DNA of 64,000 nt from Bacteroidota bacterium (GTDB lineage Bacteria; Bacteroidota; Bacteroidia; Flavobacteriales; Flavobacteriaceae). A model generated the notes under the pieces. It was not told the DNA's origin. It did no database searches and saw only the letters and a program-made list of their open reading frames with translations. The stretch is taken from contig JAHJTN010000005.1 of NCBI GenBank assembly GCA_018829465.1, positions 372,001 to 436,000 of the forward strand, given 5' to 3'. Shown piece after piece: positions 1 to 64,000 of the stretch; position 1 is the first letter of the stretch; the number at the start of each line of letters is the position of its first letter. The position numbers and the translations under genes are program-made.

Positions 1-454
1 CTTTGGCTTCGCCTTCAATGCGGTTGTTTCGCAAAATACCGTCTGAAGATTTTTCGAGATAAATACCAAAGAAAAGGGTTTCTAAGCGAACGTTTTGCAC
101 GATAAAAAAACGACTTCTTCGAAACCGTATGGCAGCAAAATCTGCCGTATAGCTAGTTCCCACGTTTTTGATAAACAAACCGTCGAGCGTGACACTGTCT
201 GCCTGAACCGTGATGACTTCACCTTTAAATTCACCGTCTATAACCGGATAATCGCGTCCAATCAAGGTGAGCTTCTTATCGATTATAAGGCTGTTTTCCT
301 TATAAACACCTGGTTCAATGCGCAAAGTGTCGCCAGGTTTTGCTTTTTGGATCGCTTCTGCTATGGAAGAGAGTGTACAACCTTTACAAACCTGCAAGGT
401 TTGGGCATAGCTCTGTTGAAAAAACACACATAAAATGACAAAAAAAAGGCGCAT
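1..454 (-). CDS. nosD: NosD, nitrous oxide reductase maturation protein (partial, runs off left edge)
   Basis: This is the N-terminal third or so of a NosD-type periplasmic protein. Reading the minus strand from the ATG at 454 gives about 151 codons without a stop. A signal peptide comes first (hydrophobic FFVILCVFF, likely cleavage after SYA), followed by the short repeated strands of a right-handed beta-helix (IEPGVY, LTLIGRDYPVIDG, VTLDGLFIKNV). In known systems NosD works with the ABC transporter NosFY to mature the CuZ centre of NosZ. The start lies only three bases beyond the nosL stop, so the two genes are surely co-transcribed. By analogy with other clade II clusters, nosF and nosY should follow just outside the window. 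The family call is secure from the beta-helix pattern plus context; the C-terminal part cannot be judged. Confidence 0.88.
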   Translation of the reverse strand, partial: MRLFFVILCVFFQQSYAQTLQVCKGCTLSSIAEAIQKAKPGDTLRIEPGVYKENSLIIDKKLTLIGRDYPVIDGEFKGEVITVQADSVTLDGLFIKNVGTSYTADFAAIRFRRSRFFIVQNVRLETLFFGIYLEKSSDGILRNNRIEGEAK

Positions 455-457
455 AGC

Positions 458-889
458 TTATTGTTGGCTGTTGAAATAGGCTTTCAATTCATCCCAATAA
501 TACAATTTTCCATCGTATTTCGCTGCTTCTTCCTTGTTTTTGTGTGCCGATAAGTTGGCGCCCATAGGACTTTTAATCTCACGAGAGATGAGGAAAATGG
601 CATCGTGAGCGTTTGTAAAACCTCCGTCCGGATTTTGAAGATCGTGCACAAGATGCAAGGCATACTCCGTTTGCGAATCAGCTTTTAGATGGTTCATCAT
701 ACACTCTATAGCATCAAATTTGTACACCTTCCCTTTTTGTGTCACCAATTCAGCCGAAAAGGGTTTAGATACGATGGTCATCTTGCAAAAATGGCAACTA
801 TCGGAAGCGTAGTTGATGGGTTCGGGTGCGGGTTTGCAAGCGGCAAACCCCAACAAGAGTACAACAAAGGTTAGTGAAATATTTTTCAT
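458..889 (-). CDS. nosL: NosL, copper chaperone lipoprotein
   Basis: A 143-residue lipoprotein of the NosL family, which delivers Cu(I) to apo-NosZ outside the cytoplasm. It has a short signal peptide ending in a lipobox (GFAAC, Cys18), then the NosL copper-binding segment CHFCKM (residues 32-37), and a second conserved part with YKFDAIECMMNHL. The length is normal for the family. It lies between a membrane-protein gene and nosD in the same orientation, 66 bases after the former and three bases before the latter. The start at 889 is supported by the signal peptide and by the lack of a better upstream ATG. Confidence 0.93.
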   Translation of the reverse strand: MKNISLTFVVLLLGFAACKPAPEPINYASDSCHFCKMTIVSKPFSAELVTQKGKVYKFDAIECMMNHLKADSQTEYALHLVHDLQNPDGGFTNAHDAIFLISREIKSPMGANLSAHKNKEEAAKYDGKLYYWDELKAYFNSQQ

Positions 890-955
890 TTTGAAATCAA
901 TTGGTTAGCATTAAATTCAACACAACAATCGGCTAAAAACCGCGTCCGAATCGCA

Positions 956-1534
956 TCAGGCTAAGGATTTCTTTCTGGAAAAACGAAATGCCAGATAACC
1001 CATAAATATTGCAATTCCGAAGACGTAGGTAGCCATTTCCGGATAGGACTGTGCTGTAAAATTGAGCAGCATTTTTTCGCCAAACAAAGGCGGCTGATAT
1101 GCCATGCCGGGCACTTTGATTGGAGCAGTCGGACTCAGGTTGTGGCCATAGTCATATTCCCAGAGGTAAAAATCGTAAAGTCCCAAAATACCGAGCACGC
1201 CCAAAATAAGACTCCATACGTAGTACAAATGTCTTTTGCCAATCAGTGCAATCAGCAATCCCAAACCTATCATGCCATAGATAATTTTAGGAAAGTATTG
1301 CAACTCGGGAATGGAATCTGGTTCTATCATTTTCATCCCGACATAGTGGTTCAATATATTGATATTTTGAAGTGTTCCGGGTTCACTTCCTGTAAGCTTA
1401 TCGACCCAAATATAGAGGGTAACGCCATCCGGATATTGTGGGGCTAATAGGGTGATTTGCCAAATCGGAAAAACAAAGACCAGCAAGAGTAGCAGGGCGG
1501 CTGCTACCATAATCAACCTTGGAAAAATTTTCAT
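956..1534 (-). CDS. Multi-pass membrane protein of the nos operon
   Basis: A 192-residue integral membrane protein with about four hydrophobic segments: residues 8-30 (ALLLLLVFVFPIW), 84-100 (IIYGMIGLGLLIALIG), 104-122 (YYVWSLILGVLGILGLYDF) and 168-184 near the C-terminus. A polar stretch after the first segment should face outside. Its place between nosZ and nosL indicates a role in nitrous oxide respiration, for example in electron or copper delivery. Clade II nos clusters often encode a polytopic protein of unknown function beside nosZ (NosB in Wolinella); I cannot establish that this is a homologue. Translation begins 136 bases after the nosZ stop, beyond a GC-rich hairpin, so it may be expressed less than nosZ. 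Confidence 0.75.
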   Translation of the reverse strand: MKIFPRLIMVAAALLLLLVFVFPIWQITLLAPQYPDGVTLYIWVDKLTGSEPGTLQNINILNHYVGMKMIEPDSIPELQYFPKIIYGMIGLGLLIALIGKRHLYYVWSLILGVLGILGLYDFYLWEYDYGHNLSPTAPIKVPGMAYQPPLFGEKMLLNFTAQSYPEMATYVFGIAIFMGYLAFRFSRKKSLA

Positions 1535-1624
1535 TGTGATGATTTTGAAATTGTGTGTCCGGCTTTTACTGATGGCAGACAGGATTTAAAAAGCTGGAAA
1601 AATCAATACTGTCTGAATTTGAAA

Positions 1625-1649
1625 AGGCCGCCGCCGGAGCAAGCGGCCT
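1625..1649 (-). terminator. GC-rich hairpin with short U tract after nosZ
   Basis: On the minus strand AGGCCGC pairs with GCGGCCT around an 11-base loop and is followed by TTTTC. It sits 22 bases after the nosZ stop and 91 bases before the next gene of the same operon. It therefore resembles a partial terminator or 3'-end stabiliser that would raise nosZ mRNA over the accessory genes. The U tract is short, so complete termination is unlikely. Confidence 0.55.
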
Positions 1650-1670
1650 CATTTCAAAAACCTGAATGGT

Positions 1671-3620
1671 TTATTCGCCCAATGACCATTTGAGTGGCAC
1701 ACTGGCATTTTTTGCGGAAACCCTTAGGTAACCTTGCATTTCTTGATGAAGTGCCGAGCAAAAATCTGTACAATAGAACGGAAACACACCTTCTGTTTTG
1801 GGTTCCCATAGTAAGGTCTCCGTTTGACCCGGCATAATGAGCAACTCTGCATTGTTGGCACCCATTACTGAAAAGCCGTGTGGCACATCCCAATCTTGTT
1901 CCAAATTGGTTATGTGAAAATAGACCTTATCGCCCACTTTGATACCTTCAATATTGTCTGGAGCAAAGTGGCTCCGAATGGTAGTCATATACACATGTAC
2001 ATTGCTGCCTTCTCTGACAACCTTGGCCTCGCTTTCTTTTTTGGTTACAAACGGGTGGGTGTTTTCATCTAAGGGAAAGTATTTGACAGATTTAGAGATG
2101 ATTTTATCAGCAGCAATGCCTTGTGCATAGTGAGGCTCACCAATGGTAGGGAAATCGAGCAACAATTCCATTTTGTCGCCGGAGATGTCAAACAATTGGG
2201 CAGACTGTGTGAGTTCGGGGCCTGTGGGCAAGTATCTGTCTTTGGTAATCTTGTTTAGGGCTACCAAATATTTGCCTTCAGGCTTTTGAGAATCGCCACC
2301 GGGTATCATCAAGTGACCTATGGAATAGTACGTTGGTGCTCTGTCAAGTATTTCCCAAGTACCCACTTTCCATTTGACTACCTCCGAACTGATAAAGAAA
2401 CTGGTGTATCCATTGCCTCTTTCGTCAAATTCAGTATGAAGCGGGCCAAGACCTGCGTCTTTTACCACACCACCTACGATGGCTTCCATATTAAGAATCG
2501 GAATGCCATAGGCTTCGCCGTCAAAATTTTCATCCTCTATGGCTTTTAGTACTTTGGTAAAAGAGTGAACGGTCAAGTCTGTAGAAAGCTTGCCGTTGCC
2601 GATGATGTACTCTCCTGTAGGATCAACATCTACGCCATGTGGCGATTTGGGGGTAGGTAAAAAATACACCAAACCGGGGCATTCTTCGGGAATTAGTACT
2701 TTGACGGTTTTAATGGTTTCAGAGGTTGCTATATGCGACTTTTCGTCATAGACGTTGTGTGCATATGAAGTCGGAATCTCTTTGTATTTTCCGGCAGCCA
2801 AATATTCTTCCGCCTTTTTCCAATTGACAGCAGCTATAAAATCTTTATCGTTTTGAGAAGCATTTACCTCCAACAAAGAATTGCTTTCTTCTGTATTATA
2901 CGTTGTGAAGAAAGTCCAGCCGTTTGATTTTCCTTTTCCTGAATGCGCCAAATCATAGTTAAAGCCCGGCATCAACACTTGAAATTCTACATTCATACGC
3001 CCGGTGTCCGGCTGTACTTTTATAAAGGTTAAAGCGCCTTTGAAATTGCCTTTATATTCGTTTATAGGCATGTCTTTTTGAGGATAAGGCACTGCAAAAC
3101 GAGTTCCGGCTACCACATACTCTGTATTCTCTGTGGTAAATGGCGAACTGTGGTTGCCGCCGCTGTTGGGAATTTCGATAATCTCGGTGGTTTCAAAAAT
3201 AGACAAGTCTATACGTGCTATACGCGGAGTGTTGTTGCCGTTGATGAATATCCATCTGCCGTCTGTTTCGCCATTCGTCTGTGAAAGTTCGGGGTGGTGG
3301 GCGTCGTCCCAAGGCACAAAACCAAACGAAGTGTTGAGCATGGGCTTGGTTTCTTCGTTAAAACCGTAGCCTTTTTCTGCATCTACTGAAAATACGGGAA
3401 TAACCCTTAGCAACCTGCCTGAAGGCAATCCATAGACAGCCAATTGGCCACTAAAACCTCCGGACATAAATCCGTAATACTCATCGAGCTCGCCGGGTGC
3501 CACATAGGCTTTTTCGGCTGCACTGGCATTGACAGCACTCGATTTTTGGTTACCACTGCCTCCGCAGGAAACCAACGTCAAAAGTGAGAGGGCAAGAAAG
3601 GAATTAAGAAATGTTTTCAT
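1671..3620 (-). CDS. nosZ: Nitrous oxide reductase NosZ, clade II (Sec-exported)
   Basis: The terminal denitrification enzyme, reducing N2O to N2 outside the cytoplasm. The 649-residue product has a Sec-type signal peptide with a lipobox-like LVSC (Cys19) and no twin-arginine motif, which marks the clade II form. The beta-propeller domain shows expected CuZ histidine motifs, including DAHHPELSQ (His108-His109) and HGVDVDPTGEY. The C-terminal cupredoxin domain keeps the CuA ligands in CTDFCSALHQEM (Cys617, Cys621, His625, Met628). The gene follows a fasciclin lipoprotein and a cytochrome c gene with gaps of 18-25 bases, so the three form one transcript. The possible lipid anchor would tether the enzyme to a membrane, a trait predicted for several Bacteroidota NosZ proteins. 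All ligand motifs I could check are intact, so the enzyme should be functional. Confidence 0.97.
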   Translation of the reverse strand: MKTFLNSFLALSLLTLVSCGGSGNQKSSAVNASAAEKAYVAPGELDEYYGFMSGGFSGQLAVYGLPSGRLLRVIPVFSVDAEKGYGFNEETKPMLNTSFGFVPWDDAHHPELSQTNGETDGRWIFINGNNTPRIARIDLSIFETTEIIEIPNSGGNHSSPFTTENTEYVVAGTRFAVPYPQKDMPINEYKGNFKGALTFIKVQPDTGRMNVEFQVLMPGFNYDLAHSGKGKSNGWTFFTTYNTEESNSLLEVNASQNDKDFIAAVNWKKAEEYLAAGKYKEIPTSYAHNVYDEKSHIATSETIKTVKVLIPEECPGLVYFLPTPKSPHGVDVDPTGEYIIGNGKLSTDLTVHSFTKVLKAIEDENFDGEAYGIPILNMEAIVGGVVKDAGLGPLHTEFDERGNGYTSFFISSEVVKWKVGTWEILDRAPTYYSIGHLMIPGGDSQKPEGKYLVALNKITKDRYLPTGPELTQSAQLFDISGDKMELLLDFPTIGEPHYAQGIAADKIISKSVKYFPLDENTHPFVTKKESEAKVVREGSNVHVYMTTIRSHFAPDNIEGIKVGDKVYFHITNLEQDWDVPHGFSVMGANNAELLIMPGQTETLLWEPKTEGVFPFYCTDFCSALHQEMQGYLRVSAKNASVPLKWSLGE

Positions 3621-3645
3621 ATCGAATATATTTAGTTTTTGAAAT

Positions 3646-4206
3646 TTATTGTTGTGGTAGCATTACTTTGTCCACTACGTGGATGATGCCATTGGATGCA
3701 GGAATGCTGGCAATAATTTTAGCACCACCCACGTACACTTCGTCATCTATAACCTCTACAGGTACATATTGGTTGTTGGCTTGGCCTAGTTTTTTGAATT
3801 TTTTCAAAAAATCTACCGAGTAGTTTCCGGGTGTTACGTGAAACTTAAGGATATTGGCCAGAGCACTTTTATTCTCGGGCTTCAATAGGTTTTCTACCGT
3901 TCCTTCCGGTAGCGCAGCAAAGGCCGCGTTGGTGGGCGCAAAAACCATCAATGGGCCTGCGTTTACCAATGCATTCTCAAGTTCAGCCGCTTGTACGGCT
4001 GCCACAAGCGTTGCGTGATCGGCAGAGCCAATGGCTATCTGAAGAATGTTAGGGCTTGAGGTGTCATCTTCTATAAAAGCCTGACCCTTTTTTTCTGTTG
4101 ACACAGTCTGTGTTGAGGCATCTACTGCTGACCGGGCTGTATCGTTTTTACAGCCGATGAGCAGCAGCAAGCACACCAAAGTCATTAGGTTAAAAATTGT
4201 TTTCAT
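3646..4206 (-). CDS. Fasciclin (FAS1) domain lipoprotein in the nos operon
   Basis: A 186-residue predicted lipoprotein: signal peptide with lipobox LLIGC (Cys19), a short linker, then one complete FAS1 domain from about residue 50. The domain shows its two usual conserved blocks, VFAPTNAAFAAL and the C-terminal SNGIIHVVDKVMLP. FAS1 domains mediate adhesion or protein-protein contact; none is catalytic in nos biochemistry as far as I know. The gene sits between the cytochrome c gene and nosZ with 18- and 25-base gaps, so it is co-expressed with the reductase. One plausible role is to scaffold NosZ and its electron donor on the same membrane face, but this is inference. Confidence 0.88.
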   Translation of the reverse strand: MKTIFNLMTLVCLLLLIGCKNDTARSAVDASTQTVSTEKKGQAFIEDDTSSPNILQIAIGSADHATLVAAVQAAELENALVNAGPLMVFAPTNAAFAALPEGTVENLLKPENKSALANILKFHVTPGNYSVDFLKKFKKLGQANNQYVPVEVIDDEVYVGGAKIIASIPASNGIIHVVDKVMLPQQ

Positions 4207-4224
4207 AGTTGTATATTGTATGGT

Positions 4225-4695
4225 TTATAAAGTTCGGAAGTATTCCAATACCGCCCTGGCTTGTTCCTCAGTTAGGTTTTGGTTGGCCATGGGTGCGCCG
4301 TTGAATTCCATCAACAATTTGCGGGCAATCGGGTCTTCTTTAACCATTCCTTCCGGGTTTAGAATCATGTTCATGATCCATTCGGGAGAACGTCTTTCAA
4401 AAATGCCTTTGGGCGCAGGTCCTATAAATTTCTGATCTGGTTTGTGGCAGGCCATACACAAATTGGCATAAATGGTTTTGCCTTCTTCTGCCAAAGCGGT
4501 GTCAATATTTTCTCCTAGGGTAACGGAAGTTACCGGCCCAACGCCTTTATTGTCTCTAAAATCTGTTGAGGCTTCTGTTTTAGGTGTAGGCGATTCCTTT
4601 TTTACACCGTAACCCGGTTCCGATTTTTTTTCTGAAGAATTACAACTGACAAGCATCACTGCAAGGCTTAACAAACTAAAAATGAACGTTTTCAT
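4225..4695 (-). CDS. Monohaem cytochrome c lipoprotein, first gene of the nos operon
   Basis: A small c-type cytochrome, probably an electron donor to NosZ. The start chosen is the ATG at 4695, which gives a clean signal peptide and lipobox (MLVSC); the longer frame from 4764 would run through the predicted promoter. After a low-complexity linker the class I cytochrome c domain shows the haem site CMACH and a distal Met candidate in NGAPMANQNLT, ending in the usual C-terminal helix (ARAVLEYFRTL). It is the promoter-proximal gene of the nos operon, followed closely by the FAS1 gene and nosZ. A promoter box on the minus strand lies 26-33 bases upstream of this start. Confidence 0.9.
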   Translation of the reverse strand: MKTFIFSLLSLAVMLVSCNSSEKKSEPGYGVKKESPTPKTEASTDFRDNKGVGPVTSVTLGENIDTALAEEGKTIYANLCMACHKPDQKFIGPAPKGIFERRSPEWIMNMILNPEGMVKEDPIARKLLMEFNGAPMANQNLTEEQARAVLEYFRTL

Positions 4696-4720
4696 GGTTT
4701 TGAATTTTGATTTAACAGGA

Positions 4721-4728
4721 CAAAAGTA
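4721..4728 (-). promoter_or_regulatory. Predicted -7 box of the nos operon
   Basis: On the minus strand this reads TACTTTTG, a match to the Bacteroidota TAnnTTTG box, 26 bases upstream of the cytochrome c start. No good -33 TTTG lies at the usual spacing (the nearest leaves only 14 bases), as expected for an activator-dependent promoter. Its 3' end is 36.5 bases from the centre of the palindrome at 4751-4764. Confidence 0.6.
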
Positions 4729-4750
4729 CCGACTCGATTTTTCAAAAAAC

Positions 4751-4764
4751 ATGACAAATGTCAT
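4751..4764. promoter_or_regulatory. Crp/Fnr-like palindromic operator between nos operon and rrf2
   Basis: A perfect inverted repeat, ATGAC-AAAT-GTCAT, with the 5-4-5 architecture of Crp/Fnr-family sites; its TGAC-N4-GTCA core resembles HcpR/Dnr-type nitrosative-stress operators. It is centred at 4757.5. The TAnnTTTG boxes on either side both end 36.5 bases from that centre, which puts the site near -41 for both promoters, the class II activator position. The acting regulator is not encoded in the window. Confidence 0.6.
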
Positions 4765-4786
4765 AAATAGGATAAAAATGTCCTTT

Positions 4787-4794
4787 TATCTTTG
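4787..4794 (+). promoter_or_regulatory. Predicted -7 box of the rrf2 gene
   Basis: TATCTTTG matches the Bacteroidota TAnnTTTG box and lies 35 bases upstream of the rrf2 start codon. There is no recognisable -33 TTTG; the palindrome at 4751-4764 occupies the activator position instead. Confidence 0.6.
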
Positions 4795-4829
4795 TTTGTG
4801 TAATAAAAACGTGTTTTATTCTTTTAACT

Positions 4830-5255
4830 ATGCTATCACAATCTGGAAAATATGCCGTTAGAGCCGTGTTGTATTTGGCGGTCCACTCCGATGAAGCACA
4901 CAAAATCGGGTTTAAAAAACTTTCGGAAGATTTGGCAGCACCTGCCGCTTTTGTAGCTAAACTCTTGCAAGAACTTTCCCGAAAAGGGCACGTCAATTCA
5001 TCTAAAGGGAAAAACGGCGGTTTCTACCTTACTGAAAGTCAAAAGCAAAAAAATTTGCTAGAAATTATTATTGAAATAGAAGGAAAGGACAAACTCAATA
5101 ACTGTGTGTTGGATGCTTCACACTGCAACCAGAAGCATCCTTGCGCCTTGCATCACATTGCATATCCCAAGCAAAAGGAATTTTTAAATGGGCTAAAAGA
5201 AAAAACCCTTATCGATTTTGCGTCCGAAATCAAAAAAGGGACTTCTTTCTTATAA
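4830..5255 (+). CDS. Rrf2-family transcriptional regulator, probable Fe-S sensor
   Basis: A 141-residue Rrf2 protein with an N-terminal winged helix-turn-helix (MLSQSGKYAVRAVLYL opening, recognition region around residues 38-65 with KGKNGGFYL) and a dimerisation helix. Three cysteines (Cys92, Cys99, Cys105, spacing CX6CX5C) match the Fe-S ligand region of IscR and NsrR. A divergent nos operon makes nitric oxide or redox sensing the best guess, and an NsrR-like repressor of nos genes is plausible. There is no isc/suf operon nearby, which argues against an IscR role. Both promoters share the same upstream palindrome. Which signal is sensed cannot be read from sequence. Confidence 0.85.
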   Translation: MLSQSGKYAVRAVLYLAVHSDEAHKIGFKKLSEDLAAPAAFVAKLLQELSRKGHVNSSKGKNGGFYLTESQKQKNLLEIIIEIEGKDKLNNCVLDASHCNQKHPCALHHIAYPKQKEFLNGLKEKTLIDFASEIKKGTSFL

Positions 5256-5257
5256 AA

Positions 5258-5292
5258 AAAGTCTGACACTAAGATATTCAGCATCAGACTTT
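5258..5292. terminator. Bidirectional terminator between rrf2 and the GIN-domain gene
   Basis: AAAGTCTGA pairs with TCAGACTTT around a 17-base loop, with an A run on the left and a T-rich run on the right. It occupies the 56-base gap between two convergent genes and can serve both. Confidence 0.7.
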
Positions 5293-5311
5293 AATATTTT
5301 TTCTTACGTAT

Positions 5312-6088
5312 TTACTGCATGGAAACCCTGCCGGAACCGGAAACTTTGATGTCTTCTTTTTGGGGTCTTCCATAATAACCTATCGTACCCGAACCGGACA
5401 CGCGTGCATATATTTCTACCCGGCTTGTCACCAATACATCACCCGAACCGGCCACGCTAATTTTGGCACTATCGCTTCGCAGGTTTTTGGCATCTACATC
5501 GCCCGAGCCCGAAACAGCAATTTCTATGGTTTGGCTTTCACCGTCCAACTCGATATCACCGGAACCCGCCAAAGAAGTTTTCAGGTTTTGCGATTTAATC
5601 TGTGCCGTAAAATTGCCCGATCCCGATACGGAAATTTTTATTTGTGCACCTTCTAGCGGCAAGCTCACATCGCCCGAACCGGCTAGTGAGGCGTTCAGTT
5701 CATCGGCTTTTATCACATATTCCGATTTGAGATTTCCGGAGCCGGCAAAACTGATAGCGTTGAGGTCTTCAAATGGTATTGTGATGGTAATACGGCGGCG
5801 GGTAGAGATGCTCACCCCTTTTTTGAAAGCCACCCTCAGCTTGTTGTTTTTAACTTCTGTTTCTATAAGGCTGATGATGTTTTCTTCGCCTTCAAGCGTA
5901 ATTTTTCCTTCGGCGCCTTTTACCAATATCACATCAAAACTTCCTGCTGCCGATATTTGGTCGTAGGATTCGGTAGTCCGTGTTTCGGTAATGACGTTGC
6001 CGTTGCCTTTCACCTTGCTGAACCAACCTTGAGCTTGCGAAGCGGTAAAGGAAAGTGCTAAGAAGATAGTAAAAAATAAACTTTTCAT
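5312..6088 (-). CDS. GIN-domain (DUF2807) exported protein
   Basis: A 258-residue exported protein with a signal peptide (MKSLFFTIFLALSFTASQAQ) and a head-GIN/DUF2807 domain. The body is a chain of short beta strands in which GSGN, GSGD or AGSGD recurs about every 15-25 residues (AGSFDV, AGSGNLK, AGSGDVS, SGSGNF, AGSGDIE, SGSGDVD, AGSGDVL, SGSGTI), giving a beta-helix-like stack. The molecular function of this family is unknown; it is common in Bacteroidota and usually predicted to face the periplasm or surface. It is the last gene of an ECF sigma/anti-sigma operon, 20 bases after a DUF4097-like gene, so it is likely an output of that envelope-stress type circuit. Confidence 0.85.
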   Translation of the reverse strand: MKSLFFTIFLALSFTASQAQGWFSKVKGNGNVITETRTTESYDQISAAGSFDVILVKGAEGKITLEGEENIISLIETEVKNNKLRVAFKKGVSISTRRRITITIPFEDLNAISFAGSGNLKSEYVIKADELNASLAGSGDVSLPLEGAQIKISVSGSGNFTAQIKSQNLKTSLAGSGDIELDGESQTIEIAVSGSGDVDAKNLRSDSAKISVAGSGDVLVTSRVEIYARVSGSGTIGYYGRPQKEDIKVSGSGRVSMQ

Positions 6089-6108
6089 AAGTGTTTGATT
6101 ATAAATTA

Positions 6109-7182
6109 TTAAAAGGGTTCTGTAAGTGTGAGATTTCCATAGTTGGATTGGATGTTGATGCTACCTTTTTGAGGCGTTCCAAAGCTGCCTACATAGTTTT
6201 CTTGTGATCCGGAAATGATTTTTTTATCAAAATTCAGCCCTTCAAAGCTGCGTAGCTTGGCGTATTTCAGACTAAAATCGAAACGGAAGTTTGTCTGTGG
6301 CGATATGCCTATTTTGACGTTCACATAACTAGACCTAATTTTTATATTTTCAAAACCGTCACTTAAGTTCCGAATTTTTACAGATCCATAATCGGCGTCT
6401 AATTCTAAGCTGCCTGTAATTTGCTCAAACTCTTGTGTGAGGTAATCGCTATTGCCGTAAACATACCGCACGGTTCCAAGATGCAGACTTCCATAGTCGG
6501 CATCGTAGGTAATTTTGTCGGCTTTGCGGACTTCACTTTTGGTGTAGTCGGCATCGATGCGCAGCGAGCCGGCATTTTCTATGCGGTAGCCGGAATAATC
6601 GGCATGGATTTCGCCATCCTTTATATAGTCGATAACCACATTGTTGGTATAATCAAAACTGAGCCTGTTTCCGGCTGCATTGAGGCTACCGATGTCCATG
6701 CGGCCATAGTCGCATTCAATGTCCACTCGGGCATCCAACCGGTCTATGGTGATGTTGCCGTAATCGTGGTTGAGGATCAAAAAGTTGGTGACCGGCATTT
6801 TGATCAAATAATTGATTTCCATGCTGACATTGCTGCTATTCCAACCCCAACTCCACCGCTCTGTCTCTATCTGTGTTTTGGCAGAGACTGCTCGCTGATT
6901 GGCTTCAAAAGCCACGTCTATTTGATTTAATTTTTCGATGGCGCGCTGCTCATTGTTGCTGCTGGTTTTAATCGTAACTTCAATTTCTATACGATTCTGA
7001 TTCCAACTACTGATGTTCACATTACCATATCTGTTGTTGACATTTAAGGTGGCATCCGCTGCCACACTATAGTCTTTTTTGATTTTTTTCTCTTTGGTGT
7101 ATTTTCCTTCAGGCCCGGTCGGATTGGACATGGCCAATGCGGGAAATATCAGCAAGAAAAAGCATGTTTTAAATAACTTCAT
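6109..7182 (-). CDS. Exported DUF4097-like adhesin-type beta protein
   Basis: A 357-residue exported protein with signal peptide (MKLFKTCFFLLIFPALAMS) and a long series of short repeats built around DYG or DYS (HDYGNITI, CDYGRMDI, ADYSGYRI, ADYTKSEV, ADYGSLHL, ADYGSVKI, NYGNLTL). This is the pattern of DUF4097/DUF2807-type beta-solenoids. Its start overlaps the end of the anti-sigma gene by 14 bases, so translation is coupled. Function is unknown. With the GIN protein it forms a pair of solenoid proteins downstream of an ECF sigma factor, an arrangement I associate with flavobacterial genomes. I see no frameshift or missing part. Confidence 0.75.
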   Translation of the reverse strand: MKLFKTCFFLLIFPALAMSNPTGPEGKYTKEKKIKKDYSVAADATLNVNNRYGNVNISSWNQNRIEIEVTIKTSSNNEQRAIEKLNQIDVAFEANQRAVSAKTQIETERWSWGWNSSNVSMEINYLIKMPVTNFLILNHDYGNITIDRLDARVDIECDYGRMDIGSLNAAGNRLSFDYTNNVVIDYIKDGEIHADYSGYRIENAGSLRIDADYTKSEVRKADKITYDADYGSLHLGTVRYVYGNSDYLTQEFEQITGSLELDADYGSVKIRNLSDGFENIKIRSSYVNVKIGISPQTNFRFDFSLKYAKLRSFEGLNFDKKIISGSQENYVGSFGTPQKGSINIQSNYGNLTLTEPF

Positions 7183-7702
7183 GGTTGTTTTCGTTTAAAT
7201 TTTGTAAAGATTCTATTTCTTTGATTACGCTTTGTAGCAGTGCGATGCGTTTCTGAAAATTGTCTATCATGGCGTAGATTACTTGTTGGTTGTAGCCACT
7301 TTTCACCAACTCTGCGCGCAAATTTTCATAATGGGATTCGAGCGTGTCCAATTGTTTTAAGGCATCAGCTGTCAATTTTTTGGCACTTTCGTTCAAATTG
7401 TTTTCTTGCAATCGTTCCAATTCCGTTTGAATGGTTTGCTTAAAAAAGGTTTCTGTAGCTTTCATTTCCGAAGAAACACTCGCCAAATCTGCCTTTTCAG
7501 GTTTTATTTGAACCCCTGAAAACAAGGCGATCAACAAGGCTACAGAGGCAGCCGCCATCCACCAAAAACGATTTGCTTTTTTGGGCTTTTGGGCTTGCAA
7601 AAGCCGTTTTTCAAAACGATGGTGGTGGCCATCGGTAGGCTTCAACACATCTTTGTGTTGTTGCCATACCTCAAACAAGTCATCTAATCTATCTCTATCC
7701 AT
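7169..7702 (-). CDS. Anti-sigma factor (single-pass membrane protein)
   Basis: A 177-residue protein with a cytoplasmic N-terminal part of about 45 residues, one transmembrane helix (residues 47-63, FWWMAAASVALLIALF) and a periplasmic coiled-coil-rich region. This topology and its place 13 bases after an ECF sigma gene fit an anti-sigma factor that holds the sigma factor at the membrane. There is no clear zinc-binding HX3CX2C motif (the N-terminal region has HHH but no CXXC), so it is not a classical ZAS protein. The periplasmic helices would sense the signal, perhaps with the two solenoid proteins encoded downstream. Confidence 0.75.
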   Translation of the reverse strand: MDRDRLDDLFEVWQQHKDVLKPTDGHHHRFEKRLLQAQKPKKANRFWWMAAASVALLIALFSGVQIKPEKADLASVSSEMKATETFFKQTIQTELERLQENNLNESAKKLTADALKQLDTLESHYENLRAELVKSGYNQQVIYAMIDNFQKRIALLQSVIKEIESLQNLNENNHEVI

Positions 7703-7715
7703 CTGTCTTTTAATT

Positions 7716-8297
7716 TTATTGTAAACATTTTCGTAAACTTTCTTTGGCTCTTGAGAGCATGGTTCTGCAATTTCCGTGCGTCATATCCATCAACACTGCC
7801 ACTTCTTCTTGCGAATAACCTTCTAAATAATGCAAGGTTAAAATCAGGTTATAGTTGGCATGAAGGTTTTTCATGGCATGCATCATTTTTTTGAGTTGAT
7901 CCGGCATGCCTTCGGCATCTTCAAACGCCGCATCGCTTTCCGATGCCTCCGGCAATTCCTTATCGGTAACCACGGTCAATTGACTTCCGCTTGTTCTACA
8001 CGCTGTCAAACTTCCGTTGATGACGATGCGTTTCAACCAAGCGCCAAACATTTCGGGGTCTTTGAGCGTATGCAGCTTCTCAAACGCTTTTATAAATCCC
8101 TCTTGCATCACATCTTCGGCCATTTCGCGGTTTCGCACTATGCGGTATGCCGTGTTGTACATGGCCCGGTGATACCGGTCGTATATTTCCATCTGCGCAC
8201 GCCGATCTCCCGACTTACACATTTCTAGCAAATTGTCTATGCGGAGCGTGTTTTGCTTCAAAACGTAAACTTTGGTCTTATGATAAAGATGTACCAT
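7716..8297 (-). CDS. ECF RNA polymerase sigma factor
   Basis: A sigma-70 family ECF factor of up to 193 residues. Region 2 is clear (AYRIVRNREMAEDVMQEGFIKAF written in parts: AYRIVRN, AEDVMQEGF, AFEKLHTL), and region 4 shows the helix-turn-helix with LHYLEGYSQEEVAVLM and GNCRTMLSRAKESLR. The N-terminal 12 residues are atypical and an internal TTG start (giving MKQNTLRIDNL) is possible. It is the first gene of a four-gene operon with its anti-sigma factor and two exported beta-solenoid proteins, which are its most likely targets through autoregulation. Confidence 0.88.
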   Translation of the reverse strand: MVHLYHKTKVYVLKQNTLRIDNLLEMCKSGDRRAQMEIYDRYHRAMYNTAYRIVRNREMAEDVMQEGFIKAFEKLHTLKDPEMFGAWLKRIVINGSLTACRTSGSQLTVVTDKELPEASESDAAFEDAEGMPDQLKKMMHAMKNLHANYNLILTLHYLEGYSQEEVAVLMDMTHGNCRTMLSRAKESLRKCLQ

Positions 8298-8517
8298 GTA
8301 CGGTTTTGTTACAGTTGTTTTTGCTTTTTATTTTAAAGCGAAGTTTGATGGCTATTTTTATAATGCACCTTTTTGGCATAGCAATTGACTTAACAGCTTT
8401 GAAAAGAAAAACTAATTTAATGCATCCTATTGGCAAACAGTTTCTTACATTTATAGCTGTAAGTCTGCTTTTGTAAAAATATTGCATTTACCTGACATAT
8501 TGACTGAAAGAAACCCT

Positions 8518-10986
8518 ATGAATTCATCAAATTTTATAAGCATCGACAATTTGTCACTCCAAGACATAGACCACGAGTCTGAGCTCATCCCGCTGATGAC
8601 GCCGGAAGACGAAGCCGAAATAAACAAAGAAGCGCTACCCGAGTTATTGCCCATTTTACCTTTGCGCAACACGGTGTTGTTTCCCGGTGTCGTGATTCCC
8701 ATCACAGCCGGACGCGACAAATCGATCAAACTCATACAAGATGCCAATGCCAAAAAAGGTGTGATTGGTGTAGTGGCTCAAAAAAACGAAGAAACAGGCG
8801 AACCCGGTTTTGAAGACTTACATCGCGTGGGTACGGTGGCTCGTATTTTGAAAGTACTCAAAATGCCCGATGGCAACACTATGGTCATCATTCAAGGAAA
8901 AAAGCGTTTCGAACTTACCGAAATGGTTTCAGAAAAGCCCTATCTGATTGCAAAAGTACAAGAGGTACCCGAGTTGAGACCCAAAAAAGGTGAAAAGGAG
9001 TTCAGGGCTATACTAGATTCTATCCGTGAAACGGCCCTCAAAATTATCCACGAAAGTCCCAACATCCCTTCTGAGGCGTCCTTTGCCATCAAAAATATAG
9101 AAAGCGGTGCCTTTTTGGTGAATTTTGTCGCTTCCAATTTAGACTTGAACGTCAAAGACAAACAAGACCTTCTAGACACCAACGACTTAAAAGCGCGTGC
9201 GCTGAAAGCCCTGAAATACATGACGTTGGAATTACAGAAACTGGAATTGCGCAACGACATACAGTCAAAAGTCCGCAGTGATATTGACCAACAACAACGC
9301 GAATATTTTCTGCACCAACAAATCAAAACCATACAAGAAGAACTGGGTGGGATTTCATTTGAAGAGGAACTCGACGAGATGGTGAAGCTAGCAGAAAAGA
9401 AAAAATGGAACGAGAAAACGAAAGCGCATTACGAGAAAGAGTTTGGCAAATTGCAACGCATGAATCCACAGGTTGCAGAGTATTCGCTACAGCGAAATTA
9501 CCTCGATTTGATGCTAGAACTTCCTTGGAATGCATATTCCAAAGATAAATTTGATCTCAAACGTGCCGAGCGTATTTTAAACCGTGATCACTTTGGATTG
9601 GACGATGTAAAGAAACGCATATTGGAATACTTGGCCGTGCTAAAACTTCGAAACGATATGAAGTCGCCCATTCTGTGCTTGTACGGACCGCCGGGTGTAG
9701 GAAAAACCTCTTTAGGAAAGTCAATTGCAGAGGCCATCGGGCGCAAATACGTGCGTATGTCTTTGGGCGGTTTGCGTGACGAAGCTGAAATACGCGGACA
9801 CAGAAAAACTTACATCGGTGCTATGCCCGGACGTATTTTGCAAAACATCAAAAAAGCCGGAACTTCCAATCCGGTATTTGTTTTGGACGAAATAGACAAA
9901 TTGTCAAACAGCCACCAAGGCGATCCTTCGTCTGCCATGCTGGAAGTATTAGACCCGGAACAAAATGTTGATTTTTACGACAATTTTTTGGAGCTTGGTT
10001 ATGACTTGTCCAAAGTGATGTTTATCGCCACTGCCAACGATTTGTCAACCCTACAGCCCGCCCTGCGCGACAGAATGGAAATTATTCCTGTAAGCGGTTA
10101 CACCATTGAAGAAAAAGTAGAAATCGCCAAAGGTTTTTTAGTGCCTAAACTCATTGCAGACCACGGTATTCAAAAAACGGATATCAAAATAGGTAAACGA
10201 GAATTGGAAAAAATTGTGGAAGGTTATACGCGGGAATCCGGTGTGCGCGGCCTGGAAAAGCAATTGGCCAAAGTGGTCAGGTTTGTAGCAAAGTCCATTG
10301 CCATGGAGGAACCCTACGAACCAAAAATTTCGATGGAAACCATTCGGAAAGTTTTAGGTCCGGCCAGAATGCAACGCGACCGCACCGAGAATAATGAAAT
10401 TGCCGGCGTGGTGACCGGATTGGCATGGACTGCCGTAGGCGGCGACATTTTGTTTATCGAATCCATTCTCTCCAAAGGCAAGGGCTTGCTCAACGTAACG
10501 GGGAATTTGGGAAAAGTTATGAATGAATCTGCAATCATCGCTTTAGAATACATCAAATCGCACGCAGAAGAACTGGAAATAAACCCGAATGTTTTTGACC
10601 ATTACAACATTCACATCCACGTACCTGAAGGTGCCACCCCCAAAGACGGCCCATCGGCAGGAATCACTATGTTGACTTCCTTAGTGTCATTGTTTACACA
10701 GCGTAAAGTAAAGAAAAACCTCGCTATGACCGGCGAAATCACACTACGGGGAAAAGTATTGCCTGTGGGTGGTATCAAAGAAAAAATTCTGGCTGCCAAA
10801 CGTGCCGGTATAACGGAAATCATTTTGTGTGAAGAAAACAGACACGATATTGAAGAAATCAAAGAAGATTACCTGAAAGGTTTACAATTTATTTACGTGT
10901 CCGACATGGGCGAAGTTTTGCAAAATGCTTTAACCCGTCAAAAAGTAAAAAACGCAAAAACATTGGAAGTTCCCAACAAAAATTGA
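8518..10986 (+). CDS. lon: ATP-dependent Lon protease
   Basis: A full-length LonA serine protease of about 822 residues. An N-terminal substrate-binding domain ([15 protein letters not shown]) is followed by the AAA+ module with Walker [10 protein letters not shown] and Walker [12 protein letters not shown], and the C-terminal protease domain with catalytic Ser in DGPSAGITM and Lys in [14 protein letters not shown]. It degrades misfolded and regulatory proteins in the cytoplasm. I chose the ATG at 8518 over a TTG at 8482, because the extra 12 residues look non-coding. It is transcribed alone; the 184-base divergent gap to the ECF sigma gene holds its promoter, but no clear TAnnTTTG box is visible there. 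Confidence 0.98.
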
Positions 10987-11035
10987 GGCGCGTTTTAACT
11001 TCACAAAATAAAAAACAGGCTAGTTCGTTTTCTGA

Positions 11036-12073
11036 ATGATTCGTTACCTTGCCGGCATGCAGCGAAAATTGTGGAATCTATTGGTTTTTCTATTCATTCA
11101 GTCGGCAATGGCGCAGGTTGGGGGCAGAAGTACATTCGAATTTCTCAACCTCATTTCCTCTCCGCGTCAGGCCGCATTAGGCGGAAAAGTCATTACCATA
11201 TATGACGATGATGTAAATGCACCGCTCTTCAACCCGGCTACCATCAACGTGGACATGGGCAACCAATTGGCCGTCAATTTTGTCGATTATTTAGGAGATG
11301 TGACTTATGGTTCAGCATCCTACGCCTATACTTATGACAGGCATGTGCAAACTTTTCACGCCGGGGTTACCTACATAAACTACGGCACTTTCGAAGGACG
11401 CGATATCAACGGGGAATTCACCAACAGTTTTCGCGGCAACGAAGTTGCCCTTTCCATGGGATATGCGCGCAACATCTTGTTTACCGATTTTTACGTAGGC
11501 GGCAGTGTGAAGTTGATATCTTCACAACTCGAAGATTTCACCTCTTTGGGTGGCGCAGTCGATTTAGGCCTTATTTATGTCAACGAACGCTGGGGTGTCA
11601 ATATGTCTGTTGTCATACGAAATTTGGGTGTACAGTTCACAAAATTTGACGATCGCCGAGAGGACCTCCCTTTTGAAGTGATTGCGGGCATTTCTCAAAA
11701 ACTAAATCACTTGCCTTTTAGATGGCACTTGACCATGGAAAACCTACAACAGTGGGATACAACCTTCGAAAACCCGGAACGCAACCGAGAAGGCGTTGGT
11801 GAAAACGTAGTGGACGGTGATGTGTCGTTTATAAACAATGCTTTTCGGCACTTGTTGGCCGGGGTCGAATTTTTTCCGGACAAAGCCATCAACTTGCGTT
11901 TGGGGTACAATTTTAGACGTGGCGAAGAACTCCGATTTGTAGAACAACGCTCTTTTGCAGGAATATCGGCTGGTTTTGGAATAAAAATTAACAATTTAAA
12001 GTTTAATTATACCTTTGCCAAATACACTACAGCCGTTAATTCCAGCTTTTTCGGCCTGAACATTTATCTCTGA
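11036..12073 (+). CDS. porQ: Type IX secretion system protein PorQ
   Basis: A 345-residue outer-membrane beta-barrel related to PorV, with a signal peptide (WNLLVFLFIQSAMAQ) and the family opening FEFLNLISSPRQAALGG. PorQ belongs to the attachment complex of the T9SS, which processes and anchors secreted proteins at the cell surface. The stop codon overlaps the cmk start (TGATG), a porQ-cmk linkage often seen in flavobacteria. An internal ATG at 11057 gives an equally good signal peptide. The T9SS-sorted product at 30147-32453 is a potential client. Confidence 0.88.
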   Translation: MIRYLAGMQRKLWNLLVFLFIQSAMAQVGGRSTFEFLNLISSPRQAALGGKVITIYDDDVNAPLFNPATINVDMGNQLAVNFVDYLGDVTYGSASYAYTYDRHVQTFHAGVTYINYGTFEGRDINGEFTNSFRGNEVALSMGYARNILFTDFYVGGSVKLISSQLEDFTSLGGAVDLGLIYVNERWGVNMSVVIRNLGVQFTKFDDRREDLPFEVIAGISQKLNHLPFRWHLTMENLQQWDTTFENPERNREGVGENVVDGDVSFINNAFRHLLAGVEFFPDKAINLRLGYNFRRGEELRFVEQRSFAGISAGFGIKINNLKFNYTFAKYTTAVNSSFFGLNIYL

Positions 12074-12774
12074 TGCCAGACATTATTATTGCCATAGACG
12101 GGCATTCCTCTACCGGAAAAAGTACGCTTGCCAAAAAATTGGCCAAAGAATTGGGTTATGCCTTCATAGACACAGGAGCCATGTACAGGGCCGTAACCTT
12201 ACACGCTTTGAGAAAAGGTTACTTTAACAATAAACAACTAAACACTCAAGCTTTGGTTGCAGACTTGGCAGCTATGAAACTGCGCTTTATCTGCGACACC
12301 CAAACCGGCAAGTCAGAAATGTACCTGAACGGTGAAAATGTAGAAGCTTTCATCAGAAGCATGGACGTGTCCGAAAAAGTCAGTTTGGTGGCAATTGTTC
12401 CCGAAGTTCGACAAAAATTAGTTGCCCAACAACACGATATGGGCATCGAAAAAGGCATCGTGATGGACGGTAGAGATATTGGCACCGTTGTTTTTCCGGA
12501 TGCAGAATTAAAAATATTTATGACGGCCTCAGCCGAAATCAGGGCGAAAAGAAGGTTTGAGGAATTAAGCGCGAAAGGTCATCAAGAAACCTACGAAGAT
12601 GTCCTTAAAAACGTAATCGAGCGCGATGATCTCGATTCCAACAGAAGCGAATCGCCTCTTAAAAAAGCACCCGATTCTAAAACGCTTGACAACAGCTACC
12701 TTAGCCAAGACGAGCAATTCGACATCGCCTTGGCATGGGCAAAAAAAGCCATCGCAGAAACAGTGCATTCTTAA
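12073..12774 (+). CDS. cmk: (d)CMP kinase
   Basis: Cytidylate kinase of 233 residues that phosphorylates CMP and dCMP with ATP for nucleotide recycling. The P-loop is GHSSTGKST, followed by FIDTGAMYRAV for nucleotide binding and the family signature MDGRDIGTVVFPDAELK, then the LID region with RAKRRFEEL. Length and motifs are normal. It overlaps porQ by one base and is therefore translationally coupled to it. Confidence 0.96.
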   Translation: MPDIIIAIDGHSSTGKSTLAKKLAKELGYAFIDTGAMYRAVTLHALRKGYFNNKQLNTQALVADLAAMKLRFICDTQTGKSEMYLNGENVEAFIRSMDVSEKVSLVAIVPEVRQKLVAQQHDMGIEKGIVMDGRDIGTVVFPDAELKIFMTASAEIRAKRRFEELSAKGHQETYEDVLKNVIERDDLDSNRSESPLKKAPDSKTLDNSYLSQDEQFDIALAWAKKAIAETVHS

Positions 12775-12869
12775 AGTAGAAAAACAGCCTGCCCTACAAT
12801 TTTTTAGATAGGCTTAGGCAACTGAATTCTTTTTCTTACTTTTATCCAAACCTTAAATTCCAAAATCTG

Positions 12870-14306
12870 ATGAAAAAAACACTTTATGGTGTGGTTTTGC
12901 TGTTGTTAATACCTATTATAGGCCTTGCACAGGCAAAACTTACCAAAAACAAACAGGCTTTGTTGGCCTCTATTGCCAAGCACGAGCCCAAACTTATTGA
13001 AATTAGCGACGCCATTTGGGCCAACGCCGAGGTAGCTTTTGAAGAACAAAAATCGTATAAACTATTGGCCGATTATGCCCGCGAAAACGGTTTTACCGTA
13101 ACAGAAAATATCGGTGGCATCCCTACGGCTTTTACAGCGACTTATGGCTCTGGCAGTCCAGTGATTAGTATCTTGGGCGAGTTTGATGCCTTGCCTGGAT
13201 TGTCTCAAAAAACAGTACCGACCAAAGATCCGTTGGAAGAAGGTGGCGCCGGACACGGATGCGGGCACAATCTTTTTGGTACAGCAAGTTTGGGTGCAGC
13301 CATAGCCGTTAAAGAGCTGATAGCAGCCGGAAAAATTAAAGGGACTGTCAAGTTTATAGGCACGCCGGCCGAAGAGAAATTTTTTGGTAAACTTTGGATG
13401 ATTGAAGCCGGAGCCTGGGATGGCGTGGACGTAAATGTCAGCTGGCATCCCGGTGCCAATACAGAAGCCGATGTGCAAACTACACTTGCCTTAGTCGATT
13501 TTAAAGTAGAATTTTTTGGTCAGGCGGCGCATGCTTCAGCAGATCCTTGGAACGGCCGTAGCGCTAGCGATGCCTTAGAACTCTACACAACCGGCATCAA
13601 CTATTACAGAGAACATATACAACCAACCGTTCGCATTCACTACCACATCCAAGATGGCGGGCAAGTGGTAAATGTGGTGCCGGATTACAGCCGCTTGTGG
13701 GTTCGTGTGCGCAACACCACTACCGAGGGGATGTTGCCCGTGTATGAACAAGTGAAAAAAATGGCCGAAGGCGCAGCCATTATGGCCAATGTAGATTATA
13801 AAATTTCGCTAATTTCCGGCATTCGCGAAGTGTTGGTAAACCGCGCCGGCGGTCAAATTATGCAAGACAACTTGGAACTGCTAGGCCCTATTGAATACAC
13901 CGGTGAGGAAGAAGCCTTCGGTAAAAAAATACAAGAAGCCACCGGCAAACCACTCGTGGGCATGGACAGTAAGATAAGTCCGCTTCGGGAAACGCTTGAA
14001 CACCCGGGCGGTGGCTCTACCGATGTGGGAGACGTAAGTTGGGTGGTGCCTAACATTAACCTGAGCGTGACAGTGGCTCCTAAGGATACGCCATGGCATT
14101 CATGGGCGGTAGTGGCCTGTGGCGGCATGTCTATTGGACACAAAGGCATGATACACGCTACCAAAGCACTATCTTTTACCATGCTCGATTTGTTTGAAGA
14201 CTCGAAGAAAGTAGAGGCTATTAAAGCGGAGTTTAAGAACCGCAAAGGCAATTTCCAATACAAAGCTTTAATTCCCGATGGCCCGCCTCCGGTAGGCGCC
14301 AATTGA
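12870..14306 (+). CDS. Exported M20 amidohydrolase (AbgB-like)
   Basis: A 478-residue zinc amidohydrolase of the M20D group, related to p-aminobenzoyl-glutamate hydrolase subunit B. A signal peptide (VVLLLLIPIIGLAQ) places it in the periplasm. Metal-site segments are visible: GEFDALPGLSQ, GHGCGHNLFGTAS and GTPAEEKFFGK, with a dimerisation insert containing GQAAHASADPWNGRSA. The late conserved part reads STDVGDVSWVVP. Substrate cannot be fixed from sequence; AbgB-like enzymes cleave N-acyl amino acids or folate breakdown products. It stands alone, and its 3' end faces the OMP gene at 14397 across a 33-bp palindrome. Confidence 0.88.
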   Translation: MKKTLYGVVLLLLIPIIGLAQAKLTKNKQALLASIAKHEPKLIEISDAIWANAEVAFEEQKSYKLLADYARENGFTVTENIGGIPTAFTATYGSGSPVISILGEFDALPGLSQKTVPTKDPLEEGGAGHGCGHNLFGTASLGAAIAVKELIAAGKIKGTVKFIGTPAEEKFFGKLWMIEAGAWDGVDVNVSWHPGANTEADVQTTLALVDFKVEFFGQAAHASADPWNGRSASDALELYTTGINYYREHIQPTVRIHYHIQDGGQVVNVVPDYSRLWVRVRNTTTEGMLPVYEQVKKMAEGAAIMANVDYKISLISGIREVLVNRAGGQIMQDNLELLGPIEYTGEEEAFGKKIQEATGKPLVGMDSKISPLRETLEHPGGGSTDVGDVSWVVPNINLSVTVAPKDTPWHSWAVVACGGMSIGHKGMIHATKALSFTMLDLFEDSKKVEAIKAEFKNRKGNFQYKALIPDGPPPVGAN

Positions 14307-14356
14307 TTTTGCAAGAATCGTGGGAATTTAAAATTTTGAATGTGGGTTGAAAGATG

Positions 14357-14389
14357 AATCCTGAAAGGTTTTGAAAACCTTTCAGGATT
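14357..14389. repeat. 33-bp palindromic repeat, copy 1 (terminator-like)
   Basis: A perfect palindrome with inner arms GAAAGGTTTT and AAAACCTTTC around a single G and outer arms AATCCT/AGGATT. It lies between the convergent amidohydrolase and OMP genes and is followed by a run of T, so on the plus strand it is a good terminator. It is one of five related copies in the window. Confidence 0.85.
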
Positions 14390-14396
14390 TTTTTTT

Positions 14397-17075
14397 TTAA
14401 AGTTTGTAGCGAACGGTGAAAAGCCAAATACGAGGCAAGATAAAAGTAGCTTGCTCGGTCACCAAGAGTTCGGAGAAACTGTTGGCGTTTCGGGAAGCGT
14501 TGTTAATATAATTGGTTACGGATAGGTCAAAACTCCAGGGGCTGTTTTCTTTTTTATAGGAGAGTGAACCCGTTCCTGTTTCAAAACGAATGTTTTGCGC
14601 AGTAAGAATATTGCGATTTTTAGTGGCTTCATAATCGGCCCTAACGGTAAAATTTTTCAAAAAGTCGTATTCGAGTTCAGCTTCAAACAAATCATTTCTA
14701 AAACGGGACAGGTTCAGGTCGGACGAAAACGAGTTCCAGCTTCTTTGAAAACCGACTTTTAAAGTGGGTACTTTCTTATAATTTGTTTTAAGGCTGCCAC
14801 CAAAAGTGGTGTTTACGCTCGTGTTTTCTGTACGCTCATTGTTGATGTTTTGTATATAATCGGAGTGGTTCCAACGGCTTGTGAGGGTGGCTGTAAATTT
14901 GTAAATGATTTTACGAACATTGGCATTGAAGCCCCAGTTGTTTTCGGGATTATCGGTAAAAACGGGGATATTGAAACGGTTAATGCCCTCTTGTTGGGTT
15001 TGTTGCCTAATGCTTCTTTCTTTGTGGTTGTAGTTGAGGTTGGCAAACAACATAAGCCCACGGAAAATACTGGTTTTGTTGTAATTGAGGGCAAAGGTAT
15101 GAAAACGTTCTTGCTGAAGTTGCGGATTGCCTCTAAAGACAAAGTTATACGATTGCAGCATGAAATTGCCCGAAAAATTATCGGCTTGTGGCAAGCTGTT
15201 GTCGAGCTTGTATTTAAAAACAAATTTTTCAGAATTGTTAAACTCCACATTGCTGGTCCATTCGGGTTGCAACCGCCAGTTTTGCGTGGTGGTGTTGCCG
15301 TTGTTGTTTTGGCGCGTTTCCCAATAGTAGCGGTTCAAGAAAACCCCTGCCGTATGGGTACTAATGCCCCAACGGAATTTGTATTCTGCTCCCAAAAAAG
15401 CATCATTTTGTCTGAAGCGCAAGTCGTTGCCAAACCCGGCATTGCTAAAACTGTTTACCGCACCGTTGGTGAGCAGTTGGTTTTCGGAGGTTTGCAGGTA
15501 ATCGTCGGAGAAGGTATTGCCGAGGCTGAAATATATATGGTTGTCTCCGTTAATAATCCAGTAATGTTTATAGAGGACATCTAAGTAGTTTGACGATTCT
15601 TCTTTCACTTGTTTTACATTAAAAACTTCATCATCGAGCAGGGGGATAAACCCTGCTAGGAAAGGGCGATCTACTATCCACTGGTTGTCGGGGGTGGTGC
15701 GTTCGTAAATGTGGTTCACCACCAAAGAAGTGGTTTTGCTAGGATTTACCGATCTGTGCCACTCGAGAAACTGTGTAGCATTGATGCTACCGGCATCGCG
15801 AAAAGTATTGAAGTTGGTGTTGTTGAGTCCATCAAAAACGGAGAGCCTGTTCGCCGACTCGTTGTCTGAGGCTTTTATATTTACATCGTAATACCATTCA
15901 GTGTTTTGGTTAGGGGTGTAGTTGACCCTCGCTTTGGCAACGCCCAAAAGGTTGCGGTCGGTACCGTTATTTTGCCTGTTTTCGGTTTGCAGGGTGTCGG
16001 GTAGGAAAAAGCGGTTAAAAGTTTGGGAAGCAGTGCGCAATCTGCTTTTGGAAAAGAGCAGATAACCCGAAACGGAAAACTTTTCGTTTAGCTCTTGGTC
16101 TATGTTCACGGCGGCGAACTCGGAGGTGTTTTCGATAACATCGCGGTTGGCGTTCATAAAAAGCCTGAGCCCCGAACTAAAACTACGGGTGTTGCGCAAG
16201 AGGTTGCTGATACCGCCTTCGAAGCGCATAAAATCGGAGAAGGTAAAAGTTTCCTTGCCTACATCGTTTAGATTGCCAATAAAGGAAACGTTGGTTTTTG
16301 GACTGTAGTAAAACAAAGCTGCGTGGGTGTTGTAGTGTTCGTCGTTGCCCGCTCCTGCTTCGAGGTCGCCAAAAATAAATTTCTTTTTGTCTTCTTTTAG
16401 TTTTACGTTCATGGCGAGTTGGTCGCTGTCGTTCACGTTTTTGAGCAGTGCCACTTCGTTATAGTCGTCTATCACCTCTATTTTATCGAGGGCATCGGCA
16501 GGGATATTTTCTACGGCCAACTTGCTGCCGCCGCCAAAAAAAGGCTTGTTTTCTACCAGCATTTTGTTGATTTTTCGGCCTTGGTAGGTTACGCCTCCGT
16601 CTTTATCGACTTCTACGCCCGGTAGTTTTTCGAGTACTTCTTTCATTTTGCGTTCGTTGCCCGATGCAAAAGAACTTACATTGTAGGTAACGGTATCTTT
16701 TTTGATGACTATGGGCTTAAACTCGTGGGTGAGGGTGATTTCATCGAGTTGCTCGCCGGAAGATTCCAGATAGAAGTTGTGTTCTTTGAGCGGGTTGTCC
16801 GGTTGGAGTAACAGGGTTTGCTCGTGGTAGCCCAAATAGCTGACTATGATTTGATAGGCTGTTTTGGCATCGAGCCCGAGGCGGTAGCGGCCTTTGGCGT
16901 CGCTAATGGCAAAGCGGAGGTTGGCTCCTTCTGCTAGGGGTTTGGCAATGATGTTGGCGTTTTCGAGCGGTACTTGAAGGCTGTCGGCCACTACACCGGT
17001 AAGCGTTCGGGTTTGGGCAATAGCCAAAGGGACACTTAGCATAGTGAAGAAGCAATAAAACAATAGCTTTTGCAT
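14397..17075 (-). CDS. Large TonB-receptor-like outer-membrane barrel (GLPGLI cluster)
   Basis: An 892-residue outer-membrane protein. After a signal peptide (MQKLLFYCFFTMLSVPLAIA) there is a carboxypeptidase-like regulatory domain (TLTGVVADSLQVPLENANI), a plug-like region (LEKLPGVEVDKDGGVTYQG, ALDKIEVIDDYNEVALLKN) and a long C-terminal barrel of the OMP_b-brl_3 type. It is paralogous to the protein at 35491-38178; both share DKVEV-type plug motifs and VNDSD. It is the last gene of a minus-strand cluster with four GLPGLI genes and two small secreted proteins. No ligand can be named. The recurrent pairing with GLPGLI proteins suggests a joint function in transport or surface assembly. Confidence 0.85.
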   Translation of the reverse strand: MQKLLFYCFFTMLSVPLAIAQTRTLTGVVADSLQVPLENANIIAKPLAEGANLRFAISDAKGRYRLGLDAKTAYQIIVSYLGYHEQTLLLQPDNPLKEHNFYLESSGEQLDEITLTHEFKPIVIKKDTVTYNVSSFASGNERKMKEVLEKLPGVEVDKDGGVTYQGRKINKMLVENKPFFGGGSKLAVENIPADALDKIEVIDDYNEVALLKNVNDSDQLAMNVKLKEDKKKFIFGDLEAGAGNDEHYNTHAALFYYSPKTNVSFIGNLNDVGKETFTFSDFMRFEGGISNLLRNTRSFSSGLRLFMNANRDVIENTSEFAAVNIDQELNEKFSVSGYLLFSKSRLRTASQTFNRFFLPDTLQTENRQNNGTDRNLLGVAKARVNYTPNQNTEWYYDVNIKASDNESANRLSVFDGLNNTNFNTFRDAGSINATQFLEWHRSVNPSKTTSLVVNHIYERTTPDNQWIVDRPFLAGFIPLLDDEVFNVKQVKEESSNYLDVLYKHYWIINGDNHIYFSLGNTFSDDYLQTSENQLLTNGAVNSFSNAGFGNDLRFRQNDAFLGAEYKFRWGISTHTAGVFLNRYYWETRQNNNGNTTTQNWRLQPEWTSNVEFNNSEKFVFKYKLDNSLPQADNFSGNFMLQSYNFVFRGNPQLQQERFHTFALNYNKTSIFRGLMLFANLNYNHKERSIRQQTQQEGINRFNIPVFTDNPENNWGFNANVRKIIYKFTATLTSRWNHSDYIQNINNERTENTSVNTTFGGSLKTNYKKVPTLKVGFQRSWNSFSSDLNLSRFRNDLFEAELEYDFLKNFTVRADYEATKNRNILTAQNIRFETGTGSLSYKKENSPWSFDLSVTNYINNASRNANSFSELLVTEQATFILPRIWLFTVRYKL

Positions 17076-17121
17076 AGGCTAAAAGGTTAGCATGGGAGGC
17101 TTTTAATATTTGTTTTTGGTA

Positions 17122-17853
17122 TCAATTACGCATTTTTTTTAAGTTTTCCTTAGCCTTTTCTCCCATTTGATCCAATTGTTTTTGAGTTACGAGTTTACCT
17201 TTAACAGGTTTTTCGATTTCGGGCAAAATTTCCGGATTGAAGTTTATATGGGTTGCATAGTAGAGGTAAGAAATTAAATTATTCGTCACACTTAATTCTA
17301 AAATGAGTCCGGGTAAATTTCCATATCCGGCTGGGCCAAACCTAAGGTAAACATCAGGTGCATACCATACAATTATTTCATAATTTACCTGCTCTAAAAT
17401 TGCTTTATAGCACACAAAAGCACCTATTGTTTTGGTTTCATCTGTTAGTTCCCAATTTTGAGCATCTAAAGCCGTTTTGAGCAAAACAGTAGTGCCGTAT
17501 GCCTCTAATTGGTGTAGTTTGATTTTTTCTGTTTGATCCGTATAATACACTCCATCACCACCTACTAGCGTGTAAGCAAATTTTGACAAGCTATTATTGT
17601 GGGTGTCCATGGAGTTGCTTGTCTTGAACAGACTTTTATTTCCGTTGATGAGCAACACAAAGGAACTTTCATTTAGAAAGTCTTTGGCCTCCAGAATTAG
17701 GTTTTCCAAATACGCGTTTCTATTTGCGTTCGTTTTTGGTTGTTGTTCATCAACGAAATTGATTTTGTATGCAATTGCAGCGGCGTTTTGCGGTAAAACC
17801 ACAAGCGGTACAAAAAGGAGTAAAAGCTGAAATATGTGACGGGGCTTTGGCAC
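17122..17853 (-). CDS. GLPGLI family protein (copy 1)
   Basis: A 243-residue exported protein of the GLPGLI family (TIGR01200), named after a conserved motif seen here as NLPGLILELS. A signal peptide (QLLLLFVPLVVLPQNAAA) is followed by the family pattern: WELTDETKTIGAFVCYKA, then IIVWYAPDVYLRFGP, the GLPGLI motif, and the C-terminal KPVKGKLVTQKQLD. The family has no established biochemical function. It lies 46 bases upstream of the large barrel gene. The motif order (oxidation-proof single Cys in CYKA, WYAP, GP.GY.GLPGLI) is shared by all five copies in the window. Confidence 0.88.
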   Translation of the reverse strand: MPKPRHIFQLLLLFVPLVVLPQNAAAIAYKINFVDEQQPKTNANRNAYLENLILEAKDFLNESSFVLLINGNKSLFKTSNSMDTHNNSLSKFAYTLVGGDGVYYTDQTEKIKLHQLEAYGTTVLLKTALDAQNWELTDETKTIGAFVCYKAILEQVNYEIIVWYAPDVYLRFGPAGYGNLPGLILELSVTNNLISYLYYATHINFNPEILPEIEKPVKGKLVTQKQLDQMGEKAKENLKKMRN

Positions 17854-17953
17854 GAAGTGAAATTTAGTGCAATGTAACTAATTTTTTAGTTACAAATTGT
17901 TAAATATCTATATAAAGTGAATTTAAGACCAAAATTTAATCATATAACTGAAT

Positions 17954-18691
17954 TCAATTTTTAATGTACTGTTTATATTTCTCAAATCCTTTTCTTTCAA
18001 ATTCATGATATTCATCTTTCGATATCAATTTACCTTTTAATGGCTTTTTAATTAAATTGATTTCATGATTTTGTTCAAACAATATTTTATCGGCATAAAA
18101 TGTCGCTTTGTTGGTTTCGAGTTCTAAAATTAGCCCCGGTAAACCGGTGTAATTAGCCGGCCCGAATGAATATGGAAGTTTTGGAGCATACCATGCAATT
18201 ACCTCAAATGTTTTTAAGCCCCTAATTGTAACGATTGTATCAACTGTTTTTGCTTTATAACAAGTGTATCCACTAATATTTTTGGTTTCATTTGATAATT
18301 CCCAACCAATATCTTTTATGTAGGATTTTATGAGAAAATGGTCAGAAGACAGGTATTTTTCATGTAACATAATCCCTTCTTTGTAATTCGTATAAACTTT
18401 ACCGGTAAAACTAAAAGATTGACCCAAACTCTTTGGCTGGTATTTACCATTATCTGCATTCATTTCTTCTATTAGCGAAAAAAATGACTCCGAATTATGG
18501 AATAAAAGTACATAGGTGAGTTTTTCCATTTCGTCAGAAATATTATTGATAAAATCGGCATCACTAGTTCTTAATTTTTCAGTAACTTTAATATTATTTC
18601 TGACTTTGTAATTAATTTCTGTTAGACTATGCTGAGCATAAGATAAATAACAGAAAATGAACAGTAGGGTTATAATAAATGATTTTCTCAT
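17954..18691 (-). CDS. GLPGLI family protein (copy 2)
   Basis: A 245-residue exported GLPGLI protein. The start at 18691 gives a proper signal peptide (MRKSFIITLLFIFCYLSYAQ); the frame extends nine codons further upstream without supporting features. Family blocks are GWELSNETKNISGYTCYKA, IAWYAPKLPYSFGP and NYTGLPGLILELE, ending with KPLKGKLISKDEYHEF. It follows copy 3 by 37 bases and precedes copy 1 by 100 bases on the same strand. The region from here to 20992 is visibly AT-richer than the housekeeping genes around it. Confidence 0.88.
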   Translation of the reverse strand: MRKSFIITLLFIFCYLSYAQHSLTEINYKVRNNIKVTEKLRTSDADFINNISDEMEKLTYVLLFHNSESFFSLIEEMNADNGKYQPKSLGQSFSFTGKVYTNYKEGIMLHEKYLSSDHFLIKSYIKDIGWELSNETKNISGYTCYKAKTVDTIVTIRGLKTFEVIAWYAPKLPYSFGPANYTGLPGLILELETNKATFYADKILFEQNHEINLIKKPLKGKLISKDEYHEFERKGFEKYKQYIKN

Positions 18692-18728
18692 GATAGTAAT
18701 TTTAAGTGAATCCAGCAAGGATAGAATG

Positions 18729-19493
18729 TTAGTTTTTTAAAAGGTTATGAAAATGTTCATATTTTGACTTCAACAAAGCGTTGTAATCCATTTCGGAAAT
18801 TCTGTCCCCTTTTTTAACTTCATAGAGATTTGCTATTTCAAAGTTCGCATCAAAAAATATATTAGTTGCAAAATATCGTCTTCTCCCGACTTCTTCAAGT
18901 TCAAGTATAAGCCCGGGCAATCCTGAGTAGCCAATCGGCCCTAAGGGAACATTTACACTTGGTGCAAACCAAGCAACAACTTCTATTTTTTGTTTTTTAT
19001 TGTTCTTATCATAGAAGTAATTAGCGGCTGTAGCTCTGTAACATTTTATACCTGAAATCTCCTTAGTCTGTGACCCTAAAGTCCAATCAAACCTATTAAG
19101 TGTGTAAACAACATGAAAGTCAGTACCTAAATCTTTTTTTAAAACTACAACCTCATTCATCTGTGTGTTGTAGAAATAATCATCGCTCACATCAAGTAAT
19201 ATTGTAGCCAAATTAAATTCAAGATTATCTTTTTTGTCTGATGAAGAAAGGGCATCCGCAACCTGAAAAACGCCCTTTCCCTTATCATAATACAAAATCA
19301 TTTCAATGTCTGACATCGCTTCAAATAATTTATCTGTTTTACTAGTAAATTTAGATTGCTTTTGATTATTTTCTTTACGAGCGACATTAGCTTTATAGAC
19401 TACTTCTACTTTTCTGTTTTGGGAAAAAAGAGACGCAAAAGACAAAGTCAAAATAAAGCAAAGTGATACACAAAAACTATCCCTCGTTTTCAT
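18729..19493 (-). CDS. GLPGLI family protein (copy 3)
   Basis: A 254-residue exported GLPGLI protein with signal peptide (CFILTLSFASLFSQ). The diagnostic blocks are WTLGSQTKEISGIKCYRA, VVAWFAPSVNVPLGP and GYSGLPGLILELEE. It begins only six bases after the stop of the 87-residue small secreted protein, so the two are translationally coupled, and it precedes copy 2. An extra charged stretch (KDNKNKKQK-like, residues 153-164) between the Cys block and the WFAP block distinguishes it from copies 1 and 2. Confidence 0.88.
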   Translation of the reverse strand: MKTRDSFCVSLCFILTLSFASLFSQNRKVEVVYKANVARKENNQKQSKFTSKTDKLFEAMSDIEMILYYDKGKGVFQVADALSSSDKKDNLEFNLATILLDVSDDYFYNTQMNEVVVLKKDLGTDFHVVYTLNRFDWTLGSQTKEISGIKCYRATAANYFYDKNNKKQKIEVVAWFAPSVNVPLGPIGYSGLPGLILELEEVGRRRYFATNIFFDANFEIANLYEVKKGDRISEMDYNALLKSKYEHFHNLLKN

Positions 19494-19499
19494 AAAATC

Positions 19500-19763
19500 C
19501 TAGATAAAACAATTACCATTTTGCGTGCATTCGCAGGACTCGTAAATATTGTTTAGCATTAATACCTGATGTGACAAAGATAATTCAAATCCAAGATCGC
19601 TCTCAACATCTTCTAAATACTCAATTGAATATAAAAAACAATCAGCATATAGAGCAGATTCAGTTTTAGATGTATCAAAGTTTTTAAGTCGAGAAAATTC
19701 GGTTGAGTGTCCAAAACTCCCCAAAGCCACAACCGCCACGGCGGTTAAAATTACTTTTTTCAT
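19500..19763 (-). CDS. Small secreted Cys-containing protein of the GLPGLI cluster
   Basis: An 87-residue protein I do not recognise. The N-terminus is a strong signal peptide (MKKVILTAVAVVALGSFG) nearly the same as that of the small gene at 20642-20992 (MKKLFFTAVAVLAF). The mature part is acidic and carries four cysteines, three in a tight C-terminal group (SCECTQNGNCFI) and one in YADCFLYS. Each of the two small genes is directly followed by a GLPGLI gene; here the gap is six bases. The size, leader similarity and Cys-rich tail suggest a secreted peptide handled by its GLPGLI partner, but this is inference. Confidence 0.65.
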   Translation of the reverse strand: MKKVILTAVAVVALGSFGHSTEFSRLKNFDTSKTESALYADCFLYSIEYLEDVESDLGFELSLSHQVLMLNNIYESCECTQNGNCFI

Positions 19764-19815
19764 GGTATTTTTAAAAATAGAATATTTTTCAAAATCACAA
19801 AAACTATAAAGTATG

Positions 19816-20589
19816 CTAATTTTTTTCTAACATCTTTTCATTATCACTTTTATCAATGTCTTTCAACCAATTCAAATATTCAATTTGACTAATCTTTGTA
19901 CCTTTTGTAGGTTTTGAAATCTTATTAAATTCTGTTTGTACTTTCTCAATTTTCTTTGCATAATAAATAAAATTTCCGAAATGCAACTCTATGATTAGAC
20001 CTGGTAAGCCGTTAAACCAAAGTGGTCCGAAATTACTATTAATATCAGGCGCAAACCATGCTTCAACAGTAATTTCAACTATATTGTCATGAGAGTCCAA
20101 TGTTTTAAAAGACCTAGTCGCCTTGTAGCAGTTAAAGGATGAAATAATTTTAGTTTTATCTGAAATAAACCAACTCTCATCAGATATACCATAATCTATC
20201 AAAAAAGATTTATTATAACTTTTTCTGAAATTTAAAACCTCTCCTGATGTGTTGTTTACATATACTTCTCCGATATTTTTCGCATTAATAACAAATATGT
20301 TTGGATCAATAATATTATCTGACGACATAGAATAATTGGAGTAGAAAAAAGACTCTTGTGTATTGTAAAGCAAAGTAAAAGCAACCTTTGTAGGGTCGGA
20401 AGACTCAATTATGGTTAGTAAAAAAGAGTTTATTTCGCGATCTTTTATTTTATTGGTATCTATAACGTTTTGATATCTTGATGAAATACCATATTCAACC
20501 TTTGTTACATAATTTTGGGGTTCTTGGCCAAATATTTTTGTAATATTAAAAACAATTGCGAAAAGTAAAAACAAAACGAAGTCTTTCAT
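19816..20589 (-). CDS. GLPGLI family protein (copy 4)
   Basis: A 257-residue exported GLPGLI protein with signal peptide (FVLFLLFAIVFNITKIFG). The family blocks are ESWFISDKTKIISSFNCYKA, VEAWFAPDINSNFGP and WFNGLPGLIIELHF. It follows the 116-residue small secreted protein across a 52-base gap that holds a perfect 12-bp hairpin. Downstream lies the second small gene. The alternation small-GLPGLI-small-GLPGLI points to gene-pair duplication followed by strong divergence. Confidence 0.88.
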   Translation of the reverse strand: MKDFVLFLLFAIVFNITKIFGQEPQNYVTKVEYGISSRYQNVIDTNKIKDREINSFLLTIIESSDPTKVAFTLLYNTQESFFYSNYSMSSDNIIDPNIFVINAKNIGEVYVNNTSGEVLNFRKSYNKSFLIDYGISDESWFISDKTKIISSFNCYKATRSFKTLDSHDNIVEITVEAWFAPDINSNFGPLWFNGLPGLIIELHFGNFIYYAKKIEKVQTEFNKISKPTKGTKISQIEYLNWLKDIDKSDNEKMLEKN

Positions 20590-20604
20590 AAATTAAACTT
20601 TTAA

Positions 20605-20632
20605 GGCGGTCTAAAATGTCTTTTAGACCGCC
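20605..20632 (-). terminator. Strong intercistronic hairpin after the first small secreted gene
   Basis: GGCGGTCTAAAA pairs perfectly with TTTTAGACCGCC around a four-base loop. It lies 9 bases after the stop of the small gene and 16 bases before the next start. The following sequence on the minus strand (TTAAAAGTTTAATTT) is only moderately U-rich, so partial termination or 3'-end protection of the small-gene mRNA is more likely than a full stop. Confidence 0.65.
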
Positions 20633-20641
20633 AAATATTTA

Positions 20642-20992
20642 CTATGTTAATGCTTCACAAACAGTTTTGACTACATCGGCCACTAATTCTGCGTCTTCTT
20701 TAGATAAACCAACTTCCCGTAGTGCACTTTTAACCTTTTGTTTAACAATCCAGCATCTTATACTTAAGAGCTGCGAATCTTGATTAATGTTCAAATCAGA
20801 ATATTTCGAAGTAAGTTTATTAAAATACGCGTTCTCCTGACTAAGGGGATATAACTGATGATTGTATCCATTTGATACTTGATTTGATAAATTTACCTCA
20901 AGAAGATTTTCTAATTTGGATTTTTGATATTCATATCCGTAAGAAGTACTAAACGCCAACACGGCCACTGCCGTAAAAAATAATTTTTTCAT
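20642..20992 (-). CDS. Small secreted protein, first gene of the GLPGLI cluster
   Basis: A 116-residue protein without a family I can name. It starts with a signal peptide (MKKLFFTAVAVLAFSTSYG) and ends in a helical region with two cysteines (RCWIVKQKVKSALREVG and VKTVCEALT). Its leader resembles that of the 87-residue gene at 19500-19763, although the mature parts do not align by eye. It is the first gene of the cluster, about 200 bases from pepD, and is followed by a strong hairpin, which suggests it is the most highly expressed member. It could be a cargo or ligand of the GLPGLI/barrel system. Confidence 0.65.
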   Translation of the reverse strand: MKKLFFTAVAVLAFSTSYGYEYQKSKLENLLEVNLSNQVSNGYNHQLYPLSQENAYFNKLTSKYSDLNINQDSQLLSIRCWIVKQKVKSALREVGLSKEDAELVADVVKTVCEALT

Positions 20993-21044
20993 GATTTAAA
21001 AAATTAAAGTTAATGAATAAAAATTTGGATATCCACTACAAATC

Positions 21045-21058
21045 AAAAAAAAAAAAAA
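21045..21058. repeat. Homopolymeric A14 tract upstream of the GLPGLI cluster
   Basis: A run of 14 A lies about 55 bases upstream of the first small secreted gene (a T run on its coding strand). Tracts of this length are prone to slippage and could vary the spacing in the promoter or leader. Confidence 0.8.
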
Positions 21059-21202
21059 CGGAAACGGCAAAATAATTTGTGTTAAAGTTTTAAGTTTTTA
21101 TTTTACCGTAAAAATAGAATATAACCGATAAGCTACCTATTTTAGAAAGTTTTTATGATTTTAAAATACCTCATTAAGCAGAAAATGTTAAGCTCAAATT
21201 TT

Positions 21203-21235
21203 AATCTTGAAAGGTTTTGAAAACCTTTCAAGATT
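21203..21235. repeat. 33-bp palindromic repeat, copy 2 (overlaps the pepD stop)
   Basis: A perfect palindrome with inner arms GAAAGGTTTT/AAAACCTTTC and outer arms AATCTT/AAGATT. The TGA stop codon of pepD (21228-21230, minus strand) is part of the left arm as read on the minus strand, so the repeat ends the pepD reading frame and also acts as its terminator-like hairpin. Confidence 0.85.
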
Positions 21236-22670
21236 TTTCCAAAAGCGCAGTCAGTAACCGCCAAAACTTTTGAACGGACGGTATTTGCACACATTCGTCG
21301 GGGCTGTGCGCACCTTCAATATTGGGTCCGAAAGAAATCATCTGCACCTCCGGAAGTTTCTTTTTCAAAATACCACACTCGAGCCCGGCGTGGCAAGCCA
21401 CAACCTTGGGCTTTTCTTTGTAAAATTGTTCGTAAACTTCGGTGTACAAAGCCAATATGGCTGCATCTGCCTCGGGTTGCCATCCCGGATAGTCGTTTCC
21501 AAAAGTAACTGAAAAGCCATGGGCTTCAAAAGTGTTTTTTAATTGTTGGGCCAATTCGTTTTTGGAAGCTTCAACAGAAGAGCGCGTCAAACAAGCCAGC
21601 TCGGCTTTACCGCCACCTAAAGTAACCTTTGCAAGGTTGTTTGATGTCTCAACCAAATCGGGGAAATGTGCATCCATGCTATAAACGCCGTTGTGGGCTT
21701 CGTTCAAGACTTTTAAAAATGTATGCTGAAAGTCAATAGAAACCGCCGGTTGGACTTTAGACTGAACGGTCGATAAGTGCAAGTGCTTTTCTGTAGTTTC
21801 AAACGCATCTTTTACGGCTTTGGTTTGCGCTTGCATCCAAGTTTCAAACGCAGCGATGTCTGCTGTGGGCAAAGCCACTATGGCGTGGGCTTCGCGCGGA
21901 ATGGCATTTCTAAGTGTGCCACCCGAAAAAGCACACAGCCGGGCATCAAAATCTTGAAAGAATTTTAAAAGTAAACCGCCTAAAATTTTATTGGCATTGC
22001 CAAAACCGCGGTGAATGTCCATACCGGAATGGCCTCCGCGCAAACCGGATAATTCAATTTTGAAAAATGAATAGGTACCGGAAACAGATTCTTGGGTGTA
22101 GTTGGCTTGCGCGGTCACATCAACGCCTCCGGCACAACCTATATCCACTTCATCGTCTTCCTCGGTGTCCAAGTTGAGTAATATTTTTGCTTGTATCAAA
22201 CTGGCGTCAAGTTCTTTAGCACCGGTCATACCGGTTTCCTCATCTATGGTAAAAAGGGCCTCTAAGGGCGGATGCGAAAGGTCTGTGCTTTCCAGCAAAG
22301 CCATGATAGCGGCCACGCCTATGCCGTTGTCGGCACCCAGTGTAGTGCCCCGCGCACGCACAAAATCGCCGTCCACATACATCTCGATGCCTTGATTGTC
22401 GAAGTCGAAAACGGTGCCCTCGTTTTTTTGGTGCACCATGTCCAAGTGGCTTTGTAAGGCCACCACAGGGTGATTTTCGTAGCCGGGCGAAGCCGGTTTT
22501 TTGATGATGACATTGCCCACGCGGTCTTCCAAAGTTTCCAAATTGAGTCGCGCACCAAAATTTTTTATAAAAGCACGTATTTTTTCTTCATTTTTAGAAG
22601 GTCGCGGAATGGCGTTGAGTTTTTCGAAATTGACCCAAAGTGTTTTGGGCTCCAAATGTGCAAGTATCAT
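21228..22670 (-). CDS. pepD: Aminoacyl-histidine dipeptidase (PepD, M20C)
   Basis: A cytosolic zinc dipeptidase of about 480 residues. The start at 22670 gives MILAHLEPKTLWVNFEKL, the usual N-terminus of the family; the frame extends 43 codons upstream into the divergent promoter region without family similarity. Metal-binding segments are LQSHLDMVHQKN, GTTLGADNGIGVAA and FTIDEETGMTGAKE, with a later GLRGGHSGMDIHRG and CHAGLECGILKKK. It hydrolyses a broad range of dipeptides. The last codon before the stop is encoded at the edge of a 33-bp palindrome, so the extreme C-terminus may differ from that of relatives. Confidence 0.95.
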   Translation of the reverse strand: MILAHLEPKTLWVNFEKLNAIPRPSKNEEKIRAFIKNFGARLNLETLEDRVGNVIIKKPASPGYENHPVVALQSHLDMVHQKNEGTVFDFDNQGIEMYVDGDFVRARGTTLGADNGIGVAAIMALLESTDLSHPPLEALFTIDEETGMTGAKELDASLIQAKILLNLDTEEDDEVDIGCAGGVDVTAQANYTQESVSGTYSFFKIELSGLRGGHSGMDIHRGFGNANKILGGLLLKFFQDFDARLCAFSGGTLRNAIPREAHAIVALPTADIAAFETWMQAQTKAVKDAFETTEKHLHLSTVQSKVQPAVSIDFQHTFLKVLNEAHNGVYSMDAHFPDLVETSNNLAKVTLGGGKAELACLTRSSVEASKNELAQQLKNTFEAHGFSVTFGNDYPGWQPEADAAILALYTEVYEQFYKEKPKVVACHAGLECGILKKKLPEVQMISFGPNIEGAHSPDECVQIPSVQKFWRLLTALLEKS

Positions 22671-22799
22671 GTAGCTAAGTTTTTTCTGATTATAAAACAA
22701 AAGTACGGCTTCCCTATTTTTTAAGAATGGTAAATCGAAGTAAATATTCGAGAAGCGCAAGTTATTCTTTACTTTTGCTTCAAAATAAGCCATCCGCAA

Positions 22800-23885
22800 A
22801 TGCCTATAATCGCGCCAAAAAAACTCAAAAACGACTTGTATTTTTTATTCGTATGCGTGTTTTTGGCTTTGATTACTCTCGTGCTCAAGCAATTTCCCGA
22901 ATTTGTAGAAACCTATTACAGCCAAGGACTTTACCCAAAAATAGGGCTTTGGTTTCGCACTGTATTTGGCTGGATTCCTTTTTCGGTTGGCGATTGGATA
23001 TACATCATTTCTATTTTATTGATGGTTCGGTGGCTTTTGAAAAACATCCGAAATTGTCTGCGGCATCCCCGTTGGTTTTTCGGAAATATCTTGGCTGTCA
23101 TAACCGTTGTTTACGGTGCGTTTTTGTTGTTTTGGGGCATCAATTATTACCGTTTGCCTTTAGCAACAACTTTGGATATCAAAACGGAATACACAACCGA
23201 GACACTTCAAAAAACCGTTGATATACTTACGGAAAAAAGCAACCACTTACAGCGGTTCCTCTCCGAAAACGATAGCGCAATGGTTCATATTCCTATGGAA
23301 AAAACCGCTATTTACAAGGCTTCTTTGGCCGGATATTGGGAAATAGAGAAGAATTTCACGCAACTCTCTTTTGATCGGCAAAGCCTCAAAACTTCTACCT
23401 ACAGCACCCTTTTGACCTATATGGGTTTTAGCGGCTATTTTAATCCGCTTACACACGAAGGTCATGTGGATGGCATCATGCCGGTCAACAAATTTCCTGT
23501 TACTGCGCTTCACGAGCAAGCACATCAGTTGGGCTATGCAGCCGAAGACGAGGCAAATTTTATCGCATGGCTGACAGCCACACAGCATCCGGATCCTTAT
23601 TTTCAATATTTCGGATATATTTTTGGTTTAAAGTATTGTTTAAATGAGCTGTATTTACGCGATCCGGAAAACTACACTACCTATTTGAACAAAGTTAACA
23701 AGGGAATCTTAGCCAACTACCAAGAATCTAATGCTTTTTGGAAGGCTTATGAAAATCCCTTTGAACCCTTGTTTAAAAAGTCATTCGACACCTATTTAAA
23801 AGCCAACAGCCAGCGGCATGGCATAGAGAGTTATAACAAAGTGGTCGGTATGATAGTGGGTTACTTAAACAAATATCCACAATAA
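22800..23885 (+). CDS. DUF3810 family membrane protein, putative zinc peptidase
   Basis: A 361-residue protein with three N-terminal membrane segments (LFVCVFLALITLVL, VGDWIYIISILLMV, LAVITVVYGAFLLFWGI) and a large C-terminal domain. The domain contains HEQAHQLGYAAEDEANFIAW, an HExxH zinc motif followed by an E that could be the third ligand, so a membrane-anchored metallopeptidase is likely. This is the layout of DUF3810, common in Bacteroidota and without a known substrate. It is divergent from pepD, and its 3' end converges with the thioredoxin-like lipoprotein gene at a distance of 11 bases. Confidence 0.85.
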   Translation: MPIIAPKKLKNDLYFLFVCVFLALITLVLKQFPEFVETYYSQGLYPKIGLWFRTVFGWIPFSVGDWIYIISILLMVRWLLKNIRNCLRHPRWFFGNILAVITVVYGAFLLFWGINYYRLPLATTLDIKTEYTTETLQKTVDILTEKSNHLQRFLSENDSAMVHIPMEKTAIYKASLAGYWEIEKNFTQLSFDRQSLKTSTYSTLLTYMGFSGYFNPLTHEGHVDGIMPVNKFPVTALHEQAHQLGYAAEDEANFIAWLTATQHPDPYFQYFGYIFGLKYCLNELYLRDPENYTTYLNKVNKGILANYQESNAFWKAYENPFEPLFKKSFDTYLKANSQRHGIESYNKVVGMIVGYLNKYPQ

Positions 23886-23896
23886 AACATACAAGG

Positions 23897-25306
23897 CTAG
23901 TTCTCCGCCAGTAAGCGTTCGATGGCAGGATCAAAAAAGTTTTCGGATGCGTTGAGAATTTCTCCTTTTTGATTGACAATATAAGCCTTGGAAAGATTGT
24001 TAATCATCAAATCTTCACTGATTTTTTGAAAATTTAAGGCCCTGAATTCGTTCTTAGGATCCAAATTGTTGCGCTTGGATTCTGCCACCCATTCTTCGTG
24101 ATTGTCGGAGACAGAAACGCCGTAAAAATTGATATTTGGGAACTGCTTTTGAAGTTCTGCAATACGTTCGTGGGCATTTTTAAAATGCTTTCTGTATTTT
24201 GAATCCCAAAAGAAAATAACAGACGGATTGTTTTGAAACTGACGGCTCATTGGAAAAGGGCGTCCTTCTATGTCCACTACTTCAAAATCAGGCAATACCT
24301 TCCCACTGGCAAGCATCAAGGTTTTGCTGGCCATATTTTTTACCTTTGAATCGAGTGCTGAACTTTTGGAAATTTTATTGAAAACTGCCATGTAATTGTT
24401 GATATTCATGCTGTCTTCTTCATTTTTTAGGAATGAGAAGGCACTTTCCTGCAACAGCATATCCCGAATCTGGTTGTTCTTTATCAAACTGTCTATCATT
24501 TCAATTTTATGCAAATTGTGATGGTAGGTAAATTTTGGAACGTGTTGGTGGTTTTTACAATCTGCCAAACATTTGAAAAACGAAATGTTGTTCAAATAGG
24601 ACATCAGATAGTTTTTGAAAGAGTAATAGGATGACAATAAGGTGTCGTCAACATCTATTTCTTCTCTAAATTTGTAATAATCGCTCGGCAAGGTTTCAAA
24701 AGAAGACTCCAAGTGGTTTGTGTTGATAAAAGGATATAGTTCCCGAACCCTGTAGTTCATAAAATTCATACTGCCGTGGGCAATTTTAGAAAATGCATCT
24801 GAAATAGTGATGTCTTTTTTGAGTGCTGCAAACTTTTGAAGTTTTTCATCGCGGAGTGAATCCATCTTGTGGATAAACGATTCGGTTGGCAACTGATAAT
24901 AACCAATAATATCTTTGGAATCTTCTTCGTTTTCGAGAAACATTTCAGATAAAAAATTGTTTTTCAAACCGCCTCTTCCCGAAAAAGCCAAAGATTCATC
25001 AAATTCGAGTGTGTTGAGATACACCATGATGCTGTCTCCCGGTTCTATAAAAACATATTGGTATTCGGGCTTTATGACAAAGCGAAACAATCCGGTTTTT
25101 TTATTGTCGAGAGCAAACATGAATGACTTAGTGGAATCGATAAAAGCAGAATCTATGAGTGTTTCGCCGCTGTACAAATAAACCCAATCACTGGTTTGGT
25201 TGATGACCGTTCCGCCAAAATAGTTTGCTCCGGCATTTGGTTGTTTATCGTTATTGCATCCCCAAACAAAAACCGTTAAAAAAATTATATGTAAAAATCT
25301 TTGCAT
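23897..25306 (-). CDS. Thioredoxin-fold lipoprotein lacking the CXXC motif
   Basis: A 469-residue lipoprotein (lipobox VWGC, Cys17) with an N-terminal beta-rich region of the DUF4369 kind, a central helical region, and a C-terminal AhpC/TlpA-like thioredoxin fold (PDFEVVDIEGRPFPM, FFWDSKYRKHF, FYGVSVSDNHEEW, KAYIVNQKGEILN). At the place of the redox motif (normally WCxxC after FFW) it has DSKYRKHF, so it cannot act as a disulfide reductase. Bacteroidota TlpA-like lipoproteins are usually oxidoreductases; this one may have turned into a binding or structural protein. It is a single gene convergent with the DUF3810 gene. Confidence 0.82.
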   Translation of the reverse strand: MQRFLHIIFLTVFVWGCNNDKQPNAGANYFGGTVINQTSDWVYLYSGETLIDSAFIDSTKSFMFALDNKKTGLFRFVIKPEYQYVFIEPGDSIMVYLNTLEFDESLAFSGRGGLKNNFLSEMFLENEEDSKDIIGYYQLPTESFIHKMDSLRDEKLQKFAALKKDITISDAFSKIAHGSMNFMNYRVRELYPFINTNHLESSFETLPSDYYKFREEIDVDDTLLSSYYSFKNYLMSYLNNISFFKCLADCKNHQHVPKFTYHHNLHKIEMIDSLIKNNQIRDMLLQESAFSFLKNEEDSMNINNYMAVFNKISKSSALDSKVKNMASKTLMLASGKVLPDFEVVDIEGRPFPMSRQFQNNPSVIFFWDSKYRKHFKNAHERIAELQKQFPNINFYGVSVSDNHEEWVAESKRNNLDPKNEFRALNFQKISEDLMINNLSKAYIVNQKGEILNASENFFDPAIERLLAEN

Positions 25307-25468
25307 CTATTGTTTTTAGAAAGAATTAAACAAAAGTAAATGAACACCTTATGCCACGCTGTTAAACGCTTGTTAAAATAAAATAACAATCTCTTAAAGT
25401 TAAGCCTAGATTTCTAACAATCATATGTAGTCAAACCCCATAGATGTCAAATTTGGCATTAATTTTCT

Positions 25469-27124
<1,656 letters not shown>

Positions 27125-27204
27125 ATTTCGCCTATTTTTATGGGTGTTATCCCATAACATTAACAAAATAAACACCACAATCTGAAGGAAATTTCTAAAC
27201 AAAA

Positions 27205-28464
27205 ATGCGAAGAAAAGTAGAAATTCTGGCTCCTGCAGGTTCTTTCGAATCGTTGATGGCCGCAATACAAGCCGGTGCCGACGCGGTCTATTTTGGCATG
27301 GAACAACTCAATATGCGCGCTCGAGCTGCTCATCATTTCACTTTAGATGATTTGGATGCCATCAGCAAACGTACCCAAAAACACAATGTCAAAAGCTATC
27401 TAACCCTCAACACCATTATCTACGACCACGATTTATCTCTGATGAAACGGATTGTAAACCGAGCCAAGGAAAGTGGCATATCGGCAGTTATCGCCGCTGA
27501 CCAAGCTGTCATCAACTACGCAGCTTCAATCTGCATGCCGGTACATGTTTCTACACAAGTAAACATCACAAACTTGGAAACGGTCAAGTTTTATGCACAT
27601 TTTGCAGATTTGGTGGTGTTGGCTCGCGAACTCAGTCTCAAACAAGTTAAAGAAATAACCGATGGCATACGTAGAGACAACGTATGTGGTCCGTCTGGAG
27701 AACTTGTCAAAGTTGAAATTTTTGTTCACGGTGCGCTCTGCATGGCGGTTTCGGGCAAATGCTATTTGAGTTTGCACACCCACAATGCTTCGGCAAACAG
27801 GGGTGCTTGTATGCAAAATTGTCGCCGCACCTATGAAGTGACTGACAAAGAAGATGGTCATGTTTTGGCTATTGATCATGAATACATCATGTCGCCCAAA
27901 GATCTTTGCACCATAGACTTTTTAGACGAAATAGTAGCAGCCGGAGTTAGCGTTCTCAAAATAGAAGGACGCGGACGCGCACCGGAATACGTAAAAACAG
28001 TGACCCAATGCTATAAAGAGGCCACCGTTTCTATTCAAAACGACACCTATACACCCGACAAAATTTCACATTGGAAAAACCTTTTGGAAAAGGTGTATAA
28101 CCGCGGTTTTTGGGATGGATACTATTTGGGGCAAAAAATGGGTGCGTGGTCAGACGGCTACGGCTCGCAGGCAACCACCCGGAAAATATATATAGGACGT
28201 GCCGTAAAATACTACCCGAAGTTGGGTGTGGCAGAATTTATACTTGAGTCTCATAGGCTTCAAAAAGGTGAAGATATACTCATTACAGGAGCAAAAACAG
28301 GTGTGGTAGAAGCCACAGTTTCAGAAATACGCGTCAACAACCTCACTTCCTATGAAGCAGGAAAAGGCAGCACTTTTTCCATGCCTGTTCCTGCACCTAT
28401 TCGTCCGTCAGACAGACTTTACAAAATTGTTGCCCATGATTCGCATCACACAGCAACGACATAA
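27205..28464 (+). CDS. Peptidase U32 family protein (TrhP-like)
   Basis: A 419-residue U32 protein. The N-terminus (VEILAPAGSFESLMAAI, GADAVYFGM) and the cysteine-rich block CMAVSGKCYLSLHTHNAS plus GACMQNCRRTY are those of the RlhA/TrhP branch. Members of this branch hydroxylate tRNA or rRNA bases using prephenate and an Fe-S cluster, and are not peptidases in practice; four cysteines here could hold such a cluster. The gene overlaps a ferredoxin gene by 29 bases, which supports an iron-sulfur redox role. The best guess is tRNA U34 hydroxylation (TrhP), not proven. Confidence 0.87.
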   Translation: MRRKVEILAPAGSFESLMAAIQAGADAVYFGMEQLNMRARAAHHFTLDDLDAISKRTQKHNVKSYLTLNTIIYDHDLSLMKRIVNRAKESGISAVIAADQAVINYAASICMPVHVSTQVNITNLETVKFYAHFADLVVLARELSLKQVKEITDGIRRDNVCGPSGELVKVEIFVHGALCMAVSGKCYLSLHTHNASANRGACMQNCRRTYEVTDKEDGHVLAIDHEYIMSPKDLCTIDFLDEIVAAGVSVLKIEGRGRAPEYVKTVTQCYKEATVSIQNDTYTPDKISHWKNLLEKVYNRGFWDGYYLGQKMGAWSDGYGSQATTRKIYIGRAVKYYPKLGVAEFILESHRLQKGEDILITGAKTGVVEATVSEIRVNNLTSYEAGKGSTFSMPVPAPIRPSDRLYKIVAHDSHHTATT

Positions 28465-28663
28465 ATGTATCGGTTGCAACTACTGCGTTGAATTGGCGCC
28501 CGAGCGGTGGCGTATGTCTCGCAAAGATGGCAAAAGCAGGCTCATTGGAGCGATTGAAAAGAGCGGATTTCATCACGTCATTGCGGGCGTGCATGAGTGG
28601 GAGGCAAATAGAAAAGCAGCCGAATTGTGTCCGGTGAAAATCATAAAAGTCCAACAACTCTGA
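28436..28663 (+). CDS. Small ferredoxin, partner of the U32 protein
   Basis: A 75-residue ferredoxin with one cluster site: CIGCNYC near the N-terminus and a fourth Cys in ELCPVKII. The start chosen is the ATG at 28436 (MIRITQQRHKCIGC), which lies within the last 29 bases of the U32 gene in another frame; the longer frame from 28352 adds 28 residues without similarity. Its 3' end overlaps the frame of the next flavoprotein gene. The overlap on both sides implies coupled translation. It may supply electrons to the U32 hydroxylase. Confidence 0.85.
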   Translation: MIRITQQRHKCIGCNYCVELAPERWRMSRKDGKSRLIGAIEKSGFHHVIAGVHEWEANRKAAELCPVKIIKVQQL

Positions 28664-29901
28664 AAGCAACCGACAAAATCCGGGAAAGTGATACGTTTTT
28701 TGATCTACTCATCATAGGTGGAGGTGCAGCCGGATTTTTTGCAGCAGCACATTTGAAACACCTGTCACCGCAAAAATCTGTCTGCATACTCGAAAAGCAA
28801 AAAGACGTCCTTAGCAAAGTCAAAATCTCCGGTGGTGGCAGGTGTAACGTCACCCACGCTTGTTTTGATCCCAAAAAGCTGGTTGGTTTTTATCCGCGTG
28901 GACACAAAGAACTTCTAGGTCCCTTTTACAAGTTTGGCCCTCGCCAAACCATAGATTGGTTTGAAAAAAGGGGTGTTTTGCTCAAAACTGAAGCAGACGG
29001 ACGCATGTTTCCCATAAGTAATAAATCCCAAAGTATTATAGACTGTTTGATGCGCCACAGCATTGGCAAAGGTGTGCGTTTATTCACCTCTTGTAACGTA
29101 CAGTCTGTTAGCCGAGAAGATACGCATTGGTTGGTAAAAACCCATGACAACAGCTATGGTGCAAAAAACCTGATGATAGCCACCGGAAGCAGCCCTAAAA
29201 GTTGGGCTATGATAGAAACGCTTGGGCACACTATAGAACCGCCGGTGCCTTCGCTGTTCACTTTTAACACTACTGACGCGCTGTTGCAAGACATGGCGGG
29301 CATTTCTATTGATGTGCGGTTGCAAATCAAAAAATCAAACCTTGATTCCTTTGGTCCTTTGCTGATAACCCATTGGGGATTGAGCGGGCCGGCTGTTTTG
29401 AAACTTTCGGCTTTTGGTGCGCGGTGGATGGCAAACGAACAATACAAATTTGAACTCACCATCAATTGGTTGCAGACCCAAAACACGGAGGATGCCTTGG
29501 CCTATCTCAACCGGATGAAGGCGCAGCATCCCAAACAGTTTGTCGCGAATACAGCACCCGAAACCATTCCCAAACGTTTTTGGGCAAAACTCTTACAGAA
29601 ATCCGAAGTCGAAGGGCAGCAAACTTGGGCAGCTACAGACAAAAAATCCCTGCGCAGATTGGCTGAAACACTTACACAAACCAAAGTAGCTATAGATGGC
29701 AAAAGCACCTTTAAAGAAGAATTTGTAACAGCGGGCGGTGTACAACTCAAAGAGATAGACTTTAAAAACTACAGCAGCAAACTGCATCCGCATGTATTCT
29801 TTGGCGGAGAGGTTTTGAACATTGATGCCGTGACGGGCGGCTTTAATTTTCAAAATGCATGGACGAGTGGCTTTTTGATTGCGGAGCATCTAGCTGTTTG
29901 A
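28627..29901 (+). CDS. NAD(P)/FAD-dependent oxidoreductase (HI0933/BaiN family)
   Basis: A 424-residue flavoprotein of the HI0933 family. The FAD Rossmann motif is LLIIGGGAAGFFAAAHL, followed by the family hallmark KISGGGRCNVTHA and a C-terminal FAD segment (TAGGVQLKEID, GEVLNIDAVTGGFNFQNAW). The reaction is unknown for most members; BaiN reduces bile-acid intermediates in gut bacteria, which is unlikely here. The listed start is a GTG overlapping the ferredoxin gene by 37 bases; the true start could be further in, because the first 25 residues carry no family motif. It ends the U32-ferredoxin-flavoprotein operon. Confidence 0.88.
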   Translation: MSGENHKSPTTLKATDKIRESDTFFDLLIIGGGAAGFFAAAHLKHLSPQKSVCILEKQKDVLSKVKISGGGRCNVTHACFDPKKLVGFYPRGHKELLGPFYKFGPRQTIDWFEKRGVLLKTEADGRMFPISNKSQSIIDCLMRHSIGKGVRLFTSCNVQSVSREDTHWLVKTHDNSYGAKNLMIATGSSPKSWAMIETLGHTIEPPVPSLFTFNTTDALLQDMAGISIDVRLQIKKSNLDSFGPLLITHWGLSGPAVLKLSAFGARWMANEQYKFELTINWLQTQNTEDALAYLNRMKAQHPKQFVANTAPETIPKRFWAKLLQKSEVEGQQTWAATDKKSLRRLAETLTQTKVAIDGKSTFKEEFVTAGGVQLKEIDFKNYSSKLHPHVFFGGEVLNIDAVTGGFNFQNAWTSGFLIAEHLAV

Positions 29902-30146
29902 TTTTTGTGCTATCAAGGACATATTTTATAATTCTGCTAGACAACGCTGCAATTAAATGAGCGAATAAACATCTGTAAAAAGACATTTAACAGCACTAAC
30001 AACCAAAAATTGGGAAGCTTTAGAAAAAAACATTAAAGGGGCTTGTTGTAAAAGGGTATAGTGTGCTAGAAAAAAAGCATTTTGCTAGTAAAAATTCCTT
30101 ATACAGTCTAACGCCATCTTATTGTGGATTATCAAAAGTAATTTTC

Positions 30147-32453
30147 TTAAAAAACGACCTTTTTAGTGACCGATTTACCGTTCTGAAGTTTGATTTTGAC
30201 CAACAATACACCTCTTTGCATCTGGGCAGGCAAAATCAGTTTATTGTTATCTATGTTAGATTGGGTAAACAAGCGTTTACCGGTCAGGTCGAAGATAGAA
30301 ATATGATCGAGCAAGTCGATATTTGATTCAATCTGTAATTGCGATCCCGAAGTATATATTTTAACTTCGTTTTCGGCGAGCAAAACTGAATCGTCAAGAC
30401 TCAGTGTTTGGTTGGCAAATTGAATGATAAAACGCTCATTGAACACACCTTTTTGGGTGGTGAAGGTGTAATCACCTTCTTTCAGGTTTTGATTTTGTCC
30501 TGTAAGTTGGTCTATCAGCAAAATGGCATCCATATCTTCAAATAAACCATCCAATTTGTCTAGAGAAATAGAAAACTCACCACTGATATTGGTTCTGTAA
30601 CCCAGCAAAAAACTATCTTCTGTAGGGTTTTGAGGAATGCCTTTGGCTTGAACAGAAAAACGATTGCCATCCATGAGCGTGTAAAAACCAATCACATTGG
30701 CAAACCCGTCGAAGTAAGATGCATCCCAAAGTTTGTCTTCGCCGTCTGTTGCCGGAGCTGCATAACCCATCAAGGCTTGGCTAAACGCACCTTGGTCATT
30801 AGTCAAATTAAGCCAAATCCTATTTTTGTTTGTCTCAACTGCGGTAGCATTTGTTGTTGATGCTGTTTGCACTTGTGTACCACTTCCCAGCGATACAACT
30901 TTGTCTTTTGGGCGGTTTGCCCTAAAAAACTGGTTGTTACTCCCGGCAATTCGTTGGCTATTGTTAAAGTTAATATTTCCGCCGCTTGTCAAATTGACAA
31001 AAAACCCTTGCCCGGAAGCTATTTGTCCTGTTGGTATGGGGCTACCGCTGGTGCCCGTGCCGCCGAACAAAGTATAAACTGCGTAATCGTTCGCGTTATA
31101 TATGTTATTGGCAATGGGCGTATTGTGTGTCCAAAAATAGAGTGCACCACCCAAAACGGCGCTATTTTGCTGAATAAAAATATCCGCATCTATAGCAGAC
31201 GGATAGGGATTGCCGATTAAGGCCACACTGCCGGGATTGGGAGCGTTTACAGGCACTTGGATAACACCATTGTTGGGCACACCTTGCACGTTGGCCGTAA
31301 ATATACCGGATACGCTGGTTGAAAAAGATTGCGGCGAGCGCACAGCATAGCCCACGCCGGGCTGCATGACTGTATTTCCGTCAAACTCGGTTTGCCAATT
31401 TTGGATATTGGTGTTGAATGAAAAATACTTGTCTCTTAAAGTTCCTGGAGACAAATCTGACAGACGACGACCCGAAACAGGTGAAGACCAATAGGTAAAA
31501 TCAAACTTGGTAACCGGTGTGGTGTTTCTGCGTATGGTGATGTTGCCTGTGTTAACAGCGTTATCGTTAAGTTGCAACAAACTTCCGCCGCTTTCAATAT
31601 CAAAATTTCCGGTGCCGTTCACACTGATATAGTTCTCGACCGTCACCGAAGTTCCCTGGGCGATGGTTAAGGTATTGCCCGGATTGACTTCTAATTCACA
31701 AGCCTGAAAGTTGCCTTGTGTAAGTGTGTTGTAGTCTGCATTGATGCGAACCCTGCTATTTTGCGTAGGCGCTCCATTGTTCCAACCCGAGGCTGTCCAG
31801 GTGGTGGTTGAACCACAACGTTCTATAGTGCCTGTGATGCGAAGGGAATTTTCATCTATCAACCAGAAACCTGTGAGTATGGTACCAAAAAAACTGAATG
31901 AGGCCGAATTGTGCCCATAAAATCGGATGTATAAAGTTTCGCCGTCTAAAACAACTGTGTTAATACTTCGTACTTCTGCTACATTGATACCTGTATTGCC
32001 TCTATTTACCAAAGTAGTAAAAGTGGTAAATGATGGGTCTTTGGAATATCTGACCGAAAATCTGGAAGGCCCACCGACAACCCTTGTTCCAAAAAAAGGC
32101 AAATTCCACACGGCATCTAACTCCGTATGTGAAAAAGAAAGATCCTCTATATTAAGGTTTTCTCCGGACTGAGGACTGATGGCTATTTCGTAATACTCGG
32201 TAAGCGAATTGTTTCGTGACCAGCCTGTAGCGGCCACGCCAAAACCCGGAACAAATTGTTGGTTGTCTAAACCACTTGAAAAACCAAGGGTAGCAGCATT
32301 TACTTCGGACTGAAGGTTTACAGGGTTTCCATCGGTTGACAAAGGCCACTGAGCCAAATCGACCTGAGCACTGCCCGGTGTGGACAGGGTCAAAAAAAGG
32401 AAGAAAAGAATATATTGAAATGAACGTAAAGGAAAAGTAGAAATTTTGGACAT
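30147..32453 (-). CDS. T9SS-exported surface protein with type A sorting domain
   Basis: A 768-residue secreted protein. It has a signal peptide (ILFFLFLTLSTPGSAQ), an N-terminal all-beta region (residues 30-190), a second region with strands and DIESGGSLLQLNDNAV-type repeats typical of autotransporter-like or LTD-type surface proteins, and a C-terminal type IX sorting domain (about residues 690-768, HISIFDLTGKRLFTQ, ending GKSVTKKVVF). The terminal domain directs export through the T9SS and attachment to the surface, in agreement with porQ in this window. Its own function is unknown; adhesion or matrix contact is possible. It is transcribed alone. Confidence 0.88.
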   Translation of the reverse strand: MSKISTFPLRSFQYILFFLFLTLSTPGSAQVDLAQWPLSTDGNPVNLQSEVNAATLGFSSGLDNQQFVPGFGVAATGWSRNNSLTEYYEIAISPQSGENLNIEDLSFSHTELDAVWNLPFFGTRVVGGPSRFSVRYSKDPSFTTFTTLVNRGNTGINVAEVRSINTVVLDGETLYIRFYGHNSASFSFFGTILTGFWLIDENSLRITGTIERCGSTTTWTASGWNNGAPTQNSRVRINADYNTLTQGNFQACELEVNPGNTLTIAQGTSVTVENYISVNGTGNFDIESGGSLLQLNDNAVNTGNITIRRNTTPVTKFDFTYWSSPVSGRRLSDLSPGTLRDKYFSFNTNIQNWQTEFDGNTVMQPGVGYAVRSPQSFSTSVSGIFTANVQGVPNNGVIQVPVNAPNPGSVALIGNPYPSAIDADIFIQQNSAVLGGALYFWTHNTPIANNIYNANDYAVYTLFGGTGTSGSPIPTGQIASGQGFFVNLTSGGNINFNNSQRIAGSNNQFFRANRPKDKVVSLGSGTQVQTASTTNATAVETNKNRIWLNLTNDQGAFSQALMGYAAPATDGEDKLWDASYFDGFANVIGFYTLMDGNRFSVQAKGIPQNPTEDSFLLGYRTNISGEFSISLDKLDGLFEDMDAILLIDQLTGQNQNLKEGDYTFTTQKGVFNERFIIQFANQTLSLDDSVLLAENEVKIYTSGSQLQIESNIDLLDHISIFDLTGKRLFTQSNIDNNKLILPAQMQRGVLLVKIKLQNGKSVTKKVVF

Positions 32454-32602
32454 ACTTAGGGGGCTTTAAAAATTCTGTTGCAAAAGTATGTAACTAATTG
32501 ATTGATATAAAATTAACCTTATGCCGTTCATCGATTTATAGGGTCATTCATCGAAAATACTGTTAAAATTGCAACTTTTGACACATGAAGCCCACTATAA
32601 CA

Positions 32603-32638
32603 AAGCCCTGAAAAGTTTTTCAAAACCTTTCAGGGCTT
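32603..32638. repeat. Palindromic repeat, copy 3 (one mismatch)
   Basis: The same element with outer arms AAGCCCT/AGGGCTT and inner arms GAAAAGTTTT/AAAACCTTTC, containing one mismatched pair. It lies in the intergenic region between the T9SS gene and the TonB receptor gene. Confidence 0.75.
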
Positions 32639-32704
32639 GAAATTGCGTGAGGGATTGAGGCTTTGTTGGAGCACCGCCGCAGGCGTGCGACTGCCGAAAG
32701 CCCG

Positions 32705-32737
32705 GTCTCCACATTTCGCAAAAAGGAATGTGGAGAC
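32705..32737. terminator. Hairpin just downstream of the TonB receptor gene
   Basis: GTCTCCACATT pairs with AATGTGGAGAC (11 bp) around an 11-base loop that can add a C-G and a G-T pair. It starts 13 bases after the receptor stop on the minus strand. No U tract follows directly on that strand, so it may be an mRNA 3'-end stabiliser or a relic repeat, not a classic terminator. Confidence 0.5.
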
Positions 32738-32749
32738 ACGTCAAAAAAA

Positions 32750-35266
32750 TCAGAAGGCTAACGTGATGCCTCCCAAAACGTTGATGCCGGCTTGCGGATA
32801 AAAGCCGGAGAAGAAGCCGGTTTCCGTCCCACTTGGTTTGTCGGGGTTTTCGAAATCGAAAGTGCCCCAAAAGCCGTTGGAGACATATTGCCTGTCGAAA
32901 AGGTTGTTGACGAGAAATTTAAAGGTCACATCTTTGAAAGTCAGCCATTTGCCCATGCTAAACTGCGCATTCAAATCGGTCACAAAATAATCGGGCAATT
33001 TGGAAGAGGCCAAGTCTAAATTGCCCATGTATTGTTCGCCCACATATTTGGAAAACAGGGAAAGTTCCAAATTGCGTATGGGCTTGTAAATAATCATATT
33101 ACCCAATACTACTTCGGGCGAAAAAGGCAGGTTGGTGGTGCCGAGGTTGCGTTGTTCGCCATCAATGGAAGCGACAAAATCGCGGTTTTTATTGGTGCTG
33201 AAAGCCGCATTGGGTGCCCAAGTCCATCGAGGGCTTAAAGACAAAACGGCCTCCATTTCCAAACCGATGCGGTGGCTCTGCCCGCTGTTTTGCCTGATGG
33301 GATTGCCCACATCGTCTAGGGCACCGGTGAGCACGAGTTGGTTGCTGTAATCCATCCAATACAGGTTGATGTTGAAGCTGTTTTTGGCATCTTTGTAGCG
33401 CCAACCGGCTTCGAAATCGTCGAGAGATTCGGGTTCGGGATTGCCGTTTTCAAAATCGGTGCGGTTGGGCTCTCGATGCGCTTTGGCGTAAGAAACATAC
33501 AAATGGTTTCGCGCGTTCAGCTGGTAGGTCAGCCCGCCTTTAGGATTAAAAAAGGTAAAATATTCTTTGGTGCCCAAGTCAATAAATCCTAAATCTTCAC
33601 CCCTGATTACATAGTCAACATAGCGCAATTGCAGGTCGCCGTAAACACTTAAGCGATGATTGAGACGCCAGTTGGCTTTGCCATACACATTAAAATCGGT
33701 TTTATTACCCACATTAAAATAGAGTTCTTGTCCGGGTCGATCTCCGCCTATCTTGGCAAAAATAAGCCTGCCAAAATGCTCACCGTCGTAGCGGTTCCAG
33801 GCACCGCCGAGTGTAAAATCGATGTCAGTAGTTTTGTAATTGGCCGAAAAAGTGGTGCCGAAAAAGTCGTTGTCTAACCATTGCCGTTGTACCAAATCGG
33901 TGGTATTGACTACTTGGCCGTTCACCACCACGGGTGTAAATCCGTAAGTACCAAAATCGGCATCTTCAATAAATTCCTCAAAAAAACCGCGGCCAAAGGT
34001 GTAGTGAAACGCCAAATTGGCCGTCCACCGAGGGCTCAATTCTCTAAAGATATGGAGCTGATAGTGGTCTTGTTTGAAATCGTCCACCTGATTTTCGTAG
34101 AAAAATACATTGCCTTCGTCATCGGTGTACATGCCGGCGGGATTGAACCTTCTGTCTGTTTTTAACGTTTCTTTGTCGATGCCGAACCAAGCTTGGTAAG
34201 TGACTTCCGAACCGCCAAAAACAATGGCTTTCACTTGGGTTTTGTCGTCGAACCAAGTACCCGACAAATAAAAAGACTTGAGGTCGGAAAAAGCACGATC
34301 TATATACCCGTTGGATTTGATGATGGAGCCGCGTCCGGTAAACTCAAAATGGTCGTTCAGTATTCCGGTGCTAAACTTGGCCGTGGCTTTGCGTGTGTCG
34401 AAACTGCCAAACGAACCCGATACTTCGGCATAGGGATTGGGACTCACGGCATCGGACAAAAAGTTGATGCTGGCGCCAAAAGCGCCCGCTCCGTTGGTCG
34501 AGGTACCCACGCCCCTTTGGATTTGCACGTTCTCAACGGAGGAAACAAAGTCGGGTATATCGACCCAAAAAGTCTGTTGCGATTCGGCGTCGTTGTACGG
34601 AATACCATTGATGGTTACGTTTACCCGAGTGGCGTCTGATCCTCGAATGCGCAATCCTGTATAGCCCACACCCGAGCCATTATCGCTAGTGCTGACTACG
34701 GCGGTTTGGGTGTTGAGCAAAATTGGGATGTCTTGTCCCAAATTGCGTTTGGCCAATTCGGTTTTGTCCAAATTTACGAACGTCATCGGTTCGCCGGCTC
34801 CGGCACGGGTAGCACTAACCATTACTTCGTTGAGCGCAACGTCTTGTTGCCTGAAAACTATGTCTAAGCGGGTACGCTGCTCAATTTTAACCGTTTCAGT
34901 TTGCGTTATGCCTTGCCAACTGAGTTGGAGGCGATATAAGCCGGGTTCGACCTCAAAGGAATAAAATCCGTCGGCTTGGCTCTCGGCGACCCGCTGACCG
35001 GGAAAGAGCTGTAGGATAACATTGGGCACGGGCTCGTTTCGGGTGTTGATGACCCTGCCCGAAATGCTGACATTTTGGGCTGCGACCCACCAAAAAGCAG
35101 TAGTTAAAAAATAGAAAGAGATAAACCGCAGGAGGTTTTGAGATGTGAAAGGTTTAGCTGATTCAGACCTGAAAGGTTTTAAAAACCTTTCAGGTCTTGG
35201 CGGTAGTAAATGTCTTGAAAACCTTTCAGGTCTTGCTGTCGAAAATAAAGAATACACGATTTTCAT
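32750..35266 (-). CDS. TonB-dependent receptor under TPP riboswitch control (probable thiamine uptake)
   Basis: An 838-residue TonB-dependent outer-membrane receptor with a carboxypeptidase-like domain (SISGRVINTRNEPVPNVIL), a full plug (LNTQTAVVSTSDNGSG, GLRIRGSDATRVNVTING, NAFGASINFLSDAV-like) and a 22-strand type barrel ending in GINVLGGITLAF. A TPP riboswitch 80 bases upstream on the same strand predicts that it imports thiamine or a thiamine precursor, as proposed for riboswitch-linked receptors in Bacteroidota. The N-terminus is odd: between MKIVYSLFSTA and the hydrophobic core (FISFYFLTTAFWWVAA) there are about 35 residues that include RPERF twice, encoded by copies of a dispersed palindrome. 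The only ATG in frame is at 35266, so these residues appear to be translated unless a non-ATG start is used. Confidence 0.9.
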   Translation of the reverse strand: MKIVYSLFSTARPERFSRHLLPPRPERFLKPFRSESAKPFTSQNLLRFISFYFLTTAFWWVAAQNVSISGRVINTRNEPVPNVILQLFPGQRVAESQADGFYSFEVEPGLYRLQLSWQGITQTETVKIEQRTRLDIVFRQQDVALNEVMVSATRAGAGEPMTFVNLDKTELAKRNLGQDIPILLNTQTAVVSTSDNGSGVGYTGLRIRGSDATRVNVTINGIPYNDAESQQTFWVDIPDFVSSVENVQIQRGVGTSTNGAGAFGASINFLSDAVSPNPYAEVSGSFGSFDTRKATAKFSTGILNDHFEFTGRGSIIKSNGYIDRAFSDLKSFYLSGTWFDDKTQVKAIVFGGSEVTYQAWFGIDKETLKTDRRFNPAGMYTDDEGNVFFYENQVDDFKQDHYQLHIFRELSPRWTANLAFHYTFGRGFFEEFIEDADFGTYGFTPVVVNGQVVNTTDLVQRQWLDNDFFGTTFSANYKTTDIDFTLGGAWNRYDGEHFGRLIFAKIGGDRPGQELYFNVGNKTDFNVYGKANWRLNHRLSVYGDLQLRYVDYVIRGEDLGFIDLGTKEYFTFFNPKGGLTYQLNARNHLYVSYAKAHREPNRTDFENGNPEPESLDDFEAGWRYKDAKNSFNINLYWMDYSNQLVLTGALDDVGNPIRQNSGQSHRIGLEMEAVLSLSPRWTWAPNAAFSTNKNRDFVASIDGEQRNLGTTNLPFSPEVVLGNMIIYKPIRNLELSLFSKYVGEQYMGNLDLASSKLPDYFVTDLNAQFSMGKWLTFKDVTFKFLVNNLFDRQYVSNGFWGTFDFENPDKPSGTETGFFSGFYPQAGINVLGGITLAF
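35165..35197. repeat. 33-bp palindromic repeat, copy 4, inside the receptor gene
   Basis: A perfect palindrome with outer arms AGACCT/AGGTCT and inner arms GAAAGGTTTT/AAAACCTTTC around one A. It lies within the N-terminal coding part of the TonB receptor and is read in frame as RPERFLKPFRS. Confidence 0.85.
35213..35235. repeat. Half copy of the palindromic repeat inside the receptor gene
   Basis: One arm of the element (AAAACCTTTC followed by AGGTCT on the plus strand) 16 bases from the full copy 4. It is translated as RPERFS in the receptor. The full and half copies together look like an insertion followed by partial duplication. Confidence 0.7.
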
Positions 35267-35341
35267 CCGTAAAAAAATTTACGAATAAAAGGGGTCATTA
35301 TTCTGGGTTAATGTTATGTTTTTTGTCCGTATCGAATCGGA

Positions 35342-35436
35342 CTTTTTTTCCTTGGCAGCATTACCTGCCCAGGTTCGATGGGTATAATCTCAGCTTAGAC
35401 CGACAAAGTCGGGTTTGGCACCCCTTTGAGATGGGG
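35342..35436 (-). promoter_or_regulatory. TPP (thiamine pyrophosphate) riboswitch
   Basis: Reading the minus strand, all conserved THI-box blocks are present in order: GGGGTGCC (35424-35417), GCTGAGATTATACCC (around 35394-35380), GAACCTGGGCAGGTAATGC (35376-35358) and GCCAAGGAA (35356-35348). It precedes the TonB receptor start by about 80 bases. A small hairpin (GTCCG/CGGAC, 35342-35325) follows. Further on, ACCCCTTT (35295-35288) is complementary to AAAGGGGT in the first aptamer block (35427-35420) and could form an alternative fold. No U tract follows, so control is probably on translation. Confidence 0.93.
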
Positions 35437-35490
35437 CAAAGTTAATGTAGAAAAAGGGAATCGTCAACAGATATCTTAAAAAAACTGTTT

Positions 35491-38178
35491 TCAGATTTTA
35501 AATTTGACTCCAAATAACACATAACGCGGTTGCACAATGTACCGGTTGGTACTGATGATAAAATCGTTAAAACTGTCGTTGTTGATGGATGTGGTGTTGG
35601 TCAGGTTGGTGCCGTAAAGGTAAAATTCCCACGAACTTTTGTCTTGTGAATAGGTAAGCCGTGCGTTGAGAAAATCATAATCGGTGGATGTGCTTTGCGA
35701 ACGGTTTTTGTAGTTGTTGTAGGTGTAATCGGCTTCAAACAGGAAGTTCTTCAAAAAAGGGATTTCGATACTTGCAAACGGACTGTCCGTCACAAAACGC
35801 GAGGTGGTTTGGCTTCCGGTGTAGAAATTATTTGTGGTTTCAAAACCGATTTCCACGTTCGGGCTGTCCTTAAAATTGCTTTCTACGGAAGCTTTGTAGT
35901 TTTGGGTCAGCGTCCGGTTGGTGTTTTCAAGGTCGTTGATGCTGTTGTTGATTTTGCTGTAACTGATGTTGGTGGTCAGGTTGGTTTTAAACTTCCTGAA
36001 CCGTTTCTCATAAGTAGCCGAGCCGCTCAGGATGTCGTTGGCAGAAGCTGCATTGACAGTGGTCAAAATACGCTCTAAATTTTCAAAACGGACGGTGTTG
36101 GTGATGTCATCGATTCTTCGGCTGTAAGAAATATTGCCATAGATATTTGAAAAATTATACGAATTGAAATTGAAATAATTCAGCGAAACCTGGTGGTACC
36201 ATTGGTTGTCCAACGCCCGGTTGCCCGAAAACAAAGTGTTGTACCCGTTGATGATAACCCCCGATGCCAAACTGTTGACATCGGCATATTCGGCCTTGAT
36301 GCCGTAATTCAGCGTGAGCGAATGGGCTTTGGAAATGTTGTATTTGGCGTTCAACGTTGGCAAAACCAACACTTGGTCGTGGCTTTGCTTGTCGGAGAAT
36401 TGAAAATTTGAGGTGTTGAAAAAATGGACATTCACACCCGGCCGGAGTTCAAATGCGCCCAATTTGGATGTGAGCTGTACGGTGGCATACGTATCGGAAA
36501 ACCGGTACCGGAAACGGTTCAGCAGCGCATTTTCTGTAAAATCGATGCGGTCACCGTCGGTTGTCAACTGTGTCAACGAAGAACCGAGAAACTGATTGGC
36601 CGTCACATTTCCAACGGTTACATTCAAATGGTTTTTTTTGTTGAAAACATAATAATAGCTCAAGCGCGTATCCAATTTTCGGGTGAAAACATTTCGGTTT
36701 TGCAGAAGGTTAAATACCTCGTCATCTACCGTGGGAATGATGCCGACAAACTGTCGTTGGGTGGTTGCCAAATCGAAAAAAGGGTCTTGCTGTTTGTACA
36801 AAAACTGGCTTTCGAATGAGAAAATGTGCCGGTCGCTTTGGGCAAAATACGCGTTCAAACTCTGGTTAAACGTCAACGGATGTTGTTTGTTTTCGGAAGC
36901 AATGGTGTTGACAGTCCCGGAAAAATCGGAATTTTGATTTTCTTTTTGGTCAATGTCGGCATATTTGAAAAAGGTTTGCGACCTGATTTCGAGCCTGCTT
37001 GTGGGTTTGTATTTCCCGGTCAGTTTGATTTGTCCCGAATTGTTGCGCTGGTTGGTTTTTTCGGTCAATTCTTCCAAAAGGTTTCCATCTTCGCGAAGAT
37101 AGGTGCGCGAGGTTTCGGAACGCAGGTCGGTGTTGTTGCCCAAAAACATACCAAACCCTGAAAAGTTCCATTTTTTATTGGGGTTGAGCGTGTAGTTCAA
37201 ACCCGCAAAACGCGAATCAATATTGGCAGCTCTGTTGTCGCGCAAGGGCAAAAAGCCTGCATCGTCCGAAGCAATATTGATGGAAGAGCCGCTGCGTTGT
37301 GATAGTCCGCCAAAACCGCCGTTGAAGCGAAAATAATCTTGCAGGGTCAGTGCCGGCTCGCCTATGTTGTTGAGGTCGCCGATAAAATTGAAACTGCTTT
37401 TGGGTTTGTACAAAAACAAATTGGCATGGCCGGTATAACGCTCGTCGTGGCCGCCGGAGGCTGACACATCGCCAAAAAGCATGCTCTTTTTTCCGTCTTT
37501 CAGTTTGATATTGAGCGCGATGGCATCGCTGTCGTTGACCCCGCCCAATGGCCCTACATCGTTAAAATTTTGAAGCACTTCCACTTTGTCCACCGCATCG
37601 GCAGGCAGGTTTTTGGAAGCCGTTTTGGTGTCGCCGTCAAAAAAATCTTTGCCTTCCACCATCACTTTGCTGACATCCTTGCCCTGTACTTTTACATTAC
37701 CTTCTTTGTCCACCTGAAACCCGGGCAGTTTTTCCAATACATCTTTTAACTTTTTCTCATTGCCCGTGGTGAAGGCATCTGCCTTGTAAACGATGGTATC
37801 GCCCTTCACCACCACCGGCATTTCATAGATGAGTTCCACTTCATCCAAGGCGTTTTGCGGCTTCATCACAATGTGCTTCTCTATGGGTTTTGGCTCGTTG
37901 AGCAGCAACTTTTCTTCAAACATGGTGAAACCGACATAACTGCTCCTGATGAGGTAGTTTTTGCCGATTTCCAGATCCAATTTATACCTGCCTTGCGCAT
38001 CGGTGACCGAATAGGAAGCAATGCCATTTGCCAACACGTCCACGGCCAATACGTTTGCCATTTCTAACGGATTGCCCAACGAATCTTTGACCGTACCGGA
38101 AACGCGGACCGTTTGCGCGGTCAGGTTTAGGCAAAGGATTAGGAAACCTAATAGAATAAATAGGGTGTTTTTTTGCAT
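35491..38178 (-). CDS. Large TonB-receptor-like outer-membrane barrel (second GLPGLI module)
   Basis: An 895-residue outer-membrane protein paralogous to that at 14397-17075. Signal peptide (ILLGFLILCLNLTAQ), carboxypeptidase-like domain (VSGTVKDSLGNPLEMANVL), plug-like region (LEKLPGFQVDKEGNVKVQG, DKVEVLQNFNDVGPLGG, NDSDAIALNIKLKDGKK) and a long barrel ending VLFGVKFKI. The plug lacks the classic TonB-box context I can recognise, so active transport is uncertain. It is co-oriented with and 98 bases downstream of a GLPGLI gene; the gap holds a 33-bp palindrome that could set relative expression. A two-component system is divergent from the module and may control it. Confidence 0.87.
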   Translation of the reverse strand: MQKNTLFILLGFLILCLNLTAQTVRVSGTVKDSLGNPLEMANVLAVDVLANGIASYSVTDAQGRYKLDLEIGKNYLIRSSYVGFTMFEEKLLLNEPKPIEKHIVMKPQNALDEVELIYEMPVVVKGDTIVYKADAFTTGNEKKLKDVLEKLPGFQVDKEGNVKVQGKDVSKVMVEGKDFFDGDTKTASKNLPADAVDKVEVLQNFNDVGPLGGVNDSDAIALNIKLKDGKKSMLFGDVSASGGHDERYTGHANLFLYKPKSSFNFIGDLNNIGEPALTLQDYFRFNGGFGGLSQRSGSSINIASDDAGFLPLRDNRAANIDSRFAGLNYTLNPNKKWNFSGFGMFLGNNTDLRSETSRTYLREDGNLLEELTEKTNQRNNSGQIKLTGKYKPTSRLEIRSQTFFKYADIDQKENQNSDFSGTVNTIASENKQHPLTFNQSLNAYFAQSDRHIFSFESQFLYKQQDPFFDLATTQRQFVGIIPTVDDEVFNLLQNRNVFTRKLDTRLSYYYVFNKKNHLNVTVGNVTANQFLGSSLTQLTTDGDRIDFTENALLNRFRYRFSDTYATVQLTSKLGAFELRPGVNVHFFNTSNFQFSDKQSHDQVLVLPTLNAKYNISKAHSLTLNYGIKAEYADVNSLASGVIINGYNTLFSGNRALDNQWYHQVSLNYFNFNSYNFSNIYGNISYSRRIDDITNTVRFENLERILTTVNAASANDILSGSATYEKRFRKFKTNLTTNISYSKINNSINDLENTNRTLTQNYKASVESNFKDSPNVEIGFETTNNFYTGSQTTSRFVTDSPFASIEIPFLKNFLFEADYTYNNYKNRSQSTSTDYDFLNARLTYSQDKSSWEFYLYGTNLTNTTSINNDSFNDFIISTNRYIVQPRYVLFGVKFKI

Positions 38179-38219
38179 ATCGATACGTGATGAAATTAGA
38201 AAGGAAATCGTTGGTTTTT

Positions 38220-38252
38220 AAACCCGAAAGGTTTTGAAAACCTTTCGGGTTT
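38220..38252. repeat. 33-bp palindromic repeat, copy 5 (between GLPGLI and barrel genes)
   Basis: A perfect palindrome with outer arms AAACCC/GGGTTT and inner arms GAAAGGTTTT/AAAACCTTTC around one G. It occupies the gap between two genes of one operon, so as RNA it could act as an attenuator or processing site. Confidence 0.85.
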
Positions 38253-38276
38253 TAGGAGTTGGAATCATTTTTAAAA

Positions 38277-39125
38277 TCAATTCCCTATCCTGATTTCGAT
38301 GCTGTTCCCATCTTTGCCTTTTTTGCCGCCGCCGTACATTTCCTGCATCTCTTTCATTTTTTCTTCCAACAATTTGTCATATTCGGCTTGGGTGACTTCT
38401 TTGCCCTTTTTGGGTTGTTCAATGGCAACTTTTTCCTTCGGGTTGATGACGATTTTGTCACAAATCATGGTTGTGTTCCCGTCGTTGACTTCGAGGATGA
38501 GCCCGGGCAATCCCCAATAGTTAGACGGCCCGATGTTGACCGGGATTTCGGGCGTGTACCAAGCCGTGATGGTTTGTTTTTTCACTTCCTCTTTTTTATC
38601 TGCGATGGAGTCTGTCTCGCTTTTTTTGTCTGTGGAAAAACCGAATTGCTTCACTTCCCGCTCAAAAGTTGCTTTGTAGCAGGTGTAATTCCCAATTTTT
38701 TTAGATTCGTTCTCCAGTTTCCAATCATACACTTTCATACTGTCTTTGACCAAAAAAGCTTTCCCGAACAAATCTGTTTCTTTCACAAATGTTTTCTCTT
38801 TGGTGTTCCGGAACAAAACACCGCTGTTGCCGTCAGAAAAAGAAAATACCATACTGCCACCGCCTACAGCAGGCGTACCCAAACTTTCGTCTTGTTTGTA
38901 GGTAGAAGTGGTCGCGTCAAACTGCAAGGTGTATTCCTTCTCCATTTGCTTTTTCATCATTTCGTTGATTTGCTGTTGCATCTCGCTTGAAACCTGGGTG
39001 CTGTCCATGGTGATTTTCATGGCCGTTTTGGTTTTGTAGTGCGCGATGCCCTGAAAAGACTGGGCTTGCAATTGAGAAACAAGAAAGCAACTTGCTAAAA
39101 CGAAAAGGGTAACGATTGACTTCAT
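38277..39125 (-). CDS. GLPGLI family protein (copy 5, with two-component system)
   Basis: A 282-residue exported GLPGLI protein, the longest of the five. The start at 39125 gives signal peptide MKSIVTLFVLASCFLVSQLQ; a 15-codon upstream extension is unlikely. The family blocks are WKLENESKKIGNYTCYKA, ITAWYTPEIPVNIGP and NYWGLPGLILEVN, then KPKKGKEVTQAEYD. It ends with a charged tail rich in Met, Glu and Gly (MQEMYGGGKKGKDG). It is the first gene of a two-gene operon with the large barrel, and divergent from a histidine kinase gene across 246 bases that hold tandem repeats. Confidence 0.9.
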   Translation of the reverse strand: MKSIVTLFVLASCFLVSQLQAQSFQGIAHYKTKTAMKITMDSTQVSSEMQQQINEMMKKQMEKEYTLQFDATTSTYKQDESLGTPAVGGGSMVFSFSDGNSGVLFRNTKEKTFVKETDLFGKAFLVKDSMKVYDWKLENESKKIGNYTCYKATFEREVKQFGFSTDKKSETDSIADKKEEVKKQTITAWYTPEIPVNIGPSNYWGLPGLILEVNDGNTTMICDKIVINPKEKVAIEQPKKGKEVTQAEYDKLLEEKMKEMQEMYGGGKKGKDGNSIEIRIGN

Positions 39126-39187
39126 GGTGGATGTTTTTAAAATTGATGAAGCAAATATCTGCCATTTCAACTAATTTAACCGTTAAT

Positions 39188-39207
39188 GAGTGTTAACGAG
39201 TGTTAAC
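39188..39207. promoter_or_regulatory. Tandem 10-bp repeats, candidate response-regulator site
   Basis: GAGTGTTAAC occurs twice head to tail; on the minus strand this reads GTTAACACTC twice and then ATTAAC, so three (G/A)TTAAC blocks follow each other at 10-bp spacing. Direct repeats with about one helical turn are typical for OmpR-family regulators, and such a regulator is encoded at 40772. The site is in the divergent gap between the GLPGLI and kinase genes. Confidence 0.5.
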
Positions 39208-39235
39208 CGAAGCTGTAACTTCCATTCAAAGCTTG

Positions 39236-39243
39236 TATTTTTG
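39236..39243 (+). promoter_or_regulatory. Predicted -7 box of the kinase/regulator operon
   Basis: TATTTTTG matches TAnnTTTG, 29 bases downstream of the tandem repeats and 128 bases before the kinase start. No clear -33 TTTG was found. Confidence 0.4.
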
Positions 39244-39371
39244 ACTTGTGAAATGCCCACAATCCCCGAGACATTGTGGTTCAATAAAAACCTAACCCGA
39301 TATTTGGGCATTACATTCCTGTGCTGAGCGCAGTCGAAGCATGGCCGATTAAAAGCAAATCATATCAACAG

Positions 39372-40775
39372 ATGAAAGAATCTAATTACCGCATCATCGT
39401 TTGGCTTGTTGCTGCCACCATCCTGCTTACTATTGGTGTGCAGGTGTATTGGAACATCAACAACTATCGCTACAACCGCGAGCAGTTTGACAAGCAATTG
39501 CAATTGGCCTTGGACAACGCTTTTGACGGGTATTACGGGGAGATTTCAAAAGAGACGCAATTTCATTTTTTGAGTCAAGACAGCCAAGTTGATACCATTA
39601 TATTTAAAACAAAATTCGAAGTAAATACAAAAGCAAAAAAGATTGTGGATGGGTTTACCAAAGAATTCCGCTCGGATGGGGATTCTTCCAAATATTCTTT
39701 TGAAGTTTTCCGTGGCAAGGAGACGGACAGTATTTTTACGATGCGCAAGGCATCGCAGTTTTATTTGTCTATCAACATAGATACCTTAAAAATCGACATG
39801 CTTTACGCATATATTTTGAAAGCCCTTCCCGAAATCGATTCTTCACAAATGTTTATTCGGCATACGTTTCTCGATACGGTTTGGTATCCGGAGATGATAA
39901 TAAATACAGATCAATATTTCAAAAAAAATGCGCAATCGGGCTATCTTAAAAACGGGGAAAACATAACCTTGTATTACCCAAACAACCCCAAGCAAATTTT
40001 AGTCAGCAGCCTTTCCGGCATCTTCCTCTCGCTTTTTTTGACTGCGCTCATCATCGGCAGTTTGCTTTTCTTGCTCAAAATCATCAACGCGCAAAAAAAA
40101 GCATCCGAAATCAAAAACGACCTCATCAGCAACCTCACGCACGAGTTTAAAACGCCCATTGCCACGGTGGGCGCGGCCTTGGAAAGTTTCGGGAGTTTTC
40201 AGGCGGCAAATGATGCTGCCAAGTCAGCGGTTTATTTGGACATCAGCCGGAAACAATTGGACAAGCTCAACGGCATGGTAGAGCGTTTGCTCGAAGCGGC
40301 CACACTTAAAACCAACCGGTTGGTGTTGCAAGAAGAATCTGCGGATTGGGTACCGCTCATCCGAAGTGTGGTCGAGAAATTTCAATTGCAGTTTCCCGAA
40401 AAACAATTCCGGTTCGATACACATCTCGATGCGCACATCAAATCCACCGATGTGTTTCACTTTGAAAACATCTTGGCCAACCTGCTCGATAACGCGGCCA
40501 AATACGGCGGGCCACATATCGAAGTGGCTTTACGCCCAAGCGGTACGGAAATCCTCCTTTCGGTTTCGGACAATGGAAACGGCATTCCCAAAAAATACCG
40601 CAAAGAACTCTTCGAACAGTTTTTTAGGGTGCCGAGCGGCAATACCCACAACGTGAAAGGGTTCGGCATCGGGCTGTTTTACGTAAAAACTTTGGTTGAA
40701 AAAATGGGGGGAAATATCCGTTTTGAGCCGGATGCCGGTTTTGCTTCACAATTTATCATTCGCTTCAAAAAATGA
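39372..40775 (+). CDS. Sensor histidine kinase
   Basis: A membrane histidine kinase of 467 residues. The start at 39372 (MKESNYRIIVW) places the first membrane helix at residues 8-26; the upstream extension is unlikely. A periplasmic sensor region of about 190 residues follows, then a second helix (FLSLFLTALIIGSLLFLL), the HisKA domain with phospho-acceptor His257 (NLTHEFKTP), and an HATPase domain with N box (ANLLDNAAKY) and G boxes (VSDNGNGIP, GFGIGLFYVK). It overlaps the response regulator gene by four bases. The sensor region has no family I recognise. Confidence 0.93.
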   Translation: MKESNYRIIVWLVAATILLTIGVQVYWNINNYRYNREQFDKQLQLALDNAFDGYYGEISKETQFHFLSQDSQVDTIIFKTKFEVNTKAKKIVDGFTKEFRSDGDSSKYSFEVFRGKETDSIFTMRKASQFYLSINIDTLKIDMLYAYILKALPEIDSSQMFIRHTFLDTVWYPEMIINTDQYFKKNAQSGYLKNGENITLYYPNNPKQILVSSLSGIFLSLFLTALIIGSLLFLLKIINAQKKASEIKNDLISNLTHEFKTPIATVGAALESFGSFQAANDAAKSAVYLDISRKQLDKLNGMVERLLEAATLKTNRLVLQEESADWVPLIRSVVEKFQLQFPEKQFRFDTHLDAHIKSTDVFHFENILANLLDNAAKYGGPHIEVALRPSGTEILLSVSDNGNGIPKKYRKELFEQFFRVPSGNTHNVKGFGIGLFYVKTLVEKMGGNIRFEPDAGFASQFIIRFKK

Positions 40776-41452
40776 ACAAACGCATCAAAATCATCTACGC
40801 CGAAGACGAGCCGTCCCTCGGGCAAATTGTTAAAGAGAGCCTGGAAACCCGCAATTTTGAAGTGAGACTTTGCCCGGACGGCGAGGCTGCTTTACTAGAA
40901 TTTCAAAAATCGAAACCCGATGCGTTGGTGCTCGACGTGATGATGCCCAAACAAGATGGTTTCAGCCTGGCGAAAGAAATACGAAAGGAAAACCCAACGC
41001 TGCCCATTATCTTTCTCACGGCCAAATCGCAGGTGGCCGATGTGGTGGAAGGTTTTCACGCAGGCGGCAACGACTATCTGAAAAAACCCTTCAGCATGGA
41101 GGAATTGATTGTCCGTATCCATGCGCTTTTGGGGCGGATCGGTAAAGACATTTCTCAAAAACAGTACCCTGTCGGGAAATACACCTTTGATGTCAACAAA
41201 CAAACTTTGACACACGGAAACCAAACCCAAACCCTCACCCACCGGGAATCGGAGTTGCTGCACGAACTGCTGCTTCAAAAAAACCAATTGCTCGAACGCG
41301 CTTATATTTTGAACAAAATATGGGGCGACGACGATTTTTTTGCCGCGCGCAGCATGGATGTGTTTGTCTCCAAGCTTCGCAAAAAACTGCAGGCCGACCC
41401 GTCGGTAGAAATCATCAACGTGCGCGGGTTTGGCTATAAATTGGTGTGTTGA
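40772..41452 (+). CDS. OmpR-family response regulator
   Basis: A 226-residue response regulator with a receiver domain (phospho-acceptor Asp55 in LVLDVMMPKQDG, switch residues in FLTAKSQ, KKPFS) and a C-terminal winged helix (residues 130-226, TLTHRESELLHELL, ending VRGFGYKLVC). It is the cognate partner of the overlapping kinase. A likely target is the divergent GLPGLI/barrel operon and its own operon through the tandem repeats at 39188-39207. Confidence 0.94.
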   Translation: MNKRIKIIYAEDEPSLGQIVKESLETRNFEVRLCPDGEAALLEFQKSKPDALVLDVMMPKQDGFSLAKEIRKENPTLPIIFLTAKSQVADVVEGFHAGGNDYLKKPFSMEELIVRIHALLGRIGKDISQKQYPVGKYTFDVNKQTLTHGNQTQTLTHRESELLHELLLQKNQLLERAYILNKIWGDDDFFAARSMDVFVSKLRKKLQADPSVEIINVRGFGYKLVC

Positions 41453-41495
41453 AATTTTCTGAGAATTTTCCCTTTTTTTCGTAATTTGGCAACTG

Positions 41496-42278
41496 ATGAA
41501 AAATTTGACATTTACCTTTGTTTTGTTGCCCCTACTCGCTTTGGCCCAACCTCAGTTTGGCATCAGCCTGAAAGATTCGGTCTCGCTAAATGCCGATACC
41601 TTTTGGGGCGCAGACAACTTCGGCAATTTTTACTTCTCAAAAGATGAAACGCTCTATAAAAAAACGGCTACACAGCTCTACACCTATTACGCCCTGAGTT
41701 TGGGACAGCTAGCAACTGTTGATTTGTTGAATCCGCTAAAAATCACCCTTTTCTACAAAGATTTTAACACCGTGGTCGTGCTCGACAACCAACTCGCCGA
41801 AATAGAACGGATTAACCTCAATACCCGAAAAACATTTCGTGTGGCATCATACGTAACCACCGGTTTTGAAAGAAACCTTTGGCTTTTCAACACCGATTTG
41901 CAACAACTGGAATTGTACAACTACGCCCAAGACAAAACCCAAGCAAACACCCAGCCCATCAACAAAAAAGTGCTGGCTCAGGTAAGCAATTACAACTATT
42001 GCTGGCTGCTTACCACAAACAGCCTGTTGCAATACAACATCTACGGAAGCCCCACACACGAATATCCAATGACAGACGCGTCGGGCCTGAAGCGTTTTCA
42101 AGACACTGTGGTCTTTCGCCGGGGCAATGACTTGTTTTTCTACAGTAGCCGTTTTAGAGACGTTTTTATGTTGCCCAAAATCTCACATTCTTATGAAGAT
42201 TTTTTCATAACCGAATCCACTTTGTATCTTTACCACAACAACCAAGTCTATATCTATTTGCTCAAATTCCAAAACTAA
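41496..42278 (+). CDS. Exported hypothetical protein, propeller-like
   Basis: A 260-residue protein with a signal peptide (MKNLTFTFVLLPLLALAQ) and no family I recognise. The mature part has repeated short strands with aromatic residues (GNFYFSKDETLY, KITLFYKDFNTVVVLD, RNLWLFNTDLQQLELY, GNDLFFYSSRF, STLYLYHNNQVYIYLL), which is the rhythm of a beta-propeller. The stop codon is two bases before the deoxynucleoside kinase start, so they share a transcript, though the functions seem unrelated. It could be a periplasmic or outer-membrane-associated protein. Confidence 0.65.
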   Translation: MKNLTFTFVLLPLLALAQPQFGISLKDSVSLNADTFWGADNFGNFYFSKDETLYKKTATQLYTYYALSLGQLATVDLLNPLKITLFYKDFNTVVVLDNQLAEIERINLNTRKTFRVASYVTTGFERNLWLFNTDLQQLELYNYAQDKTQANTQPINKKVLAQVSNYNYCWLLTTNSLLQYNIYGSPTHEYPMTDASGLKRFQDTVVFRRGNDLFFYSSRFRDVFMLPKISHSYEDFFITESTLYLYHNNQVYIYLLKFQN

Positions 42279-42280
42279 AC

Positions 42281-42910
42281 ATGTCCACAAAACCCATGCA
42301 CATAGCCATAGCCGGAAATATCGGCGCCGGAAAAACCACCCTGACACAATTGCTTGCAAAACAATTCAAATGGCATCCGCATTTTGAAGACGTGGTTGAC
42401 AATCCTTACCTCGACGATTTCTACGGACAAATGGAACGCTGGTCTTTTAACCTTCAAATTTATTTTCTCAATAGCCGTTTTCGACAAATATTGCAAATCC
42501 GACAAAGCGGACAAACCGTCATCCAAGACCGAACTATTTACGAAGATGCCCATATTTTTGCACCCAACCTCCACGCCATGGGTCTGATGACCAACCGTGA
42601 TTTTCAAAACTACGCCTCGCTTTTCGAACTGATGGAATCTTTGGTAGCACCCCCCGATTTGCTCATCTATCTCAGAAGTTCTATACCCAACCTCGTTCAT
42701 CAAATCCACAAACGCGGCCGCGAATATGAAAATTCTATCAGCATCGATTACCTCAGTCGCCTCAACGAGCGCTACGAAGCTTGGATTCAGAACTATGACA
42801 AAGGCAAATTGCTTATTTTTGATGTGGACAAACTCAATTTTGTAGATAACCAAGAAGACCTCGGAACTGTTTACAACCAAATAGACGCAGAACTATTCGG
42901 ATTGTTCTAA
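42281..42910 (+). CDS. Deoxynucleoside kinase
   Basis: A 209-residue dNK-family kinase that phosphorylates a deoxynucleoside with ATP in nucleotide salvage. The P-loop is GNIGAGKTT, the substrate region shows FYGQMERWSFNLQIYFL, then QDRTIYEDAHIF (the family DRS/DRT motif) and the LID with IHKRGREYE. Length is normal. Specificity (dA/dG or dC) cannot be decided by eye. It is followed 35 bases later by an S10 peptidase gene. Confidence 0.92.
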   Translation: MSTKPMHIAIAGNIGAGKTTLTQLLAKQFKWHPHFEDVVDNPYLDDFYGQMERWSFNLQIYFLNSRFRQILQIRQSGQTVIQDRTIYEDAHIFAPNLHAMGLMTNRDFQNYASLFELMESLVAPPDLLIYLRSSIPNLVHQIHKRGREYENSISIDYLSRLNERYEAWIQNYDKGKLLIFDVDKLNFVDNQEDLGTVYNQIDAELFGLF

Positions 42911-42945
42911 ACACCATACGACACCTTAACCTATAAAACAACCTT

Positions 42946-44448
42946 ATGAAGCCTTCAAAAATGTACATTTTGCTACTGGCCGTCTGTAGTACCTTTACGC
43001 TATTTTCTCAAAGCAGAAAACTGCCCACAGACACCACCCTTACCACGCAACACAGTGTGACCATCAACGGTACTTCCATATCCTACACAGCCGAAACCGG
43101 AACCCAGCCGGTTTGGGACGAAAACGGAAATCCCATTGCCGCTTTGCACTACACCTACTACACCCGCAACAACATCCGCAACCGATCTGAGCGTCCGTTG
43201 CTGATTTCTTTCAACGGTGGCCCGGGTTCGGGTTCTGTATGGATGCACTTGGCCTATACCGGTCCGCGTATTTTAAAAATTGACGATGAAGGTTTTCCTG
43301 TTTTGCCCTACGGCTTCAAAGAAAATCCTTACTCCGTTTTGGATGTGACAGATATTGTCTATGTAAACCCTGTAAACACCGGCTATTCGCGCACCATCCC
43401 CGAAACCGGTAAAGAAGTGGACAGAAGTAAGTTTTTTGGGATCAACGCCGATGTCAAATACCTGGCCGAATGGCTCAATACTTTTGTCACCCGCCACAAC
43501 CGCTGGAATTCGCCCAAATATATTATCGGCGAAAGCTATGGTGGCACGCGGGTGATGGGCTTGTCGCTGGAACTACAAAACAGCCAGTGGATGTATCTCA
43601 ACGGCGTCATCATGGTATCTCCGGCAGACTACAAAGTGCTGCGTCAAGACGATCCGGTAGGAGCTGCACTCGTTTTGCCCTATTTTACAGCGGCAGCTTG
43701 GTACCACAAAGCTTTACCCGCCGATCTCCAATCCAAAGATTTGTTGGATATACTGCCCGAAACGGAAAATTTCACCATCAACACGCTGATCCCGGCACTT
43801 GCCAAAGGTGGTTTTTTACCCCTGACAGAAAAAGAAGCAATTGCCCAAAAAATGGCTCGACTCACCGGGTTGACCGCCAAGGAAATCCTAGAACACAATT
43901 TAGCCGTTCCTACACAATATTTTTGGAAATCACTGCTTCGCGATCGCGGTGGTTTTAACATAGGCCGATTGGACTCTCGATACCTCGGCATCGATAAAGA
44001 ATTGGCCGGAACATCTCCCGATTATTCTGCCGAACTCACCTCTTGGCTGCATTCTTTTACACCCGCTATCAATTCGTATTTCCAAGAAGAACTCGGATTT
44101 AAAACCGATATCAAATACAATATGTTTGGACCCGTGCGCCCATGGGACAACAGCAACGACAACACCCGCGACAATCTGCGCCAAGCTATGGCGCAAAATC
44201 CTTACCTGCACGTATTGACCCAAAGCGGTTACTACGACGGAGCCACTACTTACTTTAACGCCAAGTTTACCATGTGGCAAGTAGATCCGAGCGGTCGCAT
44301 GCAAGACCGATTTAGTTTTAAAGGCTACAGAAGCGGTCATATGATGTATCTGCGCCGTGAAGATTTAAAAGCCGCCAATGACGATTTGAGGGCGTTTATA
44401 CAAAACACCATGTCGTTGGGCAAACCCGCTAAATACGAAAGAAAATAA
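42946..44448 (+). CDS. Exported S10 serine carboxypeptidase family protein
   Basis: A 500-residue exported serine carboxypeptidase (signal peptide ILLLAVCSTFTLFSQ). The alpha/beta hydrolase landmarks of S10 are present: oxyanion region FNGGPGSGSVWMH, catalytic Ser in GESYGGTR, Asp in QSGYYDGATTY and His in YRSGHMMYL. It would trim amino acids from the C-termini of peptides in the periplasm. Together with the M14 carboxypeptidase at 49729 and the U32/M20 genes it reflects a peptide-degrading lifestyle. Confidence 0.92.
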   Translation: MKPSKMYILLLAVCSTFTLFSQSRKLPTDTTLTTQHSVTINGTSISYTAETGTQPVWDENGNPIAALHYTYYTRNNIRNRSERPLLISFNGGPGSGSVWMHLAYTGPRILKIDDEGFPVLPYGFKENPYSVLDVTDIVYVNPVNTGYSRTIPETGKEVDRSKFFGINADVKYLAEWLNTFVTRHNRWNSPKYIIGESYGGTRVMGLSLELQNSQWMYLNGVIMVSPADYKVLRQDDPVGAALVLPYFTAAAWYHKALPADLQSKDLLDILPETENFTINTLIPALAKGGFLPLTEKEAIAQKMARLTGLTAKEILEHNLAVPTQYFWKSLLRDRGGFNIGRLDSRYLGIDKELAGTSPDYSAELTSWLHSFTPAINSYFQEELGFKTDIKYNMFGPVRPWDNSNDNTRDNLRQAMAQNPYLHVLTQSGYYDGATTYFNAKFTMWQVDPSGRMQDRFSFKGYRSGHMMYLRREDLKAANDDLRAFIQNTMSLGKPAKYERK

Positions 44449-44749
44449 TCTGGGCTAAGCAGTGTACCATCACCAAATATTTTGATGAATTTTGAAAAAA
44501 GGGCTATACTCCGAAGAAATGGCCATCAATCCTAAAAAATACAACTAAGTTTTAACCGTAAAGAATCCTATACAAATTCTAAGACCGCAATGCTCCTGTC
44601 AAAATTGAGACGTAAATATCGTTTTTGACATAAATTTATATCCTGATAGACCACGCTTTGCGTACCTCACTAAAGCATTCGTGCCTTTGCGATTTCGATC
44701 AAATGTAAAAACATATTAGTAAAAAACCTTTGAGAAAGTCTATTAAACT
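44449..44749. other. Intergenic region upstream of mutS
   Basis: About 300 bases without a gene. I found no tRNA, riboswitch, clear promoter box or repeat of the window's palindrome family here. It should contain the mutS promoter. Confidence 0.6.
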
Positions 44750-47386
44750 GTGAAATCTAAAGAACCAAAAGAGACTCCTTTAATGAAGCAATACAACAGC
44801 ATCAAGCGAAAATATCCTGATGCTTTGTTGCTGTTTCGCGTTGGGGATTTCTACGAGACTTTTGGAGAAGATGCCGTTCGAGCCAGCAAAGTTTTAGACA
44901 TCGTACTCACCAAGCGCGGTGCGGGTTCTACAAGCGAAACTGCTTTGGCCGGTTTTCCGCATCACGCACTGAACACCTATCTGCCCAAATTGGTGAAAGC
45001 CGGTTTCAGGGTTGCCATTTGCGACCAATTAGAAGACCCGAAAACCACCAAAACCATCGTCAAAAGAGGGGTTACGGAACTCATCACGCCCGGTGTGTCG
45101 CTTAATGACGAGGTCTTACAATCAAAATCGAACAATTTTCTGTGTGCCGTTCACGCAGAAAAAGGCCAATACGGCTTGGCATTTCTGGATATTTCTACAG
45201 GCGAATTTCTTACTACACAAGGTGATAAACAATTGACGGATAAATTATTACAATCTTTTTTGCCCAGTGAGATTTTGATCGCCAAACCGCTTAAATCGGA
45301 ATTTTTTGAAAACTTCGGCAAAGATTATCACACCTTTTTTCTGGAAGATTGGGCATTTCAGTGGGACTTCGGATACGGCTTGCTCACAAGACATTTTGGC
45401 ACACAAACCCTCAAAGGATTTGGTGTGGAAAATCTGGAATTGGGCATTGTAGCTTCCGGTGCGGTGTTGCACTATTTATCCGAAACCCAACATCACAAAT
45501 TGCAACATGTGTCTGCGATTCATCGCATTGCGGAAGAATCGTTTGTGTGGATGGATCGGTTTACGATTCGAAATTTAGAGCTGTTTCAATGTGCCAATCC
45601 TGGCGGCGTTAGTCTGCTCGATATTATAGACCATACCATCACACCCATGGGCGGCAGACTCATCAAAAGATGGATGGCATTGCCTTTAAAAGACCTCAAC
45701 AAAATAGAGCGCCGCCAACAAATAGTGAGCCACTGGACACAAAATACGCTCCAACTGGACGAGGTTCGCAGACAACTTAAACTGGTAGGCGATTTGGAAC
45801 GCTTGCTTTCTAAAACGGCTACGGGAAAGATATCGCCCCGTGAAGTTTACCAACTCTACCGCTCGCTCGATGCGCTGATTCCCATCAAAAAATTGTGTTT
45901 GACTGCAAATGCCAAAGTCATACAGGCCTTGGGCGAAAAAATTCACGATTTTGAGTTGCTTCGCCGTCAAATCAAGAAAACGTTACAGGCCGAAGCTCCG
46001 GTCAATATTCTCAAGGGAAATGCCATAGCAACGGGCGTTTCGGAGGAATTAGACACACTTCGGAATCTGGCGCACACCAGTAAAAAATATTTAGATGATT
46101 TGGCCGATAGAGAAGCCCGCACCACCGGTATTTCTTCTCTTAAAATTGCCTCAAACAATGTATTTGGCTACTATATAGAAGTGCGAAACACGCACAAAGA
46201 AAAGGTGCCGCCCGGGTGGATTCGCAAACAAACATTGGTCAATGCAGAACGCTATATCACGGAAGAGTTAAAAGAATTTGAAGCCAAAATTTTAGGTGCT
46301 GAAGAAAAAATCGCACAACTCGAGCAACAAATTTTTCAGGAATTGGTTGCGGAAATTCAAGAATATATTACTTCCATTCAGCTTAATGCCTCCTTGGCGG
46401 CCGAGTTGGACTGTCTCTGTAATTTTGCACATATTGCACTACAACATCGATACGTGAAACCCAAACTCAACGAGGGGTTTGAAATCCACTTTAAACAAGC
46501 TAGGCATCCGGTGATTGAACACCAATTGCCCGCTGGAGAAAGTTACATAGCTAACGATTTGATATTGAACAAAGAAAACCAGCAGATGGTGATGATCACA
46601 GGGCCCAATATGTCGGGTAAATCGGCTATTCTAAGGCAAACAGCCCTGATCGTGATTCTTGCACAAATGGGCAGTTTCATTCCGGCAGATGCGGCAGAAA
46701 TGGGCTTAGTGGATAAGATTTTTACCCGCGTGGGTGCATCGGACAACATCTCGTCGGGCGAATCTACCTTTATGGTAGAAATGAACGAAACCTCCAGTAT
46801 TTTGAACAACCTCTCCGAACGCAGTTTGATTTTACTGGATGAAATAGGTCGCGGGACGAGTACGTATGACGGTATTTCTATTGCTTGGGCCATTGCTGTG
46901 TATCTGCACGAACACCCTTATCGTCCCAAAACACTTTTTGCCACGCACTACCACGAGCTAAACGAAATGACAACCCATTTTGACCGGATCAAAAACTACA
47001 ATGTATCTGTGAAAGAACTCAAAGACAAAGTTTTGTTTTTAAGAAAACTTGTGCCGGGCGGAAGCGCACACAGCTTTGGTATTCACGTAGCCAAAATGGC
47101 AGGAATGCCCAAAACGGTGATAGACACCGCCAACAAATTGTTGCTAAAATTGGAAGCTTCACATGCCGGCGATCAGATTTCTGAAAAAGTAAAAGGAGCC
47201 GGAACCGAAAATATGCAGTTGAGCTTTTTTCAACTAGACGATCCGCTTTTAGAAGAACTGAGAGACGAATTGCTTGGTATTGAAATTGATAGCCTGACGC
47301 CCATAGAGGCCTTGATGAAACTAAACGAAATAAAAAGAATGTTGCAACGGCAAACCAAATCGAATTTAAAAAAACAGGGCGGATAA
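44750..47386 (+). CDS. mutS: DNA mismatch repair protein MutS
   Basis: Full-length MutS of 878 residues. The mismatch-binding domain shows the Phe-x-Glu motif in RVGDFYETFGEDA, followed by connector, lever and clamp domains, and the ATPase domain with Walker A GPNMSGKSAILRQ, Walker B LILLDEIGRGTSTYDG and ATHYHEL. It recognises mismatches after replication. The start listed is a GTG at 44750, needed for the usual TPLMKQYNSIK opening; an ATG 11 codons later would cut this. It stands alone and is followed by two tRNA genes. Confidence 0.98.
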   Translation: MKSKEPKETPLMKQYNSIKRKYPDALLLFRVGDFYETFGEDAVRASKVLDIVLTKRGAGSTSETALAGFPHHALNTYLPKLVKAGFRVAICDQLEDPKTTKTIVKRGVTELITPGVSLNDEVLQSKSNNFLCAVHAEKGQYGLAFLDISTGEFLTTQGDKQLTDKLLQSFLPSEILIAKPLKSEFFENFGKDYHTFFLEDWAFQWDFGYGLLTRHFGTQTLKGFGVENLELGIVASGAVLHYLSETQHHKLQHVSAIHRIAEESFVWMDRFTIRNLELFQCANPGGVSLLDIIDHTITPMGGRLIKRWMALPLKDLNKIERRQQIVSHWTQNTLQLDEVRRQLKLVGDLERLLSKTATGKISPREVYQLYRSLDALIPIKKLCLTANAKVIQALGEKIHDFELLRRQIKKTLQAEAPVNILKGNAIATGVSEELDTLRNLAHTSKKYLDDLADREARTTGISSLKIASNNVFGYYIEVRNTHKEKVPPGWIRKQTLVNAERYITEELKEFEAKILGAEEKIAQLEQQIFQELVAEIQEYITSIQLNASLAAELDCLCNFAHIALQHRYVKPKLNEGFEIHFKQARHPVIEHQLPAGESYIANDLILNKENQQMVMITGPNMSGKSAILRQTALIVILAQMGSFIPADAAEMGLVDKIFTRVGASDNISSGESTFMVEMNETSSILNNLSERSLILLDEIGRGTSTYDGISIAWAIAVYLHEHPYRPKTLFATHYHELNEMTTHFDRIKNYNVSVKELKDKVLFLRKLVPGGSAHSFGIHVAKMAGMPKTVIDTANKLLLKLEASHAGDQISEKVKGAGTENMQLSFFQLDDPLLEELRDELLGIEIDSLTPIEALMKLNEIKRMLQRQTKSNLKKQGG

Positions 47387-47399
47387 TTTTGATTTTTTC

Positions 47400-47429
47400 T
47401 TTGAAATATAGAGAAATGTATTAAATTTG
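47400..47429 (+). promoter_or_regulatory. Promoter of the tRNA-Gly gene
   Basis: A complete Bacteroidota promoter: TTTG at 47400-47403, an 18-base spacer, and TAAATTTG at 47422-47429. It lies 44 bases before tRNA-Gly and directly after the mutS stop. Confidence 0.7.
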
Positions 47430-47473
47430 CTCCCGCATTTGTGACAAACTAATGTGTATGTTCTTTAAATCAT

Positions 47474-47546
47474 GCGAAAATAGCTCAGTTGGTAGAGCGC
47501 AACCTTGCCAAGGTTGAGGTCGCGGGTTCGAATCCCGTTTTTCGCT
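47474..47546 (+). tRNA. tRNA-Gly (anticodon GCC)
   Basis: A 73-base cloverleaf: acceptor stem GCGAAAA/TTTTCGC with discriminator T, D-arm with AGCTCAGTTGGTAGAGC, anticodon arm CAACC-TTGCCAA-GGTTG (anticodon GCC), and T-arm with GGTTCGAATCC. No CCA is encoded. Confidence 0.96.
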
Positions 47547-47552
47547 CAACTG

Positions 47553-47580
47553 AACGCTCCTCGTGAGCGTTTTTTTTTTC
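47553..47580 (+). terminator. Intrinsic terminator between the two tRNA genes
   Basis: AACGCTC pairs with GAGCGTT around a five-base loop, followed by a run of T. It is a textbook terminator for tRNA-Gly but ends one or two bases before tRNA-Leu. Confidence 0.8.
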
Positions 47581-47581
47581 C

Positions 47582-47667
47582 GCTCGGGTGGTGGAATCGG
47601 TAGACACGCTGGACTTAAAATCCAGTGGACAGAAATGTCCGTATGGGTTCAAGTCCCATCCCGAGTA
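47582..47667 (+). tRNA. tRNA-Leu (anticodon TAA)
   Basis: An 86-base class II tRNA with acceptor GCTCGGG/CCCGAGT, anticodon arm CTGGA-CTTAAAA-TCCAG (anticodon TAA), a long variable arm (GGACAGAAATGTCC) and T-arm GGGTTCAAGTCCC. No CCA is encoded. Confidence 0.96.
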
Positions 47668-47793
47668 CGTAAATACTTGAAAACCAGTATTTTAAATCCA
47701 AAAATAAATTCTATAATTTTTGGATTTTTTTTATGTTAAAACTTATTCTGTTTATTTTATTTAAAATATCTTTGAACAATTTTAACTTTTTCA

Positions 47794-48474
47794 ATGAAAA
47801 AGCTTTTTGTCCTGATTCTGGTTTATATCTGTAACAGCGGTTTTTACTATACAACTGCCAAAACAGCTCATATTGATTTGTCTGGTTTTTATGAAAACAG
47901 TGAAAACTTGATAGAAGCGGGAGACATCGCTTTAAAAGAAAAAAATTGGGATAAGGCTATCGATATTTTTGAGAGGCTTCTGGGTGAATATCCAAATGAA
48001 GCCGATTTTTGGTACAAATATGGAAGTGCTTTGGGCATGAAGTCGCTAAGTGTTAGCAAATGGGAGGCTATATCCTACTTGGGTGATGTTAAATATGCTT
48101 TTGAAAAAGCACTTAGGCTGGATCCTTTTCACTTGGGTGCCTATTGGGCATTAATTTCCTACCATTGCGAAGTGCCCGGCATTTTGGGCGGAAGCAAAAA
48201 GAAAGCTTATCATTATGCAAATGCCTTGCGGCAAATTTCAACACGAGATGCAGATCTGGCATTGGCTTTTTTGGCGAAACACGAAGGCAAAGACGCGTAT
48301 GCAGATGCGCTGATACGGAATGTAAGTGACAAACACCAAAGAACTGATTATGAAGAAGAACTGAGGAACATTTTTGCTAAAATTACTTACAGAAAACAGT
48401 TGACTTTTGAAGCTTTTGTCAGACAAACACAAGAGTATAGACCCGATTGGATACAGGAAAAAACAATCCGATAG
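47794..48474 (+). CDS. Exported TPR-like protein
   Basis: A 226-residue protein with an N-terminal signal peptide (FVLILVYICNSGFYY) and tetratricopeptide-like helices: EAGDIALKEKNWDKAIDIF, LLGEYPNEADFWYKYGSAL and VKYAFEKALRLDPFHLGAYWAL. This suggests a periplasmic protein-interaction module. The rest (ISYHCEVPGILGGSKKKAYH) resembles small conserved TPR proteins in which the GG-K part is constant. The partner is unknown. It converges with the rhomboid gene after 11 bases. Confidence 0.78.
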   Translation: MKKLFVLILVYICNSGFYYTTAKTAHIDLSGFYENSENLIEAGDIALKEKNWDKAIDIFERLLGEYPNEADFWYKYGSALGMKSLSVSKWEAISYLGDVKYAFEKALRLDPFHLGAYWALISYHCEVPGILGGSKKKAYHYANALRQISTRDADLALAFLAKHEGKDAYADALIRNVSDKHQRTDYEEELRNIFAKITYRKQLTFEAFVRQTQEYRPDWIQEKTIR

Positions 48475-48485
48475 TTTTTTCTGCT

Positions 48486-49178
48486 TTAAGATTCTCTATC
48501 AAAAGGTTCTTGCTCCCCATTATTCCGATCAGAATCGGGCAACCTTTCTATAAAATTTCCATCAGCATCAAAATGTTTTAAAAATTCATCCTCAGACGCA
48601 TCAAAGTCTTCTTCTTCCCATAGATATTTTTTGGGTGCCTCCAGTTTTTTTCTGTAAAAAATAGCCAATGCCAACCCCGTCAAAAAACCGCCCAAATGTC
48701 CCTCCCATGAAATGCCTGCCTCTATTGGAAAAACATACCAAATCAAACTTCCATAGAAAAAAACCACTGCAAGGGAAAGTGCCATCAGTCTGTAATGTTT
48801 GGCAAAAACACCTCCAAAAAACAAAAAACTAAAAAGCACATAGACCATACCGCTTGCGCCGATATGGTAAGATTCTCTTCCGAAAATCCAAGTAAAAAAA
48901 CCGCTTCCCAAAAGTCCTATCCATAATACCCGATAGCGAACTTCGCTGTAGAAATAAAACAAGGCAGTAAACATGACCAATAGAGGAAGGCTGTTGTGGT
49001 ATAAATGTGCCAATGAAGCATGCCCCCAAGGAGACAGTAAAACACCCGACAGTCCGGAAATTTTGCGTGGATAAATACCAAAGGTTTCTGTATCGATGCC
49101 CAAACGTATATCTAACCAATATACTATCCAAAGACTCAGCACCAAAAATAACGGATATATAAAAGTGCGATAATGCAT
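48486..49178 (-). CDS. Rhomboid family intramembrane serine protease
   Basis: A 230-residue membrane protein with about six hydrophobic helices. The catalytic Ser lies in HIGASGMVY (GxSG motif) and the catalytic His in SWEGHLGGFLTG, so the dyad is complete. An acidic cytosolic tail (EEEDFDASEDEF) follows the last helix. Rhomboids cut transmembrane proteins within the bilayer; the substrate is not indicated. The gene is convergent with the TPR gene. Confidence 0.9.
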   Translation of the reverse strand: MHYRTFIYPLFLVLSLWIVYWLDIRLGIDTETFGIYPRKISGLSGVLLSPWGHASLAHLYHNSLPLLVMFTALFYFYSEVRYRVLWIGLLGSGFFTWIFGRESYHIGASGMVYVLFSFLFFGGVFAKHYRLMALSLAVVFFYGSLIWYVFPIEAGISWEGHLGGFLTGLALAIFYRKKLEAPKKYLWEEEDFDASEDEFLKHFDADGNFIERLPDSDRNNGEQEPFDRES

Positions 49179-49260
49179 GTTTGATCAAAAAATTGAAATG
49201 GTGAAACATCACAAAAATACCTTTAATTTTTTTAAAGATAGAAGAGGATATCTACTTTAA

Positions 49261-49521
49261 AAAAACATTCCTGAAGACCCAACGAACAGCTTTATATCAA
49301 TTCAATACAGCGAAGAAAATCAAGAATTGGCAATTGACCTCGCCAACGAATTCCATGACTTTCATCAGGTAGCACTGTTTGACGTAAGCGGACAAAAAAT
49401 ATACAACTCGGATATCAAAACCCAACACCTAAGAATACCCGTCAAAAAGAAAAGAAACATTTACATACTCAGATTCTCAAATCAAAAAGGATTTGTCACA
49501 AGAAAATTCATCGTAAATTGA
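49261..49521 (+). pseudogene. Remnant of a T9SS type A sorting domain
   Basis: An open frame of 86 codons with no usable start: the coding similarity begins directly after an in-frame stop at 49258. The product reads like the last 80 residues of a T9SS cargo protein (SFISIQYSEENQELAID, ALFDVSGQKIYNS, RNIYILRFSNQKGFVTRKFIV), matching the style of the sorting domain at 30147-32453. No signal peptide or cargo part remains. It is best read as the tail of a deleted surface-protein gene. Confidence 0.7.
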
Positions 49522-49728
49522 TTTTAGTGCTTTCATTTTTGGGTTTGTGTTTGAAAAAATCTTCAATGGAGTTGACTTTTCCCAATATGATAGTGTAAAA
49601 TCTATAATCCCCATTTCAAATTCAAAAGCGATGGGCGCGCCACTGGTTGATGAAATACCCCGAATTTAGTTTTTGTAGATTTGGTGATGCTGTTAAAAAT
49701 CAGTTATTTTACACAAAATCTATAGTTT

Positions 49729-52266
49729 ATGAACAGGTTAGTCACACTACTCATGTTTTTTACGGTCTTTTTGTCACAGGCACAGAACGATTATTTTTTT
49801 CCAAAAAACCTCAGTTTTGACCCCAATATCCCAAGCCCCGAACAGTTTTTGGGCTATCCCATTGGGGAATGGCACACACGCCACGACCGAATTGTGGCTT
49901 ATTTTGAGACATTGGCCCAGCTTTCTCCAAAAGCTGAAGTTTTCAACATAGGCAAAACCAACGAGCACAGGCCTCAGGTTTATCTGTTGATTTCTACGCC
50001 CGAAAATCTTTCCAACAAAGAAAATATTCGCCAACAGCACTTGAAAGTAAAAGAACCTAATACCGCTGCCAATACTGCTGAACCGCTTATTATACAGTTG
50101 GGTTACGGCGTGCATGGCAATGAAGCTTCTAGTGCAGAGGCCGCTATGTTGGCTGCTTATTATTTGGTAGCCGGGCAAGGCACGGAAGTGGAAACGTATT
50201 TAAAAAACGCCCTTGTTTTTATAGAACCGGTACTAAATCCGGACGGACGAGACCGGCATACCCTTTGGGTAAACGCAAGGCGAGGCATCCCGCCCGTGAG
50301 TGATCCTTTGGACTCCGAACACCAGGAAGCTTGGCCGGGCGGACGAACCAACCACTATTGGTTTGACCTCAACCGTGATTGGCTACCTTTGGCACAGGTG
50401 GAAAGCCAAAACAGGGTTGCCTTTTTTCATCAGTGGCTGCCCAATGTGGTCACGGATTATCACGAAATGGGAACAGACGCTACCTATTTCTTTGAACCCA
50501 CCAAAAAATACAGCTCCGAAAATCCAATCATCCCCAGATATCACTACGATGTGATCAACGCCACCTATGCCAAGTATTTTCAGGAGGCACTTGACGCCTA
50601 CGGTGCGCTGTATTGGTCTCGTGAGGTTTTCGACAATTCCTACCCGGGCTATGGCTCAACCTATCCGGACATCCACGGCGGACTCGGCATCGTGTTTGAA
50701 CAAGCGCGGTCTGAAGGTCGCATACAAAATACCACTACAGTTCCGTTGGAATTCAAATTTGCCATCAGAAACCACTTGCGCACAAGCATCGCCATACTGA
50801 AAGCCACTTTTGAAAACAAGGAAATGATGCAATCGTTTCAAAAGCAGTTTTTTACGGATGCCTACAACCAAGGAAAAAAAGAAAACGCGTACCACGTTTT
50901 TGGCGATGACAAGGATGCAACCCGTACACAAAAATTCGTAGAACTACTTCGAAAACATCAAATAGAAACCTACGAAATCAGTGAAAATCTTTCTGCAAAC
51001 GGATACAACTTTAAAAAAGGCAGTGCCTACGTGGTGCCTACAGACCAACCCCAATATTTGATGGTACGTTCGGTATTTGAAAACGTTAAACAGTTTCACG
51101 ACAGTGTTTTTTATGACACCTCTGCCTGGTCTATGGCATTGGCATTCAACATGCCACATGCTGTGGTAAAGCAAACTAAAAACCTAAAAGGGACTCAAGT
51201 AACCTCCGAAAATTTGCAAAAACCAGTACCCGAAGTCAACAAAGCTTCTTATGCCTATGTGGTAGATTGGGCAGATTATAACGCACCGCGATTCTTATCG
51301 CAGTTGCTGCAAAAAGACGTTTTTGTTAAAACGGCTTTTAAACCGTTTCCCGCCAAAACAAACAAGGGAGACAAAAACTTCGGTTATGGCAGTTTGATGA
51401 TTTCCGTAACAGATCAACGGTTGGACCAACAGGCACTTCACACAGCTGTTTCCGAAGCGGCAAAAGCTGCTCAAATTGAGGTTTACACCGTAGAAACCGG
51501 TTTGAATCTGGGTGGTATAGACTTGGGCAGCCGCAACTTTAACACTGTACAAAAACCGAAAGTTTTGATGCCCATAGGCGATGGTATTAGTGCCTACGAG
51601 GCCGGGGAAATCTGGCATTTGCTCGATACCCGTGTTGGCCTACCTGTCACCAAAATTGACGTTTCCGATTTGCGACGCGTCAACCTTTATGATTACAATG
51701 TATTGGTTTTGGTTTCCGGAAATCACAACCAGCTCAACAAAGACAAACTCAAGGATTGGATCAATGCCGGTGGCACATTGATAGTGCAACGCAGTGCTAT
51801 ACAGTGGGCTATCCGAAACGGCCTGACGACTGCCACACTCAAAAAAAACGAAACCAAAGCAGATAGTTTAGGCAGAGGGAACTATGCAGAAGCCCAAGAT
51901 TTTTACGGTGCCAAAGAAACCGGCGGGTCTTATTATGAAACCACTTTAGACATCACGCACCCTGTGGGTTTTGGCTACACAAACCCTAAACTGACGGTTT
52001 ACAGAAACAGCAACGTGTTTTTAAGTCCCGGAAAAAACAGGTTTGGCAAAGTGGCACTCTACACCACCAATCCGCATATCAGCGGTTATGTGCATACAGA
52101 GAACCTCAATGTCATCAAGAATTCGGCTTCTATTTTGGCACATACACAAGGGAGTGGCTCGGTTGTTTTGTTTGCGGACAATCCGAATTTTCGCGGATTT
52201 ATGTATGGCACCAACAAAACCTTCCTAAACGCCTTGTTTTTCGGCTCGCTTATTTCATCGGAGTAG
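49729..52266 (+). CDS. Exported M14 family metallocarboxypeptidase
   Basis: An 845-residue exported zinc carboxypeptidase. After a signal peptide (TLLMFFTVFLSQAQ) the M14 domain shows zinc ligands His129 and Glu132 (GVHGNEASS), VLNPDGRDRHTLWVNARRG, the third ligand region (VVTDYHEMG) and catalytic Glu in GIVFEQARSEG. A long C-terminal part is of the glutamine-amidotransferase-like fold (VLMPIGDGISAYEAGE, LVLVSGNHNQL). The last 17 codons plus stop are special: 49 bases of them recur perfectly at 57861-57909, so the gene's 3' end was either supplied or duplicated by the downstream island. Confidence 0.92.
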   Translation: MNRLVTLLMFFTVFLSQAQNDYFFPKNLSFDPNIPSPEQFLGYPIGEWHTRHDRIVAYFETLAQLSPKAEVFNIGKTNEHRPQVYLLISTPENLSNKENIRQQHLKVKEPNTAANTAEPLIIQLGYGVHGNEASSAEAAMLAAYYLVAGQGTEVETYLKNALVFIEPVLNPDGRDRHTLWVNARRGIPPVSDPLDSEHQEAWPGGRTNHYWFDLNRDWLPLAQVESQNRVAFFHQWLPNVVTDYHEMGTDATYFFEPTKKYSSENPIIPRYHYDVINATYAKYFQEALDAYGALYWSREVFDNSYPGYGSTYPDIHGGLGIVFEQARSEGRIQNTTTVPLEFKFAIRNHLRTSIAILKATFENKEMMQSFQKQFFTDAYNQGKKENAYHVFGDDKDATRTQKFVELLRKHQIETYEISENLSANGYNFKKGSAYVVPTDQPQYLMVRSVFENVKQFHDSVFYDTSAWSMALAFNMPHAVVKQTKNLKGTQVTSENLQKPVPEVNKASYAYVVDWADYNAPRFLSQLLQKDVFVKTAFKPFPAKTNKGDKNFGYGSLMISVTDQRLDQQALHTAVSEAAKAAQIEVYTVETGLNLGGIDLGSRNFNTVQKPKVLMPIGDGISAYEAGEIWHLLDTRVGLPVTKIDVSDLRRVNLYDYNVLVLVSGNHNQLNKDKLKDWINAGGTLIVQRSAIQWAIRNGLTTATLKKNETKADSLGRGNYAEAQDFYGAKETGGSYYETTLDITHPVGFGYTNPKLTVYRNSNVFLSPGKNRFGKVALYTTNPHISGYVHTENLNVIKNSASILAHTQGSGSVVLFADNPNFRGFMYGTNKTFLNALFFGSLISSE
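52214..52262 (+). repeat. Left 49-bp direct repeat (M14 3' end, att-like)
   Basis: The repeat runs from ACAAAACCTTCC to TTCATCGGA and encodes TFLNALFFGSLISS of the M14 protein. The match to the right copy is perfect over 49 bases and breaks at one synonymous position (GAG/GAA) before the stop. Confidence 0.9.
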
Positions 52267-52293
52267 GTTTTAAAAGAAAATACATCAGAAAAG

Positions 52294-53178
52294 GTGAAAC
52301 AAAATCACCCCCTAAAATCCTCAATTATTTTACTCGAGAATGTGTTTTTTCATCTAAAAAAACACAACAGAAAAGGGTTTGCTCAGGTTTTGGCAGAAAA
52401 AGAGCTCAGCCATTCAGCTGCAACCATCAGCAGGTTACTAAAATTTATAGAGGATACATTTGGGATAGTTCTGGATTTTCGTGGAGAGAACGGACAAGTT
52501 CAGCTTGTTGAAGCAGATGAAAATGTAAGTCGATATCAATTCGTAAAGTCTTTATTGCTTTGGGGTAGATTGAAGCACCAACAAGAATGGGTTTCATCGG
52601 GTTTGATTTCGTTTACCACCGAAAGCAGGTTGCGAAATTTTGAATATATCTTAGAAGTGTATGAGGCCATTTTGAAGAGTAAGATGCTGAAAATTAAGTA
52701 TCAAAAATTTTATTTAGAAAAAGAAGAAATTCGGATCATCAAACCTCGGTTACTCAAAGAATATTTAGGCCGTTGGTACCTTATAGGCGAAAAAAACGAT
52801 GGCGAAATAAGGGTGTACGGCATAGACCGAATTACAGATTTTGAGGTGCTAAACCAACGCTTTGATCCCGATCCTAAATTTGCCGAACTTTATAAAAATA
52901 CCATTGGCGTCAACTATTCCGGTCGTGTAGAACAGGTACTCTTAAAAGTTGAACCATACCAGTTGCAACTCTTCGAGACCTATCCCATCCATCCAAGCCA
53001 AGAAATTATAGAGAAGCACAAAAACGAAGGTTTATTGGCATTGAAAGTGGTGATTAATTACGAATTTGAACAGCTTTTGGCTTCCTATTTAGACAAGGTT
53101 TCAGTAGAGGCTCCCGAATATTTAAAGCAAAAAATGCTGGCCCATTTTAAAAAAATGACAGAAAAATATCAAAAATAA
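52294..53178 (+). CDS. WYL-domain transcriptional regulator
   Basis: A 294-residue regulator that starts with GTG 28 bases after the M14 stop. An N-terminal helix-turn-helix (residues 10-60; LAEKELSHSAATISRLLKF) is followed by a WYL domain (residues 125-195: KIKYQKF, PRLLKEYLGRWYLIGE, YGIDRI) with the name-giving residues at 161-163, and a C-terminal WCX-type extension. Such proteins bind nucleic-acid-derived ligands and often repress phage-defence genes (BrxR, CapW). A perfect 7-bp-arm palindrome just after its stop, in front of the next gene, is the likely operator. Confidence 0.88.
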   Translation: MKQNHPLKSSIILLENVFFHLKKHNRKGFAQVLAEKELSHSAATISRLLKFIEDTFGIVLDFRGENGQVQLVEADENVSRYQFVKSLLLWGRLKHQQEWVSSGLISFTTESRLRNFEYILEVYEAILKSKMLKIKYQKFYLEKEEIRIIKPRLLKEYLGRWYLIGEKNDGEIRVYGIDRITDFEVLNQRFDPDPKFAELYKNTIGVNYSGRVEQVLLKVEPYQLQLFETYPIHPSQEIIEKHKNEGLLALKVVINYEFEQLLASYLDKVSVEAPEYLKQKMLAHFKKMTEKYQK

Positions 53179-53185
53179 TTTTTTC

Positions 53186-53204
53186 ATGCTCACAAAATGA
53201 GCAT
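53186..53204. promoter_or_regulatory. Operator-like palindrome between WYL and DnaB-like genes
   Basis: ATGCTCA-CAAAA-TGAGCAT, perfect 7-bp arms around 5 bases, 8 bases after the WYL gene stop. It ends 9 bases before a promoter box, so a bound protein would cover the -33 region. The WYL protein is the obvious candidate ligand. Confidence 0.65.
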
Positions 53205-53213
53205 TTAGGCTAA

Positions 53214-53221
53214 TAGCTTTG
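53214..53221 (+). promoter_or_regulatory. Predicted -7 box of the DnaB-like gene
   Basis: TAGCTTTG matches TAnnTTTG and lies 19 bases upstream of the ATG at 53241, directly downstream of the palindrome. Confidence 0.6.
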
Positions 53222-53240
53222 CGGTATAAAACCCAAAGTT

Positions 53241-54020
53241 ATGCAATTGGAAAGTGCGTTAGAAAAATTATCTCAGACCCGTAAAGGCTTTCATGACCAA
53301 CTTTTAAAACGAGGCAAAGTCATTTCGGGCATAAAAAATCTTGACAAAGCCCTGTTGGGATTTGATGTTCATCAGTCCTACACCTTAGTAGGCAGGCCCG
53401 GAAACCTTTTACATACTTTTACCGCAACCATTGCGAGCAACATCGATGTGCTTTACCATGCCCACCAAGTTATTTTAAAGCAAAAACCTCATGATAAAAA
53501 AGATGAATTAACGTTAAGGAGATATTGGCAATTTTTAGACCATTTTAAATTGGTCAACGACTATTCAGAAATTTTTGATATTCAAAACCTGCCAACACTG
53601 CAACGGAAACACGAGCCTGTTTTGTTGATAGCCGACATCAACCTGTTGACAGAAAACCAAATAAAAACCATTAAGGTCCTTTGCCAAAATTGGGAGCAAA
53701 ATAAAGTTTTGGTTTTTTTTCTGTTTCTCTTGAAGGAGGGAAGTACCGAACCCATAAGGATGGATGAGCTGCCACCCAAAATTACAAACCACTCGGATGT
53801 TATCATCTCGTTGTTTCGACCGGAATATTACAAAATTGACACTTGGGAGGATGGAACATCGACCCAAAACCAATTGGAATTCTCGGTTATAAAAAACTCC
53901 AGAGATTACCATCCCAAAGGCAAATTATGGATAGATGTGGAAAAGAAAAGGCTTAAATCGGAGCACTACTCTTTATTACAAAAATGGAGCAGAAAAATAC
54001 AAGAAAATACAGGTGGATAA
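53241..54020 (+). CDS. DnaB-like (SF4) protein with degenerate ATPase site
   Basis: A 259-residue protein that resembles only the C-terminal RecA-fold domain of replicative helicase DnaB. Aligned landmarks are ISGIKNLDKALLGFDVHQS (as in the DnaB linker-P-loop region), VGRPGNLLHTF at the P-loop, PVLLIADINLL at Walker B, SDVIISLFRPEYY, and LEFSVIKNSRDY followed by GKLWID. The P-loop has lost its GKT/S residues (NLLHT instead of xMGKT), so ATP binding and hydrolysis should be lost or altered. The N-terminal DnaB domain is missing. It could bind DnaB hexamers or phage helicases as an inactive subunit. It is controlled with the WYL gene's operator upstream. Confidence 0.68.
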   Translation: MQLESALEKLSQTRKGFHDQLLKRGKVISGIKNLDKALLGFDVHQSYTLVGRPGNLLHTFTATIASNIDVLYHAHQVILKQKPHDKKDELTLRRYWQFLDHFKLVNDYSEIFDIQNLPTLQRKHEPVLLIADINLLTENQIKTIKVLCQNWEQNKVLVFFLFLLKEGSTEPIRMDELPPKITNHSDVIISLFRPEYYKIDTWEDGTSTQNQLEFSVIKNSRDYHPKGKLWIDVEKKRLKSEHYSLLQKWSRKIQENTGG

Positions 54021-54189
54021 AAACGCACTGATTCCCGCACTAAGTTTATATGAGAATCTTTATTTGCTAATTCATGATAAAGACATTGCAAAATAACAAT
54101 GACACATCTTAACGGACTTGCATTTTAACCTTTTCAGCAATAGAATAATAAGATTATAGACAATAATTTAATAACCAAAAGTATTTTTT

Positions 54190-54840
54190 ATGGAAAAGAA
54201 AACATTATCGAATATTTTGGAAGGAAAGATCTTTCAAATTCCAGACTACCAAAGAGGTTATGCTTGGGAAGAAAAGCAATGGAAAGACTTTGTTCAAGAT
54301 ATTGATGCACTGATAGACGATAAAATTATAAGCCATTACACGGGGACTATTGTAATTTATCAACCGCGCAACAAACCAACCGAAAATTACGGAACAAAAA
54401 GACTTGAAGTCGCAGATGTTGTTCACGGACAGCAAAGATTAACAACTTGTAGCATTTACTTGTCCATCATCATCAAAGAACTCATCAAAATCGGTCAAGA
54501 CGGCTTTAATGCTAAAATCCCAATTTACCTTTATTCGGGGAGTAAAAGCAGGCTAAGACTAAACAACGACACCGCGGACTTTTATTTAGATTTAATTTCC
54601 AAAGGCGTTAGTAACCTGGAGGCGAGCGCTGTGCATCAAAAAAGGATTTACGATGCATACTGCTTTTTGAAGAATAATATTTCAGCACAATTGGCAAAAA
54701 AACTTGACAAGGGCGAAGATTATTTAAGAGATTTATTTGATGCCATAATCCGAAAGCTTAGTTTTTCTTTTTATCCCATCGAAGAAGAAAGCGAAATCGG
54801 AATGACCTTTGAGTTAATGAATTCAAGAGGGAAAAACTAA
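54190..54840 (+). pseudogene. Truncated DUF262 (GmrS/ParB-like NTPase) gene
   Basis: A 216-residue product containing only the N-terminal part of a DUF262 protein: the opening FQIPDYQRGYAW (residues 15-26) and the motif GQQRLTT (80-86). Full proteins have 500-700 residues; this one stops inside the conserved FELMNSRGK block, after which relatives continue. In addition, the Asp of the invariant DGQQR is His79 here. DUF262 proteins act in type IV restriction (GmrSD) and other phage-defence systems. The gene is likely a decayed defence component. About 130 bases of non-coding sequence follow before the next gene. Confidence 0.7.
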
Positions 54841-54971
54841 AGCAAATACTTTGAAAATAGAACATTTGCGACACTTAAACCCTACACAACAAAAAGTATA
54901 AATCCGGTGCATTGTTTAACTGAGTTGTGGTTTGGTGAATACTATTAGAACTAAAATAAATTTTAAACCTT

Positions 54972-55595
54972 ATGGTCAAAATACTAGCCTTTAACAACCT
55001 AAACGACAGCTCAGCACAAATTCTGAAATCTGTTTATAAAGATTGTAACAAGTATAAAAACAGGCATACGGCCTTTTTGTCAACGCGATTAAAACTGGAC
55101 GAATTTTTAGTGATAACCGAACAACAAGAAGCGCAATTGGTATATGATTTTACTGAGAAAACCGAAAAGGGAGGCCATTTAAACGCTTCCATTTCAATCC
55201 TTTTAAATTCTCTTCTGTTTTTAGATTTGCCCGATAAATCGCTTTACCGTGCCGACGACGGCGTTATAGATATTGCACACCTCCGCAAAATGATTATTCC
55301 TTTAAAATATCGCCATAAGGTAAAGGACATCTATATAGATAATTTTTATCAAGTTACCTGCAACTTAATGGGGAGGAATTTAGTTTGGGAGCCCAAGAAT
55401 ACAACAGATATAAAGGTTTGGAAGGACAGACAAATGGAATACAAAATGGCCTTATTATTTTACATGAGCAGAAAATTTGACCTCAACTTTTATATCGGTA
55501 TGGAGCAAACTTCACTCGAGCAAAAACCCAGACATATCAAAGGTCTTACCTTTGGCAATACCTTTGATATGGTAGATGAAATTGATTATCGATAA
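54972..55595 (+). CDS. Unknown island protein, family X member A
   Basis: A 207-residue cytosolic protein that I do not recognise. It aligns along its length with the product at 57248-57859: LDEFLVITEQQEAQLVYDF matches LSDFLRITGHKAEHLVYDY, GHLNASIS with SLLFLDL matches RYLNANIS with SLLFFDL, and MIIPL-KDIYIDNF-TCNL matches MLIPL-RNLYITNF-TFNL. It has no signal peptide, membrane helix or obvious catalytic motif. Two diverged copies flank a nuclease-like gene and its small neighbour in one island, so a role in defence or in a toxin-antitoxin type balance is possible. Confidence 0.6.
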   Translation: MVKILAFNNLNDSSAQILKSVYKDCNKYKNRHTAFLSTRLKLDEFLVITEQQEAQLVYDFTEKTEKGGHLNASISILLNSLLFLDLPDKSLYRADDGVIDIAHLRKMIIPLKYRHKVKDIYIDNFYQVTCNLMGRNLVWEPKNTTDIKVWKDRQMEYKMALLFYMSRKFDLNFYIGMEQTSLEQKPRHIKGLTFGNTFDMVDEIDYR

Positions 55596-55698
55596 AGCCA
55601 TGCAATGCCTTAGGCGTGCCAATTGTAGTGTAAAAAGATATTTTAAAGGCAATTTAAAAAAATAATAATTTTAACCCGTTGGGTGAAATAAGTAAATT

Positions 55699-56031
55699 AT
55701 GGAAGAAATAAAAATTGAACAGTTTATATTATCATATAACGGAGGAATTTACTCCATAGAATTTAATTTAGAAGGTGAAAATTTCATGATAAATGTGGAC
55801 ATATTACCAGAAAATTTAAATGAATTATGGAAAAAGGAAGGTTTTAATTCAGAACAAGAATCAGATCCTTTTATTTTGTATAAGCAAACATTCAAAGAGT
55901 CAATTTTAAAAATATCAGTTTTTCGAGATGATGACAATAAAATAGATGGATTTTTAACAACTGAATATGCAGATAATCTACAAGATAGAGGGATTTGCTT
56001 AATTTATTGCGAAGTTGAAAAAGCAAATTAA
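55699..56031 (+). CDS. Small protein paired with the PD-(D/E)XK gene
   Basis: A 110-residue acidic protein without a recognisable domain. It ends seven bases before the start of the PD-(D/E)XK gene, so the two are co-translated. Size, acidity and tight coupling fit an antitoxin or immunity partner for a nuclease, but a simple accessory subunit is equally possible. The sequence is AT-rich, like the nuclease gene and unlike the M14 gene upstream. Confidence 0.6.
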   Translation: MEEIKIEQFILSYNGGIYSIEFNLEGENFMINVDILPENLNELWKKEGFNSEQESDPFILYKQTFKESILKISVFRDDDNKIDGFLTTEYADNLQDRGICLIYCEVEKAN

Positions 56032-56038
56032 ATAAACT

Positions 56039-57208
56039 ATGGAATCAAATATTCGAACAATTGAAACACTACTGAGTCAAGTTGCAACCATATCAGATAG
56101 TTATGAAAAAGTGGCACAAGCCACAGGAGATAATTTTAATATTTTTACTGTACTAAGGATTGAGCATTATGAAGAACAAACACACTCTCGATTCATTGCA
56201 GAACTGTTAAATCCGAAAGGCAGTCATGGATTTGGAAGTGTTTTTTTAAATGAATTTTTAAATGAATTGGGAGAGAAAAATCATATTAAAACTGAAAGTG
56301 CAAATGTTTATGTAGAAAAAAGTATTGGTCCGAGAGATGACTTGAAGCGTACAGGAGGTAAAATTGATATTCTAATTGAAGATGATGAATCAAAAAGGAT
56401 TATCATTGAGAATAAGATATATGCGACCGAACAAGAAAACCAACTAGAAAGGTATCACAATTTTGATAAGAGTGCGAAATTGTTATATTTAACATTATAC
56501 GGTGAACTGAGTGAGAGTGAATTTGATGAAAAAAATTATATACCTATTTCATATTCAGAGTTCATCATTAACTGGCTTGAAAGATGCCAAAAAATAGCAG
56601 TTGAAAATCCTGTTGTAAGAGAAACCATCAAACAATATAAAAACCTGGTAAAAAAATTAACTAATCAAAATATAAATAATGAAATGAATAAAGAAATTTT
56701 AAAACTAATTACAGGTAGTGAGCGTTACTTCGACTCATTTATTCAATTGAATGGGTTAAACGTCAGAGACGAGATTATTAATAATACTATAAAACCAATT
56801 TTAAAAGAAGTAGCAAATAAATACAATTTAAAATATGAAATACACCTAGGAAAGTGGTCATGTTTTGGCTTTGGAAATGATAAAATAAAAGAAAAAAACA
56901 TCCATGATTTATTATTTAGCTCAAGCACTGCTATTGGCTTTACTAATATAGTTTATGGTTTTAGGCCATTAAATGAAAGTGAAAGAAATAAAGAAATTGA
57001 AGATAAAATAAAAGTATTGTTCAGCGAAAAGTTTGAAACCTATCAAGGAAATGGATATCAAAATTGGATTGCGTTAGGATTTTTTGACCCCTACAGAAAC
57101 TGGGAAGATTTAAAAGTCTTGAAAGATATATATTTTGACAGTGAAAAATTCAAAACTAACATAGATGAAAAAATAGGAGGAATGTTGGAGATAGTAGATA
57201 AATTATAA
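56039..57208 (+). CDS. PD-(D/E)XK nuclease family protein (PDDEXK_4)
   Basis: A 389-residue protein with the PDDEXK_4 layout. The N-terminal family block (NIFTVLRIEHYEEQTHSRF, then ELLNPKGSHGFG) is followed by the catalytic core: Asp110 in GGKIDILIED, Glu124 and Lys126 in IIIENKI, and Gln135 in EQENQLERYH. The D-ExK-Q set is complete, so metal-dependent nuclease activity is likely. The C-terminal 180 residues are unassigned and may bind the target. Proteins of this family are found in defence islands, with few characterised members. It follows a 110-residue gene by seven bases. Confidence 0.83.
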   Translation: MESNIRTIETLLSQVATISDSYEKVAQATGDNFNIFTVLRIEHYEEQTHSRFIAELLNPKGSHGFGSVFLNEFLNELGEKNHIKTESANVYVEKSIGPRDDLKRTGGKIDILIEDDESKRIIIENKIYATEQENQLERYHNFDKSAKLLYLTLYGELSESEFDEKNYIPISYSEFIINWLERCQKIAVENPVVRETIKQYKNLVKKLTNQNINNEMNKEILKLITGSERYFDSFIQLNGLNVRDEIINNTIKPILKEVANKYNLKYEIHLGKWSCFGFGNDKIKEKNIHDLLFSSSTAIGFTNIVYGFRPLNESERNKEIEDKIKVLFSEKFETYQGNGYQNWIALGFFDPYRNWEDLKVLKDIYFDSEKFKTNIDEKIGGMLEIVDKL

Positions 57209-57247
57209 AGTCTAAATTCCCATTAGGTCTAAATTTAATACACTACC

Positions 57248-57859
57248 ATGATTAAACTATCAACCTCCCATAACCCCAAAAAACAAGCCGAAAAAACACT
57301 CCAACACCTCTATAAACGCTGTACAGAACACCCAAACAGCAATACTTTGTTGGTTTCAAAAGACCTTTCCTTGTCCGATTTTCTGCGTATCACCGGGCAT
57401 AAAGCGGAACACTTGGTGTACGACTATACCGGCATTTCCAAAAATGGCCGCTACCTAAACGCCAACATATCTTTACCGCTGTCCTCTTTGTTGTTTTTCG
57501 ACCTGTTCGACCTAAGTTTTTTTAATGACCAAGCCGAAGATGGAAATTTAGAAAACTTTCAAGTACAGCAAATGGTGTTGCAACACCTCAACAAGCCACC
57601 CGAAATACAACCTCCCTTTCACATAGTTCGCCTCCGAAAAAATTTACATGTAAACAGCCTGGAGCAAATGTTGATCCCGCTCACTCAAAAATACAACCTG
57701 CGCAATCTCTACATCACCAACTTCAACGACCTCACGTTCAACCTATGGGCAGGGCAAACTCACTCAAAAATGGCAAAACTTGAGGCAATCTGCGAAGCCT
57801 TAAACCTTAACGTCCACGTTTGGATAAACGAAGACCAAAACGAGCAACTAAAAAATTAG
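57248..57859 (+). CDS. Unknown island protein, family X member B
   Basis: A 203-residue cytosolic protein homologous to the product at 54972-55595 (see shared blocks DFLRIT, HLVYDYT, YLNANIS, SLLFFDL, IPL, YITNF). Compared with member A it has an insert around residues 92-127 (DQAEDGNLENFQ and following). Its stop codon lies one base before the right direct repeat, so it marks the end of the island cargo. Its base composition is less AT-rich than that of the nuclease gene before it, so the two may have entered the island separately. Confidence 0.6.
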   Translation: MIKLSTSHNPKKQAEKTLQHLYKRCTEHPNSNTLLVSKDLSLSDFLRITGHKAEHLVYDYTGISKNGRYLNANISLPLSSLLFFDLFDLSFFNDQAEDGNLENFQVQQMVLQHLNKPPEIQPPFHIVRLRKNLHVNSLEQMLIPLTQKYNLRNLYITNFNDLTFNLWAGQTHSKMAKLEAICEALNLNVHVWINEDQNEQLKN

Positions 57860-57860
57860 C

Positions 57861-57909
57861 ACAAAACCTTCCTAAACGCCTTGTTTTTCGGCTCGCTTAT
57901 TTCATCGGA
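57861..57909 (+). repeat. Right 49-bp direct repeat (displaced M14 3' end)
   Basis: Identical to 52214-52262. It keeps the reading frame of the M14 C-terminus through to GAA TAA, but has no upstream coding region, so it is the orphan end left by insertion. Confidence 0.9.
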
Positions 57910-57977
57910 ATAAAAGTTGTTACATACCATAGCCGGCACGACAATAGTCACTTGAATACCATCAAAGAGGATGATAC

Positions 57978-59030
57978 CTAGTCAACCGCTTTGATAATAT
58001 GCACATACACAGGAAAGTGATCGCTGTACCCGCCCGTATAGCCACCATCGGCATAACTTCTAAATGGATAACCTTTATACCTGCCGGTTTTGGCAATGAG
58101 ATAAGATGCGTTAAAAATGCCGGCTTTGTAGTATCGATAACTTGAAAAATCTTTACCCAACAAAGAACCGGACATTATAATTTGATCAAAAATGTTCCAA
58201 CTGTCTCTATAGCCCAATGTCCCCATCCCCTTTTTGAGCATGTTAGCCATCGGGTTGTACAAATCTGTCGAATCAAGACCCTCTTGTTCAGATTTCGCAT
58301 TCAGCACCTCTCTGATGCTTTCATTGGTAGGGTCGTCGTTAAAATCGCCCATGGTCATAATCTTGGCTTGCGGGTCTATTTTAATCAGAGAATCTATAAT
58401 TTTTTTATTGAGCGATGCGGCCGCCAAACGTTTGCTTCTGCTTCGTTGTTCCCCACCGCTGCGCGAAGGCCAATGGTTGACAATAAAGTGGAAGGTTTCT
58501 CCCTCAAGCTTACCAGATACCAAAAGTTGATCGCGCGTGTAATCGCGGTCTGTAGGATCGTCGTTGTCATAAAGTTCCAAAAAATGTTTGGAAAAATGCT
58601 CCGGGGCAAACAGATGTCTTTGGTAAAGTAAAGCTACATCTATACCGCGCTCATCGGGCGAATCGAAGTGAATGATACCATAATTATACGGCAACAATTG
58701 GGGCTCTTTCACCAAGTCTTCCAAAACAAAGCGGTTTTCAATCTCAGACAGACCAATGACCACAGGTGCGTTTTTGGTGAAGTCGCTGCCTATATCGGCT
58801 ATCACTTTGGCCGTTTTTGCCAATTTATCGCGATAAATCTTATAAGTCCACTTGTCCCTCCCGTCCGGGGTTCGGTCATCGTCAAAAGTGAGCGGATCGT
58901 TGATGGTATCAAACAAGTTTTCAACGTTGTAAAAAGCGATGGTATGCGCTTTAAACTGTTTCTGCGCATAGATAGGCATCACCATCCAAAAACACATAAA
59001 CACAAAAGCAATGGATTTGTTTATAGTCAT
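57978..59030 (-). CDS. Exported endonuclease/exonuclease/phosphatase family protein
   Basis: A 350-residue protein with signal peptide (SIAFVFMCFWMVMPIYAQ) and a complete EEP (DNase I-like) domain: Asn and Glu metal site in AFYNVENLFDT and IGLSEIENRF, catalytic His in NHWPSRSGG, MGDFNDDPTNES, and the terminal SDHFPVYVH. It should cleave nucleic acids or phosphoesters outside the cytoplasm. It is divergent from a TonB receptor and a DUF5689 lipoprotein, a grouping that fits scavenging of nucleic acids or organophosphate. A promoter box (CAAAAGTA on the plus strand, 59088-59095) lies 58 bases upstream. Confidence 0.9.
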   Translation of the reverse strand: MTINKSIAFVFMCFWMVMPIYAQKQFKAHTIAFYNVENLFDTINDPLTFDDDRTPDGRDKWTYKIYRDKLAKTAKVIADIGSDFTKNAPVVIGLSEIENRFVLEDLVKEPQLLPYNYGIIHFDSPDERGIDVALLYQRHLFAPEHFSKHFLELYDNDDPTDRDYTRDQLLVSGKLEGETFHFIVNHWPSRSGGEQRSRSKRLAAASLNKKIIDSLIKIDPQAKIMTMGDFNDDPTNESIREVLNAKSEQEGLDSTDLYNPMANMLKKGMGTLGYRDSWNIFDQIIMSGSLLGKDFSSYRYYKAGIFNASYLIAKTGRYKGYPFRSYADGGYTGGYSDHFPVYVHIIKAVD

Positions 59031-59087
59031 TGTTATTAAATGATTAGTATTGAATTAAAATTAAATGAAATATCAAAAATATCGCTT

Positions 59088-59095
59088 CAAAAGTA
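59088..59095 (-). promoter_or_regulatory. Predicted -7 box of the exported nuclease gene
   Basis: The minus strand reads TACTTTTG, matching TAnnTTTG, 58 bases upstream of the nuclease start in the divergent gap. Confidence 0.5.
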
Positions 59096-59116
59096 AAAAT
59101 TTATATTTCTAAATAG

Positions 59117-59124
59117 TACATTTG
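59117..59124 (+). promoter_or_regulatory. Predicted -7 box of the TonB receptor gene
   Basis: TACATTTG matches TAnnTTTG, 50 bases upstream of the receptor start. Two TTAACAT direct repeats (59130-59136 and 59146-59152) follow it in the leader. Confidence 0.5.
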
Positions 59125-59174
59125 TTTCATTAACATAAGTTTTTGTTAACATTGACTTTTTTTTAAAACAATTT

Positions 59175-61943
59175 ATGCGATTAAAACTATTACACCTAAC
59201 CATCCTGGCATTTTTTCTCACGTCAATCGTTACTGCTCAGAATCTGAATTCGGTAAGCGGAACCATTGTTGACAGCAACACAAACACGCCGCTTTCCGGT
59301 GTGCAAATCAGTGTAGAAAACCTGACCATAAGCGTACAAACAGACGCCAACGGAACCTTCATGTTGCGAGATCTTCCCGTAGGAGAACACGTGCTCGTGA
59401 TCAGTTTTGCACGCTATTTGGAAAAGAGAATGCCCATAACCGTGACAGAAACCTCCGAATTGATTTTGGGCAATATTCCGATGGAATTCAACATCACCCA
59501 AGAAGTGGTGACCAACCTCATCTCGCTCACAGAAGACGACTTGAACGAAGACAACAGCGGATCGGAAAACACCGCCGGGCTGTTGCAATCTTCCCGAGAT
59601 GCCTTTCTGAATGCCGCCGCGTTTAATTTTGGCCAAGCGCGTTTTCGGGCGCGCGGCTACGATTCGCAAAACGGTGCTGTCCTTATTAACGGCTTACCCA
59701 TGAACAAGCTATTGGACGGACGACCACAATGGAACAACTGGGGCGGTCTGAATGATGTAACGCGCAACCAGGAATTTACCCTAGGCCTGTCGCCCTCAGA
59801 GTATGCTTTTGGCGATATTTTGGGAACTACAAATATAAATACGCGCGCTTCGCAACTTCGCAAAGGTGCTCGGGTAACTACCTCTGCCACCAACAGAAAC
59901 TACAACGGCAGGGTAATGGCAACTTACAATTCGGGAGTTACCAAAGACGGATGGGCCTACAGCGTTTCGGCAGCCAGAAGATGGGCGGAAGACGCACATT
60001 TTGACGGCACTTTCTACGATGCAAACTCATTCTTTCTGGGCGTTGAAAAAATTTTTAACACCAAACATGCCCTGAATTTTTCTTCGTTCTACACGCCCAA
60101 CAGAAGGGGGCGAAATTCACCAAACACAGACGAAGTCACCGATTTGACTGACTATAAATACAATTCCTATTGGGGTTATCAGAATGGCGACAAACGCAAT
60201 TCAAGGGTCAGAGAGGTGGAAGAGCCCGTTTTTATGCTCAACCACTATTGGAAACTGACCGATAATACCCAGCTCAATACCAATGTTTCCTATCAATTCG
60301 GAAAAATTGGCAGCAGCCGTTTGGAAAACTCCAACGCCAACACTGCCGATCCGGTAAACTTTAGGTTGTTGCCTTCTTTTTTTCTGAACATCAACAACAA
60401 CTCCATTGACGGAACGGTGAATCCTGACTTTGCCAATGCAGAAAGAAACCGCGTACGCTTTTTGGAAAACCCACAAATTGACTGGCTTCGATTGTTTGAA
60501 GAAAACGCAGCCACCGGAAACGGCGAAAGTGTACATATTCTATTTGAAGACCGGATCGATGACCGCTTGTTTGCTGCCAACACCATCCTCAGTTCTCAAC
60601 TTACCGATAAAGTAAGACTTAACGCAGGTGCCACCTACAGACATCTCGATTCCGATAATTTTGCACACGTTTTAGACTTGCTCGGCGGACAGTTCTTCTC
60701 AGACATCGACGATTTTTCAACCGGCGATGCCCGCCAAAGTGATTTAAACAACCCCAACAGACGCGTAGGTGTTGACGACAGGTTTGCCTATAATTACGAA
60801 ATTGAGTCCAATAGCTTTGAAAGTTTTGCCCAAGTACAAGCCGCTCTTGGAAATTTCGACATCTTCGCAGCCGCCAACATCGGATATACAGACTACCAAA
60901 GAAACGGTCTTTTTAGAAATGGCCGCAACCCAAACAACTCATTCGGTAAGAGCGAAAAAATTGACTTTACTACTTATGGTGTGAAAGGAGGAATCACTTA
61001 CAAACTTGCACGTCACGCCATTTCGGCCAACATCGGTTATCTGACCAAGCCACCGACCATTAGAAACAGTTTTAACAATGCACGCGTAAACAACGAAATT
61101 GTACAAGGCATTGATGAGGAAAAGATATTTACATCTGATCTCAACTACGTCATCCGTACCGGAAAATTAAGAGCCCGACTTACAGGCTACTACACAACCT
61201 TTAAGGATGCCACGGAGATTTCATTCTTTTTTGCCGATTTTGGCGGCACCGGAAACGATTTTTTCTCGGAAGTTGTTACAGGTATCGACAAGGAAAACTA
61301 CGGTCTGGAATTCGGATTTGAATACCAACTTACACCAACTATCGAAATTAACGGCGCAGCCGCTCTTGGCCAATATACATTTAGCGACAACGCCAATCTC
61401 GTATTGAACACCGAAGAAGAAGCCATCGGTGCCCGAGATTTGGGAACCACTTTTATCAAAGACTTCAAAGTGGCCGGATCTCCACAAACAGCACTTTCGT
61501 TTGGTGCAGAATACCGCAGCCCTAAGTTTTGGTGGGTAGGAGCCGATATCAATTTTATAGGCGATAATTATATAGACATCGCACCCGTACTCAGAACAGA
61601 ACAGTTTTTTGTAAACCCCGATGACCCGGACGGATTTCCTTTTCCGGAGGCCACACCAGAAAAAGCGCGTGACCTGCTCAAGCAAGAACGCTTCGACGAT
61701 TTCTTAATGGTCAATGCCGTAGTGGGTAAAACTTGGCGGGTAAAAGGCTATTTTATTGGCCTCACGGCGAGTGTGAATAACCTCTTTGACGAAATATTTA
61801 AAACCGGTGGCTTTGAACAATCTCGCGCTGCCAACTTTCGAGAACTCAATGCGGACAATCTGAACGGTACGCCGTCTTTCGGTCCCAGATATTTTTACGG
61901 CTTCGGCCGCACCTATTTTGTGAACCTTTACGTCTCTTTTTAA
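59175..61943 (+). CDS. TonB-dependent receptor (with DUF5689 partner)
   Basis: A 922-residue TonB-dependent receptor. Signal peptide (LTILAFFLTSIVTAQ), carboxypeptidase-like domain (VSGTIVDSNTNTPLSGVQI), plug (FRARGYDSQNGAVLING, DILGTTNINTRAS) and a barrel ending in GFGRTYFVNLYVSF. It is followed after six bases by the DUF5689 lipoprotein gene, in the manner of SusC/SusD-like pairs, and is divergent from an exported nuclease. This suggests uptake of nucleic-acid-derived oligomers or phosphate compounds. The substrate is inferred only from context. Confidence 0.92.
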   Translation: MRLKLLHLTILAFFLTSIVTAQNLNSVSGTIVDSNTNTPLSGVQISVENLTISVQTDANGTFMLRDLPVGEHVLVISFARYLEKRMPITVTETSELILGNIPMEFNITQEVVTNLISLTEDDLNEDNSGSENTAGLLQSSRDAFLNAAAFNFGQARFRARGYDSQNGAVLINGLPMNKLLDGRPQWNNWGGLNDVTRNQEFTLGLSPSEYAFGDILGTTNINTRASQLRKGARVTTSATNRNYNGRVMATYNSGVTKDGWAYSVSAARRWAEDAHFDGTFYDANSFFLGVEKIFNTKHALNFSSFYTPNRRGRNSPNTDEVTDLTDYKYNSYWGYQNGDKRNSRVREVEEPVFMLNHYWKLTDNTQLNTNVSYQFGKIGSSRLENSNANTADPVNFRLLPSFFLNINNNSIDGTVNPDFANAERNRVRFLENPQIDWLRLFEENAATGNGESVHILFEDRIDDRLFAANTILSSQLTDKVRLNAGATYRHLDSDNFAHVLDLLGGQFFSDIDDFSTGDARQSDLNNPNRRVGVDDRFAYNYEIESNSFESFAQVQAALGNFDIFAAANIGYTDYQRNGLFRNGRNPNNSFGKSEKIDFTTYGVKGGITYKLARHAISANIGYLTKPPTIRNSFNNARVNNEIVQGIDEEKIFTSDLNYVIRTGKLRARLTGYYTTFKDATEISFFFADFGGTGNDFFSEVVTGIDKENYGLEFGFEYQLTPTIEINGAAALGQYTFSDNANLVLNTEEEAIGARDLGTTFIKDFKVAGSPQTALSFGAEYRSPKFWWVGADINFIGDNYIDIAPVLRTEQFFVNPDDPDGFPFPEATPEKARDLLKQERFDDFLMVNAVVGKTWRVKGYFIGLTASVNNLFDEIFKTGGFEQSRAANFRELNADNLNGTPSFGPRYFYGFGRTYFVNLYVSF

Positions 61944-61961
61944 TCTGTAATGCTATTTAAA

Positions 61962-63947
61962 ATGAACCATAAATTATTTCTTAGAACTGCTTTAGTCTTC
62001 TGTATCGGTCTGCTGTCTGTCTCTTGTGTGGACGACGACGACTTTGGCATTCCGCCGTTGGTTTGTAACGAACCCGGCATCACTGCGAACAAAACCGTAC
62101 AACAAGTTTTTGACGAAGCACCCGCTTCTCCTGCTCAATTTACCGAAGATGACATCATAGAAGCCTATGCGGTTTCGAGCGATGAAGGCGGTAATTTTTT
62201 CAAAACCATTTCCTTTCAAACACTTGATGGCAGTGCGGCCTTTAGTTTGTCATTAGATGAAACCAATACTTATTTAATTTACGAACCCGGAAGAAAAGTG
62301 TTTTTTAAACTGAAAGATTTGTTCCGACGCATAGATTTCAACCAACTTGAAATTGGGGCATTGTTTGGCAATGATATCGGACGGATTGCCGAGCCTGAAG
62401 TAGAAAATTTCTTAGTGCGCTCGTGTGAAATCATTGATGAAGACCAATTGGTACAACGCATTTCTCTAAACGAAGTTTCCGACCAATACCTCAATAGATT
62501 GATTGAATTTACAGATGTTCAGTTTAAGGATAATGAGCTTGGTGGCAACTATTTTGATCCAAACAATGTACTCGGCGGTGCAACCAACAGAAGAATTACC
62601 GACGCATTTGGATTTGAACTTATCTTTAGAACCAGTGAGTTTGCAGACTTTGCCGGCAGTCCGGTTCCTGAAGGAAACGGCACCATACGCGGGGTACTGA
62701 CCAAGTTCAACAACGATTTTCAGTTTTTTGCACGTACAGAAGCCGATATCCAATTGACCAATCCACGCCAAGATTTCAACAGAATTGGCATAGGAGCCGT
62801 TCGCACTTTTACGCAAGACGTAACCATCAACGACACGCGTTTTGTGGAAGGCATCGTTACGCTATCAGGTAATAACGAAGACAACATCACGGCTCGCAAT
62901 GCGGTATTGCAAGATGAAACCGGCGGTATTGTCATTCGGTTTACGGCCGACGGCCACGATTTGTTGGAAGGTGATCGGGTAAGAATTTTAGTGCAAGGAC
63001 TCACTGTGGACACCTTTGCCGGACAAACCCAATTGACAAACATTCCTTTTAACGGTGAAGTAAACGGCGTGGCGCAAGTAGAAGTCTTGGCACAAAACCA
63101 ACCCCTGCCTGCTCCAAAAGTGGTGAGTATCACAGAAGCTTTGACCAACGCCTATGAGTCACAACTCATACAGATAGATAATGTGCAGTTTATCAATGAC
63201 CAGCTGGCACTTACCTACTCCGGTGAACGAAACATCACAGATTGCTCAGACAACCTACGCGTATTTACCAGAACATCCGCCTCGTTCAGCGGGCAGCAAG
63301 TTGCCCAAGGCAATGGCAGCATAGTCGGGATAGCCAACATCACCAACACAACCGAATTGCTACTCCGCAACTTAGATGGTGTAGCCGGCATGACCGGAAC
63401 TCGCTGTACAGAACCCACACCCATTTTCCTCGAAAACTTTGAATCTATTGCCACGGTGGGCAACAATCGTCCTGTGGCACTAACCGGTTGGCAAAGTATC
63501 TCTACAAACGGTGGTGTAGAAAACTGGGAAGCCCGATCTTTTAGTGGCAACAAATACGCACAAGCCTCCGCTTTTGGAATTTCTGAACAAATGAACGTTT
63601 GGCTCATCACGCCGGCCATAGACTTGTCTGCTACAAGCAACGAAACCTTCTCGTTAGAATACACACAGAATTTCTACAATGGCGATGCGCTTAAAGTAAA
63701 ATATTCTACAGATTATGACGGCTCCGGGAATCCGGCAAACTTCACCTGGACCGAAATAACTAATGATTTAAGCATCACGCAGCGAAACACTTCCGGATTC
63801 ATGTCCGGCTTTGTGAAAACAAATGAAGTGGATGTCAGCAACATCCAAGGCAATGTATTTTTCGCCTTCGAATACACCGGAACTTCCACAGGTGTCACCA
63901 CAACCATTCAAATTGATAACATTACCATCAAGGGAATCAATGAATAG
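61962..63947 (+). CDS. DUF5689 domain surface lipoprotein
   Basis: A lipoprotein of about 661 residues, starting best at the ATG 61962 (MNHKLFLRTALVFCIGLL), with lipobox SVSC followed by the acidic DDDDF, a surface-export-like signal in Bacteroidota. The body carries DUF5689 with repeated OB-fold-like units (TQDVTINDTRFVEGIVTL, LLEGDRVRILVQGLTV) and a C-terminal jelly-roll of the choice-of-anchor J kind (FLENFE, NVWLITPAIDLS). Such proteins accompany TonB receptors and extracellular nucleases. It probably binds substrate at the surface for the receptor upstream. The reading frame ends just before a hairpin at the window edge. Confidence 0.85.
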   Translation: MNHKLFLRTALVFCIGLLSVSCVDDDDFGIPPLVCNEPGITANKTVQQVFDEAPASPAQFTEDDIIEAYAVSSDEGGNFFKTISFQTLDGSAAFSLSLDETNTYLIYEPGRKVFFKLKDLFRRIDFNQLEIGALFGNDIGRIAEPEVENFLVRSCEIIDEDQLVQRISLNEVSDQYLNRLIEFTDVQFKDNELGGNYFDPNNVLGGATNRRITDAFGFELIFRTSEFADFAGSPVPEGNGTIRGVLTKFNNDFQFFARTEADIQLTNPRQDFNRIGIGAVRTFTQDVTINDTRFVEGIVTLSGNNEDNITARNAVLQDETGGIVIRFTADGHDLLEGDRVRILVQGLTVDTFAGQTQLTNIPFNGEVNGVAQVEVLAQNQPLPAPKVVSITEALTNAYESQLIQIDNVQFINDQLALTYSGERNITDCSDNLRVFTRTSASFSGQQVAQGNGSIVGIANITNTTELLLRNLDGVAGMTGTRCTEPTPIFLENFESIATVGNNRPVALTGWQSISTNGGVENWEARSFSGNKYAQASAFGISEQMNVWLITPAIDLSATSNETFSLEYTQNFYNGDALKVKYSTDYDGSGNPANFTWTEITNDLSITQRNTSGFMSGFVKTNEVDVSNIQGNVFFAFEYTGTSTGVTTTIQIDNITIKGINE

Positions 63948-63970
63948 GTCATAACTCTTTTTTCTTCCAA

Positions 63971-64000
63971 ACCTCACCGGCGATAAAAAACCAGTGAGGT
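63971..64000 (+). terminator. Hairpin at the right edge, probable terminator
   Basis: ACCTCACCGG pairs with CCAGTGAGGT (one G-T pair) around a 10-base A-rich loop, 24 bases after the DUF5689 stop. The window ends here, so a U tract cannot be checked. Confidence 0.5.

Follow-up and report, generated by a model that had tools for sequence, protein, structure and literature searches.

How did a short run of genes, set apart from its neighbours by base composition, come to lie at the very 3' end of a peptidase gene in a flavobacterial genome, and by what means could it move? We examined a 64-kb stretch of a contig from a member of the Flavobacteriaceae (64,000 nucleotides, here called the window) in which 49 bp from the end of a gene of the M14 zinc carboxypeptidase family recur downstream. 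Between the start of the left copy and the start of the right copy lies a unit of 5,647 bp, with a G+C content of 34.3%, where the flanks have 43.5% and 44.2%, a composition foreign to its surroundings. The answer that we favour, and hold to be probable, is that this unit is a CIME-type genomic island, integrated between att sites and without a recombinase of its own. The features on which the argument draws are as follows (positions are those of the window).

49729–52266, + strand: M14 zinc carboxypeptidase-family gene, 845 amino acids, its 3' end being the putative target (Pfam Peptidase_M14, E value 1.8e-15)
52214–52262, + strand: left 49-bp repeat, attL-like, forming part of the M14 3' end; the next bases are G TAG, keeping the Glu-stop
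52294–53178, + strand: WYL/WCX-domain regulator, 294 amino acids (Pfam WYL 2.5e-12, WCX 1.1e-5; PADLOC WYL 6e-21)
53241–54020, + strand: DnaB C-terminal-domain-like protein, 259 amino acids (hhalign against the DnaB core alignment, probability 98.2, E value 4e-14)
54190–54840, + strand: N-terminal half of a GmrSD-type (HEC-06-like) gene, truncated and frameshifted (Pfam GmrSD_N 5.5e-26; PADLOC HEC-06 1.1e-32)
54972–55595, + strand: orphan P207, a paralogue of P203 (BLASTP, 29% identity, E value 1e-16)
55699–56031, + strand: orphan of 110 amino acids, 25.5% G+C, with no family match
56039–57208, + strand: PD-(D/E)XK nuclease (PDDEXK_4), intact, the PADLOC phage-defence candidate PDC-S26 (Pfam 4.7e-35; PADLOC 3.8e-102 over the full length)
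57248–57859, + strand: orphan P203, 42% G+C, with a possible DnaB/KaiC RecA-type fold (AF2 model); a single base separates its stop from the right repeat
57861–57909, + strand: right 49-bp repeat, attR-like, a detached copy of the M14 3' end; the next bases are A TAA
57978–59030, − strand: exported endonuclease/exonuclease/phosphatase gene of the host flank (Pfam Exo_endo_phos_3 2e-121; synteny with L032 and L033)

The recurrence of the M14 3' end is perfect over 49 bp, as the initial annotation of the locus had claimed. Past these identical bases come one mismatch and then two matches, and the copies share nothing there but the TA of the two stops; both read on as Glu-stop, with the endings reported at the outset, GAG TAG on the left and GAA TAA on the right. 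The M14 gene, which is intact, has its last codons in the left copy. The right copy had been described as lying in the right frame and followed by a stop, and its codon order and TAA are indeed preserved, but it is a detached duplicate outside any reading frame in use, since the stop codon of the last cargo gene (57857–57859) sits 1 bp upstream of it. With an exact 49-bp pair expected about 1e-20 times by chance, the repeat is far beyond coincidence, and the window holds only one other exact 20-bp repeat (14362 and 21208). Inverted core-binding arms were sought inside the 49 bp, and none was clear. We rejected a decayed tandem paralogue of M14 as the source of the repeat, there being no homology past 49–52 bp.

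Relatives of the same genus show the locus in an unoccupied form. M14 orthologues were searched in 99 genomes, from which 15 regions were retrieved, and in two of the same genus (L032 and L033, one of the two contigs being PFUR01000019.1 from a Flavobacteriales metagenome-assembled genome) the exported-nuclease gene, convergent with M14, follows directly behind it at a spacing of about 140 bp. This is the empty site that had been proposed as a check on the island. Identity to the window at the protein level is 72% for M14 and 71% for the exported nuclease (71–72% overall), and the next two downstream genes are also conserved (75% and 70%). P203 and the PDDEXK nuclease are absent from both same-genus genomes, where the only WYL match is 25% identical, that is, non-orthologous. 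Hence either the island is an insertion here or both relatives have lost it; the first is the simpler account, and we prefer it because of the island's composition. Of the marks of a site-specifically integrated genomic island, the locus has the empty site in relatives and lacks an integrase of its own.

That lack, which the initial annotation had also stated, was borne out by family scans (Pfam, NCBIfam and PHROGs), which found neither a recombinase nor a recognisable integrase remnant in the island, and by tblastn of seven of the genome's recombinases against it, which gave no match. The genome's recombinases comprise Xer-like enzymes, one tyrosine recombinase of ICE/IME type and others on foreign-looking contigs. 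The ICE/IME-type enzyme (L213:8706–9971, contig C27) lies beside tRNA-Pro, tRNA-Ser and metal-related genes, probably as part of an integrated element in its own right. Within 58 kb no att pair turned up that could belong to this enzyme, and no link between it and the M14 site was seen. Of the genome's recombinases, considered as possible helpers, none could be tied to the M14 site. Serine recombinases sit on contig C25 (L216), which looks foreign to the genome with 58% G+C and plasmid-like genes, and C53 (L214), 3.3 kb long, carries an unusual integrase; both contigs may be contaminants of the draft assembly.

If the island is of the CIME type, a circular form would have entered the chromosome by site-specific recombination between its 49-bp core and the identical M14 3' end. 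The gene would owe its present end (GAG TAG) to the element, and the end that it had before (GAA TAA) would have been displaced to the far side. The enzyme would either have been lost from a larger parent element or be supplied by another element, and the island would now be mobile only where such an enzyme is present. Site-specific integration would account at once for the repeat and its position at the gene end, for the Glu-stop that is kept and for the empty sites. The att repeats of tyrosine recombinases are reported to span 8–60 bp, a range that includes 49 bp, and the 3' ends of guaA, trmE, yicC, rplL, rpmE, rpmG and rpsI all serve as targets (PMC5704250), so that the early view of protein-gene ends as unusual targets does not hold; the M14 peptidase gene would join those known to carry islands.

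Elements with the same architecture have been described, which places the island within an already known kind: CIMEs of 1.2–13 kb occur within composite islands at the 3' ends of rpmG, rpsI and fda (PMC7563491), and an 8,884-bp psi-SCCmec without ccr lies at the 3' end of rlmH (PMC4723332). Like the CIMEs of Streptococcus salivarius at the fda, rpsI and rpmG 3' ends (PMC7563491, PMC5704250), the island has attL/attR-like direct repeats at a protein-gene 3' end, falls within their size range and carries cargo only, free of recombination, mobilisation, conjugation or other transfer genes; unlike them, it occupies a site without a known parent ICE/IME or tandem partner, in a different phylum, and the att function of its repeats is putative. 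With the psi-SCC element lacking ccr at rlmH (PMC4723332) it shares a cargo enclosed by direct repeats at the 3' end of a protein gene, the missing recombinase and the kept gene end, but SCC repeats measure about 15 bp and are served by Ccr, whereas the 49-bp repeat here has no known enzyme, and rlmH is a proven hot spot, which the M14 end is not. With its M14 peptidase target and 49-bp repeat, in place of insertion at rlmH/orfX between SCC-type repeats, it is not itself a psi-SCC. SGI1 at trmE, GIsul2 at guaA and the MGIs at yicC (PMC5704250) resemble it in the type of target and in the preserved gene end, but each encodes its own tyrosine integrase. The locus offers a clean flavobacterial case of a putatively att-flanked island without a recombinase, and with empty sites at hand in two congeners, direct tests of excision, and of which enzyme is missing, become feasible.

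We scanned 95 M14 loci (two entries being the same contig), 79 of them with at least 6 kb downstream, and found a second copy of the gene's own 3' end, or another cargo there, in none of the 95. The best second-copy match in these loci reached 28 of 45 positions, compared with 44 of 45 in the positive control, the window itself. In this sample, then, the M14 end is no shared hot spot, nor did any of the loci scanned hold a related ICE/IME element at the M14 3' end. A search for other cargos between such repeats, as proposed at the outset, gave none at the M14 end of the other loci that we examined, which leaves the idea of a cassette site without positive support.

The identity of the two copies allows for a different origin. 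Congeners share 34 of the 49 bases in this region (69%) and differ at 15, whereas the copies in the window are 100% identical; either, therefore, the core derives from this species or one all but identical to it, or the duplication arose in situ. In the second case, the M14 3' end would have taken up foreign DNA through staggered-break repair, or through illegitimate or single-crossover homologous recombination, and 49 bp of the host would have been duplicated in the process, with no site-specific recombinase involved. Two copies derived from one host sequence would look as these do, and such an origin also agrees with the missing recombinase and with a site not reused in the loci scanned. The cargo is, moreover, a mosaic in G+C, at 25.5% in the 110-residue orphan, 28.8% in the PDDEXK nuclease gene, 36–38% in the WYL, DnaB-like, GmrSD and P207 genes and 42.3% in P203; this range of 25–42% suggests that the island was assembled stepwise, and it is what piecemeal capture would leave. 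We nevertheless consider duplication in situ unlikely, though a rival to be taken seriously. A 49-bp target duplication fits no known transposase, and the junction would have had to recreate the Glu-stop by coincidence, a purine followed by a stop having a chance of 2.8% at a random position of the island. The repeat also lies exactly at a gene 3' end, a position typical of att sites.

Quite improbable, in our assessment, is that the locus is an active satellite or cassette, along the lines proposed in the initial annotation, with a phage or ICE recombinase mobilising it in trans. Its small size, defence-like cargo and want of an integrase agree with that proposal, as does a genome that encodes at least one tyrosine recombinase of ICE/IME type, but this resident enzyme adjoins tRNA genes and one of the cargo genes is broken. 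Neither PHROGs nor Pfam revealed hallmark genes of phage satellites (PICI/PLE/P4-like), which are an integrase, primase/replication genes and genes for helper interference or packaging; the DnaB-core-like protein that the island encodes has lost its Walker-A lysine. Viral contigs gave no exact match to a 30-bp segment of the 49-bp core. An assembly artefact, in which a separate replicon or contaminant sharing the 49 bp was joined to the host sequence, is very unlikely too: the draft assembly has 55 contigs, two of which (C25 and C53) look foreign, but the island lies inside a 572-kb contig and a false join would still need inserted DNA that carries the M14 end.

Under the favoured CIME-type reading, phage defence is the probable role of the island's cargo, with its WYL regulator, its PDC-S26 nuclease and a GmrSD gene for type IV restriction that is broken. 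The seven defence-like genes counted at first correspond to seven open reading frames, six of which look intact; the GmrSD gene is the exception, its match covering positions 11–221 of 558 in HEC-06 (PADLOC) and its motif reading HGQQR in place of the usual DGQQR. The PDC-S26 nuclease occurs in 4 of 119 relatives (the genome under study included) and has no match in viral contigs. No RNA family match was obtained. Type IV restriction and defence islands are a known setting for WYL regulators (PMC9122601). As in the WYL-regulated BrxR/BrxU islands of that study, the WYL gene here adjoins a GmrSD-family gene and another defence candidate; unlike in those islands, BREX genes are missing, the GmrSD gene is broken and a DnaB-core-like protein is present.

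This DnaB-like protein has lost the Walker-A lysine, with GRPGNLLHT standing against ARPGMGKTA. Among 299 genomes of the family, a small DnaB-like protein scoring well above ordinary DnaB matches was found only in the window and in another genus (L079:7441–8208), where it likewise lacks the Walker-A lysine and lies near a WYL gene; plasmids and phages yielded none. The pairing of a WYL gene with a DnaB-core-like protein of this kind in two genera is a small lead towards a possible new defence or regulatory module.

P203 has no relatives besides its paralogue P207 in 397 genomes of the family, GTDB contigs, viral contigs and plasmids, and a P203/P207 profile found one weak match, with two internal stops, in 345 genomes of the phylum. 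The AF2 model of P203 (pLDDT 59, pTM 0.62) matches DnaB, RadA and KaiC (Foldseek probability 1.00), and against 2vye it gives a VIA Z of 12.4 and an rmsd of 3.3 over 137 residues. The P207 model is poor (pLDDT 40), and hhalign detected no sequence link of P203/P207 to DnaB or to the DnaB-like protein, so that the possible DnaB/KaiC-type fold of P203 depends on one middling model and is offered as a low-confidence lead. A bolder conjecture, to which we give very little credence, is that the 259-residue protein, and perhaps P207 and P203, are catalytically dead mimics of the DnaB core under WYL control that would join or block the replicative helicase ring of phage or host, borne along with a nuclease on a small island whose movement would depend wholly on borrowed recombinases at a protein-gene 3' end.

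Elsewhere in the window, positions 17122–20589 encode four related secreted proteins in tandem, each of about 250 amino acids, with a GLPGLI-like motif in common.
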